A stretch of DNA of 47,143 nucleotides from Candidatus Poribacteria bacterium. GTDB lineage: Bacteria; Poribacteria; WGA-4E; WGA-3G. Position 1 is the first letter of the stretch, and every line of letters starts with the position of its first letter. Below the pieces are notes generated by a model. It made no database searches and was not told the DNA's origin. It saw only the letters and a program-made list of their open reading frames with translations. Shown here piece after piece: positions 1 through 47,143 of the stretch. Both the position numbers and the translations under genes were made by a program. The DNA lies in NCBI GenBank assembly GCA_022827885.1, contig JAJEIP010000093.1, positions 1 to 47,143 on the forward strand, in the 5' to 3' direction.

Positions 1-131
1 AGGCACAACAAGATTACGCCAGTCAAGCGAACTACGATTATCTGCTCCGCCTGGTCCCAGATGCGTCAATCTGCAGGATTCACATCAAAACCGGCGATAC
101 ACAGATGGTTACTGTCGCAGATCTTCTATAA
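1..131 (+). CDS. C-terminal fragment of an unknown protein
   Basis: An open frame enters from the left edge (first full codon at base 3) and ends at TAA 129-131, giving about 42 residues that end in QMVTVADLL. It lies 38 bp upstream of hisG in the same direction, so it could be the preceding gene of the same transcription unit. The fragment is too short to place in a family and I do not recognise it. Confidence 0.5.
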   Translation, partial: AQQDYASQANYDYLLRLVPDASICRIHIKTGDTQMVTVADLL

Positions 132-169
132 ATATTTCTTCGCACTTTATAGAAGAAGGAGAATTTACG

Positions 170-949
170 ATGAAAACGGAATCACAACGGACGCTGAAAC
201 TACTTTTACCGAAAGGGAGTCTACAGGGGGATACGCTTGAAATGTTTCAGCGTGCCGGTTATGAACTCAACGGCTATACCGAAACGGATAGGTCTTATCG
301 CGCGACCTTTCGTAACGACAACGAATTTCAAATCAAGATTTCACGTCCCCAAGAGATACCGGTCTATGTCGGCATGGATGACTTCTACGATGTAGGAATT
401 ACCGGTCAAGATTGGGTGGAAGAAACTGACGCAGATGTTGAGGAAATCTTGCCTCTGGAATACGGGCATATTGATATTATCCTTGCGGTGCGTGAAGAAC
501 GAGGCGATATCAACACATTCGACGAGTTGGTGAATTTCTCAGATAGAGACATCCGAATATCTACCGAATATTTGAACATCGCCGAGAAATATATCCTTGA
601 AAAGACGGAAAATAGGATCGCGCCTACGATTCTAACACCATGGAAGCGACTAAACACACTTGGCAGTTACCAATCACCGATCACACTCATGCTGTCCTTT
701 GGTGCCACTGAGGGGAAACCCCCGGAAGAGGCGGATGCCATCATCGACAATTCGACGACATCGCGGCGCACGCTCAAGGCGAATGAACTTAAGGTGATCG
801 AACTGTTGCGAGAATCCGAATCCACTCTCATTGCGAATCCGAAGGCACTCCGCGATTCGTGGAAACATGAGAAGATTGAAGAACTGAAGCAGACCTTGCG
901 GAAAGGTTTGCGCAGACGGCGGAGTCAGGCACTCCCCGGACACATATAA
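170..949 (+). CDS. hisG: ATP phosphoribosyltransferase, short form (HisG)
   Basis: HisG catalyses the first step of histidine biosynthesis, joining ATP and PRPP to give phosphoribosyl-ATP. The 259-residue product shows family landmarks: LLLPKGSLQ near the N-terminus, a DVGITGQDWVEE segment (about residues 74-85), and near residues 185-200 the phosphate-binding stretch ADAIIDNSTTSRRTL. The chain stops soon after the catalytic core (ANPKAL, then a basic helix ending LRRRRSQ). It therefore lacks the roughly 75-residue regulatory HisG_C domain of long-form enzymes. Short-form HisG normally needs the HisRS-like partner HisZ, and the next gene, 42 bp downstream, encodes a HisRS-family protein. The start is supported by AGAAGGAG eight bases before ATG. 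Confidence 0.93.
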   Translation: MKTESQRTLKLLLPKGSLQGDTLEMFQRAGYELNGYTETDRSYRATFRNDNEFQIKISRPQEIPVYVGMDDFYDVGITGQDWVEETDADVEEILPLEYGHIDIILAVREERGDINTFDELVNFSDRDIRISTEYLNIAEKYILEKTENRIAPTILTPWKRLNTLGSYQSPITLMLSFGATEGKPPEEADAIIDNSTTSRRTLKANELKVIELLRESESTLIANPKALRDSWKHEKIEELKQTLRKGLRRRRSQALPGHI

Positions 950-991
950 ACCTTAGGTTGGAAGGGAAGACCCTTTGAAGGAGGAAAACGC

Positions 992-2320
992 ATGGCAACC
1001 TTTATTAGACCGCGTGTTCCGCGCGGGATGCGAGACATTTTGCCTGAGCAGATGATTCGTAGACAGTATGTTATAGATGTGATTCGGGACGTGTTTGAGG
1101 AATTTGGATTTGAACCCCTGCAAACACCTGCGCTTGAATTGTCTGAAGTGCTCACGGGCAAATACGGACCGGATGCTGAGAAACTCATTTATCAGGCAGG
1201 ACACGTTGGTGGAAAGGAGGACATCTCCCTTCGCTACGACCTGTCAGTACCGCTTTGCCGGGTGGTTGCGATGCATCCGCAACTTCCGAAACCGTTTAAG
1301 CGATACCAAATCGATCCTGTCTGGCGCGCGGAACGCCCACAAAAAGGACGTTATCGTCAATTTTTCCAATGCGATGCGGATACCATAGGCACCGAAAGTA
1401 TGCTCGCCGATGCTGAAAATGTAAATCTCATCTATCAAGTGCTAACTCGACTCGGTTTTGAACAATTCAAGGTTAATATCAACAACCGAAAATTAATCAC
1501 CGGCATCGGACAATTCGCTGGTGTGCCTGAAGAACAACTCGGCGGACTCTATAGATCCATTGATAAGTTGGACAAAATTGGGCTTTCGGGGGTCAAGGAC
1601 GAGTTAGCGGAAAATCAGATTCCAGAACCTGTCATTGAAAAATTGCTCGCGCTGCTGCAGATTGAAGGCGATCCAGCGACGGTGCTGAATGCACTCAATG
1701 AACAACTCGGGGATTCTGAGATAGCAGGAGAGGGTATCGCGGAGTTAGAAGAGCTGAATAGCTATCTCGCAACGCTTGGAGTGCCGGACATATTCTATAG
1801 GATGAACGTTTCAATGGTGCGCGGCTTAGAATACTACACCGGTCCGATCTATGAAACCGTTGTAGAGGAACCGAAAATTGGGAGCATCACTGGTGGGGGC
1901 AGATACGATGAACTCATCGGAAGTTTCAGTAAGCAGGGGTACCCAGCAACTGGGACCAGTTTTGGCATTGAGCGGATTATTGACGTGATGGAAGAATTTG
2001 ATATGTTCCCCACGACTGTGGGCAAAACGGTGACACAGGTGTTAGTCACTGTTTTCGATACTGAACTCGCTCAAGAATCCCTGAAATTGGCGACGCTTCT
2101 GCGCCAAAATGGTATCCGGACAGAGGTCTACAGTCGCCCAACGCGTCTCAGCACGCAGATAAAATATGCGGATACAAAAGGTATCCCGTATGCTGTCATC
2201 CTTGGCTCTGACGAATTAGAGACAGGCAGCGTGGCGATTCGGAACCTCGCAAGCAGAGAGCAGCAGGTCGTTCCTCGGGAAACACTTGTCGGACACATCC
2301 AAGGATGGATAGACGGCTAA
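992..2320 (+). CDS. hisS: Histidyl-tRNA synthetase (possibly also the HisG partner)
   Basis: This class II synthetase charges tRNA-His. Class II motif 2 and the substrate region are visible as LRYDLSVPLCR, RYQIDPVWRAERPQKGRYRQF and CDADTIG. The histidine-specific motif VRGLEYYTGPIYE, then GGGRYDELIG, and motif 3 GTSFGIERI follow. The C-terminal third (from about residue 345, TQVLVTVFD) is a complete anticodon-binding domain. The LRYDL form of the motif is that of the archaeal/eukaryotic-like HisRS lineage. Because it retains the anticodon domain it is most likely a true HisRS and not a bare HisZ. Its place directly after short-form hisG raises the question of whether it also activates HisG. 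A strong AAGGAGG precedes the ATG. Confidence 0.93.
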   Translation: MATFIRPRVPRGMRDILPEQMIRRQYVIDVIRDVFEEFGFEPLQTPALELSEVLTGKYGPDAEKLIYQAGHVGGKEDISLRYDLSVPLCRVVAMHPQLPKPFKRYQIDPVWRAERPQKGRYRQFFQCDADTIGTESMLADAENVNLIYQVLTRLGFEQFKVNINNRKLITGIGQFAGVPEEQLGGLYRSIDKLDKIGLSGVKDELAENQIPEPVIEKLLALLQIEGDPATVLNALNEQLGDSEIAGEGIAELEELNSYLATLGVPDIFYRMNVSMVRGLEYYTGPIYETVVEEPKIGSITGGGRYDELIGSFSKQGYPATGTSFGIERIIDVMEEFDMFPTTVGKTVTQVLVTVFDTELAQESLKLATLLRQNGIRTEVYSRPTRLSTQIKYADTKGIPYAVILGSDELETGSVAIRNLASREQQVVPRETLVGHIQGWIDG

Positions 2321-2371
2321 AACAATTATTCACTCGAATGTTCCAAATAGCAATAGGAACGTTAGGGAAAC

Positions 2372-3559
2372 ATGAAGCAAATTTATCAACGTCCCAATTT
2401 CACTCGCTATATTGTCCTTCTTTGTTGTATTGTTCAAGCAGTGCAACTGACAATCGCCGGGTGTAGCCACACAAAACCGTATTACCATCCCGATATACCC
2501 GATAACGCGAAACGTGAGAGCAAAACGGAAGGCACTCTCCGCTACCGTCTTTTGTTGCTGGGGGATGGTGGACTTCCGGAACCGGATGAGCCTGTCCTGA
2601 AAACGCTCAGCGAATGGGCAGAGAAGGATGCGGCACGCACAAGCGTTATCTTTTTAGGCGACAATATGTATCCTGAAGGGATGACGGAACGGAGAAAACA
2701 TGAAGCCGCATCTCGACTTATCCCACAACTTGCTGTTGCCAAAACTGCTGGTGCCCATGGACTCTTCATCCCCGGAAACCATGATTGGGCGAGTGGAAGG
2801 GCAGAAGGACTTAGGGCAGTCCTTGCACAAGAAAAGTTTATCAACGATGCCCTTGCTGGTGAATCAAATTTTCTGCCATCCGGTGGTTCACCGGGTCCTG
2901 TTGCCGTTGAACTCCCGAAAACCGATCCAGTTCTGCGCCTTATCGTACTGGACACGCAGTGGTGGCTCCATCAGCATGAAAAACCGAAAAAAGCATCTGA
3001 AAAGGTGATAGAAGAGCTCGTCGCACTCTTAGATACGGAACTACCGGTTATCGTTGTCGGACATCATCCATTGGAAACGTATGGTGAACATGGCGGGGTC
3101 TACGACTGGAAGGTACACCTCTTTCCTGTCAGAGCTATGAATGAGTGGTTCTGGATCCCGATACCGATAGTCGGTTCCATGTATCCTTATGCGCGATGGC
3201 ACCTCCTTAGATCCGATCAAGACATGAGTGGCACACGCAACAAAACTATGGTCGCGGAACTAAACCGAGCATTTGCCATGCGAAAATTGCCGCCCCAAGG
3301 TCCACCGCTTTTAATTTACGCTGCCGGACATGAACATTCCCTGCAGGTTTTGAAAGGGGAGGTTACCGATTATCTTCTCGTAAGTGGTGCAGCAGCGAGC
3401 CGAAAAGTGAAGGCAGTGAGGTCTGGGGACAATACCCTGTTCGCACATCAACATACCGGTTTCATGGCGATAGATTTTCTCAACGATGGGAAAGTGTTAT
3501 TGCAAGTCGTTGAACCTGAAGGGAAAGGTGTTCTCTTTCATCAATGGCTGACTTTTTAG
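2372..3559 (+). CDS. Lipoprotein metallophosphoesterase (calcineurin-like)
   Basis: The 395-residue product begins with a hydrophobic leader ending in a lipobox-like TIAGC (about residues 27-31), so it is probably a lipoprotein. The dinuclear metallophosphoesterase motifs occur in order: GDGGLPEP (a variant of GDxH), FLGDNMYPEG (GDN), FIPGNHDWASG (GNHD), VVGHHPLETYGEHGG (GHH) and AAGHEHSLQVL (GHxH). A two-metal phosphoesterase active site is thus essentially complete. The natural substrate cannot be inferred. It follows hisS by 51 bp and may be read from the same transcript. Confidence 0.85.
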   Translation: MKQIYQRPNFTRYIVLLCCIVQAVQLTIAGCSHTKPYYHPDIPDNAKRESKTEGTLRYRLLLLGDGGLPEPDEPVLKTLSEWAEKDAARTSVIFLGDNMYPEGMTERRKHEAASRLIPQLAVAKTAGAHGLFIPGNHDWASGRAEGLRAVLAQEKFINDALAGESNFLPSGGSPGPVAVELPKTDPVLRLIVLDTQWWLHQHEKPKKASEKVIEELVALLDTELPVIVVGHHPLETYGEHGGVYDWKVHLFPVRAMNEWFWIPIPIVGSMYPYARWHLLRSDQDMSGTRNKTMVAELNRAFAMRKLPPQGPPLLIYAAGHEHSLQVLKGEVTDYLLVSGAAASRKVKAVRSGDNTLFAHQHTGFMAIDFLNDGKVLLQVVEPEGKGVLFHQWLTF

Positions 3560-3612
3560 GATTTTATCGATCAGCAGTAGGTTGTTGGTGTTCAGGTCGG
3601 GAATCGGAGGGA

Positions 3613-3643
3613 ATCGCGAGCGCAGTTTGCTCCTACAGCAAAT
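3613..3643. repeat. Dispersed GCGAGC...CTCCTACAG repeat, copy 1
   Basis: ATCGCGAGCGCAGTTTGCTC followed by CTACAGCAAA closely resembles the segment at 46871-46900, which reads CGCGAGCAAAGCTCGCTC and then CTACAGGAAA. The shared frame is GCGAGC-N3-(G/T)(C/T)TxGCTCCTACAG. Both copies lie just after the 3' end of a gene. I read it as a short dispersed palindromic repeat; this copy is imperfect as a hairpin. Confidence 0.55.
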
Positions 3644-3813
3644 GGGGTCTTAAACTGTAGCCGCGGTCTGGAAAAAATCCTTTCGAGAATGCCCTACAAG
3701 CCCCTTGAAAAAGATGCCCCGCTATGGTAACCCTACCCGTAAAATGCAGGGGTGTTGTGGCAGATTTATCTGTAACGTCTTAGGTGACTTCAAAATATAT
3801 TCTTGCAATGCAA

Positions 3814-3841
3814 TAGGCAGGACAAAAACGTGTCCTGCCTA
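3814..3841. terminator. Perfect 11-bp hairpin between convergent genes
   Basis: TAGGCAGGACA (3814-3824) and TGTCCTGCCTA (3831-3841) are exact reverse complements around a six-base loop. The hairpin sits between the convergent metallophosphoesterase and the small membrane protein genes, 28 bp beyond the latter's stop. There is only a weak T-rich tail on the plus side (CTTTTCG). It may be a bidirectional terminator or one of the dispersed palindromic repeats seen elsewhere in the window. Confidence 0.5.
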
Positions 3842-3868
3842 CTTTTCGTCCTTTTCCGCTTTACAATG

Positions 3869-4198
3869 CTAATTCTCTGATTTTCGGTTCTGGCGGGCGT
3901 ATCTTAAAAATTCTACATTTCGTAGATACGGTTCCGCCTCCTCTAATTCAAAACGCATCTCCTGTAAATCTCCAGCAATCCGATTTAAATCCGAATCCAC
4001 TCGACGGTAAGTCTGTTCGGCGCTGTTTGGATCGTATCCAGATGTTCTCAGGTAATACGATGTTCCCAACCAGACACAGACAAGTGTAGTGATTGTTGTT
4101 GTCCCCATAATGATTACCACAATAGCGGTAAGGGCTGCTGTCAATTTGAAAATAAAGAAGAATGCCAGAACGAGAAAAATCAGTAGTAATACTAACAT
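3869..4198 (-). CDS. Small membrane protein with cytoplasmic helix, paralogue of the preceding gene
   Basis: The 109-residue product has a long hydrophobic N-terminal segment (about residues 1-50), followed by a charged, probably helical tail (DLQEMRFELEEAEPYL). The sequence TTTITTLVCVWLGTSYY matches TITTLGCVWMGISYA in the product of the gene immediately upstream. The two are therefore tandem paralogues. The gap between them is 15 bp and AGGAGG precedes this ATG, so they form an operon. The general plan (membrane anchor plus coiled-coil tail) resembles PspB-type proteins, but I see no basis for a firm family assignment. Confidence 0.65.
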   Translation of the reverse strand: MLVLLLIFLVLAFFFIFKLTAALTAIVVIIMGTTTITTLVCVWLGTSYYLRTSGYDPNSAEQTYRRVDSDLNRIAGDLQEMRFELEEAEPYLRNVEFLRYARQNRKSEN

Positions 4199-4213
4199 GT
4201 CTGTTCTCCTCCT

Positions 4214-4450
4214 TTATTCACTTGCACCCTTGGCGATTTTGATGAGTCGTTTCACTTCCTGTTTCAGGGCATCCATTTCTTGTTGAACGTTGCTGACTTT
4301 CTGCTGTAACATTTCTATCTCGCGTTGTGACGCTCCGTTCCTTAAGCCCTTTTTCTTTGCCGCGTAGGAAATTCCCATCCAGACACATCCAAGTGTTGTT
4401 ATTGTAATACTTCCAAATATAATAGCGATAACCAGAACGACTTCTCCCAT
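4214..4450 (-). CDS. Small single-span membrane protein with coiled-coil tail
   Basis: The 78-residue product has one hydrophobic segment (about residues 3-30, including TITTLGCVWMGISYA). A coiled-coil-like tail follows, with heptad spacing in EMLQQKVSNVQQEMDALKQEV. Length and layout recall phage-shock PspB, but no pspA or pspC lies nearby. The start has GGAGG seven bases upstream. It is the first gene of a two-gene unit with its larger paralogue. Function unknown; a membrane-stress or scaffold role would be speculation. Confidence 0.68.
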   Translation of the reverse strand: MGEVVLVIAIIFGSITITTLGCVWMGISYAAKKKGLRNGASQREIEMLQQKVSNVQQEMDALKQEVKRLIKIAKGASE

Positions 4451-4659
4451 GTCAAACCCTCCGACTTTTTATGGTAGATTTACATTCGGCTCGGTGATGT
4501 TAAGAAACCCCACCTACCGGGAGCAGGACACCCTCCGCTTCGGGCCCGTCCATTGATATGTAAACTTATTTCTATAATCCACCAGAATAAAATGTTGTCT
4601 TATAGTATTGAGTCGGTGGCACACGAAAAAGATAGTAAAAAAATAGTCAACCAATTAAA

Positions 4660-5427
4660 TTAAACGAATTTTGATGCTGTTTCTTCATTTGGCAATTGAA
4701 AATGTTGTTCTGTATCGTTGTTTTGGAGCACGCGAGCGACATCATAACCTCTCCGGAGCAATTCGATTAAAAGCACGTCATCCGAGGCTTCATTTACCGA
4801 ACCTAACGTTTTCGTACTTTTGTTAGATTCGGAATGAATTGACATCGCTTCCGAGGCATCTCGCACGTTTGCATAGTTTACGCCTAAGTACCGCTGGGTT
4901 GTTACGACGCTTTTATGCCCTAACATTTCTTGGACAGCATAAATATCGTTCGTGTGTTCATAGAGACGCTGCGCGTAAGACTTCCGCAGGGAATGTGTAC
5001 CGAGTTTTCCGTTGAGTCCCGCCGTCTCAAACGCGTCCTTTAGTGCATCGTGCGCCGCTATTCTCGACATCGCTTTCAAACCTTGACCCTTCCGGGACGG
5101 GAACAATGGACGGGTCGGATCGGCATTTCCATAGAGTTCAAGCTGCCAAGCGATAAGATCCGCTATTGCCTGCTGGCCATCTGTGTTTACAGGCACGGCT
5201 CTGGATACCTCGCCGCCCTTTACAATGTTTCGATCAAACAGCAAATCAGAGACCGGTTTGCGGTTCTGCCATACATCATTCACTTTCAGAGCAATCAGTT
5301 CGCTGATCCGTCCACCGACAGAGACACCAAGCATAAACAAGCTCCTGTTCCGAATAGCAAACGTCCCGTCAAAAGCCGCTGATACCTTACGGATTTCGGC
5401 GTTATCTAAAGGTCTTGTACCTTTCAT
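4660..5427 (-). CDS. Tyrosine recombinase (phage integrase family), catalytic domain only
   Basis: The 255-residue product carries the full set of tyrosine-recombinase catalytic residues. They are R40 (GGRISEL), K70 (IVKGG), H145 and R148 (THSLRKSYA), H171 (LGHKSVVTTQ) and the nucleophile Y180 (RYLG). It begins directly at the catalytic domain, so the usual N-terminal SAM-like core-binding domain of about 100 residues is missing. A 75-residue tail without recognised motifs follows Y180. AGGGAG precedes the ATG, so the short start looks genuine. No other mobile-element genes, att repeats or tRNA flank it, so it may act as a stand-alone recombinase. It could also be a relic of an integrated element. 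Confidence 0.85.
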   Translation of the reverse strand: MKGTRPLDNAEIRKVSAAFDGTFAIRNRSLFMLGVSVGGRISELIALKVNDVWQNRKPVSDLLFDRNIVKGGEVSRAVPVNTDGQQAIADLIAWQLELYGNADPTRPLFPSRKGQGLKAMSRIAAHDALKDAFETAGLNGKLGTHSLRKSYAQRLYEHTNDIYAVQEMLGHKSVVTTQRYLGVNYANVRDASEAMSIHSESNKSTKTLGSVNEASDDVLLIELLRRGYDVARVLQNNDTEQHFQLPNEETASKFV

Positions 5428-5519
5428 AAAAAACTCCCTGCTTCTATGCGTGTATAGTATTTAAAACGGCATCATATTCTATCGGTTTCTAAGTTTTGTG
5501 TTGTCGGAAACGATCTGCA

Positions 5520-6914
5520 CTATCTCGGGGTGGTACAAAGTTCACACACTAATTGCTCCAGAATACCGGACTCATTTTGTTCGCTTGTTTTTAATTGGAT
5601 ATCCACGATAAGGGTTTTCTCAATCGCAACGACTAATTCCTCAGCAGTGAAAGCGTGGAGTGTCTGAAAAACTTTGTAGGCGACATACGGGTTCTGCTTC
5701 AGAATGTTATGCGTGGCTGCCTTCGGTAAAAAACTCCCGACTTCTTCAACAAGGGGTTGAAAGATGTTCTTCGTAAACACCGAGAATGACATCCGACTTC
5801 GGAAGGGTCTAATCTCTTTCCTGTCCGCGATGAACTTTGCTTGGAGGGCAAATCGGAATTGACGTGTGATCGTGGAATTAACCAAAATAGGTTCTTGTCC
5901 GCTTGCTAACACCTCGTGGAGGCTTTTCAGTGCCTGTCCGATTGATCGCCTTCCAATTGCATCGGTGAGGTCGAAAATACTGTCAAATGTGTTTTGTGTC
6001 ACGATGTTCTGGATATCGTTCTCGTCAATTTGGCGCTTGTCACCCACGAAATCGACGATCTTGTTGATCGCTTCGGCAATTGTATACATATCACCCCCCG
6101 TGCGAGTCCTGAGTTGCGTGAAAGCGCGGGGGGTAATATGTTTATTAAATTCACTGAACTTTTCTGAGACTTTTTTATAGAGTGGGTCACGGTTCAACGA
6201 TGGACCGGCTTCCACTGGATCAAAGGACCTATAGCGTCCTACACTCTCAATCGCTTTCATGAGTCGGTTGCGTTGGTTCACGGGTCCACGCACTATAAAG
6301 ATCAGAACACTGTTTTTCGGTAGATCGGCTTGCAGCCATTCAAGAAGTAAGTCAATGTCATCACTGGTGCCGATTTCAGGGATATGCATATCCAGTTGTT
6401 GGGCGATTCCCGGCAAACGTTGTAAGAAACCGCGCTCTTCATCGGTTAATTTTGTCCCTAACTCATCAGTGAGGGCTTCAACCGCATTTGCGAAGTCAAA
6501 ATGCTGTTCGGCGATTTGCTGAGGACTCACTTCTAAGAGTTTTGCCATTGTAGAGATAGATTTTTGTGGATTTGTAATTTCAATTTTGAACGCATTTCGG
6601 AGGAGCGTTGTTGGTGTTGTGCGTTGTTGGATTTTAAAAAAGGGAGCGTCACGAACGACAACTACTCGCCATTTTGACATGACTGGGTAGAGGTCAACTT
6701 GACTGAGAATTTCTCGAATTGTTATATCAGTGCCATCAAGAAAGGTGAGGTTAAAATCACGTGTTTCAGGGGAAAGCAGGTGATCGAGCATCTGTTTGAG
6801 GGTTCCTTCAATGAGGAAACTTTCCTCACCACAGAGAAGATATACCGGTAGGACTTTGTTCGCTTGGATCTCGCGAAGGATGTTCGGTGCAGGTTTTGTA
6901 GGTTTCTGTTTCAT
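5520..6914 (-). CDS. holA: DNA polymerase III delta subunit (HolA) with a large insert
   Basis: HolA is the clamp-loader subunit that opens the sliding clamp. Recognisable parts are the N-terminal PVYLLCGEESFLIEGTL, the strand pair FNLTFLDG and KWRVVVVRDAPFF, then SVLIFIVRGPVNQRNRL. The C-terminal half follows with RTGGDMYTIAEAINKI, FDLTDAIGRRSIGQAL and ILVNSTITRQFRFAL. At 464 residues it is well above the usual 330-350. About 95 extra residues (roughly 95-190, acidic and helical) lie between the N-terminal sheet and SVLIFIV, where the family is normally contiguous. It follows fmdB by 29 bp and is probably cotranscribed with it. Confidence 0.88.
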   Translation of the reverse strand: MKQKPTKPAPNILREIQANKVLPVYLLCGEESFLIEGTLKQMLDHLLSPETRDFNLTFLDGTDITIREILSQVDLYPVMSKWRVVVVRDAPFFKIQQRTTPTTLLRNAFKIEITNPQKSISTMAKLLEVSPQQIAEQHFDFANAVEALTDELGTKLTDEERGFLQRLPGIAQQLDMHIPEIGTSDDIDLLLEWLQADLPKNSVLIFIVRGPVNQRNRLMKAIESVGRYRSFDPVEAGPSLNRDPLYKKVSEKFSEFNKHITPRAFTQLRTRTGGDMYTIAEAINKIVDFVGDKRQIDENDIQNIVTQNTFDSIFDLTDAIGRRSIGQALKSLHEVLASGQEPILVNSTITRQFRFALQAKFIADRKEIRPFRSRMSFSVFTKNIFQPLVEEVGSFLPKAATHNILKQNPYVAYKVFQTLHAFTAEELVVAIEKTLIVDIQLKTSEQNESGILEQLVCELCTTPR

Positions 6915-6943
6915 TGGGGCAAACTGCCGCCAGTTGGAATCGC

Positions 6944-7138
6944 TCAGGTTGCGTTGTCACTGGCGGTTTCCTTCTGCGTGCCTGTGGTAGCAAACGCAGA
7001 GAAGCGTTTCGTTGAATTCGATGCGCCACACTTCGGACATTTTGGCGAAGATTTCGGAGTTGTGCTGAAATCACTGGCGCGTTGAAGAATCTCAAATTCA
7101 GTTGTACAATCATTGCAGTGGTATTCAAAAATGGGCAT
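6944..7138 (-). CDS. FmdB-family zinc-ribbon protein
   Basis: This 64-residue protein begins MPIFEYHCNDC and has a second pair, CPKCG, giving four zinc ligands (C8, C11, C34, C37). That arrangement is diagnostic of the FmdB/CxxC_CXXC_SSSS putative regulatory family. The C-terminal tail is Ser/Thr/Ala-rich and disordered. An AAAGGGA precedes the ATG. It lies 14 bp after the large exported protein gene and 29 bp before holA on the same strand, so the three probably form one unit. The role of this family is not well defined. Confidence 0.85.
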   Translation of the reverse strand: MPIFEYHCNDCTTEFEILQRASDFSTTPKSSPKCPKCGASNSTKRFSAFATTGTQKETASDNAT

Positions 7139-7152
7139 TGTTTTCCCTTTAT

Positions 7153-9588
7153 TTAAGCTGTGGTAGGTCGGATGATGAGCTTTATTTTTGTGCCTTTGGG
7201 TGGGATCACATCAGTATTCACACGATACGTTCGATCATCGGTGCCAGTAGGTAAGGGGTGGTTGAAAATCGAATCTGGGTCACGGTAGACGGCAATAATG
7301 TTGTGAAAGAGCTGGGCAGTGAGTTGATTGTTTTTCAGCCGTCCACCTGTGAAGACCCAGGGCGTTTCCTGCATCGGCTGTTCCGTAAAGGCATTCCATA
7401 CTAACTCGCGCGCACGGCGCGAGATAACTTCTGTGCCTTGATTCCATTCAACCCAGATGTCAACGGGTGCGCCTGTCGGTTTTCTCGGATCGCCTTCAAC
7501 CGTGAGATTCATACCGGGCATAAAATCTAAAACGCCGAGGGCTGTCAGTATGTAAATCGGTTCTGCATCAACGATTAAAATGCTTTCATGTGTTTTGCCG
7601 AGTTTACCACAGGCAAAGAATTCAATATTGGCATCTCCACTGACAATGTTAATTTCACCCGGCACCGTTACCTCACGTTTACTGGTATCAAAAATAACGT
7701 TGCCGAGTTGATACGTATTTTCGCTAATTTGCTTCGGTTTTGCCAATTGAACGTCCGCAGCTGCAGTGGATTGTGGAAACACAGTGAGTTTTTCCGAAGC
7801 ACTATTATCGTTGTTGTCTGCATCCGAGAAGGCGATACGTGCCACAAACTCTATCTGACCTTCTGTTGCCGGTACCCAATCGGTAGAAATGACGGTCTCT
7901 GTGAGTTTAGAAGTCCACAGGACTTCGGTGTTAGCAACCTTTTCACCATCAACATAAAACTCAACGTTAAGAATATCGTCAAGAGGGGTTCCCGTATTCT
8001 GAAGGGTAGCACTCAGTCGGACGGCTTCACCAACGCGTGGCGTAGGTGGTGAAAATCGGAGGCTTCGTGGAACAATCCCGATGTTTGGTTCTGTTGGACC
8101 TACCAGGGCATGACTTAAGGTCATCACTGTGAAGCAGGTCGATAAAAAATCGCTCTCAGATCCGCGCCATCTCCCATCAGATTCCTGTTGGGCAACCATC
8201 ATCCGTGAGATTTCATCGTACCAGTTGTAACCCGCGAGTGTGTCTAAAGTTGGGGGAATATCACAGAACCGCTGCAGCGAAAGTAAATAGTAATAAAGCC
8301 ATGAGTTAGAACCGGGGTTACGGGTTAAGGACCAATGCTTTTTAACCCACGCAATACCTTTCTGAATCTGCGGATCGTCAACCGGAACACCACACGCCCG
8401 CAGCGCCCACAATCCTGTTGCAGTCATACTTCCATAGACACCTATTGCCCACGGGGAACCGTCATCAACCAAATTGTAGAGCCATCCACCCGTTTCAGTT
8501 TGGTTCCGCCGAATCCATTGTTGGGCACGTACCCAAGTGTCAGGAGGAATATCAATCCCCCACTGCTTTGCAGCATAGAGGGCATAGATAACCATGTTCA
8601 TGTGCGCGCCATCGGCACTATAACCGTATCCCCAACCGCCATCGTCGCGCTCGTCTGTGAATTCACTACCACTGACAGGCAGCTGCTTTTTGACTAACTG
8701 ATTCACAGCAAACTGAACACGCTCTCTGTAAGCGACATCTTGTGTCGCAACTAAAGCCGGAATAACCACCGCGAACTGGTAAACAGCGAATTCGTTCCAG
8801 TTCTGCTCTAAGAGGAATTCTAAGCCTTTTTGGACGGGTGGATGCGAAACCGTATGTCCTGTTGCGAATAACGTTTGTAGCGCTAACGCTGTTTCTTGTG
8901 TTTGATCCTCGCCAAAATTCCAAGATTTGCCTGGGATAAAGTTTTCAGCAAGACCTTTTAGGCTCGCTCCGCAGGTGATACAGATTAAGATAAGTTGGTT
9001 TTCAGTTCCACACTGCAAACAGGTTCGGCTATGTCTGCCTTGTTGTGCTTCTATCCAAGCAATACCTTTCGTTATCGCGTTCTGGATCTGTTCAGGGGGG
9101 ACGGGTGGGAACATGCGCGACGCAGCGATGATTGCGGCATGGGTGAGGTTATTTCCTGTGTCTGTTTCTTCGATGTGTTTTGCACCGGGCGGGTTGATGA
9201 CGGCATAGATTTCGGTCTTACCGGGAGGCGGTTGCCACTGTGTTTTTACGCGCTTGCTCTGCCCCGGTTTTAACTCCAGGATCACATCCTTACAGAGTAT
9301 TTGAAGCGGTTGCGTCGCTGGATCCGCCTCGTAAAGGTCAACAACCAGATCCTGGTTCATCGTTTGTGTGCCGTCCCCTACATTCTTCACCTCAACTGAG
9401 ATAGTAATCTCTTCTCCTTCAACCGGGGTTGGATTGGAAAAGGAGATACTATCAGCATCAACACGGAAGTCTGGTAGTTGCGCGAATCCACTCGTGCTAA
9501 GGGAGGCAATAACACATATTCCGATTGACAATTTTAACAGTAGATTTCGGAAACTGACGTGCTGCGTCAAACGAAGATACCTAATCAT
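7153..9588 (-). CDS. Exported CARDB / terpenoid-cyclase-fold / zinc-ribbon / YdjY-like multidomain protein
   Basis: I chose the start at 9588 (signal MIRYLRL...SGFAQ), which has GAGGT five bases upstream; an in-frame extension runs back to 9663. The product is about 811 residues. Domains in order: a CARDB-like adhesion domain (about 40-150); an alpha/alpha toroid with squalene-cyclase/prenyltransferase-type repeats (about 160-510; DGGWGYG, TGGWLYN, DGRWRG); a second CARDB-like domain (about 525-630); and a C-terminal YdjY-like domain (about 645-800; VIFDTSKREVTVPG). A CxxC...CxxC zinc ribbon (CLQCG, CITCG) is inserted in the first toroid repeats. No cyclase DxDD motif is seen, so a structural or substrate-binding role is likelier than terpene cyclisation. 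Confidence 0.78.
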   Translation of the reverse strand: MIRYLRLTQHVSFRNLLLKLSIGICVIASLSTSGFAQLPDFRVDADSISFSNPTPVEGEEITISVEVKNVGDGTQTMNQDLVVDLYEADPATQPLQILCKDVILELKPGQSKRVKTQWQPPPGKTEIYAVINPPGAKHIEETDTGNNLTHAAIIAASRMFPPVPPEQIQNAITKGIAWIEAQQGRHSRTCLQCGTENQLILICITCGASLKGLAENFIPGKSWNFGEDQTQETALALQTLFATGHTVSHPPVQKGLEFLLEQNWNEFAVYQFAVVIPALVATQDVAYRERVQFAVNQLVKKQLPVSGSEFTDERDDGGWGYGYSADGAHMNMVIYALYAAKQWGIDIPPDTWVRAQQWIRRNQTETGGWLYNLVDDGSPWAIGVYGSMTATGLWALRACGVPVDDPQIQKGIAWVKKHWSLTRNPGSNSWLYYYLLSLQRFCDIPPTLDTLAGYNWYDEISRMMVAQQESDGRWRGSESDFLSTCFTVMTLSHALVGPTEPNIGIVPRSLRFSPPTPRVGEAVRLSATLQNTGTPLDDILNVEFYVDGEKVANTEVLWTSKLTETVISTDWVPATEGQIEFVARIAFSDADNNDNSASEKLTVFPQSTAAADVQLAKPKQISENTYQLGNVIFDTSKREVTVPGEINIVSGDANIEFFACGKLGKTHESILIVDAEPIYILTALGVLDFMPGMNLTVEGDPRKPTGAPVDIWVEWNQGTEVISRRARELVWNAFTEQPMQETPWVFTGGRLKNNQLTAQLFHNIIAVYRDPDSIFNHPLPTGTDDRTYRVNTDVIPPKGTKIKLIIRPTTA

Positions 9589-9702
9589 GATGAACCTCAC
9601 ATCTATCAAGGAAGTTTTATGATTCCGACGAGTGCCACAACCATATTTTGATTTATCGCTCAACCAGCCGAACGTGGCAACGCGATTCCTACCGGTCCTA
9701 TA

Positions 9703-10635
9703 TTAGTTTCCTGCCCAGAACCCAACGGAAACTGAAGAAGGCTGTGGGATCGGATTTTTGAACAACGCCTGTCCGCTTGATGTCCATTTGCTAATTTCGC
9801 CTTGAAATGTCTCTCCGAGTAGATCCGCTATCCAGATACCCCCATCTGTAGGTGAAACACTGATTGCGACGATTGCCATTCCCGCAAGAAATTCAGCTCT
9901 CTTGCCCCCATCTGGTCCCAAGTTCATTAACATTGATTGTTGTGAGACGACCCAGACACTTCCATCGGTGACATTGATACGCGGGGACGTAGGATTCGGA
10001 ATATCAGTGATTTCTACCAGCTTCTGTCCGCTCGCTGAAACCCGCATCAGAACGCTATGTTGGCTGTCGGCGATCCAAGCATTTCCTTCGTAGTCAACGG
10101 TTACACCTTTGGGCTCACCCATCGGTGGCGCGTCTGCGACTTTGTTTCCTGCAGCATCGTAGCGTGCGATAGGACCTCTTGCGTTTGTTATCCATGCTGA
10201 ACCGTCCTTAGGATTTACTGCTACTGCGGGTTCATGGGCGGGTATTACAGCGACAACTTGGGCGCCATCACCGGATACTTTTTTAACAGCATCAAGTCCT
10301 GCGATCCATGCCGAACCATCGGCGGGGTTAATGGCGATCTGGTTCGGACGGTTAATATCGGAAATCTCTTTAAAATCGCCGGTGTTTGGATTATAACGAT
10401 AGACGGTGTTTGCTGCTGAGACTGCGATCCAAACGACGCCATCTGCTGGGTTCACCTCGGCGGCGGTTGCTTGCGGTAGATTCGGAATAACCTGCGGATC
10501 GGCGTTTCCATCGGCATATAATTTATAAACTGTATCTCCTTTACTGACGACCCAACACTCTCCATTATATTGTCCGTAGCTGATAGTAACGCATAGAAGC
10601 GACAACGCCATTGCCCAAAACATCTTTTTCATCAT
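9703..10635 (-). CDS. Exported NHL/Vgb-like beta-propeller protein
   Basis: The 310-residue product has a clear signal peptide (MMKKMFWAMALSLLCVTISYG) followed by repeated blades of the form DGSxWIA. Examples are PADGVVWIAVS, PADGSAWIAGL, PKDGSAWITNA, YEGNAWIADS and TDGSVWVVSQ, each about 40 residues apart. This is the pattern of streptogramin-lyase/NHL-like six- or seven-bladed propellers. No catalytic histidine pattern of Vgb is evident, so it is best read as a periplasmic or secreted binding scaffold. AGGAGA precedes the start. It lies 114 bp upstream of the preceding multidomain exported gene and has its own promoter candidate. Confidence 0.78.
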   Translation of the reverse strand: MMKKMFWAMALSLLCVTISYGQYNGECWVVSKGDTVYKLYADGNADPQVIPNLPQATAAEVNPADGVVWIAVSAANTVYRYNPNTGDFKEISDINRPNQIAINPADGSAWIAGLDAVKKVSGDGAQVVAVIPAHEPAVAVNPKDGSAWITNARGPIARYDAAGNKVADAPPMGEPKGVTVDYEGNAWIADSQHSVLMRVSASGQKLVEITDIPNPTSPRINVTDGSVWVVSQQSMLMNLGPDGGKRAEFLAGMAIVAISVSPTDGGIWIADLLGETFQGEISKWTSSGQALFKNPIPQPSSVSVGFWAGN

Positions 10636-10658
10636 TTATATCTCCTGATTTACTGTAT

Positions 10659-10673
10659 GCGCTTTGTAAGCGC
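10659..10673. repeat. Short GCGCTT/AAGCGC palindrome
   Basis: GCGCTT (10659-10664) pairs with AAGCGC (10668-10673) around a three-base loop. Just beyond lies AGAGCGCGCTATAAGCG. Together they resemble the GGCGCGCT...AGCGCGCC hairpin at 28789-28809, suggesting a dispersed family. It falls in the 5' leader of the beta-propeller gene on the minus strand. Confidence 0.4.
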
Positions 10674-10748
10674 GCAATCTGTGGTTTAAGAGCGCGCTAT
10701 AAGCGACGCCTTCATTTTTTTAATCTTAACATAGTTTCCGTTAATTTT

Positions 10749-10789
10749 GCAAGGATTTTTAATTATACCTTGCGGTTCGATTGGATCAA
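10749..10789 (-). promoter_or_regulatory. Promoter candidate for the beta-propeller gene, with a dyad across the -10
   Basis: Read on the minus strand, TTGATC (10784-10789) and TATAAT (10762-10767) are 16 bp apart. The inverted repeat GCAAGG (10749-10754) / CCTTGC (10768-10773) brackets the -10 box exactly, as an operator would. The promoter would give a roughly 120-base leader before the start at 10635. Confidence 0.45.
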
Positions 10790-10880
10790 TTGGATAAACA
10801 ACGTTAACCGACGTATATCCGGCCTCCACTCCGTTACAGGCTACGTTTTTGATTCTTTAAGTTATCATTTTCATTTTTTC

Positions 10881-10909
10881 TTGCTCTTTTTCAGAAAGTC
10901 GTGTATACT
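10881..10909 (+). promoter_or_regulatory. Sigma70-like promoter candidate for the efflux region
   Basis: TTGCTC (10881-10886) and TATACT (10904-10909) are spaced by 17 bp, and transcription would start near 10916. This is about 66 bases before the small cysteine-containing protein gene that leads the efflux genes. Confidence 0.5.
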
Positions 10910-10981
10910 AAATAGAGAGTATTTGAACGAACGGTCAATTGGATACGTTTAAAGACTTATATCACTTTTTGGAAGAGAAAA

Positions 10982-11431
10982 ATGGAATTTATTTTACTGA
11001 ACAAAAAGAGAACTGTGATCCCTCTGATTTGGCTACTCATTTATCTTGCAACTGTGCCGATGCAGTTGTCCAATTATGTTTTGTGTATCGGTTCAGACGG
11101 GCATGTCGAATTTGAAGTCGCAGTCAACGGACGATGCACTGACACACACAATCTCAACGAAAAGCGCACAGAGATTGCGGTTACTGCAGAGACCGCCGAA
11201 GATAATCACTGCGGCTCGTGCCTCGATCTCGCGATCTTTGTCTCTTTAGACACTGAGCTGTATCTTGCTCCAGCTCAAGATACGTTAATACATCCGCCTG
11301 CTTCGGTAACTACACTCACAGCATACCGAATAAGCGGTTCCACGCTTCTAACACATACCCCTCTTCTGGATACTCCATCAGTTATAGCCCCTACGCTCAT
11401 ATCCCTTCGGACAACGACGCTCCTCATTTAA
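10982..11431 (+). CDS. Small exported cysteine-containing protein upstream of RND efflux operon
   Basis: The 149-residue product has an N-terminal hydrophobic segment (about residues 13-30, VIPLIWLLIYLATVPM). The segment LCIGSDGHVEFE and a CGSC pair (about residues 76-79) follow, with one further cysteine (GRC) between. The pattern CIGxDGH...CGxC recalls small exported proteins encoded next to heavy-metal RND operons in other bacteria; that comparison is from memory. The C-terminal half is Thr/Leu-rich without motifs. It precedes the outer membrane factor by 209 bp. A metal-sensing or metal-binding role is possible but is inference. Confidence 0.6.
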   Translation: MEFILLNKKRTVIPLIWLLIYLATVPMQLSNYVLCIGSDGHVEFEVAVNGRCTDTHNLNEKRTEIAVTAETAEDNHCGSCLDLAIFVSLDTELYLAPAQDTLIHPPASVTTLTAYRISGSTLLTHTPLLDTPSVIAPTLISLRTTTLLI

Positions 11432-11640
11432 ACCGTACCCTATTCTATTTACTGTAACTTTTATCGCCCCTCGTGCGACTGAGAGTTAAGTATGAATCCC
11501 TACTGATTTGTGCGTATTTTAATCCTGTGCCCATTATTGCAGGCGCACAGTTATATTTAGCAGGTTTTGTTCGGGTAGCGGATAAACTTGAACAGAGTTG
11601 TTATATTCAAAAAATCATTTATTTTTCATGGAGGTGAGCA

Positions 11641-12969
11641 TTGCGTACGCAACTTACATTCAACCCCATCTTCGTGATAGGCACACTTTGTCTGTTAGCA
11701 TTAAGTACGTGGCAAATGCCGTCCGCCTTTTCAAGTGACGGAGGACAGGTTTCGCTGGAGATCGCACTCCAGACGGCAATGCGCGAAAATCCAGAACTCA
11801 ACGCGATCCGTCAAAAACTTAAAGTTGCCCGCGCTCGAATTGAGGGCATCGCGATGTTTAGTAACCCCGAATTGGAAACCGAATTTGCTGGAGGAAGGGA
11901 TGGCACTCAGGGACTCGAACTCACCCAATCGTTTCAACTCGGTGGACAGCGAGGACATCAAAGGCGAATTGCGAAAATCCATCTCGAAAAGGTAAACGTT
12001 GAACTTGCCGAAGCGTCTCGTTTGCTTACGAAATCGGTGAAAGTAGCTTTCTATGAGTTGACCCTTGTCCAAGAAAAACTTAAGTTAGCGAAAGAGGTTA
12101 TTGAACACACCAAACGGATGTATGATATTGCTCAGTTTCGGTTTGAAACTGGCGATATTTCGGTAACGCAGGCAAATTTAGCAAATATTCAACGCCAATC
12201 GGCACTGCGTGAGGCAGTAAAGTTAGAAGGGGCATTACAGTTGGCACAACTTGAACTGAATGCCTTGATGGGCACCCCACTTGAAACGGAGCATACCGCT
12301 ATCGGTGGTTTTCCAGATTCTTCAATAACAAGTTTTGAAAATCCACAAGTTGCGTCCAAAATATCACCAGATGCCTTTTCAGAGTTAACACCAGAAGCCT
12401 TGAGGACACACGCGATCGCACGTCGTAACGACTTAAGATCCGTTCAATTAGATGCGGAGTTGACTGAAAGTGAACTCCGACTCGCAAAAGCAGCGAACAT
12501 TCCCGACTTGAGTGTAGGTGCACTTGCCCAACGCAACAGGGAGGAGAACACGCTCGGTGTGAAATTGACAATCCCACTGCCATTTTTTGATCGGAATCGT
12601 GCTGAGATTAATGCGGCAAAAGCACAACAGCAGGTCGACACCATCGAAATCAGCAGCCAAGAGCGAAAAATTAGCCGAGAGGTGATGGCAGCATACCTTT
12701 CCCTCAAGACTGCGCAAAAAACGCTCAAGTTTTATGAAGGCGATTCCGTGAAATTGCTCAATGAAAATCTTAAACTAACGCGGACTGCCTACGAATTGGG
12801 GGAGGTAAAACTCTTAGAGGTTATTTTGATGCAGAACGAATTTGTCGAAATGCGGTTTGCTTACCTTGAAGCACTTACGGCATACTACAAAGCACTGGCG
12901 CAACTTGAGGCTACCATAGACACACCTATCAGCGGTCAGCCCTCAGTCGGAATAAAGGAGAAATTATAA
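11641..12969 (+). CDS. Outer membrane efflux protein (TolC/CzcC family)
   Basis: The start is TTG at 11641, supported by GGAGG (11630-11634) six bases upstream; no ATG fits the frame there. The product is about 442 residues with a signal-like leader (to about residue 29). Two TolC-type repeats follow, with conserved segments such as LEIALQTAMRENPEL, NPELETEFAGG, ELTQSFQLGGQR and, in the second half, KLTIPLPFFDRNRAEI. It would form the outer membrane channel of the tripartite pump encoded by the next two genes. Its stop overlaps the next ATG (TAATG), indicating translational coupling. Confidence 0.9.
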   Translation: MRTQLTFNPIFVIGTLCLLALSTWQMPSAFSSDGGQVSLEIALQTAMRENPELNAIRQKLKVARARIEGIAMFSNPELETEFAGGRDGTQGLELTQSFQLGGQRGHQRRIAKIHLEKVNVELAEASRLLTKSVKVAFYELTLVQEKLKLAKEVIEHTKRMYDIAQFRFETGDISVTQANLANIQRQSALREAVKLEGALQLAQLELNALMGTPLETEHTAIGGFPDSSITSFENPQVASKISPDAFSELTPEALRTHAIARRNDLRSVQLDAELTESELRLAKAANIPDLSVGALAQRNREENTLGVKLTIPLPFFDRNRAEINAAKAQQQVDTIEISSQERKISREVMAAYLSLKTAQKTLKFYEGDSVKLLNENLKLTRTAYELGEVKLLEVILMQNEFVEMRFAYLEALTAYYKALAQLEATIDTPISGQPSVGIKEKL

Positions 12970-14888
12970 TGTCACGTTTTTCATTCCCATTCAATCTCAA
13001 GCTACCCGTTCTTGAATCCCGTAGAGGTAGTCTGTTTATAAGGGAGCGATGCTCATTAAAACTGGCTATATTTGGTATTCTGATAGTAGGCTGGATGTTG
13101 CCACCCCTGATACCTACATCGATTTGGGCTGAAAGCGAAAATAATGAGAATGCTGCGCATACGCATGGTCAAGCAAATACAGTAACGCTCACCGATAAAG
13201 CAAAAGCGAATATCGGTTTGAGAACTGCTGAAGTTGATGTCCGAGCAATTGAGACGATTGTACACGTTCACGGCAATGTAATGGCTCACCCCGAATACCA
13301 AGCAGTCGTTACACCCCGAATCAGCGGTATTGTGAAACGTATCCATTTCGGTGTCGGTGAATTTGTCGAAAAAGGCGATTTGCTACTTGAAATGGAAAGT
13401 CTTGACTTGCAAATGGCGCAGATCGAAATGATAGAAGCGGTAGCCCAAAAGAAGTCATTAGACGCAAAATTGACGAGACTGACAGAGGTCTTCGCCAAGC
13501 AAATTCGGCGGGAACTGCAAACCCGTCAAATCGACTACTTGCAATCGCTTTCCGAACTCCAAGAGTTACAGACAGCAATTGAAAAACGCAAAGTGCTTGC
13601 TATAACCAAGATTATCTCGGCTTTGGAACAGATGCGGTTTAGATTGGTTCAAGCAGATGTTGAACTCCGATTGATAGAGACGACTCTTAAGAGAACCGAG
13701 GTACTTACGGAAAAGCGTATTTCCGCACAGAAGGAACTCATTGCACAAGAGGCAGCATACAGAAAGGGACAGAATGAACTGGCAGATGCAAAACGTCAAT
13801 TCCAAATCCTCGCGGTCAGTGAACAGACACTGGAAAAGATCCTTCATGGCAGTCGGAAGACCGAGATCCTCTCACTACTGGATGCTGACGAATTAGACAC
13901 AAAAGCCTTACTGGAAAAATACGCAACGCTGAGTGGTGAAGGGACAGCGTTGGTTGATGCAGAAGCGACATACAAAATCGCTGCTATCAAGGTCGCAGCT
14001 AACAAACAACGCGCCTTGGCTGCCGGTCTCACTGAAATGCTTCTTGAAAACTTGACGAAAACCAAGTCTATTGTTTCCTTCATCGATTTCTCCACCGATG
14101 AACTCATTGAAAATTACCTTGCTTTCGTGGAGAGTTCAGAGGCGCTCGAGGGAGTGCTCCAATTGGAAGACGCACTTCGAAGCGCGAATATCACTTTGAA
14201 CAAGGTCCAGCAGAAACTTCAGGTGTCCGGATTGACGCTTGCTGATATAGATAAGATTGTTCAAACTGGACAACCCTTTCCAATATTCCATGTTACAGCC
14301 CCCGCCTCCGGGCAGATCATTGAGCAACATGTAACTCTCGGTACAACGGTTGAAAAAAATAACATGCTTTTCTCAATACTCGACACTGACCGGGTCTGGG
14401 TTGAAGGTGAGGTCCATGAGGATGCACTTGTCCGCCTTCAGGACAAGTGGCAGATAGGAAGCCAGGTACGCATGCGCGTCGCTGCGTATCCAGAAACAAC
14501 TTTTACAGGAAGAATATCACATATTTCAAGCATTATGAACCCCGAGGAGCGGACCGTTCATTTTTGGGCGGAATTCAGCAATCCCACGCGTAAACTCAGG
14601 CCCGGGATGTTTGCTGAACAGGTAATTGTCTTGGAAAAAGGAGCCGAGGTCTTGAGTGTTCCGCTGAACGCTGTGGTTGAAGACAAAGGGAGCTGGTTTG
14701 TTTTTGTCGAATTCGGAGAGACCTACACGAAGCAGGAAGTTGTAGTGGGTGCCAGAGATGACCAATATGTCGAAATTAAAGAGGGTTTGTTTCCAGAGGA
14801 GTATATCGTTGTGCAGGGGCAATATCAGTTATTGAGAGCGACAGCGGATGTCTCGGAAGTGATGGGCGACCATGGGCATCCGCATTAG
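12969..14888 (+). CDS. RND efflux periplasmic adaptor (CzcB/CusB-like), extended
   Basis: This membrane-fusion protein links the inner-membrane pump to the outer membrane channel. A hydrophobic segment near residues 34-50 serves as leader or anchor. The biotinyl-lipoyl half-motifs are visible as VTPRISGIVKRIHFGVGEFV (about 114-133) and VTAPASGQIIEQHVTLGTTV. The beta-barrel segment VWVEGEVHEDALVRL and RKLRPGMFAEQVIV follow. The helical hairpin between the lipoyl halves is unusually long (about 300 residues), making the protein 639 residues against a usual 380-500. Histidines cluster at both ends (HTHG after the leader, DHGHPH at the C-terminus), which suits metal handling. Confidence 0.88.
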   Translation: MSRFSFPFNLKLPVLESRRGSLFIRERCSLKLAIFGILIVGWMLPPLIPTSIWAESENNENAAHTHGQANTVTLTDKAKANIGLRTAEVDVRAIETIVHVHGNVMAHPEYQAVVTPRISGIVKRIHFGVGEFVEKGDLLLEMESLDLQMAQIEMIEAVAQKKSLDAKLTRLTEVFAKQIRRELQTRQIDYLQSLSELQELQTAIEKRKVLAITKIISALEQMRFRLVQADVELRLIETTLKRTEVLTEKRISAQKELIAQEAAYRKGQNELADAKRQFQILAVSEQTLEKILHGSRKTEILSLLDADELDTKALLEKYATLSGEGTALVDAEATYKIAAIKVAANKQRALAAGLTEMLLENLTKTKSIVSFIDFSTDELIENYLAFVESSEALEGVLQLEDALRSANITLNKVQQKLQVSGLTLADIDKIVQTGQPFPIFHVTAPASGQIIEQHVTLGTTVEKNNMLFSILDTDRVWVEGEVHEDALVRLQDKWQIGSQVRMRVAAYPETTFTGRISHISSIMNPEERTVHFWAEFSNPTRKLRPGMFAEQVIVLEKGAEVLSVPLNAVVEDKGSWFVFVEFGETYTKQEVVVGARDDQYVEIKEGLFPEEYIVVQGQYQLLRATADVSEVMGDHGHPH

Positions 14889-14914
14889 GGTATTTAACGG
14901 AGGAAGATTAAAAA

Positions 14915-17900
14915 ATGTGGTCCAAAATCACTGAGATTTCTCTCAAAAATAGACTCCTGACGCTTGCTGGTATGGTTGCGGTCGTTATCGTTGGATTCAG
15001 GATGTTTCAGTCAGCACCGATTGACGTTTATCCTGACATCAATCCGCCGCGTATTACCATACTTGCTGAGGCTCACGGCTGGTCGCCTGAAGAGATGGAA
15101 ACCTTGGTTACATTGCCTATTGAGAGTTCGATGAACGGCGCACCTTATGTTACACGAGTCCGGTCTTCCTCGGCGATCGGTTTGTCGCTTGTTTTTGTTG
15201 AATTTGACTGGGGAACGGATGTATTTCTCGCGCGACAAATGGTCTCTGAGCGGCTTCAACTAATCGCACCGAATTTACAGGAGGATGTTGATGCCCCAAT
15301 TATCTTGCCGACTTCCTCTCTCTTGGGTGAGGTCATCGAATACGCCCTCGTCGATGAAACGGGGGAATTTGACGAGATGGAAATGCGCGACCTCGCAGAT
15401 TGGGTGATCCGCTACCAGCTGCAATCACAAGGCGGTATCGCCAATGTGATTAACATCGGTGGCTACATAAAACAATTCCAAGTCTTCGTCGATCCGGAGC
15501 GGTTGATAAGCTATAATCTTTCTCTTGAGGACGTTGCCGCTGCGCTTGAGAAGAGCAATGAGAACTCCGCAGGCGGCTTCCTCATCAAGAATGCACACGA
15601 ATTGATGATTCGAGGATTAGGTCGGATTTCTTCGGTGCCTGACATTGAAAACGTCGTCGTTAATGTGCGAAAACACGGCAAGCCAATTCTTGTTAAGGAT
15701 GTTGCCTCGGTGAAAATCGGCTCGCTTCCAGAAATCCGTCGTGGCGCCGGAAGTCATAATGGAAAAGAAACCGTCTTAGGCAAGGTGGTCAAGCAACCGG
15801 GCATCAATACCCTGGATCTGAGTGCCAAAGTGGTTTCCGTATTGGAATCTCTGGAGCAGTCCATGCCTGAGGGGGTAAAGATTAAAGTTGAATACGCCCA
15901 AGCGGACCTCATTCGGCGTGCTGTTGACACGGTTAAAGATGCCCTGCGCGATGGTGCGATTCTGGTCGTTATTGTTTTGGCTATCTTTCTTTTCAACTTT
16001 CGCACTGCCCTGATTACTTTGACTGCGATCCCGTTGTCTCTCATTATAGCCGTTATCGCGCTTCTTTCTCAGGGTGGAACACTCAACGTCATGACGCTTG
16101 CGGGTTTAGCGATTGCGGTCGGAATGGTGGTTGACGACGCGATTGTTTACGTCGAAAACATTTTCCGGCGCTTACAAGAATATTTTCGACTTCGTTGGAC
16201 GGGAGCGGAACCTGAGGAAACGCCAGCGGAGGTTGTCGCACGAGCGAGTGAAGAAATTCGAGCATCAATTGTTTTTGCGACATTGATTATTATTCTCGTT
16301 TTTGTGCCGCTGTTCAGTCTCAGTGGTATGGAGGGCAGAATGTTCCGTCCACTCGGATGGGCTGTTGTTATTTCGATGGCAGCATCGCTACTCGTTGCAC
16401 TCACAGTGGTGCCCGTGTTAAGTGACTTGCTATTGACGCGTTTCCGAAGGACGCGTCCTTCGGATGGTTCTGAGTCGGAACCCCCTCCGGCAAAAGAGAG
16501 TCCCGTGGTTGTATGGATTAAACGTGCCTATCGTCCCATACTCGGCTGGGTTATGCGATTGCGTTGGGGTGTTGTGGCATTGGCATTACTGCTGGTGGTA
16601 TTGACGGTGGCAGCGATACCGCGTTTGGGACGTGAATTCTTGCCGGTCATGGACGAAGCCACGTTTGTTATCAGTGTCTTCTCACCACCCGGTACCTCGT
16701 TGGGAGAATCAACACGTATCGGCAGAGAAATGGAAATAACGCTCCTAACGATTCCAGAAGTAACAAGCGTGAGTAGTCGCACCGGACGCGCAGAGGCAGA
16801 TGAACATGCCCACGACGTAAACACACATGAGATTCTTGTGAACTTTATCCCGCCCGATGAACGCGAGAAAACACGAGCAGACCTCCTCTCCGAAATCCGT
16901 GAATTGTTATCTCCTGAAAATTTTCCAGGTGTATTGGTATCCGTCGGTCAACCGATTCAACATCGCCTTGATTACCTTTTGTCAGGGGTTAATGCACAGG
17001 TAGCTCTGAAATTGTTCGGAACAGATCTCGACACACTCCGGGCAAAGGCGGAGGAAATTCGGACCGTCATGTCAGAAATTGATGGGGTGGCGGATTTACA
17101 GGTGGAACAGCAGGCACAGGTGGAGCAACTTCAGATCCGGGTCAAACGCCTTGAAGCAGCACGCTACGGCTTAAGCGTCGAAGACGTGACGCATTTTACG
17201 GAAACCGCATTCAAAGGAGAATCAGTCAGTCAGGTTATCCAAGGCCAACGCCAATATGCCCTCTTAATTCGAGTAGATCCGACGCTCGTCAACACAGCTG
17301 AAGCCATTAAAAGTTTAAAAATCCGAACATCATCAGGCGCGTTCGTCCCGCTAAAACAGGTTGCCGATATTGACTTCGGTTATGGACCGAATACCATCAA
17401 TCGTGAGAACGTTTCTCGGCGTATTGTCATCCAGTGTAACGTCCAAGACCGGGATCTCGGCAACTTTATCACAGAAGTTCAGCAACAAATTGACGAACAT
17501 GTTGACTTGCCTGAAGCGTATTTTCTATCCTATGGGGGGCAATTTGAAAGTCAACAAGCAGCACAAAAAAGGATTCTAATCCAGACGGGTTTTGTCCTCA
17601 TTGGCGTCTGTGTTCTGCTGTTTCTGGCGATGGGTTCATTTCGGCTTTCGTTGTTGGTGATGCTAAATCTACCCTTGGCGTTAATCGGAGGTGTTGTCAG
17701 TATTTTCCTTACCGGCGGCGTGTTGAGTATTCCGTCGATGGTGGGTTTCATTCTGTTATTCGGTATTGCTGTCCGAAATGGAATTATTTTGGTGACACAC
17801 ATCAATACACTGCGATCAGAAGGCATGCCGCTCTATGATGCTGTGATGAAGGGTGCCGAGGAACGCATCAGTCCGGTGTTAATGACGGCTCTAACGACAG

Positions 17901-18082
17901 GATTGGGGATGCTGCCGCTCGCACTTGCGCAGGGTTCCGGAGCAGAACTTCAGAAACCACTCGCAATTGTTATCAGCGGCGGAATGATAACTGCGACGTT
18001 CTTGACGCTGATCGTCTTGCCAGTGTTATACTACATTGTCGAATTAAGCTGGTTAGCGAGTTTTGAACGTAAAACCGTGTAA
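14915..18082 (+). CDS. RND efflux pump, CusA/CzcA-like permease
   Basis: The 1055-residue product is full length for an RND proton antiporter: an N-terminal transmembrane helix, a large periplasmic loop, a bundle of helices starting near residue 345, a second loop and a second bundle. The family opening (LKNRLLTLAGMVAVV, then SAPIDVYPDINPPRITI) is CusA/CzcA-like. The TM4 proton-relay motif is GMVVDDAIVYVEN (residues 403-415) with adjacent D407/D408. This differs from the VDG form of classical metal pumps and is closer to the VDDA form of AcrB-type pumps. The substrate is therefore uncertain between metal and organic compounds. GGAGG lies upstream of the ATG; the gene is 26 bp after the adaptor gene. 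Confidence 0.92.
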   Translation: MWSKITEISLKNRLLTLAGMVAVVIVGFRMFQSAPIDVYPDINPPRITILAEAHGWSPEEMETLVTLPIESSMNGAPYVTRVRSSSAIGLSLVFVEFDWGTDVFLARQMVSERLQLIAPNLQEDVDAPIILPTSSLLGEVIEYALVDETGEFDEMEMRDLADWVIRYQLQSQGGIANVINIGGYIKQFQVFVDPERLISYNLSLEDVAAALEKSNENSAGGFLIKNAHELMIRGLGRISSVPDIENVVVNVRKHGKPILVKDVASVKIGSLPEIRRGAGSHNGKETVLGKVVKQPGINTLDLSAKVVSVLESLEQSMPEGVKIKVEYAQADLIRRAVDTVKDALRDGAILVVIVLAIFLFNFRTALITLTAIPLSLIIAVIALLSQGGTLNVMTLAGLAIAVGMVVDDAIVYVENIFRRLQEYFRLRWTGAEPEETPAEVVARASEEIRASIVFATLIIILVFVPLFSLSGMEGRMFRPLGWAVVISMAASLLVALTVVPVLSDLLLTRFRRTRPSDGSESEPPPAKESPVVVWIKRAYRPILGWVMRLRWGVVALALLLVVLTVAAIPRLGREFLPVMDEATFVISVFSPPGTSLGESTRIGREMEITLLTIPEVTSVSSRTGRAEADEHAHDVNTHEILVNFIPPDEREKTRADLLSEIRELLSPENFPGVLVSVGQPIQHRLDYLLSGVNAQVALKLFGTDLDTLRAKAEEIRTVMSEIDGVADLQVEQQAQVEQLQIRVKRLEAARYGLSVEDVTHFTETAFKGESVSQVIQGQRQYALLIRVDPTLVNTAEAIKSLKIRTSSGAFVPLKQVADIDFGYGPNTINRENVSRRIVIQCNVQDRDLGNFITEVQQQIDEHVDLPEAYFLSYGGQFESQQAAQKRILIQTGFVLIGVCVLLFLAMGSFRLSLLVMLNLPLALIGGVVSIFLTGGVLSIPSMVGFILLFGIAVRNGIILVTHINTLRSEGMPLYDAVMKGAEERISPVLMTALTTGLGMLPLALAQGSGAELQKPLAIVISGGMITATFLTLIVLPVLYYIVELSWLASFERKTV

Positions 18083-18242
18083 ACTCTCTTGTGGTGTTCA
18101 TCGTTATAAACCCTCAAATGAAGGGATTCGTTATATTGACTCGACACTATAGAAATCATCATAAACTTTTTTTGAAACTTTTTTCTTTCAATGGTGTCTA
18201 ATAAGTATAAGCAAGAAAAACTTACGAATAAGGAGAAACAGA

Positions 18243-18968
18243 ATGAAACGCGCACATTTCTATTGCCTGACCTTTGTGGTGGTCCTTCTGTTTGTTGGAA
18301 TCAGTATGGTAAGTATGGCTGAAGTGGCTGTCTTAAAGTTGGAAATTTCCGATGTCGTCAGCAATGCTGATGCGCGGCAAATTCGGCGGCTACTGGAACC
18401 TTGGGCGGATCCAGAGGACATCACATTCCATACACCCGTTGACAAAAACGGGAGAAAACGGCTTTTCACGACACGTGTGGAAGTCAAACCGAGACAAGGA
18501 CCTTCTAAATACAGCGAAACACGGACGTTTGACATCTATGACATCATGCGTCAACTGAACGATTCACGTTTCCGAGGGCGGCATGGCATTGGACACTCCC
18601 GCGTTCTTAAGACGGAAGCTACCATTCGCGGGGACCTGTTTGCACATCCCGGCTTCGCCCGAAGTTATCTCCGAAACGTTCCGGCATGGCGACGGTGGCG
18701 ACCTGACACCTCCAATATCCATCATGCCATGACTGCGGGACATGAAGAACAGAAGTTCGTCTTCAGTGCGAATCCTGAATTTGATCAGCTACGGATAGAT
18801 ACGGCGAACAACAATAAACCCGTTGAAGTAAACGGGATAATCGCAGGATTTGACGGTCCCTATCCGATCATATCGGTTCGCAAATACGAGGTAGGCTATC
18901 ATCTCAAGACGAAGGCATCTGAAGCCGAAACAGCGGGGCAACCGACTTACGACTATCTTGAAAAATAA
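18243..18968 (+). CDS. Exported protein of unknown function
   Basis: The 241-residue product has a signal peptide (MKRAHFYC...MVSMAE) and a largely basic mature part. I do not recognise a family. Features seen are an early segment LKLEISDVVSNADARQI followed by RRLLEPWADPED, a pair of strands (RLFTTRVEVKP), a basic stretch (RFRGRHGIGHSR, YLRNVPAWRRWRP) and an HHAMTAGHEEQ segment. AAGGAG precedes the ATG. It lies 160 bp beyond the RND pump on the same strand and may or may not belong to that unit. Confidence 0.6.
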   Translation: MKRAHFYCLTFVVVLLFVGISMVSMAEVAVLKLEISDVVSNADARQIRRLLEPWADPEDITFHTPVDKNGRKRLFTTRVEVKPRQGPSKYSETRTFDIYDIMRQLNDSRFRGRHGIGHSRVLKTEATIRGDLFAHPGFARSYLRNVPAWRRWRPDTSNIHHAMTAGHEEQKFVFSANPEFDQLRIDTANNNKPVEVNGIIAGFDGPYPIISVRKYEVGYHLKTKASEAETAGQPTYDYLEK

Positions 18969-18996
18969 AGGAACGATCCTTAATTCGGCTTCCTGT

Positions 18997-20175
18997 CTAT
19001 GACTGGTAACCGCCTGTATTGAAAAGCACAACGCGTTCGGAGTCTTCAATCATTCCGTTCGTGACGAGTTGTTTGAGTGCCGCGACAGTTGCAGCGCCTT
19101 CGGGACAGGTCAAAAGTCCTTCGGTTGTAGGAAGTAGCTGCATTGCCTCACGGATTGCATCGTCTGTGACGGCAATCGCGGCACCGTTGCTTTCACGAAT
19201 TGCCTCTAAAATGAGGAAATCGCCGATTGCTTGTGGTACCCGCAAACCGCTTGCAACGGTATGCGCGTCACGCCACGGGGTTGCTTCCGTAGCCCCATCT
19301 TCCCATGCCTTCACAATCGGGGCGCATCCTGTTGACTGGACAGAGATGAACCGCGGTCTTTTCTTCCCGATCCAACCGATCGCTTCTAATTCTGCGAAAC
19401 CTTTCCACATCCCAACAATACCTGTGCCACCGCCGGTAGGATAGATGATAACATCCGGCAATTCCCATCCGAACTGCTCGGCGAGTTCAAACCCCATCGT
19501 TTTTTTGCCCTCCACGCGATAGGGTTCTTTAAGCGTTGACACATCAAACCAACCTTCCTCTTCCTTCCGTTCTGCGACAATTCTACCTGCGTCGTTAATT
19601 AAACCGTCAATCAGTGTGACATTTGCACCAGCGAGTTGGCACGTCTCTTTATTGAAGGGAGGTGTATCCTGTGGCATAAAGATGTGTGCTGATATACCTG
19701 CGGCAGCGGCGTAAACTGAGAGGGCAGTCGCGGCGTTGCCAGCGGAAGGGATCGCCAATTGCGTTAATCCGAGTGCCTTTGCCTTAGAGACTGCCATTGC
19801 CAAACCGCGCGCCTTGAAGCTTCCAGTGGGCAATCGAGATTCGTCTTTCACCCACACGTCTGTAAGTCCAAACGTTGCTCCCAACCGCTTTGTATGGACG
19901 AGGGGGGTCATCGTTTCCCCAAGCGTTACGATGTCTGCAGGATTAGATATAGGGAGGAGTTCCGAATAACGCCAGAGTGAAGCAGGTCTCGACTGGAGCG
20001 TATCGCGTGTCCATGTTTCTGCGACCTGTTCAAGGGCGTAGCGGGCAAGGAGCGGTTTTCCACAGGTGGTACAGACGTTCTGTGGTACCAGAGGGTCATA
20101 AGCTTCGTTACACTTACTACATTCCAGTATTTCTAATTTTCCTTGCGGTTCGGTGAGGTGGGTTCGAGTTTTCAT
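18997..20175 (-). CDS. thrC: Threonine synthase (ThrC), zinc-ribbon type
   Basis: ThrC converts O-phosphohomoserine to threonine with pyridoxal phosphate. The 392-residue chain begins with a zinc ribbon (C19, C22, C35, C38). The fold-type II PLP core follows: the lysine motif RLPTGSFKARG, the phosphate and substrate loop PSAGNAATAL, and a YPTGGGTGIVGMWKG glycine-rich phosphate loop. The C-terminal serine-containing loop EGLLTCPEGAATVAAL also fits. AAAGGGAC precedes the ATG. It is convergent with the unknown exported protein gene (28 bp gap) and 60 bp downstream of the carbamoyltransferase gene on the same strand, so it could share its transcript. Confidence 0.9.
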   Translation of the reverse strand: MKTRTHLTEPQGKLEILECSKCNEAYDPLVPQNVCTTCGKPLLARYALEQVAETWTRDTLQSRPASLWRYSELLPISNPADIVTLGETMTPLVHTKRLGATFGLTDVWVKDESRLPTGSFKARGLAMAVSKAKALGLTQLAIPSAGNAATALSVYAAAAGISAHIFMPQDTPPFNKETCQLAGANVTLIDGLINDAGRIVAERKEEEGWFDVSTLKEPYRVEGKKTMGFELAEQFGWELPDVIIYPTGGGTGIVGMWKGFAELEAIGWIGKKRPRFISVQSTGCAPIVKAWEDGATEATPWRDAHTVASGLRVPQAIGDFLILEAIRESNGAAIAVTDDAIREAMQLLPTTEGLLTCPEGAATVAALKQLVTNGMIEDSERVVLFNTGGYQS

Positions 20176-20235
20176 GTCCCTTTCCGTAGACTCGCCCGGC
20201 GCGATGCTTGGGCTTACGCGCCTGAAGACTGTGGC

Positions 20236-21174
20236 TTAGGTGTGCGAAAGCAGTTTGAGAAGGATCGCTTTCATGCTATGGAGGCGGTTATCGGATTGTT
20301 CAAAGATAATTGAGCGTTCATCGTTGACGAGATCGCCCGAAATTTCATATCCGTGGTGTGCGGGGAGACAGTGCATAACCCGGCACTTGTGCGTCTTCAG
20401 CAGTTCAGCATTCAATTGATACGGCATCATCTTTTCTAACCGACGTTTCCGTTCTTTGGCAAAAGCCGGATCCGTGAAGAACTCCATGTCCACCCATGTA
20501 TCTGTGTAGACGATATCGCTTTCGGCAATTATTTTCTCCAATGAACTCTCCACCGCCTCGGCGTCGGTATCGAGCGTTTTATAGAGACCTTTGCGAGAGG
20601 CTTCTTCCCAGAGTTCTTTGTCTACGGCAGCAGGATTCACCTCTGGTGCGACGACTGTGACTTCCATGCCTACCTTCGTACCGGCAGCAATCAGCGAATT
20701 ACAGACGTTGTTATGCACACCGATAAAGCACAATTTGACCCCTTCCAGTCTACCGATATGCTCCTGTATCGTCATCAGATCGCCGAGTGCCTGTGTTGGA
20801 TGGTATTTGTCACAACAGCCGTTAATTACGGGGACAGTTGCAGCGGCTGCCGCCTCAACGAGTTCCGAGTGTTTCAAGAAACGGGCTAAGATAATGTCAA
20901 CATACCCGGAGAGGACACGCATTTCGTCGCCAAGGTCGGCTAACGCAAAGTTTGTGGTGCGCCAATCGAGGTAATGGGCATGCCCCCCGAGTTGCGTTAT
21001 ACCGATTTCACCGGCGCAGCGCGTTCGCGTGGAGGTTTTTTGGAAAAGCAGACAGAGGCTCTTCCCACCTACAGCGTGTCTGTATTTTTCGGGATGGTTT
21101 TTGATCTGCAGACTGTTTTCGACTGTTTCAAGAACGTCTGTTTCTGACCATGCGTTTAGTGTAATTAGGTGCAT
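20236..21174 (-). CDS. Ornithine-carbamoyltransferase-like protein with altered substrate loop
   Basis: The start is the ATG at 21174 (MHLITLNAWS), which has GGAGG seven bases upstream; an upstream in-frame ATG at 21237 lacks this. The 312-residue product carries the carbamoyl-phosphate site FQKTSTRTR (44-52), HPTQALGD (125-132) and the catalytic HCLPAH (268-273). In ornithine carbamoyltransferases the second-substrate loop reads DxxxSMG. Here it is D225-TWV-D229-M230-E231, so S and G are replaced by D and E. The usual GDGNNV segment reads GVHNNV. It may be argF of a divergent clade or a carbamoyltransferase for another amine. Confidence 0.82.
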   Translation of the reverse strand: MHLITLNAWSETDVLETVENSLQIKNHPEKYRHAVGGKSLCLLFQKTSTRTRCAGEIGITQLGGHAHYLDWRTTNFALADLGDEMRVLSGYVDIILARFLKHSELVEAAAAATVPVINGCCDKYHPTQALGDLMTIQEHIGRLEGVKLCFIGVHNNVCNSLIAAGTKVGMEVTVVAPEVNPAAVDKELWEEASRKGLYKTLDTDAEAVESSLEKIIAESDIVYTDTWVDMEFFTDPAFAKERKRRLEKMMPYQLNAELLKTHKCRVMHCLPAHHGYEISGDLVNDERSIIFEQSDNRLHSMKAILLKLLSHT

Positions 21175-21290
21175 GATTACCTCCACAATAGGGCACTTAG
21201 AAATCTGTGGATGACTTCTATTTTTTTTAGAAATCATAGAAAAATTGTGTATTGCCTTGAATTACGCTTGGTAAAAAATAAGAAAGCATA

Positions 21291-21319
21291 ATTATATCCA
21301 ATTTTCTGATGAATGTCAA
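21291..21319 (-). promoter_or_regulatory. Consensus sigma70 promoter for the carbamoyltransferase gene
   Basis: On the minus strand TTGACA (21314-21319) and TATAAT (21291-21296) are separated by exactly 17 bp, a full consensus match. The start site would be near 21284, leaving a leader of about 110 bases before the ATG at 21174. The promoter lies just after the end of the Ldh-family gene, separating the two transcription units. Confidence 0.75.
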
Positions 21320-21335
21320 ATCTTTTCTCGACTAA

Positions 21336-22406
21336 TTACATCCGATCCCACGGAATTTCAACATTTAATTCGTCGGCGAGTCGTTCAATTTCTTGCACTG
21401 GTTCTTTGTGGAGCGGAATTCCATTTGCGAGACGTTCTTGCGTCAATTCCCACTCAATCTCGCCGGGGAGTGTGACGCGCGTAAATCCACTGCGCGGCGT
21501 GGCTTGACGGGTCATCCGAATCTGTCGGTCAATTTCAGTCTTGAATTCAACGATAGGGGTGAAACTGGCGATGTTAATCGCGAAGAAAAAGTGTGAGGAT
21601 ACGCGTTTCTCACGTGGTGCATCTCCAGGCTGATAATGTTTGTTGATACCCATTAGCCCACCGCTTAAGGGACCACACAACACATCCATTACAATCGCAA
21701 GCGCAGAGCCTTTCGGACCTGCGGCAGGTAAGATCGCGGCAACCTTACTTGGATCATCGGTCTCATTACCGTCCGCGTCCAGTCCCCATCCTAACGGGAT
21801 CTTTTCTTGGTATAGTCTTGCGGTTCCGATCCGTCCAGCGGCGGCAGCACCACACGCCATATCCAATACGATCGGTGGCTCTTCGCCAGCAGGAATGGCA
21901 AAGGAGAGCGCATTATTCCCGATCGAAGTGCTTCTCGCGCCGAAGACAGCGACGTTCACACCGAGTCCGTTCGTGGTCGCGAAACCGATCATATCGTGTT
22001 CCGCGGCTCGCATCGCATGGCTGGAAGCAGCCCCAAAGTGATTGCTGTTCCGAACAATCGCCACGCCAATCGAAGCGGATTTCGCCTTTTCGATGGCGAG
22101 ATTCATTGCCCGAACACCAACGAGATGTCCCAACCCTCGGTCGCCATCTAACAAAACGGAAGCAGCATTGTCTTCAAGTGTTTGAAGTGCCGGTGTAGGA
22201 TTTATATCACCGTTGATGATGCCTCGGACGTAACGCGGCACGGCACGCGTCGCGTGCGAATGAACGCCCCGCAGATCCATCAGGACTTGCATTTCTGCGA
22301 CGGTATCAGCATCCGATTCGGCAACGCCTACTTTTTGGTAAAGTTGGCTACAGACGGTTTGTAACGCGCCTGCGTTCACAATTGTTTCTTGTTCGTGTCG
22401 GTTCAT
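21336..22406 (-). CDS. Ldh-family (malate/L-lactate/ureidoglycolate type) NAD(P)H dehydrogenase
   Basis: The 356-residue product belongs to the Ldh_2/MDH2 family of oxidoreductases acting on 2-keto or 2-hydroxy acids. Family landmarks are MDLRGVHSHATRAVPRY (substrate/catalytic His region, about 43-59), VRNSNHFGAASSHAM (about 117-131), TNGLGVNVAVFG with RSTSIGNNALSFAIP (cofactor region), VLDMACGAAAAGRI, and KGSALAIVMDVLCGPLSG near the C-terminus. The exact substrate cannot be read from sequence; sugar-acid dehydrogenases also belong here. AGGAGC lies upstream of the ATG. Confidence 0.86.
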   Translation of the reverse strand: MNRHEQETIVNAGALQTVCSQLYQKVGVAESDADTVAEMQVLMDLRGVHSHATRAVPRYVRGIINGDINPTPALQTLEDNAASVLLDGDRGLGHLVGVRAMNLAIEKAKSASIGVAIVRNSNHFGAASSHAMRAAEHDMIGFATTNGLGVNVAVFGARSTSIGNNALSFAIPAGEEPPIVLDMACGAAAAGRIGTARLYQEKIPLGWGLDADGNETDDPSKVAAILPAAGPKGSALAIVMDVLCGPLSGGLMGINKHYQPGDAPREKRVSSHFFFAINIASFTPIVEFKTEIDRQIRMTRQATPRSGFTRVTLPGEIEWELTQERLANGIPLHKEPVQEIERLADELNVEIPWDRM

Positions 22407-22570
22407 GGCTGTAGATGCTCCTATAGTATTTTCAACACATTTGGATGCGTTGGGTTAGAAGGACACGTGGACAGTCGCTGAGAACCTTTGCTATTTCTAA
22501 CACCGTCATTTTAGCAGAATTGACCTTAAAGCGCAAATTCTGTTTAGAATTTATCATCGTGGATTTTTAT

Positions 22571-22600
22571 TTGCGGTTATGTCTCATACTAAGGTATAAT
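22571..22600 (+). promoter_or_regulatory. Promoter candidate for the DUF1592 gene cluster
   Basis: TTGCGG (22571-22576) and a perfect TATAAT (22595-22600) are 18 bp apart. Transcription would begin near 22607, about 80 bases before the ATG at 22689. The surrounding 280 bp gap is AT-rich and shows no gene. Confidence 0.6.
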
Positions 22601-22688
22601 TACTGTATATTCACGTAAACGCATAATCAAACGCAAACGTTGTTACAATAACACAAAACCTCATTTCCACAGTGCAGGAAACATACTC

Positions 22689-25136
22689 ATGATTTCGATT
22701 AATTATGCCTCACCTTGTTTCTGTCTGATCTTCGTGCTACTGCTCGTTGCACTTGCTGCCAACGCGGGTGAAACGGACCCTTCCGATTTTTCACAAAATG
22801 GTGCTATCTTCTTGGAAGAGTACTGTTTTAGTTGTCACACCGGTGACCAGCCTGCCGCCGAACTTTCCTTGGATTCATTCACGGACAATCGCTCTTTAAT
22901 AGAGAACAGGAATATCTGGGATCGGATTCTGGACATGCTAACGACGGGTCAGATGCCTCCATCGGACAGTGATTGGATTCCACCGATAGAAACGTCAGAA
23001 GCGTTTATTGCCCACATTGAAGCAATCTTTGAACATGCCGATCGCATGGCTAAGCCGGATCCTGGACGCGTAACGGTGCGTCGCCTCAATAAGGTCGAAT
23101 ACAAAAATACCGTCCGAGATCTATTGGGTGTTGATTTCAATCCAACCGAGAATTTTCCTGCTGATGATGTCGGACACGGGTTTGATAATATCGGTGATGT
23201 GCTCACGATGTCACCACTGCTAATGGAGCGCTACCTTGAAGCCGCCGAGGCAATCGCCACACGTGTTATCCTATTGGATCCGCCACCACCATCGAAACGA
23301 TACCAGGGCGGTAGTCGCCTGGAGCCGCGTCACGACGATGTCCCTGACGAACGTTACCGACTGCTCGATCCGACCGCCACAGAAGCGTGGAAATCCGGTC
23401 CTTTTACAACAGGGGTGACATATTTCAAGATAGCTCCCGATACGGAAATCGTCTACCGCGCAACGCTTTACGCCGAAACGGACAGCGATACTCCCGTGGA
23501 AGTCGTTCTATTCATTCAGGGTGAGAAATTGGAAGAACTGACCCCACCGGAGAAACTCGCACGCTTAGTCGGCGTAGATCCGACGGCAGACAATAACATC
23601 AAGGTTTTGAAGGCTTTTGAGATTACCGCACGCGAGGAAGAAAAAAGACAGACAATTGAATTCTTTATTACCAGTATTCCGAACATAGAAAAAGTCGGCA
23701 TTGCGATGCTGAAACCAAGAGAAGGTGAACCCAACGCGAAACTCCAGATTCGCACACTCTGGGCAGAGGGACCTTTAGAGACCAGACCCGATTCTCATTT
23801 TGAAATTCTGGCGTGTACACCTGATATCTCCCAAACAGAACAGACCCGTGAAGTGCTAACGCGTTTACTTCGGCGCGGCTATCGTCGTCCACCCACCGCA
23901 AGCGAAGTGGAGCAACTCGCCCAATTTGTAGCATCCGTCCAAGCGGAGGGTGCGTCGTGGGAAGCAGGCATTCAAGCGGCGATTAAAGTCATTCTCTGTT
24001 CACCCAAATTCCTATTTCGATTGGAGTTAGACGACCGTCCGCAGGGTCCAGAACCGTATCCGATCGATGCGTTTCAACTCGCGTCACGGCTCTCCTACTT
24101 CCTGTGGAGCAGTATGCCCGATGACGAACTCCTTGAACTTGCTGAGAGAAAACAACTCACTGCCAATCTGGAGTCGCAAGTTAAACGGATGTTGGCAGAC
24201 CCGAAAGCATCCGAATTAGGGCGTAATTTCGGCACCCAATGGCTTCAAATCCAACGACTGACAACCGTTGCCCCTGATCTCGAGAAATTTCCGACCTTCA
24301 CTGCCAGTTTGCGCTTGGCTATGCTAAAAGAGACCGAGCTTTTTGTTGAATCGATCTTTCGCGAAGACAGGAGTCTGCTCGATCTGATTGATGCTGACTA
24401 TACCTTCCTTAATCAACCTATAGCGAACCATTATGGGATCGTAGATACACAAGGAAACTGGTGGGGACACGAGAACCCTGTACCGGGGGGTGAAAAGATT
24501 AAAGGGAGGTCCTTCCGTCGCGTCAAGTTACAGGGAACCTCACGCGGTGGAATACTTAGCCATGCCAGCGTTCTGACGGTTACCTCTAATCCAACGCGAA
24601 CCTCTCCCGTCAAAAGAGGTCGCTGGGTGTTGGAGCAGATACTCGGGACACCCCCACCACCGCCGCCACCGGATGTCCCAGAATTGGAAGAAGAAGGTGA
24701 GGTGGTTCATGGGCGTACACTGCGTGAACGTCTCGAACAACACCGGGCGGATCCCGCGTGTGCTAACTGCCACGCGAAAATGGATCCCATCGGGTTCGCT
24801 CTCGAAAACTTCAATGCAATCGGCGCGTTTCGGTGGAAAGATGGCGAATTGGATATTGACACAACGGCGGAATTGCCCGATGGAACAGTGCTACAACACG
24901 GCATAATAGACCTGAAACAGGTTGTCAAAGACAGAAAGCAGCTATTCCTACGCTGTTTGACAGAGAAAATGTTAACCTATGCTTTAGGCAGAGGATTGGA
25001 ATACTATGACCGATCGACCGTTGATAGGATCGTGGCACAACTTGAAGCCGGAGGTTATAGGAGCTCTATAATGATTACGGGGATCGTCAAGAGTGATCCA
25101 TTCCGATTGCGCCGTGGAACGAAGGACAATTTATGA
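22689..25136 (+). CDS. Exported DUF1587/DUF1592/DUF1588/DUF1585 cytochrome-like protein
   Basis: This 815-residue exported protein has the architecture expanded in Planctomycetes and relatives. After the signal peptide comes a haem-type CFSCH motif (46-50) with LTTGQMPP. The DUF1587 block follows (VRRLNKVEYKNTVRDLLG, about 136-153; FDNIGDVLTMSP), then a carbohydrate-binding-like region (about 210-370). The DUF1595/1592 part is RRGYRRPPTASEVEQL and FQLASRLSYFLWSSMPDDEL; the DUF1588 part is SHASVLTVTSNPTRTSPVKRG and CANCHAKMDPIGFALENF. DUF1585 closes it (YALGRGLEYYD). The family is thought to act in redox chemistry on polysaccharides, normally beside a DUF1552 Tat protein. Here that partner is separated by two genes. 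The stop overlaps the next start (ATGA). Confidence 0.9.
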   Translation: MISINYASPCFCLIFVLLLVALAANAGETDPSDFSQNGAIFLEEYCFSCHTGDQPAAELSLDSFTDNRSLIENRNIWDRILDMLTTGQMPPSDSDWIPPIETSEAFIAHIEAIFEHADRMAKPDPGRVTVRRLNKVEYKNTVRDLLGVDFNPTENFPADDVGHGFDNIGDVLTMSPLLMERYLEAAEAIATRVILLDPPPPSKRYQGGSRLEPRHDDVPDERYRLLDPTATEAWKSGPFTTGVTYFKIAPDTEIVYRATLYAETDSDTPVEVVLFIQGEKLEELTPPEKLARLVGVDPTADNNIKVLKAFEITAREEEKRQTIEFFITSIPNIEKVGIAMLKPREGEPNAKLQIRTLWAEGPLETRPDSHFEILACTPDISQTEQTREVLTRLLRRGYRRPPTASEVEQLAQFVASVQAEGASWEAGIQAAIKVILCSPKFLFRLELDDRPQGPEPYPIDAFQLASRLSYFLWSSMPDDELLELAERKQLTANLESQVKRMLADPKASELGRNFGTQWLQIQRLTTVAPDLEKFPTFTASLRLAMLKETELFVESIFREDRSLLDLIDADYTFLNQPIANHYGIVDTQGNWWGHENPVPGGEKIKGRSFRRVKLQGTSRGGILSHASVLTVTSNPTRTSPVKRGRWVLEQILGTPPPPPPPDVPELEEEGEVVHGRTLRERLEQHRADPACANCHAKMDPIGFALENFNAIGAFRWKDGELDIDTTAELPDGTVLQHGIIDLKQVVKDRKQLFLRCLTEKMLTYALGRGLEYYDRSTVDRIVAQLEAGGYRSSIMITGIVKSDPFRLRRGTKDNL

Positions 25137-26173
25137 TCCGAATTTTTTTCGTTTTCCTTTCATTCATCATAATTCTCCAGTCAAGTTGTGCTACGTCCTC
25201 CTATTATGAAATACCAAGTAACAATCCGATGTCACAGTTGGAGGAAAAATATTCCGTTTACTTAGATGCGACATGGACGACAAAGCACGCTCACGCGCTT
25301 TTAAAGGTCTTTGAATCCATATCCCCAAATTTGAATCTACAATTTTCCAGATGGCGTATAACTGACGATGGCTTAGAAAATGATATTAAAATTGAATCTA
25401 AGGATAAGTTAAAATTCGTTACGATTAGTAGAGATGTTTTTCCAGTTGAAGAATCTCAAGAGGTCGTGTCACCGGGCAAGCAACTATATTATGCCGTCGT
25501 TCAATACGTAACAGAGAATGGAACAAACAGAGCCGTCATAGAATTAATATTGCAAAAAAGGTATGGTATATATGTACCCTCTTATGATTCATTACCCGAT
25601 GAAACGAAAAATAAAACAACAAAACGCTACTCGGATTTTGAAAATCATGATCTGATGCTCATTATATCAGTATTTGAAGAATTCCCTCAGGCATTACATA
25701 AAATACCTCGATTGAAGTATATAGTTCGCAGAGTCGATAACGAAGATGATGAAAACAGAGGCGTGAGTCATGCCCTGACAAGTCGTGGATACATAGAGTT
25801 TGCTGAATCCATTTTCACTCGCCGTAATTTTCGTGAATTTATTATTACGCGTCGCATAATTGCCCACGAAAAGGCGCATTTTTTATGGGCTTATGTTTTT
25901 GATAGAGAACTTAAATTGGATTGGGCGAAACTTGGGGGATGGTATAGGGAAGGAACAAGTGAGTCAGGTTGGTCAACAACTAAAGATCGATCGGCGTTTG
26001 TATCAGACTACGCTTCTGAAAAAAATCCAAATGAGGATATGGCGGAAAGTATTGCGAATTATCTGTTATCTCCGCATAAACTCCGTTCCTGTTGTCCTGA
26101 GAAATATGAATTTATTCACAATCGGATTATGCTTCTGTATCTTGAACGCTGGGGCACGTCTGATTTTATGTAA
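25133..26173 (+). CDS. Putative zinc metalloprotease lipoprotein (HExxH), AT-rich
   Basis: The 346-residue product has a lipoprotein-type leader (FIIILQSSCATS). Near the C-terminus it has an HExxH zinc-binding motif, H245-E-K-A-H249 (IIAHEKAHFLW). About 50 residues later comes NEDMAESIANYLLSP, whose acidic residues could give the third ligand. No established peptidase family was recognised. Its start overlaps the upstream stop by four bases (ATGA), indicating translational coupling. A gap of 15 bp leads to the SMP-30 gene. The coding sequence is visibly richer in A and T than both neighbours, with many AAA, ATA and TTA codons, which suggests a later arrival in the cluster. Confidence 0.7.
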   Translation: MIRIFFVFLSFIIILQSSCATSSYYEIPSNNPMSQLEEKYSVYLDATWTTKHAHALLKVFESISPNLNLQFSRWRITDDGLENDIKIESKDKLKFVTISRDVFPVEESQEVVSPGKQLYYAVVQYVTENGTNRAVIELILQKRYGIYVPSYDSLPDETKNKTTKRYSDFENHDLMLIISVFEEFPQALHKIPRLKYIVRRVDNEDDENRGVSHALTSRGYIEFAESIFTRRNFREFIITRRIIAHEKAHFLWAYVFDRELKLDWAKLGGWYREGTSESGWSTTKDRSAFVSDYASEKNPNEDMAESIANYLLSPHKLRSCCPEKYEFIHNRIMLLYLERWGTSDFM

Positions 26174-26188
26174 ATCTGGGAGAGGCTT

Positions 26189-27238
26189 ATGAGCACATCA
26201 AAACAATTTTCACGTCGAACATTTTTACGGGGTTTGGGAGTCGGGGCCGCTTTACCTTGGTTGGAAACGGTGGGATCCCTGGCGGCTTGGGCAGACACAT
26301 CCATAGATGGAAAAGCGATTACGCGTTATCCCGATCCAGCGGTTGAAGTCATTGACCCACGTTTCGCGAAATACAAAATCGGAAATGCTGTCGTAGAACG
26401 ACTCTGGACGGGATCGCGCTGGGCAGAAGGACCCGTCTGGTTTGGTGACGGAGGCTACCTCCTTTGGAGTGATATTCCAAACAACTGTATTCTGAAATGG
26501 CAGGAAGCCACGGGCATGGTGAGCGTTTATCGCAAACCTGCTAACTACACCAATGGACATACGCGCGATCGGCAAGGTCGGCTTATCAGTTGTGAACACG
26601 GCACACGACGTGTCACACGCACCGAATATGACGGAACGATTACCGTCCTCATAGACAACTTCGAGGGCAAACGTTTCAATGCCCCCAACGATGCTGTTGT
26701 CCATCCTGATGGACATATCTGGTTTACCGATCCGGGATACGGTATCCTTTCCCATTATGAAGGACATAAAGCGGAATTTGAATTGCCGACTTGCGTTTAT
26801 CGCCTGAATCCTGACACTGGCGAAGCGGTCGTTGTAACGGAAGAAATCGAAAGACCGAACGGCATCTGTTTCTCACCTGATTACAATAAACTTTACGTTG
26901 CGGATACCGGTCCACCGAAAAATATTGTTGTCCATGATGTCGTCGACGGTGAACGGTTGGCGAACAAACAGGTATTCGCGGATATGGCACCCGGTGCTGC
27001 TGACGGACTTCGGTGCGATACCGATGGAAATCTGTGGGCAGGCACAGGCTGGGTCGGCGAAGGCTACGACGGTGTGCATATCTTCTCGCCAGACGGAACA
27101 CTTATCGGGAAGATCCATCTTCCCGAAATTTGTGCAAACATCTGTTTCGGGGGCGTGAAACGCAACAGGCTTTTTATGGCAGGTAGCCAGTCTCTCTATT
27201 CGGTTTATGTCAATGCGCAAGGAGTGCCATATTTTTAG
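26189..27238 (+). CDS. Tat-exported SMP-30/gluconolactonase-family protein
   Basis: The 349-residue product opens with a twin-arginine leader (SRRTFLRGLGVGAALPWLE). The SMP-30/gluconolactonase six-bladed propeller follows: WAEGPVWFGDGGYLLWSDIP, ANYTNGHTRDRQGRL, NAPNDAVVHPDGHIWFTDPGYG, ERPNGICFSPDYNKLYVADT and DGLRCDTDGNLWAGTGWVGEG. The metal-site residues of the family (E of AEGPVW, N of NAPND, D of ADGLRCD) are in place, so lactonase activity on a sugar lactone is plausible. The leader matches that of the DUF1552 protein downstream almost exactly at protein and DNA level. Confidence 0.88.
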   Translation: MSTSKQFSRRTFLRGLGVGAALPWLETVGSLAAWADTSIDGKAITRYPDPAVEVIDPRFAKYKIGNAVVERLWTGSRWAEGPVWFGDGGYLLWSDIPNNCILKWQEATGMVSVYRKPANYTNGHTRDRQGRLISCEHGTRRVTRTEYDGTITVLIDNFEGKRFNAPNDAVVHPDGHIWFTDPGYGILSHYEGHKAEFELPTCVYRLNPDTGEAVVVTEEIERPNGICFSPDYNKLYVADTGPPKNIVVHDVVDGERLANKQVFADMAPGAADGLRCDTDGNLWAGTGWVGEGYDGVHIFSPDGTLIGKIHLPEICANICFGGVKRNRLFMAGSQSLYSVYVNAQGVPYF

Positions 27239-27296
27239 CCACCAGCAGTCGATGGGCGCGTCTAAATCAGGGTTTTCAGGAGGATCCCATAAACAC

Positions 27297-27325
27297 TTGA
27301 CAAGGGAAAAAAGATAGGGTATAAT
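27297..27325 (+). promoter_or_regulatory. Consensus sigma70 promoter for the DUF1552 gene
   Basis: TTGACA (27297-27302) and TATAAT (27320-27325) lie exactly 17 bp apart. The start site would be near 27332, giving a 95-base leader before ATG 27427. This means the DUF1552 gene can be transcribed independently of the upstream cluster. Confidence 0.75.
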
Positions 27326-27426
27326 TGTGTTATAGGCGTTCTGAAACGAGAAATCACATAGTAACAGTAGAGATTTTTCCAAGTTTCCTACTACCTTAAC
27401 TATGGAGAGTTGACGAAGGAATAATT

Positions 27427-28776
27427 ATGAACACTTCAAAACAACTTTCACGTCGAACATTTTTACGCGGTTTAGGTGTCAGTATTGCTCTGCCGTGGCT
27501 GGAGGTCATGGGACCGCTTACCTCGTGGGCAAACGCTCCCGCGAGTGGCATAGCACACCAGACAGCTCCGAATCGGATGGCGTTCCTTTATGTGCCAAAC
27601 GGAAAGATCATGGAGGAGTGGACCCCGAAGCAGATCGGAACTAACTATGAACTCACGGATATCCTGAAACCTTTGGAAAATGTGAAAGACAAGATGTTAG
27701 TGCTTAGTGGTCTAACGGCTGATAAGGCCCGTGCGAACGGGGACGGCGGTGGTGATCACGCCCGTGCGATGGCTGCTTTCCTTACAGGCGCGCAGCCCCG
27801 TAAAACGGATGGTGCTGACATTCAGGCGGGTGTTTCTGTTGACCAGGCCGCGGCATCGCATATCGGTAACCGGACCCGAATGCCTTCGCTTGAACTCGGG
27901 ATCGATCCTGGAAGAAGGGCGGGGAATTGCGATTCTGGCTATAGCTGCGTCTATTCATCGACACTCTCATGGCGTTCTGCGACGCAACCGCTTCCCAAAG
28001 AGGTAAATCCGAAACTCGCTTTTGAACGGTTGTTCTCCTCTCTGCCCGACACACAACGAGAGGCACGCGATCAACAGCGAAAAAGTATCCTCGATTTTGT
28101 AAGACAGGACTCGAAGGATATACTCCGTCACGTCAGTGGAAACGACGTCCGGAAACTCGATGAGTACTTCTCTTCTATCCGTGACATTGAAATAAGAATC
28201 GCATCGGCTGAAAAGTTCCCACCCGTCGAAAGCCCAGACTATACCGTGCCGGAGGAAATCCCAGCAGACTATCAAGAGCATCTACGTTTGATGATGGATC
28301 TTATGGTACTCGCATTTCAGGCGGATATAACCCGTGTTACAACCTTCGTCCTCGCAAATGAAGGAAGCAACAAACCCTATCCGTTTGTCGATGTTTCAGA
28401 GGGACACCACTATCTGTCCCATCACGGTGGTGATGAAGAAAAGATAGAAAAAATCAAGCGCATTGATATCTTCCATTCTCAACAGTTGGCATACTTCTTG
28501 GAAAAACTCAGTGCCACGCCTGAAGGGGAGGGTTCACTCTTGGATCATTCAATGATTCTGTACGGGAGTGGAAACGCTGACGGCAACCGACACAGCCATC
28601 ACGACCTCCCGATTATACTTGCTGGCGGCGGTTGCGGCACGATTAAGACAGGTCGTCATATCCGCTATCCGAAAGAGACGCCGTTGAACAATCTCTGGCT
28701 ATCTATGCTCAATCGGATGGATGTCGACCTTGCCCAATTAGGCGATAGCACTGGCAGTTTACACGGACTCTCTTAG
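27427..28776 (+). CDS. Tat-exported DUF1552 family protein
   Basis: The 449-residue product has the characteristic DUF1552 leader SRRTFLRGLGVSIALPWLEV and the family body: RMAFLYVPNGKIMEEWTP, LSGLTADKARANGDGGGDHARA, FLTGAQPRKTDGADIQAGVSVDQ, SLELGIDPGR, ISWR-like TLSWRSATQPLPKEVNP, and C-terminal HHYLSHHGGDEEKIEKI and GSGNADGNRHSHHDLP. DUF1552 proteins are almost always encoded next to DUF1592-type cytochrome proteins and are assumed to work with them outside the cytoplasm; the reaction is not established. A consensus promoter and a GAAGGA ribosome site precede it. Confidence 0.92.
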   Translation: MNTSKQLSRRTFLRGLGVSIALPWLEVMGPLTSWANAPASGIAHQTAPNRMAFLYVPNGKIMEEWTPKQIGTNYELTDILKPLENVKDKMLVLSGLTADKARANGDGGGDHARAMAAFLTGAQPRKTDGADIQAGVSVDQAAASHIGNRTRMPSLELGIDPGRRAGNCDSGYSCVYSSTLSWRSATQPLPKEVNPKLAFERLFSSLPDTQREARDQQRKSILDFVRQDSKDILRHVSGNDVRKLDEYFSSIRDIEIRIASAEKFPPVESPDYTVPEEIPADYQEHLRLMMDLMVLAFQADITRVTTFVLANEGSNKPYPFVDVSEGHHYLSHHGGDEEKIEKIKRIDIFHSQQLAYFLEKLSATPEGEGSLLDHSMILYGSGNADGNRHSHHDLPIILAGGGCGTIKTGRHIRYPKETPLNNLWLSMLNRMDVDLAQLGDSTGSLHGLS

Positions 28777-28788
28777 GTTAAAAATGTA

Positions 28789-28809
28789 GGCGCGCTCTGC
28801 AAGCGCGCC
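28789..28809. repeat. GC-rich hairpin between convergent genes
   Basis: GGCGCGCT (28789-28796) and AGCGCGCC (28802-28809) are exact reverse complements with a five-base loop CTGCA. It begins 12 bases past the DUF1552 stop and ends 13 bases short of the VOC gene stop on the other strand. It could act as a bidirectional terminator, though no T-run follows. It resembles the GCGCGC elements near 10659-10710. Confidence 0.55.
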
Positions 28810-28822
28810 GCTTTCCAACTCC

Positions 28823-29287
28823 CTATAATCCTCTCTCAGCAATCCGCATCAGTTCCTCATCATCCAAGTCAAGGTCTACGTCCTCGGAGAACGGCTGTGG
28901 GACCTTATACGGGGTCTTTGCGTATACCTCAACAACGTTCTCATCGGGATCGTAGAAGTAAATCGCCAAAGAGATTCCGTGATTAACTACACTCCGAATC
29001 CTGACCCCTTCCGACTTCAGAAGTCCGTAGAACCGCTTTAAATCCGTGATATCCTCAACAATAAACGACACCTGTTGAACGACCTTTGCTCCCACTGGGG
29101 CATCCCTACCCGGACACAAGGCGAGCTCATGGTGTTCCGATTCTGGCTGTGCGCTCAGAAAAATAATATGTCCTTCCGGATGCGCGTCGGTAACGGTGAG
29201 ACCGAGAATACGGGTATAGAAGTCCTGAGACTTTTGGACATCGGTACAGTAAAGTCCGACGTGACCGAGTTCCTTAACGGCTAACAT
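28823..29287 (-). CDS. VOC-superfamily (glyoxalase/extradiol dioxygenase-like) protein
   Basis: The 154-residue product has two beta-alpha-beta-beta-beta modules typical of vicinal-oxygen-chelate proteins. The first holds H9 (ELGHVGLYC) followed by SQDFYTRILGL, then H52/H53 in SEHHELAL. The second has VVQQVSFIVED, HGISLAIYFYDPDENVVEVYA with the C-terminal glutamate ligand. This His-His-Glu arrangement fits a metal-dependent lyase or dioxygenase; the substrate is unknown. The acidic tail (EDVDLDLDDEEL) is unusual. GAGGG precedes the ATG. Confidence 0.85.
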   Translation of the reverse strand: MLAVKELGHVGLYCTDVQKSQDFYTRILGLTVTDAHPEGHIIFLSAQPESEHHELALCPGRDAPVGAKVVQQVSFIVEDITDLKRFYGLLKSEGVRIRSVVNHGISLAIYFYDPDENVVEVYAKTPYKVPQPFSEDVDLDLDDEELMRIAERGL

Positions 29288-29323
29288 TTTTCACCCTCCT
29301 CTGGTATTGAAATCAGTGCTCTC

Positions 29324-29353
29324 AGTTTAGCACGAAACTGGAGAATAGATCAA
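29324..29353 (-). promoter_or_regulatory. Promoter candidate for the VOC gene
   Basis: On the minus strand TTGATC (29348-29353) and TAAACT (29324-29329) are 18 bp apart. They lie about 40 bases upstream of the start codon at 29287. Confidence 0.4.
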
Positions 29354-29397
29354 GGTGTTTCAGTCTTTAGCATAGAACCCTGTGGTGTTCTCTGAAT

Positions 29398-29420
29398 TAA
29401 TATTACTATTAGTAATATTA
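29398..29420. repeat. AT-only perfect palindrome
   Basis: TAATATTACT (29398-29407) and AGTAATATTA (29411-29420) are exact reverse complements around ATT. It lies in the 452 bp gap (29288-29739) between the VOC gene and the DUF6785-like gene, which has no convincing gene. The dyad could be an operator or a cruciform-prone site. Confidence 0.5.
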
Positions 29421-29570
29421 AACGATGGACCTCAATTGATCCTCCTACCAACATTTTCTCAGTAACACATTTGAATAATAGGGAGAAATTCCGCCGAAGT
29501 TATCTGGCATTCTGTTGTAAAACAACGGATACGCTTTGATTCAATATCTACGGTAAAAATTCGCAGTATA

Positions 29571-29663
29571 AAACCCATGAACCCAGTCCTTATATGGGTT
29601 TCAAGCGAAATATCATTACTTTGGAAAAATATATTTTGATAATGGGTTTCATTATCAAAATAT
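29571..29663. other. Structured intergenic segment with alternative pairings
   Basis: AAACCCAT (29571-29578) is complementary to ATGGGTTT at 29594-29601 and, almost equally, to AATGGGTTT at 29641-29649, which forms the loop of the following hairpin. ATATTTTGATAATG (29631-29644) and CATTATCAAAATAT (29650-29663) form a perfect 14-bp stem. Two mutually competing structures are therefore possible in an RNA from either strand. On the minus strand the 14-bp stem is followed by ATTTTTCC, so it may end transcription of the DUF6785-like gene 76 bp upstream. Confidence 0.5.
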
Positions 29664-29739
29664 GCAATCGCTATTTAGAAGGTTTTTTGGGCGGTGGGTT
29701 GTCGAATCAAAACCGATAAGACAAGCAGCAGGAGATCGG

Positions 29740-31650
29740 TTACCAATCTTTAAACGGAAATATGCGCGTTTCTGTCGCCATCCCGTAGAAACTCCATAAA
29801 CTCCCCGCGACGAACTCACCGAGAATTAAACCGAGGAAGAAGGGGACTGCCTTTCGATGCAACTGCAAGCCGCCCTGTTTGATAATCAGCCATTTTGCGG
29901 TCGTGCTAATCACGAGTGAGATCCAAAGCCAGTTCATACACCAATCCGCTGCCCCTGAGACAGCGTAACCAACGGCATGGAAGGGCCACCAAAAGAAACG
30001 CATCCGTAAAAACATCAAGAGAAACGTGAATCCCATACCGATACCCATCGCGCTCACTTCAGGGACATTCGGTCCCATCGGGAAATTGAGTTGTTGTTGC
30101 AACCGATTAAAGGGATGACGTGCAAAACCGCCAGCCGCCCCGAAATGATATACATCGTGGAGATATGCCCAGAAAGAACCGATCGAACCGACAAGGGCAG
30201 CAAGGAGCATCACCCACACCAAGGGTTTCGGATTAAACCGAGCACGTGAAGCGAGTTGGAACCCTTCTAACTGATGTGGCATTGGATGACTGCGGTGCGC
30301 ACGATTAAAGAAAAATAGGAAAGAGAGTGCTGTCAGGTTCGGACCTCCCATGCCCCGCGAACCCAGAATCGCCGGTAAGGCGTAATCAGGACCCATGAAA
30401 TGGAGATCGTGTGCAGGGGCACCCGATTCTACCCGCATGCGTGTGATCCCTGTTGACAACGCGAAATACATCGCAAAGAAGGCAATACCCAGCGATATAC
30501 TGATGCCTATCTTCACTGAAAACCCTATGAGGTAGATACACCCCAACACAATACCTATAACGGCAGTCCGATAACGCATCGGTTCAACGGATTCATCAAG
30601 ACTTGAACGTCCTGTGGTTATCTGTTTGAAGACTTCAGCGAGGTATTTGCGGCTTGCCCATATCGCGAAAATCGCAAGCCCAAGATACGCACCCAGTGAT
30701 TGCTGCCGGTCATAAGGAAACCCGGGTAACCCTCGAACCCCGATGATGGCACCAGCGACTCGCTGCATTTTGCGAAACAGGTAGAAGAACCAGCAAGAGA
30801 ACGATAAATCCAGAGGCATAAAGAACCCGAGTCCGATGACGAACGGGTAGATAGAAAACGGGGTCCAACCGATGGCATTCCACGGCTTGTCCGTGAAAAA
30901 TTGGCTGATATTCCGAAACCGAACGCCAATGATCGGAATGGTCGGGAAGAGGTAACTGAACCCGTTAATGAGGTTCAGCAACGAGACGAGGATAAACGCT
31001 GTCCAGAAGGGCTTACTTCTGAAGAAATTTCTACCGCTGTCGCGCGTCATTTCTAAGGGCAGCTGGATGATAGGGTAGGCAAGTTTTTCACGTTCAGTCC
31101 ACTGCTTCCGAAGCACAACGTTGATGCAGAGCATCACAAACACAAGCACGACGATGAAACTCGTCCACCACAAGGTCGGACCGAGCCATGCTTGTAGCAC
31201 TTCTGCGCGATAGAGCGTGGTTTGCCCTTCGTAAAATCCTTCTAAAATCCCTTTATCTTGGACTGTTCCCCACGTCGGCATGTATCGGTATAAGAGTTCT
31301 CGCCATTCGTTTTCGGGGGTATCGAACCAGAAAACGTGTCCGATCATCGGAATGAGCACTTGTGTATGGTCGTGTGAAGCGATCGCACTCGCCATGCAAA
31401 GCATCACATAGATAACAAGCAGTTCGCCATGTGTCAATGCCCACTGTCGATTTATCCGGCGTATCAGTAGATTGAGGAGGGTGATCGTAAATACGAAGAA
31501 GACTGCGTTGAAAAATAGGGACATCGTTGTCGGAAACAGCCCCCACCAGACCATCTCCGTGTACATAATCCAATAGCAGTTGACCGGAATAAGGATGAGG
31601 GATAATATAACCGATTTGAAGGTGACCCCGCGGGTTAAAGCCGAAGGCAT
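29740..31650 (-). CDS. Polytopic membrane protein of the DUF6785/DUF6784 (OPT-like) type
   Basis: The start at 31650 (MPSALTRGVTFKSV) has AGGAG six bases upstream; the frame extends to 31722, overlapping the previous gene. The 636-residue product has at least a dozen hydrophobic spans. Notable loops are ALTHGELLVIYVMLCMASA, REKLAYPIIQLPLEM, SLGAYLGLAIFAIWAS, RMRVESGAPAHDLHF and KAVPFFLGLILGEFVAGSLW. These match my recollection of the DUF6785/6784 proteins common in Planctomycetes and Poribacteria, which resemble oligopeptide transporters. The substrate is unknown. It is the last gene of the TPR-FGE-UnbV unit. Confidence 0.75.
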   Translation of the reverse strand: MPSALTRGVTFKSVILSLILIPVNCYWIMYTEMVWWGLFPTTMSLFFNAVFFVFTITLLNLLIRRINRQWALTHGELLVIYVMLCMASAIASHDHTQVLIPMIGHVFWFDTPENEWRELLYRYMPTWGTVQDKGILEGFYEGQTTLYRAEVLQAWLGPTLWWTSFIVVLVFVMLCINVVLRKQWTEREKLAYPIIQLPLEMTRDSGRNFFRSKPFWTAFILVSLLNLINGFSYLFPTIPIIGVRFRNISQFFTDKPWNAIGWTPFSIYPFVIGLGFFMPLDLSFSCWFFYLFRKMQRVAGAIIGVRGLPGFPYDRQQSLGAYLGLAIFAIWASRKYLAEVFKQITTGRSSLDESVEPMRYRTAVIGIVLGCIYLIGFSVKIGISISLGIAFFAMYFALSTGITRMRVESGAPAHDLHFMGPDYALPAILGSRGMGGPNLTALSFLFFFNRAHRSHPMPHQLEGFQLASRARFNPKPLVWVMLLAALVGSIGSFWAYLHDVYHFGAAGGFARHPFNRLQQQLNFPMGPNVPEVSAMGIGMGFTFLLMFLRMRFFWWPFHAVGYAVSGAADWCMNWLWISLVISTTAKWLIIKQGGLQLHRKAVPFFLGLILGEFVAGSLWSFYGMATETRIFPFKDW

Positions 31651-31690
31651 GTAACGCTCCTGTAGTTTTCGCAATCTTTCATAGGTGTGC

Positions 31691-33823
31691 CTATTCTGTA
31701 ATAGTTTGGAGCATCCGCACAATGTCGAGATGCCCTCTCGATTCTGCTAACGTTAGTGCTGTGTCGCCTTGTCTATTTTTCAGGGTGGCATCAGCGCGGT
31801 TTTTAAGCAGAAGCTCAACAATCTCCGAATGCCCGCGCCACGCCGCATACATCAACGCTGTTTCACCGGTCCGGTTTTGGGCATTGATAACGGCACCTTT
31901 CGTCAGCAACCCTTTGACAATCTCCAAATTTCCTGTCTTGTGGATAATAAAGATGAGCGGTGTATTGCCGTTGGGGTCTGTGAGGTCCACGTCTGCCCCA
32001 TTTTCGATGAGGAACATCACCACATCTCCGTATCCGTTTTCGGCGGCGATGTGTAACGGTGTCCTACCGAGTGCATCTTTTATGTTCATATCCGCGCTTG
32101 TGTCGTGCAGATTCTGAGTATCCCCTGTCCACGCAGCTATGAAGAGTTTATCTTCGGGGGTGTCTGAAAATTCAAAAATAACGTGTTCCCGATTTATGGG
32201 AAGATTCTTATAGACTTGCACGACACCACTCTGCCACCGCACCTCAAGCCTATCAATAACGGTGTGTGCCCCTAATCCGAAGTGGAGTCGACCGTCGTGG
32301 CTGGACAGGTAACTTGCGGCTCGATTGATTTCCTGAACTTGTGTGTGTCCGCCTGCTGTCAAGGTAACGCGCGTTCCTACTGCGTCCCTACTGCTGATAA
32401 CCCCAAGGGTTTTAATCCGAACCCAGTTGTGTTGTGTTCCGGTCTCGTTTCGTAATAGGGTCGCGGGACCGTTAGACTGTGTGACGAGCATATCTACATC
32501 ACCGTCGTTATCATAGTCCCCAAAAAGTGCACCGCGGCTTACCGCAGCACTTTGAAAATAGGCACCCGCACTCGCGGATACCTCTTGAAATGTGCCATCT
32601 CCTTGATTACGGAAAATCTGATCTCGTTGGCGATAGGTCAAAATATCGTGTGTGTCTTCAATATTGTCGATGATATGTCCATTCCCGATAAATATATCTC
32701 GCCAGCCATCGTTATCGGTATCAAGGAAGCCTGTGCCGAAACCGACGAACAGGTAACTCTCTTTACCGAGATGTGCCTCATAAATGACATCCGTAAACGT
32801 CCCATCCCCGTTGTTACGGTAAAGCGCATTGGTTTCATAGGAGAGGTTCGTAACGAAAATATCGAACCATCCGTCGCCGTTGTAATCGTCAGCAGCAACC
32901 CCCATTCCTGCTTGCGCAACGCCGTTGAAGCTGTAAGCACATCCAGCCAGCAGCGAAATTTCACTGAACGTTCCATCTCCATTGTTATAAAAAAAATCGT
33001 TTCGGGTATCGTCGTTTGCGACATAAAGGTCTGGAGCACCATCGTTATTGAAGTCGGCTGAGACGACCCCTAACCCTTTTCCGTGAAACAAGCCACCAAT
33101 ACCCCCAACACCGGTTTCCTGACTGACATCCGTAAAAGTTCCGTCGCCATTATTGCGATAGAGTGTATCGGGCGCGCCTTCATACAGGGAAGGATGACAA
33201 TAGGTTTGAACGCCGTCTTCCCCGCATGGACGGTACGGAACATCCGTTGTGTAGACAAGATAGTTCACAACAAACAAATCGAGGTATCCGTCCCGATTAT
33301 AGTCCAGAAAGCACGCGCTGCTACTCCACGCTGGATCACCGACGCCCGCGTGAGCCGTGACATCTGTAAAAGTGCTATCACCGTTGTTACGGTAGAGTCG
33401 GTTGGCACCAAAATTGGTCACGTAAAGGTCTACATCGCCATCGTTGTCATAATCGGCGCAAGTCGTGCCTTGTCCGTAGTTGCCACGGTTGCCTACACCT
33501 GCAGTCGCTGTAATGTCAGTAAAAGTTCCATCTCCGTTGTTACGATAGAGCGCGCTCAGGGCATCATCTGTTGTGGACGATTCCTTCCAATAACCGCTGT
33601 TCACAAGGTAGATGTCTAAATACGCGTCATTGTCAGCATCGAAGAAGGCTCCACCCGCACCAAGGGTTTCGGGCAGATGATATGCCCCTTCCGCACCATT
33701 GATGTGCTTAAAATTGATACCTGCCGCCGCAGTCACATCAACGAATTGAATCGCGGCAGATAACGGCGAGAGTGGAACGCATATAAGGATGCCTATGAGG
33801 AGAACGATGCTTTTACTTTTCAT
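31691..33823 (-). CDS. Exported FG-GAP/UnbV (ASPIC) propeller fused to ankyrin repeats
   Basis: The start is ATG 33823 (signal MKSKSIVLLIGILICVPLSP), overlapping the upstream stop by 11 bases. The 710-residue product has seven DxDxDGxxD-type calcium loops (for example DYDNDGDVDLYV, DYNRDGYLDLFV, DFNNDGAPDLYV), most with an LYRNNGDGTFTDV segment. They form an integrin-like seven-bladed propeller. The ASPIC/UnbV domain follows (about 475-560; RIKTLGVISSRDAVGTRV, INRAASYLSSHDGRLHFGLG). The last 128 residues (583-710) are four ankyrin repeats (GRTPLHIAAENGYGDVVMFL, GETALMYAAWRGHSEIVELL). An exported UnbV propeller carrying ankyrin repeats is an unusual fusion. Confidence 0.85.
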   Translation of the reverse strand: MKSKSIVLLIGILICVPLSPLSAAIQFVDVTAAAGINFKHINGAEGAYHLPETLGAGGAFFDADNDAYLDIYLVNSGYWKESSTTDDALSALYRNNGDGTFTDITATAGVGNRGNYGQGTTCADYDNDGDVDLYVTNFGANRLYRNNGDSTFTDVTAHAGVGDPAWSSSACFLDYNRDGYLDLFVVNYLVYTTDVPYRPCGEDGVQTYCHPSLYEGAPDTLYRNNGDGTFTDVSQETGVGGIGGLFHGKGLGVVSADFNNDGAPDLYVANDDTRNDFFYNNGDGTFSEISLLAGCAYSFNGVAQAGMGVAADDYNGDGWFDIFVTNLSYETNALYRNNGDGTFTDVIYEAHLGKESYLFVGFGTGFLDTDNDGWRDIFIGNGHIIDNIEDTHDILTYRQRDQIFRNQGDGTFQEVSASAGAYFQSAAVSRGALFGDYDNDGDVDMLVTQSNGPATLLRNETGTQHNWVRIKTLGVISSRDAVGTRVTLTAGGHTQVQEINRAASYLSSHDGRLHFGLGAHTVIDRLEVRWQSGVVQVYKNLPINREHVIFEFSDTPEDKLFIAAWTGDTQNLHDTSADMNIKDALGRTPLHIAAENGYGDVVMFLIENGADVDLTDPNGNTPLIFIIHKTGNLEIVKGLLTKGAVINAQNRTGETALMYAAWRGHSEIVELLLKNRADATLKNRQGDTALTLAESRGHLDIVRMLQTITE

Positions 33824-34661
33824 AATCTTTGGCGAGTCGGAAGCCGATGAAACTGGTTCCAATCGCGGGGTATTGCCCAATTCGTGTGGAACACCGCGCT
33901 AACTTTTCCCTGTTCAACCACGACCCACCTCTCACAACGCGGCGACTCCCGACTGCCGGTCCTTTTGGATTTCCATCAGGACTCTGGCGGTAATAGGTTT
34001 CGGAATACCAGTCAGCCACCCATTCCCAGACGTTGCCCGCCATGTCGTGTGCGCCGTAAGGACTTACCCCTGTAGGATAGGCACTAACGGGTTTTGGATG
34101 TGCCTTTGATTGCTTCCATGTATTGGCGTGGACGGTTGTTCCGTTTATGCGTTGTGTGAAGGTATTCCCCCAAGGCCATCGTCTGACGTTTGTCCCGCGT
34201 GCTGCTTTTTCCCATTCCGCTTCGGTGGGTAGTCGCATGCCGCGCCACGTCGCGTAGGCGACAGCGGAATGCCATGAGACCCCTATGACGGGATGATTCG
34301 GTTTCGTTTCTGCGATGCGGGGCCATGTCCCAAATTCACCCTCATAACTGATCGGGGTGTGCTCACTACCGATACCGCCATTTTCAAGCCAAAACGGGTG
34401 GTATTCCGCGTTGGTTACCTCTGTTTTACCGATGTAATAGGCATCCAGATAGATTTTATGCGCAGGTGCTTCATTTGGTAGATCGTCATCGCTACCCATA
34501 GTGAAATGCCCCGCGGGGATGAGACACATTTCGGGTTCAGTCCACGCGTAGGGTGAAAACGCCAAGAGGGTATAAAGTAAACCGAGAATGTATACTTCTC
34601 GGCTTGCAAGGCGTGCCGAAAATTTGCTATTGAGAAGTGGATTTTGACGTGAGACGTTCAT
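33813..34661 (-). CDS. Formylglycine-generating-enzyme-fold (SUMF1/PvdO) protein
   Basis: The 282-residue product has an N-terminal hydrophobic leader and the SUMF1 fold: FTMGSDDDLPNEAP, YYIGKTEVTNAEY, HPVIGVSWHSAVAYATW, RLPTEAEWEKAARG, WPWGN, GAHDMAGNVWEWVADWY, VVRGGSW and GFRLAKD. In true formylglycine-generating enzymes two cysteines bind copper. Here only the second position (C257 of ARCSTR) is kept; the first is absent. Sulfatase activation is therefore doubtful, and a structural or other modifying role is likelier. It overlaps the TPR gene by 35 bp upstream and the propeller gene by 11 bp downstream. No clear ribosome site precedes the ATG, which fits coupled translation. Confidence 0.85.
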   Translation of the reverse strand: MNVSRQNPLLNSKFSARLASREVYILGLLYTLLAFSPYAWTEPEMCLIPAGHFTMGSDDDLPNEAPAHKIYLDAYYIGKTEVTNAEYHPFWLENGGIGSEHTPISYEGEFGTWPRIAETKPNHPVIGVSWHSAVAYATWRGMRLPTEAEWEKAARGTNVRRWPWGNTFTQRINGTTVHANTWKQSKAHPKPVSAYPTGVSPYGAHDMAGNVWEWVADWYSETYYRQSPDGNPKGPAVGSRRVVRGGSWLNREKLARCSTRIGQYPAIGTSFIGFRLAKDYEK

Positions 34662-35793
34662 ATTCTTGATAGGTTTTCTCGGCTTCTGCGTGTGCGCCAG
34701 CGAGTTCGTAAGCTTTAGAGAGGTTCAGGTAAAAGCGCGGTTCTGAAGGCTTTAAATGAATGGCTGTTTGATAGTGCTCTATCGCTTCGGGATACTGTTT
34801 TAACATCAAATACGCACCGGCAAGGCTGTTGCGGTAAGTGGCAACGTCCGGTTTCCGCTGAATTGCTTTCTGGTACATCGCCACCGCCTGCTTATAGTTC
34901 TGCTCCTGAAAGTGAATATATCCGAGTGCTTCATAGCCGCGCGTCTCTTGCGGCACGAGCGCGACGTAACGTTCCAAAGATTGCGTTGCCTCCGTCCAGA
35001 GTTGACGTTTTAGTTGGATTCTACCGAGTCGGTACCACGGCTCGGCAGCGGTAGGATTCAGCTGCACAAATCGTTTGAGATGGGTTAATTGTTCTTCCTC
35101 AATAGATAGCACCTCAAAACGCTGTAAATTCCGCTGTGCGACTTCTGTTTCCCCAATACGACGATACGCAGTACCTAAAGAAAAATGTGCCTTTGCGTGG
35201 AACGGATCGATGTCAATGAGTGCTTTGAAGGTCTCAATAGCGGATTGCCATGCTTCCTGTTGAAGAAAGGCATTACCGAGCGTGTAGTGTGCCGTCAGCG
35301 AAGTTGGATCGAGTTTAAGTGCGTGTTGCAGTTCACGAACGGCGGCATCGGTGAGATTATCACGGAAATAGGCGATTCCTAATAGGGTCCGTAGGCGTGC
35401 ATGATTCGCATCCATCTCGACTGCTTTCTGTAGGACGCGTGTCGCTTGTGCGGTGTCCCCTAAGTGAACGAGCAGCACATCCCCCAGTTCATAATACGCC
35501 TCGATATAATTTTCATCTGCGATTGTCGCCTGTTGAAACGCTTCAGCTGCGGCGGGGGTCTCCTCGGCACCTTTATATATCAATCCCAAAACGCAGTGAG
35601 CATCTGCCAAGGAGGCATCCAGTGTGACGGCTTTCTCTAAAGCGGTTCTCGCTTTTTCCTGATCTCCGTGAGCGAGGGCGCGTAATCCAGCGTCATATAA
35701 CCGTGCCGCTTCGGGATGGTATCTCGGTGCTGCAAGGGTAGGTGGTGTCAGGAACAGTAGGAGAAGCGCGAAAACGCGTTTGAATGGGATCAT
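34627..35793 (-). CDS. Exported TPR-repeat protein
   Basis: The 388-residue product has a signal peptide (FKRVFALLLLFLTPPTLAA) and about ten 34-residue tetratricopeptide repeats running to the C-terminus. Examples are ARTALEKAVTLDASLADAHC, AVRELQHALKLDPTSLTAHY, AVAMYQKAIQRKPDVATYRN and AIEHYQTAIHLKPSEPRFYL. It is a protein-interaction scaffold in the periplasm. It starts the overlapping gene run with the FGE-fold, UnbV and membrane proteins. An AT-poor hairpin repeat separates it from the LamG gene upstream. Confidence 0.88.
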   Translation of the reverse strand: MIPFKRVFALLLLFLTPPTLAAPRYHPEAARLYDAGLRALAHGDQEKARTALEKAVTLDASLADAHCVLGLIYKGAEETPAAAEAFQQATIADENYIEAYYELGDVLLVHLGDTAQATRVLQKAVEMDANHARLRTLLGIAYFRDNLTDAAVRELQHALKLDPTSLTAHYTLGNAFLQQEAWQSAIETFKALIDIDPFHAKAHFSLGTAYRRIGETEVAQRNLQRFEVLSIEEEQLTHLKRFVQLNPTAAEPWYRLGRIQLKRQLWTEATQSLERYVALVPQETRGYEALGYIHFQEQNYKQAVAMYQKAIQRKPDVATYRNSLAGAYLMLKQYPEAIEHYQTAIHLKPSEPRFYLNLSKAYELAGAHAEAEKTYQEYERLTSKSTSQ

Positions 35794-35808
35794 AGGTTCA
35801 ACGGAATA

Positions 35809-35835
35809 GTAGGGGTTAGGAGACCTAACCCCTAC
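35809..35835. repeat. Perfect 12-bp hairpin repeat between LamG and TPR genes
   Basis: GTAGGGGTTAGG (35809-35820) and CCTAACCCCTAC (35824-35835) are exact reverse complements around AGA. Its core GGTTAGGA-N-ACCT recurs in the hairpin at 42469-42494. It begins about 15 bp upstream of the TPR start and just beyond the LamG stop. No T-run follows, so I favour a dispersed palindromic repeat, perhaps also working as a processing or termination signal. Confidence 0.6.
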
Positions 35836-35848
35836 ACTCTAAATTACA

Positions 35849-36655
35849 TTATTGCGACTTAATGTCTGCCCACGTTGTTGTTAGCCGTCCCAGCGGGGTG
35901 ACAGGCGTTAAACCGAGCACCGAACCGAGCCCGTCGTTCATTATGTTCTGGATATCGGCTTGTTCGAGTGGCACATTGAAAATGCCGATCTCGTCCATCA
36001 ATCCCAACGCTTGTCTTTGCGTAGGTGTTCCTCCCAGATGGACATCAACGCCTGCAACACCGAAAACACCTGTTGTATCCTGATCAACGTCAACTTCACC
36101 ATCAATGTAGAGGACTTTCTTCGCACCGTCGTAGGTGAAGGCGAGGTGATGCCACTGATCGTCATTGACTGCGGTCGGTCCAAAGAGCCACCGCGGGTTC
36201 AGTTCTCGGCTACCGACTTCGACTTTCCCTTGGTTTCCACTTCTACCCGGACCGAAGACGTTCAGAATATTGTTCCAATTGGTCGTAAAGGCGATGACCA
36301 TGTGATCGTCTGCACAACATCCACCGTGCGGATCGCCTTTTCGTTGGATTTTTACCCATGCGACACCGGTGAAGGCTTCAGCGGTGCTGTCCAAACTCTC
36401 TGAATTTGCGACATTGACGTAGTCATCATCGCCGTCGAGGCTAAGTGCTTTTCCCCATTTGCCGCCATCGGTAACCTCTGCGCCGTTTATAAGCTCACCA
36501 TCGTTTCCGTAGCTGCTGGAATCGCTAACATCGCCATCGTCGAAGAGCCAGACCCCGACAGCCGTCTCACTGTCGACTGCGGCGAAGCTCGGCAGTGGGA
36601 TGAACACCAATCCCAGGACTGCCAAAACGCATAGGATTGCCCAATTTTTTGCCAT
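35849..36655 (-). CDS. Exported LamG (concanavalin-like) protein with C-terminal LTTTWADIK tag
   Basis: The 268-residue product has a signal peptide (ILCVLAVLGLVFIPLPSFA) and one LamG/LamGL jelly-roll domain. Its landmarks are VGVWLFDDGDVSDSSSYGND, GKALSLDGDDDYVNV, FTGVAWVKIQ, DDQWHHLAFTYDGAKKVLYI and LMDEIGIFNVPLEQADIQNI. Such domains bind glycans or proteins. The extreme C-terminus, RLTTTWADIKSQ, is shared with two other exported proteins in this window. AAGGAG precedes the start, and a near-consensus promoter lies about 70 bases upstream. Confidence 0.83.
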   Translation of the reverse strand: MAKNWAILCVLAVLGLVFIPLPSFAAVDSETAVGVWLFDDGDVSDSSSYGNDGELINGAEVTDGGKWGKALSLDGDDDYVNVANSESLDSTAEAFTGVAWVKIQRKGDPHGGCCADDHMVIAFTTNWNNILNVFGPGRSGNQGKVEVGSRELNPRWLFGPTAVNDDQWHHLAFTYDGAKKVLYIDGEVDVDQDTTGVFGVAGVDVHLGGTPTQRQALGLMDEIGIFNVPLEQADIQNIMNDGLGSVLGLTPVTPLGRLTTTWADIKSQ

Positions 36656-36724
36656 TTTACAAATCTCCTTTGAAAAATGTGAGTGGATTGCCTAAACAAA
36701 CCGTTGATGCATCAATTTTTCGCT

Positions 36725-36753
36725 ATTTTATCATAAGGTGCGCGTAATGTCAA
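36725..36753 (-). promoter_or_regulatory. Near-consensus promoter for the LamG gene
   Basis: On the minus strand TTGACA (36748-36753) and TAAAAT (36725-36730) are separated by 17 bp. The start site would be near 36718, about 60 bases before the ATG at 36655. It is divergent from the promoter at 36777-36806. Confidence 0.7.
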
Positions 36754-36776
36754 GTAGAATCTATTTTCCTTTTTTA

Positions 36777-36806
36777 TTGATTCTATGGATTGAAATTCGT
36801 TATAAT
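36777..36806 (+). promoter_or_regulatory. Promoter candidate for the small membrane protein gene
   Basis: TTGATT (36777-36782) and TATAAT (36801-36806) are 18 bp apart. Transcription from about 36813 would give a 95-base leader containing CCGAAA (36874-36879) paired with TTTCGG (36889-36894) just before the ribosome site AAGGAG. Confidence 0.6.
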
Positions 36807-36907
36807 TTTAGAATGAGAAGATGAACAACCCCTAAGTCAGCGGCGACTCCGAAACTGGAGCGGCATTTCGTATCCGAAAACGACCGACTTTCGGAAAGGA
36901 GAAAACG

Positions 36908-37279
36908 ATGGAAGGTAAGATTCTGCCTTGGCATCTCCCCCTAACAGATTGGTTACTGGGAGCAACGGTTCTGTTCGCAACCACTGGCACCGTCATCCTC
37001 TGTCGATTCTTGTTGCGTCGGTGGAAAGCGTGGCGGATTCAAAAGTTTCTTGATCAACGCGCAGCACTCGCATCTCCGGGCGCGCAGAAGTTTACGGCAT
37101 ACGATAAGCAGCTGCTTACGAAAAGGATTCGGCAATCGGGAAACGAGCGTTTGGAGAAAAGTTTCGCCTTCCAAGGGAATGCCGATCTTTACGTCGCTAT
37201 TGGGCTTTTCGGATTGGCGATGATTGCTTTGGTCTTGTTAGCCCTCGCCAATGGCTTCCATAAGCATGGACTTCCATAA
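36908..37279 (+). CDS. Small membrane protein of unknown function
   Basis: The 123-residue product has two hydrophobic spans (about residues 12-36, LTDWLLGATVLFATTGTVIL; and about 92-115, VAIGLFGLAMIALVLLALA). They flank a basic, probably cytoplasmic loop rich in K, R and Q. AAGGAG lies upstream and a promoter candidate at 36777-36806. No family is recognised. Its stop is 17 bp from the right-end hairpin of the tnpB remnant, so the element inserted directly behind it. Confidence 0.6.
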   Translation: MEGKILPWHLPLTDWLLGATVLFATTGTVILCRFLLRRWKAWRIQKFLDQRAALASPGAQKFTAYDKQLLTKRIRQSGNERLEKSFAFQGNADLYVAIGLFGLAMIALVLLALANGFHKHGLP

Positions 37280-37296
37280 ATACAGATGTGATAGCA

Positions 37297-38120
37297 CCCA
37301 CACGCTAAAGCGTGGGGCTTATGTTTGACACACTTATACTTCAATATCTCAACAAACTGGTAGAAGGCAAGGTCGGAGACCTTACGTCCCCAAAGCCGCT
37401 TCATGCCATCAAGGTTCAAGGTTTCAATCGCAATCGTATCAAAACGCTTACAAAGTTCTGTCGCAAGTTGCCAATGAAAGTCTGTGCGTTGGTTTGTGAT
37501 TTTACGATACAGACGGGCTATTGCCCGAACACACCGCCACCAAGCCCCAGAACCTTTTTGTTTACGACTCAGTTCTTTGTTGAGGCTACGAAGTTTATTC
37601 AAGGACTGTTTCAAAGGTTGTGGGTGCTGTTTCTTCTCACCCGTGCTAAAGGTCAAGTACGCGTCTTTCATGCCGAAGTCTGCTCCAACGCTCTTACCTG
37701 TTGTCGGCAGACGTTTCATGTCCGTGGAGTCCGTGGTGATACAAAGCCAATAGTCACCGCAGTTATCACGCTTTATCGTGATATACCTAATAGAACCGTG
37801 CCACTGACGGTGTTTATGGAAAGTGTAAGGTATCTTTCTAAAAGACCAAAGTTTTTTAGAAGCATTCCACTCTCTAAAAGTAAGTGTGATCCGATTGTTT
37901 TTCACGTCCCATCCCGCTTGTCCGGGAAAGGTGATAGACTTGAACTTATGCCGTTTTTTGATGTTTGGTCTACCCCCAAGTTTCTTGAAAAAACGATCAT
38001 ATGCTTTATCAATACGCCGCAATTCTTCTTGAATCGCTTGGCTCGGCAAGGCGTTCCAATTTTACGACAAACCCAACGCCTGCCTACATCCCGCAAGCTA
38101 AAGCATGGGGTCTTGGCGGG
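37297..38120 (-). mobile_element. Decayed IS200/IS605-type element (tnpB only)
   Basis: The right-end hairpin is CCC-A-CACGC-TAAA-GCGTG-GGG (37297-37317) with a bulged A, typical of IS200/IS605 ends. A related segment, CCCGCAAGCTAAAGCATGGGG, lies at 38090-38110 and continues to GGCGGG at 38120. Both share GCTAAAGC. A tnpB remnant lies between them on the minus strand, and no tnpA is present. Exact borders were set by the hairpins and may be off by some tens of bases. Confidence 0.7.
37330..38049 (-). pseudogene. tnpB: tnpB (RNA-guided nuclease) remnant lacking both ends
   Basis: The frame from TTG 38049 gives LPSQAIQEELRRIDKAYDRFF, which in intact TnpB lies 60-80 residues into the protein. 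The codons before it (NWNA) follow a stop, so the N-terminus is lost. RuvC motif I is present (GADFGMKD, D124) and motif II (IAIETLNLDGM, E209), followed by SDLAFYQFVEILKYKC. Directly after residue 240 the frame runs into the right-end hairpin and on to 37189. The zinc finger (CxxCG...CxxC) and the third RuvC aspartate are therefore deleted. The protein cannot be an active nuclease. Confidence 0.8.
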
Positions 38121-38136
38121 AAGATTGATAACCGGC

Positions 38137-38164
38137 GCGGTGGACTTTGGTTCACCGCTTTTTT
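38137..38164 (+). terminator. Intrinsic terminator
   Basis: GCGGTGGA (38137-38144) pairs with TTCACCGC (38151-38158), including one G-T wobble, around a six-base loop. Six T residues (38159-38164) follow immediately. No plus-strand gene ends nearby except the small membrane protein gene at 37279, from which it is separated by the tnpB element. Confidence 0.75.
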
Positions 38165-38318
38165 GTCACTCCTAATCGAATCCGTGATAGAATAGCAAAT
38201 GATTGATAAGACAAATTAATTGTTAATTGTCTACCTACGTATCATACATTTAACGCCACGTGTCGTCACGAATGCTTGGTTCACGACGCTTTCACCCAAT
38301 AAAAGTGAGGTTTGGCAA

Positions 38319-39083
38319 ATGAAGATCGTAATAGCGGATTTAATACTGGCGTGTGTTGGTTTAATTGTCCTGAGTCTAATGTTTACTGGTATGAGCAGTG
38401 CCGAATTTGATCTGAAAACCGTTGCCGGGATGTGGCTCTTTGATGAAGGTAAGGGGAACACAGCGGCGGATTCCTCTGAAAATGGGAATGATGGGAAATT
38501 TGAAAACGATCCAAAATGGACGAATGACGGTAAGTTCGGATCCGCGTTGGAATTCGATGGAAACGAGAGTAAGGGACATGTCGTTGTCGGGGATTTAGGC
38601 TTAGATGGAGAGGTTACACTGGTTCTGTGGGCAAATCCGAAGGATGCCGCCAATGATGATCGGTTGATATCGAATATCAGTGGACCGACAAATCCGGCTT
38701 TCACAACTCGGTACCAAGGTGAAACAGTTGAAATCTGGAGTAGCGCATGGAAACCCGTCATCCCAGAATTTGATGACAATAAATGGGGACACTATGCGTT
38801 TGTCTTTGATGGTGAGGGAAATGTAACGGGCTATTACAACGGCACAGAAGGTGAGACTGTTGCCGATTCCTATACGTTCACGGAGATCGGTATTGGTGCG
38901 AATTTTTTGGATCAATGGGGACAATACTTTTCCGGTCTCTTTGACGAGATCGCGTTTTTCAGTGTTGCGCTCACTGAAGATGACATCAAAGTCATCATGA
39001 CAAAAGGACTGAAATCCGCTCTGGCGGTTTACCCTGCTGGGAAATTAACCACCACATGGGGCAACATAAAAGTCAGTCCGTAG
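38319..39083 (+). CDS. Exported LamG protein with C-terminal LTTTWGNIK tag
   Basis: The start at 38319 (MKIVIADLILACVGLIVL, a signal peptide) has GAGGT upstream; an in-frame extension to 38220 lacks a ribosome site. The 254-residue product is a single LamG-type domain: VAGMWLFDEGKGNTAADSSE, GSALEFDGNESKGHVVV, VTLVLWANPKD, NKWGHYAFVFDGEGNVTGYY and GLFDEIAFFSVALTEDDI. It is clearly related to the LamG protein at 35849-36655. It ends in KLTTTWGNIKVSP, the same tag. It precedes the GH67-like fusion gene by 58 bp and may be cotranscribed with it. Confidence 0.83.
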   Translation: MKIVIADLILACVGLIVLSLMFTGMSSAEFDLKTVAGMWLFDEGKGNTAADSSENGNDGKFENDPKWTNDGKFGSALEFDGNESKGHVVVGDLGLDGEVTLVLWANPKDAANDDRLISNISGPTNPAFTTRYQGETVEIWSSAWKPVIPEFDDNKWGHYAFVFDGEGNVTGYYNGTEGETVADSYTFTEIGIGANFLDQWGQYFSGLFDEIAFFSVALTEDDIKVIMTKGLKSALAVYPAGKLTTTWGNIKVSP

Positions 39084-39141
39084 GGATCAAACTAACGGGA
39101 AAACAAAATAATCTTAATCGCGAAAGATACGGAGCGAACAC

Positions 39142-42100
39142 ATGGAATATCACGCATTCATTACCCTTTTTGTAATAGCGGCATTGGTCTTAGCGAGTGA
39201 ACTAAGTAGTGTAACAGCGGGTGAAATCGAGGGATTGGTCGGTCATTGGGATTTTGACGACGGAACCGGAACCGATCTTTCTGGAAACGGGAACCACGCT
39301 GTACTTGGTAGCGCAAAGATTTATTCACTCGGTGAGGGGCGTGCGTGTATCGAAACGATGCCCAAAACCGAACCGATGCAGATCCCAGTGCCTGAGAACG
39401 CTCCGCTTGTAATGTCGCGTGGCACCATCTGTTTCTGGCTAAATACAATATCGGATCGGTCCAACATTCTCAGATATAACAACGATGCTATTGAATTGAA
39501 CACCTATCGTGGCTGTTTTCAAGTGCGTTTCCGGGGTGAACAGGATTTTGAATACTGGGAAGGGATTCTCGACTACGACTGGCCCCAATACGACATGCGT
39601 GAATGGGCGTTCTATCCGCATGTAAAAGCCACCATTGGCGATTCCGAATGGCATCTGTTCGCGGTTGCTTATGACGACGAAGCGAAGCAAATCGTAGGGT
39701 GGCGTGATGGCGAGCAGATTGCCACGGTTGACTTGTCAACGGTGGATACGGAACCGCTGCGCCGTGAAGGTTTAACGGAGATTCACACGGGTGAAGGCTT
39801 TGTCGGCTTTCTTGACGATCTGCGTATTTACGATAAGCCACTCACCGACGCTGAAATCCGTCGGATTTACGACGAGACCAAAGCCATCTATGCGGGACGA
39901 CGGGATACGAATCCGGCTGAAAGCAGGCAGAACACTTACCAGTACCAAGAAATAGACAGGACACTCTACAAGGCGTGGCTACAATTCAATCCGCTTGATA
40001 CAGAACAACACAATCAGGATTTATTCAGAACCATCGTCGCTGAGGGAGCGAATTCAACCATCCAGACGGCTGCTTCTGAATTGGCACAGGCGGCGGAATC
40101 CATGTTCAATTTTAATCCCTCCGTTTCGGAGACTGCCACTGGACCGAGGATCATTCTCGGGACAGCCGAAACCTCCAACTGGATCCGTGATCGTGCAGAA
40201 GACCTTCAACTCGATAAAATCGAAGCAGATGGGTTCGTCATCAAGGCGCTGGAAGATGCGGTTGTGGTTGCGGGCGGAATACCCGCAGGGGTGGTTTTTG
40301 GTGCCTTCGACCTGCTGCGCCGCATCCAGATTGGACAGGATCTGCGCACACTCGATGTCTTGGAAAATCCACAGGTGCCGATCCGTATGGTATCACACTG
40401 GTCATATTTCCGAGGACTTTTCGGCGACAGATGGCGCGGGGGTGGCAGAGACGATTCGATCTTCAGTTGGGAAGAGTTGCGTACGGGTGATACGAAACGC
40501 ATCCGAGATTGGGTACGTATGTTGGCATCGTGTGGTTGGAATGCGCTCTGTCCGAGTGAGATTAACTGGCATTACCGCAACAACTTTTTAGATCATCTCG
40601 ATGCGGTCGAAAAACTCGCCGACATCTGCCGAGACTACGGCATCAAACTCTATTGGAGTCCGAGTTATCTCTTGGCACTCGACCCAAAAACCGCCGATAC
40701 CCTCTATGCCCGTGTGCCTGACTTCGGTGGCTACATGATGAAACTCGGTTCAGAGAAACAGAACGGTGATCCACGTCCGCCAATGACGAACCGGATTGCG
40801 GATACGCTGAAACCGTATGGCGGAAAGGTGCTCGTGCGGGCATTCGTCTACGGTAACTTGCGATATACACCTGAACCCTATCGGAACTTGATCCCTTACG
40901 ATCTGTTTGCCCACGAAGACGGCAATTTCCGAGACAACGTTATTATCGTTCCGAAAGGCAGCCCTATGGATTGGGATCTGTGGGCACCGATCCCCGCACT
41001 TGATGGTGCGATTCAGAAAAACCTCTATGGCAGCGAACTCGTCATTGATAAGAGTTGGCCCGTCTCTTGGGTCAAAAAGTGGAAATGGTGGTTTGAACAG
41101 GATACCTATCGCAATGGTCCGGGGAGCCTTAACAAATTCAGTGTGGATTGCATCATGGGGGTGTCAATGATATCGCCGTCACCGGCATGGACAGAATGCC
41201 CACTGAACGCCGTGAACTATTACGGACTGGGTCGGCTCTCTTGGAACCCAAATTTGACAGTAGATGAAATTTACAGGGAATGGATTCAGCAGACATTTGG
41301 CGATGATCCAGATATACTTCAAAGGGTTAAGACTATCCTAATGATGCTTGAAGAGGTGACACGTAAGTCCTACAACTATCGGGGTTACCGCGGTATATGG
41401 TTTGATTCCTCCGACCCCGGTATGACAGAGAACAAGACCCCCTATGTCGTCAACAGGGAAGGGATAGGTGTTACAACCCCGGCGTTGCGTGAACGCGTGT
41501 TAGCGCAGTATGCCCCAGGACTTCAAAAGATATATGGGGATCCGTTGCGTGCGGAAGCACATCTCGCTGCTTTTCACTTCACGGAACACGATCGGCGACT
41601 TTCTATCGGCAGGACCCTCATCCAAGACATCTACGCCAACATGGAAGAGGCGGTCGAGATGGCGATACAGGCATCTGAACTCTGGAAAACGCTTGAAGAC
41701 AAGATTGACCCACATAGATATGAATACACATTGAAAACCCTGGTGGACTATGCCGAATCCGTGCGCAGCATGACCCTTAAGAAATGGGTGACGAACCTTG
41801 AGAAATATACGAGCAGAAAACGCGAGGAAACCCTCGCGGAACTAACAGCGGAAGCACTTGCGAAAGTTGGCACATACAACGTGAAGCATTTCGGTGCCGT
41901 TGCCGATGGCACATCAAACGATGCGGACGCGATTAACAAAGCCATTACCGATTGCCACGCCACTGGGGGCGGAACGGTCTTCGTACCTTCGGGTGTCTAC
42001 GCGACGGGTTCTATCTACTTGAAAAGCAACGTTACGTTCGCAGTTGATGAGGGTGCTGTCCTTAAGTTTTCTTTCCCTAACGCAGATGTCGCACTGCTTG

Positions 42101-42471
42101 TCGGATCGGAATTGGAAAGCGTGAAAATATACGGTCCCGGAACCCTTGATGGCGCGGGCAACACGTGTATCGCATTAAAACGCACTAAAAACGTGGAAAT
42201 CCGAAACCTGAATGTCTATAGAGGCGGTAATACCGCAATTCTATCTGAAAATTGTGACGGAACGCTTATTGACAACGTGAACATTCGAACGGATAACGAT
42301 GGGCTTACGCTTTCTGAATCTCACAACGTAACGGTTACCGACTGCCGTATCGACGCGGTACACCGCGAGTATGGGAGACATGTCGGGGGTGGTGAAGCAA
42401 TCAAAGTCAGCGGTGAAGAACACTCGTCCAGAAACATCACCGTTCAAGATTGCTTTTTTGCAAACGAATAG
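39142..42471 (+). CDS. Exported LamG / GH67-like / truncated GH28 fusion protein
   Basis: The 1109-residue product starts with a signal peptide (to about residue 26). A LamG domain follows (about 28-245; GLVGHWDFDDGTGTDLSGNG, GFLDDLRIYDKPLTDAEI). A GH67 alpha-glucuronidase-like N-terminal domain (about 330-400; RIILGTAETSNWI, FGAFDLLRRIQIG) leads to a catalytic-like barrel (about 410-800; PIRMVSHWSYFRGL, LSWNPNLTVDEIYREWIQQT). From about residue 911 comes a GH28 polygalacturonase-type start (VKHFGAVADGTSNDADAI, TGGGTVFVPSGVY). Only about 200 residues of that beta-helix remain, the GDD catalytic segment is not recognisable, and the chain ends in a hairpin repeat. A xylan- or pectin-type substrate is likely. 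Confidence 0.8.
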   Translation: MEYHAFITLFVIAALVLASELSSVTAGEIEGLVGHWDFDDGTGTDLSGNGNHAVLGSAKIYSLGEGRACIETMPKTEPMQIPVPENAPLVMSRGTICFWLNTISDRSNILRYNNDAIELNTYRGCFQVRFRGEQDFEYWEGILDYDWPQYDMREWAFYPHVKATIGDSEWHLFAVAYDDEAKQIVGWRDGEQIATVDLSTVDTEPLRREGLTEIHTGEGFVGFLDDLRIYDKPLTDAEIRRIYDETKAIYAGRRDTNPAESRQNTYQYQEIDRTLYKAWLQFNPLDTEQHNQDLFRTIVAEGANSTIQTAASELAQAAESMFNFNPSVSETATGPRIILGTAETSNWIRDRAEDLQLDKIEADGFVIKALEDAVVVAGGIPAGVVFGAFDLLRRIQIGQDLRTLDVLENPQVPIRMVSHWSYFRGLFGDRWRGGGRDDSIFSWEELRTGDTKRIRDWVRMLASCGWNALCPSEINWHYRNNFLDHLDAVEKLADICRDYGIKLYWSPSYLLALDPKTADTLYARVPDFGGYMMKLGSEKQNGDPRPPMTNRIADTLKPYGGKVLVRAFVYGNLRYTPEPYRNLIPYDLFAHEDGNFRDNVIIVPKGSPMDWDLWAPIPALDGAIQKNLYGSELVIDKSWPVSWVKKWKWWFEQDTYRNGPGSLNKFSVDCIMGVSMISPSPAWTECPLNAVNYYGLGRLSWNPNLTVDEIYREWIQQTFGDDPDILQRVKTILMMLEEVTRKSYNYRGYRGIWFDSSDPGMTENKTPYVVNREGIGVTTPALRERVLAQYAPGLQKIYGDPLRAEAHLAAFHFTEHDRRLSIGRTLIQDIYANMEEAVEMAIQASELWKTLEDKIDPHRYEYTLKTLVDYAESVRSMTLKKWVTNLEKYTSRKREETLAELTAEALAKVGTYNVKHFGAVADGTSNDADAINKAITDCHATGGGTVFVPSGVYATGSIYLKSNVTFAVDEGAVLKFSFPNADVALLVGSELESVKIYGPGTLDGAGNTCIALKRTKNVEIRNLNVYRGGNTAILSENCDGTLIDNVNIRTDNDGLTLSESHNVTVTDCRIDAVHREYGRHVGGGEAIKVSGEEHSSRNITVQDCFFANE

Positions 42472-42494
42472 GCGAGGTTAGGAAACCTCGCCTA
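42469..42494. repeat. Perfect 11-bp hairpin starting at a stop codon
   Basis: TAGGCGAGGTT (42469-42479) and AACCTCGCCTA (42484-42494) are exact reverse complements around AGGA. The first three bases are the TAG stop of the GH67/GH28 fusion gene. A degraded relative appears at about 4493-4523 (GGTGATGTTAAGAAACCCCA then CCTACC), and the core is shared with 35809-35835. It separates convergent genes and could serve as a terminator. Confidence 0.6.
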
Positions 42495-42517
42495 CCAGGG
42501 AGTTGTGTAAGTCCTAA

Positions 42518-44359
42518 TTAATCATCGTCGCGTTCACTCAGCAATTCTCCGCGAGCGAGACGCTCTGCGTTTTCGGTAGACCACAAGATATTTTTCATCA
42601 GTTTCTGTGCCGTGATGTAACGGGTCGCTGCCAATAGATGCATCCGCTGTTCTTCAACATCTACCGACAACTCGTAATGTCGGAACGCCACTTCCAGCAC
42701 CTGGAACATGTGCAGTTCTGCGTCTTCGCGAAGAAGGATGTGTGAGAGTGCCTGCTTCAACGGCTCAATCTCATGCCCTTCCTCCAGATATTGGTTCACC
42801 AGAATTTCTGCCTCATAGACCTTCTGGAAATCCGCAAACTCTTGTAGCCGCTCCAGCATCTTATCAACAGAGTCATAGGTTTCATCAAGCCGCTGTCCCT
42901 GCCTCGGTATACGAGCGGCAGGCATGTTTAACCAACGCAGATATGCCAAGAAAACAACACCGTGAAAAATACCACGCAGTAAATGGGCACTCGGTGCGTA
43001 ATCAAAGGCGTGGTACAGGGCGTGTGCATAGGAGTAAATGTTCGCCACATCGTGCCAATCGCCTTCGTTTTTGAGATGAAAACGAGCCGTCCGAATCGCC
43101 GAAGCGTAGGTCATTGCGCGGCAGATGTCTCGTGGATTCACACCGGCACGCAGTTTTTCTTCCACCACAACGACAATTGGCTCGAAATCGTCACCGAGGA
43201 GTGTCTGTGTAAACGCCGAAATATCGAGTTCGGCTGTGTTGGCTTGGTTGTCCTTCCAGATACTGTCAAGTCGTTCAAAGACGGGTTCTAACACAGGCAC
43301 GGCATCTGCCCAGCGTGAGGTTTCCTCATGACGAGTTCGACTCACGAGATCAACAACAATCGGGCGTAAGATTTCGTGTGCGCCTTCCCATTCGACATAA
43401 TCCAACGCCTCGAACATCTTGTTGGCGAAATCGAGGGCGTGTCCGTCGCCTGTAAAGTAGAAATCGGTCGCGGCGGTGAAGACGAAATCAGCGAGTACCG
43501 ATTTATCGTAGCCGCGGTCATTCAGCGTCAACAGGATCCGCTCGGCTGCCCCTGAGTGCCGTTTATCCACAAAGTAGCGGAACCACCGCTTGAGCGTTTC
43601 GAGGTCGTGTTCCTCACTCATTGCGGGAAACGGGGCACGATAGGGACGGGAACTCCCTGTCGTTCGACGGCTAATCTGACTTAAGCCGTGGACGAGAAAC
43701 AGGTTGTGGTCGTTTGAGTCTACATCGTCCCACAAGTTCGCAGCCAAAGTGAGGATAGCGACACCGGACGACCATCCCTCGCTACTTTTATGGGCGCCGT
43801 AGTGGAGGCCCTGATGAATGATTTCGTTCGGTGCTGCGCCAGCGTCTCGCAGCGCGGTGACGGCTTTCGCGATAAAGAAGGTGCTGCGGTCTTTGAGCCC
43901 TCGTTCGAGTGCCCGTTTGCCACGGTCAATGACGCGTCGTTTTGCCGCTTCTCGTTCACCTTTTGCCAATCCAACATACAGATAACCGTCATCACGGAGT
44001 TCAACGGGAAAGGCTTTCAAATCATCGCCAAACGCCTGAAAACAACCCCCTGATTTGAGGTCGAATTCCCAGTGATGCCAATGACAAATCAGGACACCGT
44101 CTCGGATGCTGCCTTTGGACATAGGATACCCCATGTGTGGGCACCGGTTATCAACGGCGTAAAATTGATCTTCGTATTTGAAAACAGCCAGGTGCGTGCC
44201 GTTGACATGGAACGGCTTGCCTTCGAAGTCTTGAAACTCGTCAGGGCGACAGAGTTGATGGTAGTCGAGATCGGTGTGATCTACCATCTCTACAGGCACG
44301 GGTTCAAAGTGGATAGAACCGGCACCGGCTTCTTCGGGGGTAAAGGTTGAAGTACGCAC
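42518..44359 (-). CDS. Rieske [2Fe-2S] protein with large uncharacterised C-terminal domain
   Basis: The start is GTG 44359, supported by AGGAGG six bases upstream. The 613-residue product has a Rieske domain (about residues 30-130) with intact cluster ligands C73-x-H75 (CPHMG) and C92-x-x-H95 (CHWHHWEF). The remaining roughly 480 residues are helical and match no family I can name. They contain several histidine/acid-rich stretches (EIIHQGLHYGAHKSSEGW, NIYSYAHALYHAFDY, SAHLLRGIFHG, LREDAELHMFQVLEVAFRHYE). These could bind a second metal centre, but this is inference. No leader is visible, so it is probably cytoplasmic. It is divergent from the enolase-superfamily gene. Confidence 0.82.
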   Translation of the reverse strand: MRTSTFTPEEAGAGSIHFEPVPVEMVDHTDLDYHQLCRPDEFQDFEGKPFHVNGTHLAVFKYEDQFYAVDNRCPHMGYPMSKGSIRDGVLICHWHHWEFDLKSGGCFQAFGDDLKAFPVELRDDGYLYVGLAKGEREAAKRRVIDRGKRALERGLKDRSTFFIAKAVTALRDAGAAPNEIIHQGLHYGAHKSSEGWSSGVAILTLAANLWDDVDSNDHNLFLVHGLSQISRRTTGSSRPYRAPFPAMSEEHDLETLKRWFRYFVDKRHSGAAERILLTLNDRGYDKSVLADFVFTAATDFYFTGDGHALDFANKMFEALDYVEWEGAHEILRPIVVDLVSRTRHEETSRWADAVPVLEPVFERLDSIWKDNQANTAELDISAFTQTLLGDDFEPIVVVVEEKLRAGVNPRDICRAMTYASAIRTARFHLKNEGDWHDVANIYSYAHALYHAFDYAPSAHLLRGIFHGVVFLAYLRWLNMPAARIPRQGQRLDETYDSVDKMLERLQEFADFQKVYEAEILVNQYLEEGHEIEPLKQALSHILLREDAELHMFQVLEVAFRHYELSVDVEEQRMHLLAATRYITAQKLMKNILWSTENAERLARGELLSERDDD

Positions 44360-44439
44360 AATTCTCCTCCTGACACTTAGTGTTCAATTCAAGCAGATTC
44401 GGTGTAAAACTTTTCTTTTTTTATTTCATTCTAACTATA

Positions 44440-44468
44440 ATTATAGCATCTATCAATTTTTAAAGCAA
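44440..44468 (-). promoter_or_regulatory. Promoter candidate for the Rieske gene, within a palindromic -10
   Basis: On the minus strand TTGCTT (44463-44468) and TATAAT (44440-44445) are 17 bp apart. The palindrome CTATAATTATAG (44435-44446) also presents TATAAT on the plus strand (44436-44441), so divergent transcription of the enolase-superfamily gene could overlap it. No good plus-strand -35 was found. Confidence 0.5.
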
Positions 44469-44488
44469 GTATGGCAGAGGCATTCACT

Positions 44489-45730
44489 ATGAAAATTACA
44501 GAAATCGAAGTTCACGAGATCACGCTTGAATACCAAGATTTTCTCGCCTATCAACTCAATCACTACTACGGTCCGATCCGGCGGACTGTATATGTTGTCT
44601 ACACGGACACAGGCTTGGAAGGGCTGGGTGAGAGTGGGAGACGCGAGCCTCAAGATGTTATCGATCAGTATATCGGGACGAATCCGTTTGATTGGGTAGG
44701 AGATGAGACCTCGCTTGGACTCGGCACGGCGATGTATGACTTGATGGGGAAGGCAGCAGGCGTGCCGGTGTATAAATTATTCGGACAGAAGTATCGTTCG
44801 TGGGTGCCTGTGGGCTGTTGGACGGTTTCGACCGACCCCGCGCGCATGGCAGAGACCGTTGCTACATACGCGGCACAGGGGTACACATGGATGAAATATC
44901 ACCTCTCCCCCTTCGAGAATGTCCTCGACCAGACCGAGGCGATGGAAGCCGTCGCACCGGAGGGATTCAAGATCCACTACGACTTCACGATGGGCGGGAC
45001 AGATGACCACATCCCTGAATTGGTTGATGCCTTGTCTCAATATCGCATCGCGGGTTGCTTTGAAGATCCGTTGCCTGGTGAAGACCTGCAGGGTTACGCA
45101 GAACTCCGTCAACGCTCGCGACTGCCGATTGTACTCCACCATTTTCCGATGGGCGCAACATACGAGGTGTTCATGAGACCGGCAGACATTTACATGCTCG
45201 GACACGCGAAAATCGGTGATGCGATCCGGCGCGCAGGACTTTTCGCGGCAAATGGGTGTCCGTTCATGCTTCAGAATGTCGGTGGAAATATTACGCGTGC
45301 GATGACCACTCACATGATGGCGGCGTTTCCAACGGCGACCTTCCATTTTCATTCGGATACTGAGACGTGGAAAACAGATGTGGTCAACGAGGATTTAACC
45401 CCGATTAACGGATTTGTGCGTGTTCCTGAATCTCCTGGACTCGGTGTAACGCTGGATCGTGATGAATTAGAGCGTCTAAAGTCTTTAAAATTGCCGGAAC
45501 AGGAGCGGTGGATTCTCAAATCTCAATTCAAAAACGGGACGCGGATGTATAACATCGCGGATCCAAGGAATTCGCTTTTCATGGTGCGTCCGGATCGGAG
45601 CCGTCTGATTCCGATGGGTTACACCGCCCCTATTTCTACGACGTATTGGGACGACGATGGTAGTGCTGAATACCAAGAGACCTTCGCGCGTATTGAACGG
45701 GAAGGCGTGGTTTTGGAGAGGAATGTGTAG
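44489..45730 (+). CDS. Enolase-superfamily (mandelate racemase/muconate lactonizing) protein, divergent site
   Basis: I prefer ATG 44489 (MKITEIEVHEI), with AGAGG upstream, over ATG 44471, which lacks a ribosome site. The 413-residue product has the N-terminal capping domain (KITEIEVHEI, GLEGLGESG) and the barrel of sugar-acid dehydratase-type enzymes (MYDLMGKAAGVPVYKLFG, QGYTWMKYHLS). The first two metal ligands are present: D165 (IHYDFTMG) and E192 (CFEDPL). At the third position, normally D or E, the sequence reads VLHHFP (H217/H218). The catalytic KxK and HxD signatures are also not clear. It may be a dehydratase with altered metal binding or an inactive relative. Confidence 0.8.
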   Translation: MKITEIEVHEITLEYQDFLAYQLNHYYGPIRRTVYVVYTDTGLEGLGESGRREPQDVIDQYIGTNPFDWVGDETSLGLGTAMYDLMGKAAGVPVYKLFGQKYRSWVPVGCWTVSTDPARMAETVATYAAQGYTWMKYHLSPFENVLDQTEAMEAVAPEGFKIHYDFTMGGTDDHIPELVDALSQYRIAGCFEDPLPGEDLQGYAELRQRSRLPIVLHHFPMGATYEVFMRPADIYMLGHAKIGDAIRRAGLFAANGCPFMLQNVGGNITRAMTTHMMAAFPTATFHFHSDTETWKTDVVNEDLTPINGFVRVPESPGLGVTLDRDELERLKSLKLPEQERWILKSQFKNGTRMYNIADPRNSLFMVRPDRSRLIPMGYTAPISTTYWDDDGSAEYQETFARIEREGVVLERNV

Positions 45731-45824
45731 GAATACACTTTTTTAGTAATATGCACCCTTTTCGCCGATAAATGTGTCTTTAAGTTACAAGACATCGAAA
45801 AATTATAAAGCAAGGAGGATGATA

Positions 45825-46859
45825 GTGCAAAATTTCTTTTCCAAGACCTTTGTTTGTATGCTCACGCTGGGGCTGTTGTGTGTAAACGTTTCCCCGCTTT
45901 TCGCGGAAGCACCAACAACGCCCAAAATCCTGTTCACCTCTGGGGTAGTTGACAATTACGAAGTCTTCATCATGAATCCGGATGGTAGCGAACAGATAAA
46001 CCTAACACAACACGGCGCAAACGATTTGCAAGCCGTTTGGTCACCGACTGGCGAAAAGATTCTCTTCGTCTCCGATCGTAGTAGAGGTATCCGAGACCTG
46101 TATATGATGAACCCAGATGGATCCAATGTCCGACGCGTCTTCAGGAAAAAAACAGAAACTTGGAGAACAGACCCGACTTGGTCGCCGGATGGCAAACAGT
46201 TTGCTTACCGACATACAAATTGGAATAATGGGACGATTGATATCTACATAGCGACCTTCGGTGAACAAGATGTAGAACTACTCGTTGATAACGGTAGTAG
46301 CCCAGTATGGTCGCCAGATGGGACGGAAATTGCCTATACTGCTTATCCCGTCCCCGGATGGGGAGAAGTCAGTCGGATTACACTTATTGACGTCCATACA
46401 CGAAAACGAAAATTTATCCTACCCAAGAAAGCGATGTCTTGGCAACATGGTCCATCTTGGTCCACTACTGGTGCCAAACTCGTTTTTTCTTGGAACAAGC
46501 ATCCGTTCCCACCGGACTTCAACCCGCGGGTTGATCGCGCGCCTCTCGCATGGAAAAATAAACAAACCATCTATAGTATCAACCGAGACGGCACCGGACT
46601 CAAACAACTCGTCGATGAGGCGGGCAATTACGCACAAATTCCCAAGTTATCACCAAATGGCAATGAACTCCTCTATACACAGGAAATTATGGGACGATTC
46701 CAAATTTTCAAAATCGATCTAAACAGTGGCGTTCAAACACAGATGACACATACTGAGTGGAATCTCGGGGGAGATTGGTTTGATCCGGCGTATGCGTTGC
46801 CCGTTTCACCTCAGCCGGAGTTGCTAACGACAATGTGGGGAGAAGTGAAAAAGAAGTAA
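45825..46859 (+). CDS. Exported TolB/PD40-type beta-propeller with C-terminal LTTMWGEVK tag
   Basis: The start is GTG 45825, six bases after GGAGG (45814-45818); an in-frame ATG at 45819 abuts the ribosome site and is too close. The 344-residue product has a signal peptide (FFSKTFVCMLTLGLLCVNV) and TolB-like blades. Examples are DNYEVFIMNPDGSEQINLT, AVWSPTGEKILFVSDRSRG, PTWSPDGKQFAYRH and PVWSPDGTEIAYTAY. It ends in LLTTMWGEVKKK, the tag also seen on both LamG proteins. It is not the Tol-Pal TolB, since no tol or pal genes lie nearby. Confidence 0.82.
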   Translation: MQNFFSKTFVCMLTLGLLCVNVSPLFAEAPTTPKILFTSGVVDNYEVFIMNPDGSEQINLTQHGANDLQAVWSPTGEKILFVSDRSRGIRDLYMMNPDGSNVRRVFRKKTETWRTDPTWSPDGKQFAYRHTNWNNGTIDIYIATFGEQDVELLVDNGSSPVWSPDGTEIAYTAYPVPGWGEVSRITLIDVHTRKRKFILPKKAMSWQHGPSWSTTGAKLVFSWNKHPFPPDFNPRVDRAPLAWKNKQTIYSINRDGTGLKQLVDEAGNYAQIPKLSPNGNELLYTQEIMGRFQIFKIDLNSGVQTQMTHTEWNLGGDWFDPAYALPVSPQPELLTTMWGEVKKK

Positions 46860-46872
46860 AGTTAGCAAATTC

Positions 46873-46887
46873 GCGAGCAAAGCTCGC
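46873..46887. repeat. Dispersed GCGAGC...CTCCTACAG repeat, copy 2
   Basis: GCGAGC (46873-46878) and GCTCGC (46882-46887) form a perfect six-bp stem around AAA, followed by TCCTACAGGAAA. The same frame occurs at 3613-3643. It lies between the convergent TolB-like gene and the partial gene at the right edge. Confidence 0.6.
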
Positions 46888-46907
46888 TCCTACAGGAAAC
46901 GTGTGTA

Positions 46908-47143
46908 CTACAGCAAATCGAAGGTTTGTCCGCCTTCTGTCTGCCAGTTAGTGAGATCGTTCAACGGAATTGTCCGTAATCCGACTTGAGCGTTTCCTGT
47001 GTAAAAGACGTATCCGATTCCATCTTTGATGAACATACGGGGCCAGCCGACCCACTCGCAGTCGAATTGGTCGGCGTTGATGCCGAGACCGGGCAGTGCC
47101 GGGTTTCTTGGATAGTATTCCCAGTCGATGAAGTTTTTTGAAC
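46908..47143 (-). CDS. C-terminal fragment of a GH43/GH32-like five-bladed propeller protein
   Basis: On the minus strand an open frame enters from the right edge and ends at TAG 46910-46908, giving about 77 residues. They include FIDWEYYPRNPALPG, CEWVGWPRMFIKDGIGYVFY and TNWQTEGGQTFDLL. The alternation of DxxxWE, a VGWPRMF segment with FIKDGIGYVFYTG, and a closing DLTNW is typical of GH43/GH32-type propeller domains that act on glycosides. The rest lies outside the window, so family and activity are unproven. Confidence 0.6.
   Translation of the reverse strand, partial: SKNFIDWEYYPRNPALPGLGINADQFDCEWVGWPRMFIKDGIGYVFYTGNAQVGLRTIPLNDLTNWQTEGGQTFDLL

Follow-up and report, generated by a model that had tools for sequence, protein, structure and literature searches.

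Three exported proteins with a common tail

The window, a stretch of 47,143 nucleotides of Candidatus Poribacteria bacterium (GCA_022827885.1, contig JAJEIP010000093.1, positions 1 to 47,143 of the forward strand), encodes three exported proteins that end in the same C-terminal tag. The first is a LamG protein of 268 amino acids on the minus strand (35849..36655; translation, Pfam Laminin_G_3 and AF2), whose tag, ...LTPVTPLGRLTTTWADIKSQ-stop, occupies 35852..35911 on that strand (tail HMM match, E 8.3e-8). The second, also a LamG protein (translation, Pfam Laminin_G_3), lies on the plus strand at 38319..39083, with about 254 amino acids counted from a likely internal Met, and carries its tag, ALAVYPAGKLTTTWGNIKVSP-stop, at 39018..39080 on the plus strand (HMM match 39018-39077, E 1.7e-10). 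The third is a TolB-like/PD40 beta-propeller of about 346 amino acids, again from a likely internal Met (45819..46859, plus strand; Pfam PD40 and AF2), and its tag, ALPVSPQPELLTTMWGEVKKK-stop, lies at 46794..46856 on the plus strand (HMM match, E 1.2e-7). The open reading frames of the latter two proteins begin at 38220 and 45774; the likely starts, chosen from the sequence and the homologues, are internal Met codons at ~38319 and ~45819, which would place a hydrophobic stretch at the N-terminus of both proteins.

Translation places LTTTWADIKSQ (35852-35884, minus strand), LTTTWGNIKVSP (39045-39080) and LTTMWGEVKKK (46824-46856) at the extreme C-termini, each with a stop codon directly after it. 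The sequence-only reading had reported these three tails on two LamG proteins and one TolB-like propeller, and both the positions and the folds agree with what we find, Pfam giving Laminin_G_3 twice and a PD40/TolB-like propeller once. The shared end motif that it described is likewise real, but the conserved unit is longer than claimed, beginning ~10 residues ahead of the Trp with V-x-[PA]-x-[GD]-K. In the AF2 models the LamG domain of the 268-residue protein and the propeller are both well folded, and the tails lie outside these folds, with pLDDT of 49-59 and 42-49, respectively. At this low confidence, the two models suggest a short helix on a flexible linker, with no strands.

The tag and its carriers

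The tag has the consensus V-[ESD]-[PA]-x-G-K-L-[AT]-T-T-W-[GA]-x-[LI]-K followed by a few residues, ~20 residues in all. At the DNA level, the genome contains 28 occurrences of the pattern encoding TTW[GA]x[IV]K and 0 of the reversed control, and 128 of the broader T-W-[GA]-x-[ILVM]-K against 9 for the control; these comparisons rule out a chance origin of the tails. With an HMM of 22 positions, at least 150 copies are found in this genome (the best 150 of 268 candidates, all with E <= 0.0025), and in all 150 of these best matches a stop codon lies at, or at most 11 residues past, the tail, making the motif a C-terminal and not an internal one. The proteome-wide statistics are built on the searches and on the genome stretches that were taken. 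The tail had been described as free of Cys, LPXTG and membrane helix, and this is borne out: none of these, nor a Gly-Gly cleavage motif, is found in the tag, and the residues after the HMM match (at most 11) contain neither a hydrophobic helix nor a basic stop-transfer end. No Pfam or NCBIfam model covers the tag. An amphipathic helix was considered and rejected, the hydrophobic moment of the tails giving no signal beyond that of column-shuffled tails.

The tag is found on exported, not cytoplasmic, proteins. An export-type hydrophobic N-terminus is present in all 136 complete carriers of this genome and, in a comparison with control reading frames, in 132 of 134 carriers versus 137 of 285 others. 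A signal-peptidase-like small-x-small site follows the hydrophobic segment in 309 of the 313 carriers that have one. Lipoprotein or LPXTG-like anchoring was rejected, as a lipobox occurs in only 5 of 336 tagged reading frames and a C-terminal helix in none. The carriers make up ~30 unrelated sequence groups and span at least 10 Pfam families; their folds include LamG, TolB-like/PD40 and Kelch propellers, ankyrin, LTD+Big_12 (LTD/Ig), CBM9, CBM4_9, F5/8 type C, NPCBM and 3-keto-disaccharide-hydrolase-like domains. The presence of the tag is thus demonstrably independent of fold, and the earlier argument that ancestry of the fold fails as an explanation holds for the whole set of carriers. One carrier (L268) is an inner-membrane-anchored fusion of ECF-sigma, TM and Kelch parts.

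The mention in the sequence-only reading of similar tails in Poribacteria proved correct. The source is itself a member of that phylum, the tag is present in 85 of 85 Poribacteria genomes, and it is almost absent elsewhere among the 85,000 species genomes scanned. The tails are nearly unchanged in the most distant Poribacteria families.

Known sorting signals and T9SS outer-membrane proteins of the phylum

It is informative to compare the tag with C-terminal signals that are already known. Encapsulin cargo-loading peptides are short and C-terminal, with a T-x-G-x-L-[KR]-like core, and the tag resembles them in all three respects; encapsulin cargo is cytoplasmic, however, whereas every complete carrier of the tag has an export-type N-terminus. 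The PEP-CTERM/exosortase, GlyGly-CTERM/rhombosortase and MYXO-CTERM/myxosortase systems share with the tag a short C-terminal signature that is characteristic of a lineage and is found on many unrelated exported proteins. Unlike the tag, they have a transmembrane helix and a basic end after the signature, and the combination of signature, transmembrane helix and basic residues typical of such tripartite tags and of LPXTG is absent here. Nor is the tag a C-terminal extension specific to LamG proteins, since Kelch, PD40, ankyrin, LTD, CBM and other proteins carry it.

The T9SS CTD of type A (TIGR04183, Por_Secre_tail) is like the tag in being strictly C-terminal on Sec-exported proteins of unrelated folds, in occurring many times per genome and in having no membrane helix. 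In the CTD of P. gingivalis HBP35, the C-terminal 22 residues are the minimal part needed for a GFP fusion to be translocated to the surface in a T9SS-dependent manner (PMC3120885). The carriers likewise combine an N-terminal Sec signal with a strictly C-terminal one, and the genome encodes outer-membrane machinery of the SprA, PorV and PorU-like kinds. In contrast, the type A CTD is an Ig-like beta domain of ~70-80 amino acids with a GxY motif and a basic end, and TIGR04183 and its relatives form a C-terminal beta-sandwich of 40-80 amino acids, whereas the tag, V-x-P-x-G-K-L-x-T-T-W-G-x-L-K, is a conserved unit of ~20 amino acids that AF2 renders not as a beta-sandwich but as a low-confidence linker and short helix. 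Although GKLATTWGxLK looks by eye like GDFTATRKMLI of this genome's CTDs, the idea that the tag corresponds to the final strand of a T9SS CTD was abandoned when profile comparison gave nothing: no HMM cross-matches link the tag with the classical CTDs that this genome encodes (hhalign probability 0.2%), and no Pfam or NCBIfam CTD model matches the tag proteins. Short T9SS CTDs of 43-55 amino acids that retain the CTD motifs B, D and E have been described in Prevotella intermedia (PMC11969387). These are similar to the tag as reduced C-terminal signals beside CTDs of normal length in the same genome, but the tag is under half their length and none of the motifs B, D and E is recognisable in it.

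A 2014 paper reported the T9SS outer-membrane set missing, yet we find it in the phylum, with SprA across the phylum and PorV, PorU-like proteins and classical CTDs in this genome. SprA is present in 84 of 85 Poribacteria genomes, the match in this genome (4.9e-41) lying below the curated cut-off. This genome also has 16 places with PorV-family matches, 7 of them over the cut-off, three PorU-like C25 peptidases below the family cut-off, and ~38 classical CTDs. The motor protein GldM was found in 0 of 85 genomes by the GldM model, in a search that had no positive control. A tagged gene adjoins sprA only in the genus of the window (its own genome and 6 relatives); adjacency as proof of a tag-T9SS linkage was therefore dismissed, since no tagged gene lies beside sprA in 14 genomes of other genera. 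Co-occurrence of the tag and SprA cannot discriminate either, as nearly all genomes of the phylum have both. One tagged protein and one classical-CTD protein of this genome have in common a 174-aa domain (70% identity), so that one domain occurs with both kinds of ending.

What the tag may do

Some form of targeting or docking function is very probable for the tail. Its C-terminal position, its exported carriers, their many folds and its presence throughout the phylum give good support to the view that it marks some route or destination; this much stands of the earlier suggestion of an export or surface-attachment route. We infer a sorting signal, a surface destination and the T9SS as reader. 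The carriers would first be exported through the Sec pathway. A receptor, either periplasmic or located at the outer membrane, would then recognise the tag (20 residues, V-x-P-x-G-K-L-x-T-T-W-G-x-[LI]-K) and direct the protein to, or fix it at, a final location that is most likely the cell surface. The most likely reader would be the T9SS-type outer-membrane translocon of the phylum, with SprA and a PorV-like shuttle, and the tag would then be a second, minimal T9SS signal, serving mainly small proteins of 200-400 amino acids while the classical Ig-like CTD serves large ones. We put this joint claim, of a surface-directed post-Sec targeting tag read most likely by the T9SS translocon, at nearly an even chance, and the reading of the tag by that translocon, taken by itself, somewhat lower.

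Alternatively, the tag may be a docking peptide for a receptor other than the T9SS, with a periplasmic or surface scaffold holding the tagged proteins by a Trp-centred peptide, as dockerins or cargo-loading peptides do, without translocation across the outer membrane. We regard this as a serious if rather doubtful possibility. It fits a short linear peptide with a flexible linker and a weakly predicted helix (AF2), the unfixed position of the free carboxylate (0-11 residues follow), the absence of homology to T9SS CTDs and the many carriers that are binding domains (LamG, CBMs, F5/8C) and not enzymes. The tagged sigma-factor/Kelch fusion, anchored in the inner membrane and so unable to be secreted whole, argues for docking over T9SS secretion. 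Against docking, no receptor was identified, and the domain found with both a T9SS CTD and the tag suggests a shared destination. A processing signal, at which a dedicated transpeptidase or protease would cut within the tail and anchor the protein in the manner of PEP-CTERM, GlyGly-CTERM or MYXO-CTERM but without the membrane helix, is improbable. Like known sorting tags, the tail occurs phylum-wide and strictly at the C-terminus, with dozens to hundreds of substrates in each genome, and the genome has three PorU-like C25 peptidases, but the tag lacks the hydrophobic helix, basic stop-transfer end and cleavage motifs (Cys, Gly-Gly or LPXTG), and no processing-enzyme gene adjoins the tag genes in the regions read.

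We consider it very unlikely that the tail is a structural or stability element within the protein, for example a cap shielding the C-terminus from proteases. Such an element requires no partner and would presumably suit periplasmic or surface proteins, but the same residues recur on unrelated folds with differing C-terminal geometry, AF2 packs the tail on neither the LamG domain nor the propeller, and the invariant Trp and Lys exceed what a cap needs. That the tail was inherited with the LamG domain or is borne by a spreading, mobile repeat is scarcely credible. LamG-type proteins are the largest group of carriers, with 71 of the best 150 matches, but the diversity of the other folds rules out common LamG ancestry. 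Likewise, the tail shows almost the same variety of synonymous codons as is seen elsewhere, and no DNA is conserved downstream of the stop codon, which excludes mobile DNA or a palindromic repeat; because synonymous choice is near-random, selection acts on the peptide. Of the 6 residues that are invariant across 40 LamG homologues (mostly at 23-35% identity to the window protein), 4 sit in the tail.

The tag, then, is a likely "address label" of the sponge-associated Poribacteria for a destination beyond the inner membrane, carried in each genome by well over a hundred exported proteins with no other relationship, and it is apparently undescribed as a signal. It is conceivable, at a little under even odds, that the phylum has a localisation code of its own, in which an undescribed receptor reads a 20-residue, anchor-free tag that is unrelated to described sorting signals and marks over 150 proteins of the surface or periplasm in each genome. 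If this holds, an address could be given to several percent of the genes in most Poribacteria genomes, and proteins now named hypothetical or LamG would be united in a single sorted set, in which many have domains suitable for glycan binding. A short tag without a membrane anchor would then join the known C-terminal sorting signals, and a simple sequence test would be available for the surface proteins of an uncultured phylum. Two entries of the species scan from outside Poribacteria (L161 and L176) have only 3 and 1 copies of the tag in their genomes; with so few copies a second tag-bearing lineage was set aside, and misbinned contigs or transfer are the likelier source.

A C-terminal tag on exported proteins of many folds

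The three window tails picked out by the sequence-only reading (on carriers at 35849–36655, minus strand, and 38319–39083 and 45819–46859, plus strand) lie at the positions it gave; on translation each continues to its own stop codon, and domain searches agree that two carriers are LamG proteins (Laminin_G_3) and one is a propeller (PD40/TolB-like). The shared C-terminal motif it proposed stands, on a far larger scale than the sequence alone showed. Within the genome to which the window belongs as contig C142 (5.13 Mb, 148 contigs, 97% complete), a strict DNA pattern occurs 28 times versus 0 for the reversed control and a broader pattern 128 times versus 9, and an HMM of 22 positions, derived from 28 tails, finds at least 150 places, all those listed having E ≤0.0025. 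The tag is strictly C-terminal, as had been claimed: a stop codon lies at, or at most 11 residues after, all 150 HMM matches listed. The consensus of 152 C-terminal tails, among them one TPR protein that the simple pattern picked up falsely, reads L-[AP]-V(94%)-[ESD]-P(76%)-x-G(48%)-K(82%)-L(84%)-[AT]-T(80%)-T(73%)-W(100%)-[GA](98%)-x-[LIV]-K(97%)-x-x. The tail has no Pfam or NCBIfam match in the three window carriers, nor any in 30 further carriers searched against Pfam alone. Between two of the tagged window genes lies an ORF (37189–38049, minus) that by eye is IS200/IS605-type TnpB-like.

Once the tails are removed, the 150 carriers sort into about 30 groups that share no detectable similarity (36 raw groups, seven being short fragments). 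Among the folds assigned are LamG, PD40 and Kelch propellers, ankyrin repeats, LTD, Big_12, CBM9, CBM4_9, F5/8 type C, NPCBM and 3-keto-disaccharide hydrolase; of the 30 group representatives searched, about half have no Pfam match. Because so many of these folds are not LamG, the tag extends well beyond LamG homologues. When 40 LamG carriers, mostly 23–35% identical to the window protein, are aligned, the tail accounts for four of the six invariant columns. Synonymous codons at conserved tail positions are nearly as varied as elsewhere (1.91 versus 1.95 bits for the Thr beside the Trp) and the 40 positions 3′ of the stop show no conserved base, which together exclude a mobile repeat or recent copying as the cause. 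AlphaFold2 with alignments models the LamG protein and the propeller as well folded (mean pLDDT 78 and 80), with the final 18–20 residues at 42–59 and a weak, low-confidence short helix across TTW[GA]x[IV]K in both; in these models the tail is attached through a flexible linker and lies outside either fold. A hydrophobic-moment test of this helix gave no signal above column-shuffled tails.

The prediction that carriers are exported held, with a strongly hydrophobic N-terminal stretch in all 136 complete carriers. Under one common rule 132 of 134 carriers pass versus 137 of 285 other ORFs from the same stretches, a contrast that is indicative because the control set mixes in spurious ORFs and other exported proteins. 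When every locus is counted, 313 of 336 carriers satisfy the rule, and many of the others are truncated by the edge of the extracted stretch; a small-x-small site follows the hydrophobic stretch in 309 of the 313, and only five carriers have a lipobox.

Distribution of the tag

The tail occurs in 85 of 85 Poribacteria genomes (22 genera, 10 families), with 15 to more than 100 matches in each, and its consensus is preserved in the most distant families. When 85,000 species, each represented by a single genome, were scanned with the pattern, at least 114 loci were recovered; all 125 scan matches listed sit 0–12 residues upstream of a stop, and of the 80 loci listed 78 bear the title Candidatus Poribacteria or uncultured Poribacteria. 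Given these near-exclusive titles, the tag is a Poribacteria trait as far as the species scan extends; the two genomes titled otherwise hold only 3 and 1 copies.

Type IX secretion components in Poribacteria

A survey from 2014 reported that Poribacteria have no structural genes for Por secretion, and we found no later report of a type IX secretion system (T9SS) there in a literature search that covered few subscription journals. The genome nonetheless encodes a 2262-aa SprA/Sov homologue (contig C81:18754-25542; TIGR04189, E 4.9e-41), whose 140-bit score is under the curated 200 and whose match spans most of the protein. SprA homologues of about 2200 aa occur in 84 of 85 Poribacteria genomes (among them loci L313-L332 and L389-L408) versus 0 of 14 control genomes, the sole exception being G030, which is 81% complete. 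A possible TnpB-like ORF was also seen near sprA at one locus (L392). The PorV family is found at 16 places in the window's genome, 7 above cut-off; three PorU-like C25 proteins give partial matches of 250–290 bits, under the 420-bit cut-off; and there are about 38 classical type-A C-terminal domains (CTDs), on proteins of median length 863 aa versus 272 aa for tag carriers. The motor protein GldM had no match among the 85 genomes in a search without a positive control. Several PorV genes adjoin a giant CTD protein. At five loci, L350 (C81:49956-57407), L352 (C15:31678-35922), L356 (C65:15680-23568), L359 (C1:528-7368) and L358 (C132:31849-34282), the protein directly adjoining the PorV-family gene has a sorting-like C-terminal end (protein length 464–2277 aa; one PorU-like), which suggests dedicated cargo-shuttle pairs.

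What may read the tag

There is good support for this apparently undescribed element being a tag that works outside the cytoplasm, in targeting or docking. To our knowledge, no system other than the T9SS recognises C-terminal signals that lack a membrane helix on proteins exported by Sec. T9SS components occur in the genome, and this system would read the tag on Sec-exported carriers; we propose this tentatively, at somewhat less than an even chance. Consistent with it, the minimal required signal of HBP35 is its C-terminal 22 residues (PMC3120885; also PMC5445135), and P. intermedia has shortened CTDs alongside normal ones (PMC11969387). Within one genome, moreover, a tagged 407-aa protein (L106:2131-3351) and a classical-CTD protein of ~1600 aa (L376, from base 435) have a common 174-aa domain at 70% identity; one domain is therefore found with either ending, which points to a recent exchange of the C-terminal parts.

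Other observations sit less easily with the T9SS. No relation between the tag and the genome's own CTDs could be detected, the tag may be helical according to the models, and a tagged gene adjoins sprA only in the window's genus. In addition, one ORF of genome G017 (L268, minus strand) joins, by eye, an ECF sigma region, a membrane helix, a Kelch propeller and the tag; this fusion, a possible sensor with its outside end tagged, would be anchored in the inner membrane and could not cross the outer membrane whole. A separate docking receptor, rather than the T9SS, may read the tag, a reading we regard as only slightly less likely than the T9SS.

At five loci (L136, L094, L256, L223 and L211), LTD-type proteins end in a last domain LPVELSxF...YYYQIEDVSLDG followed by the tag. 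We take this domain to be of the kind that precedes T9SS CTDs in Bacteroidota, the tag here taking the place of the CTD.
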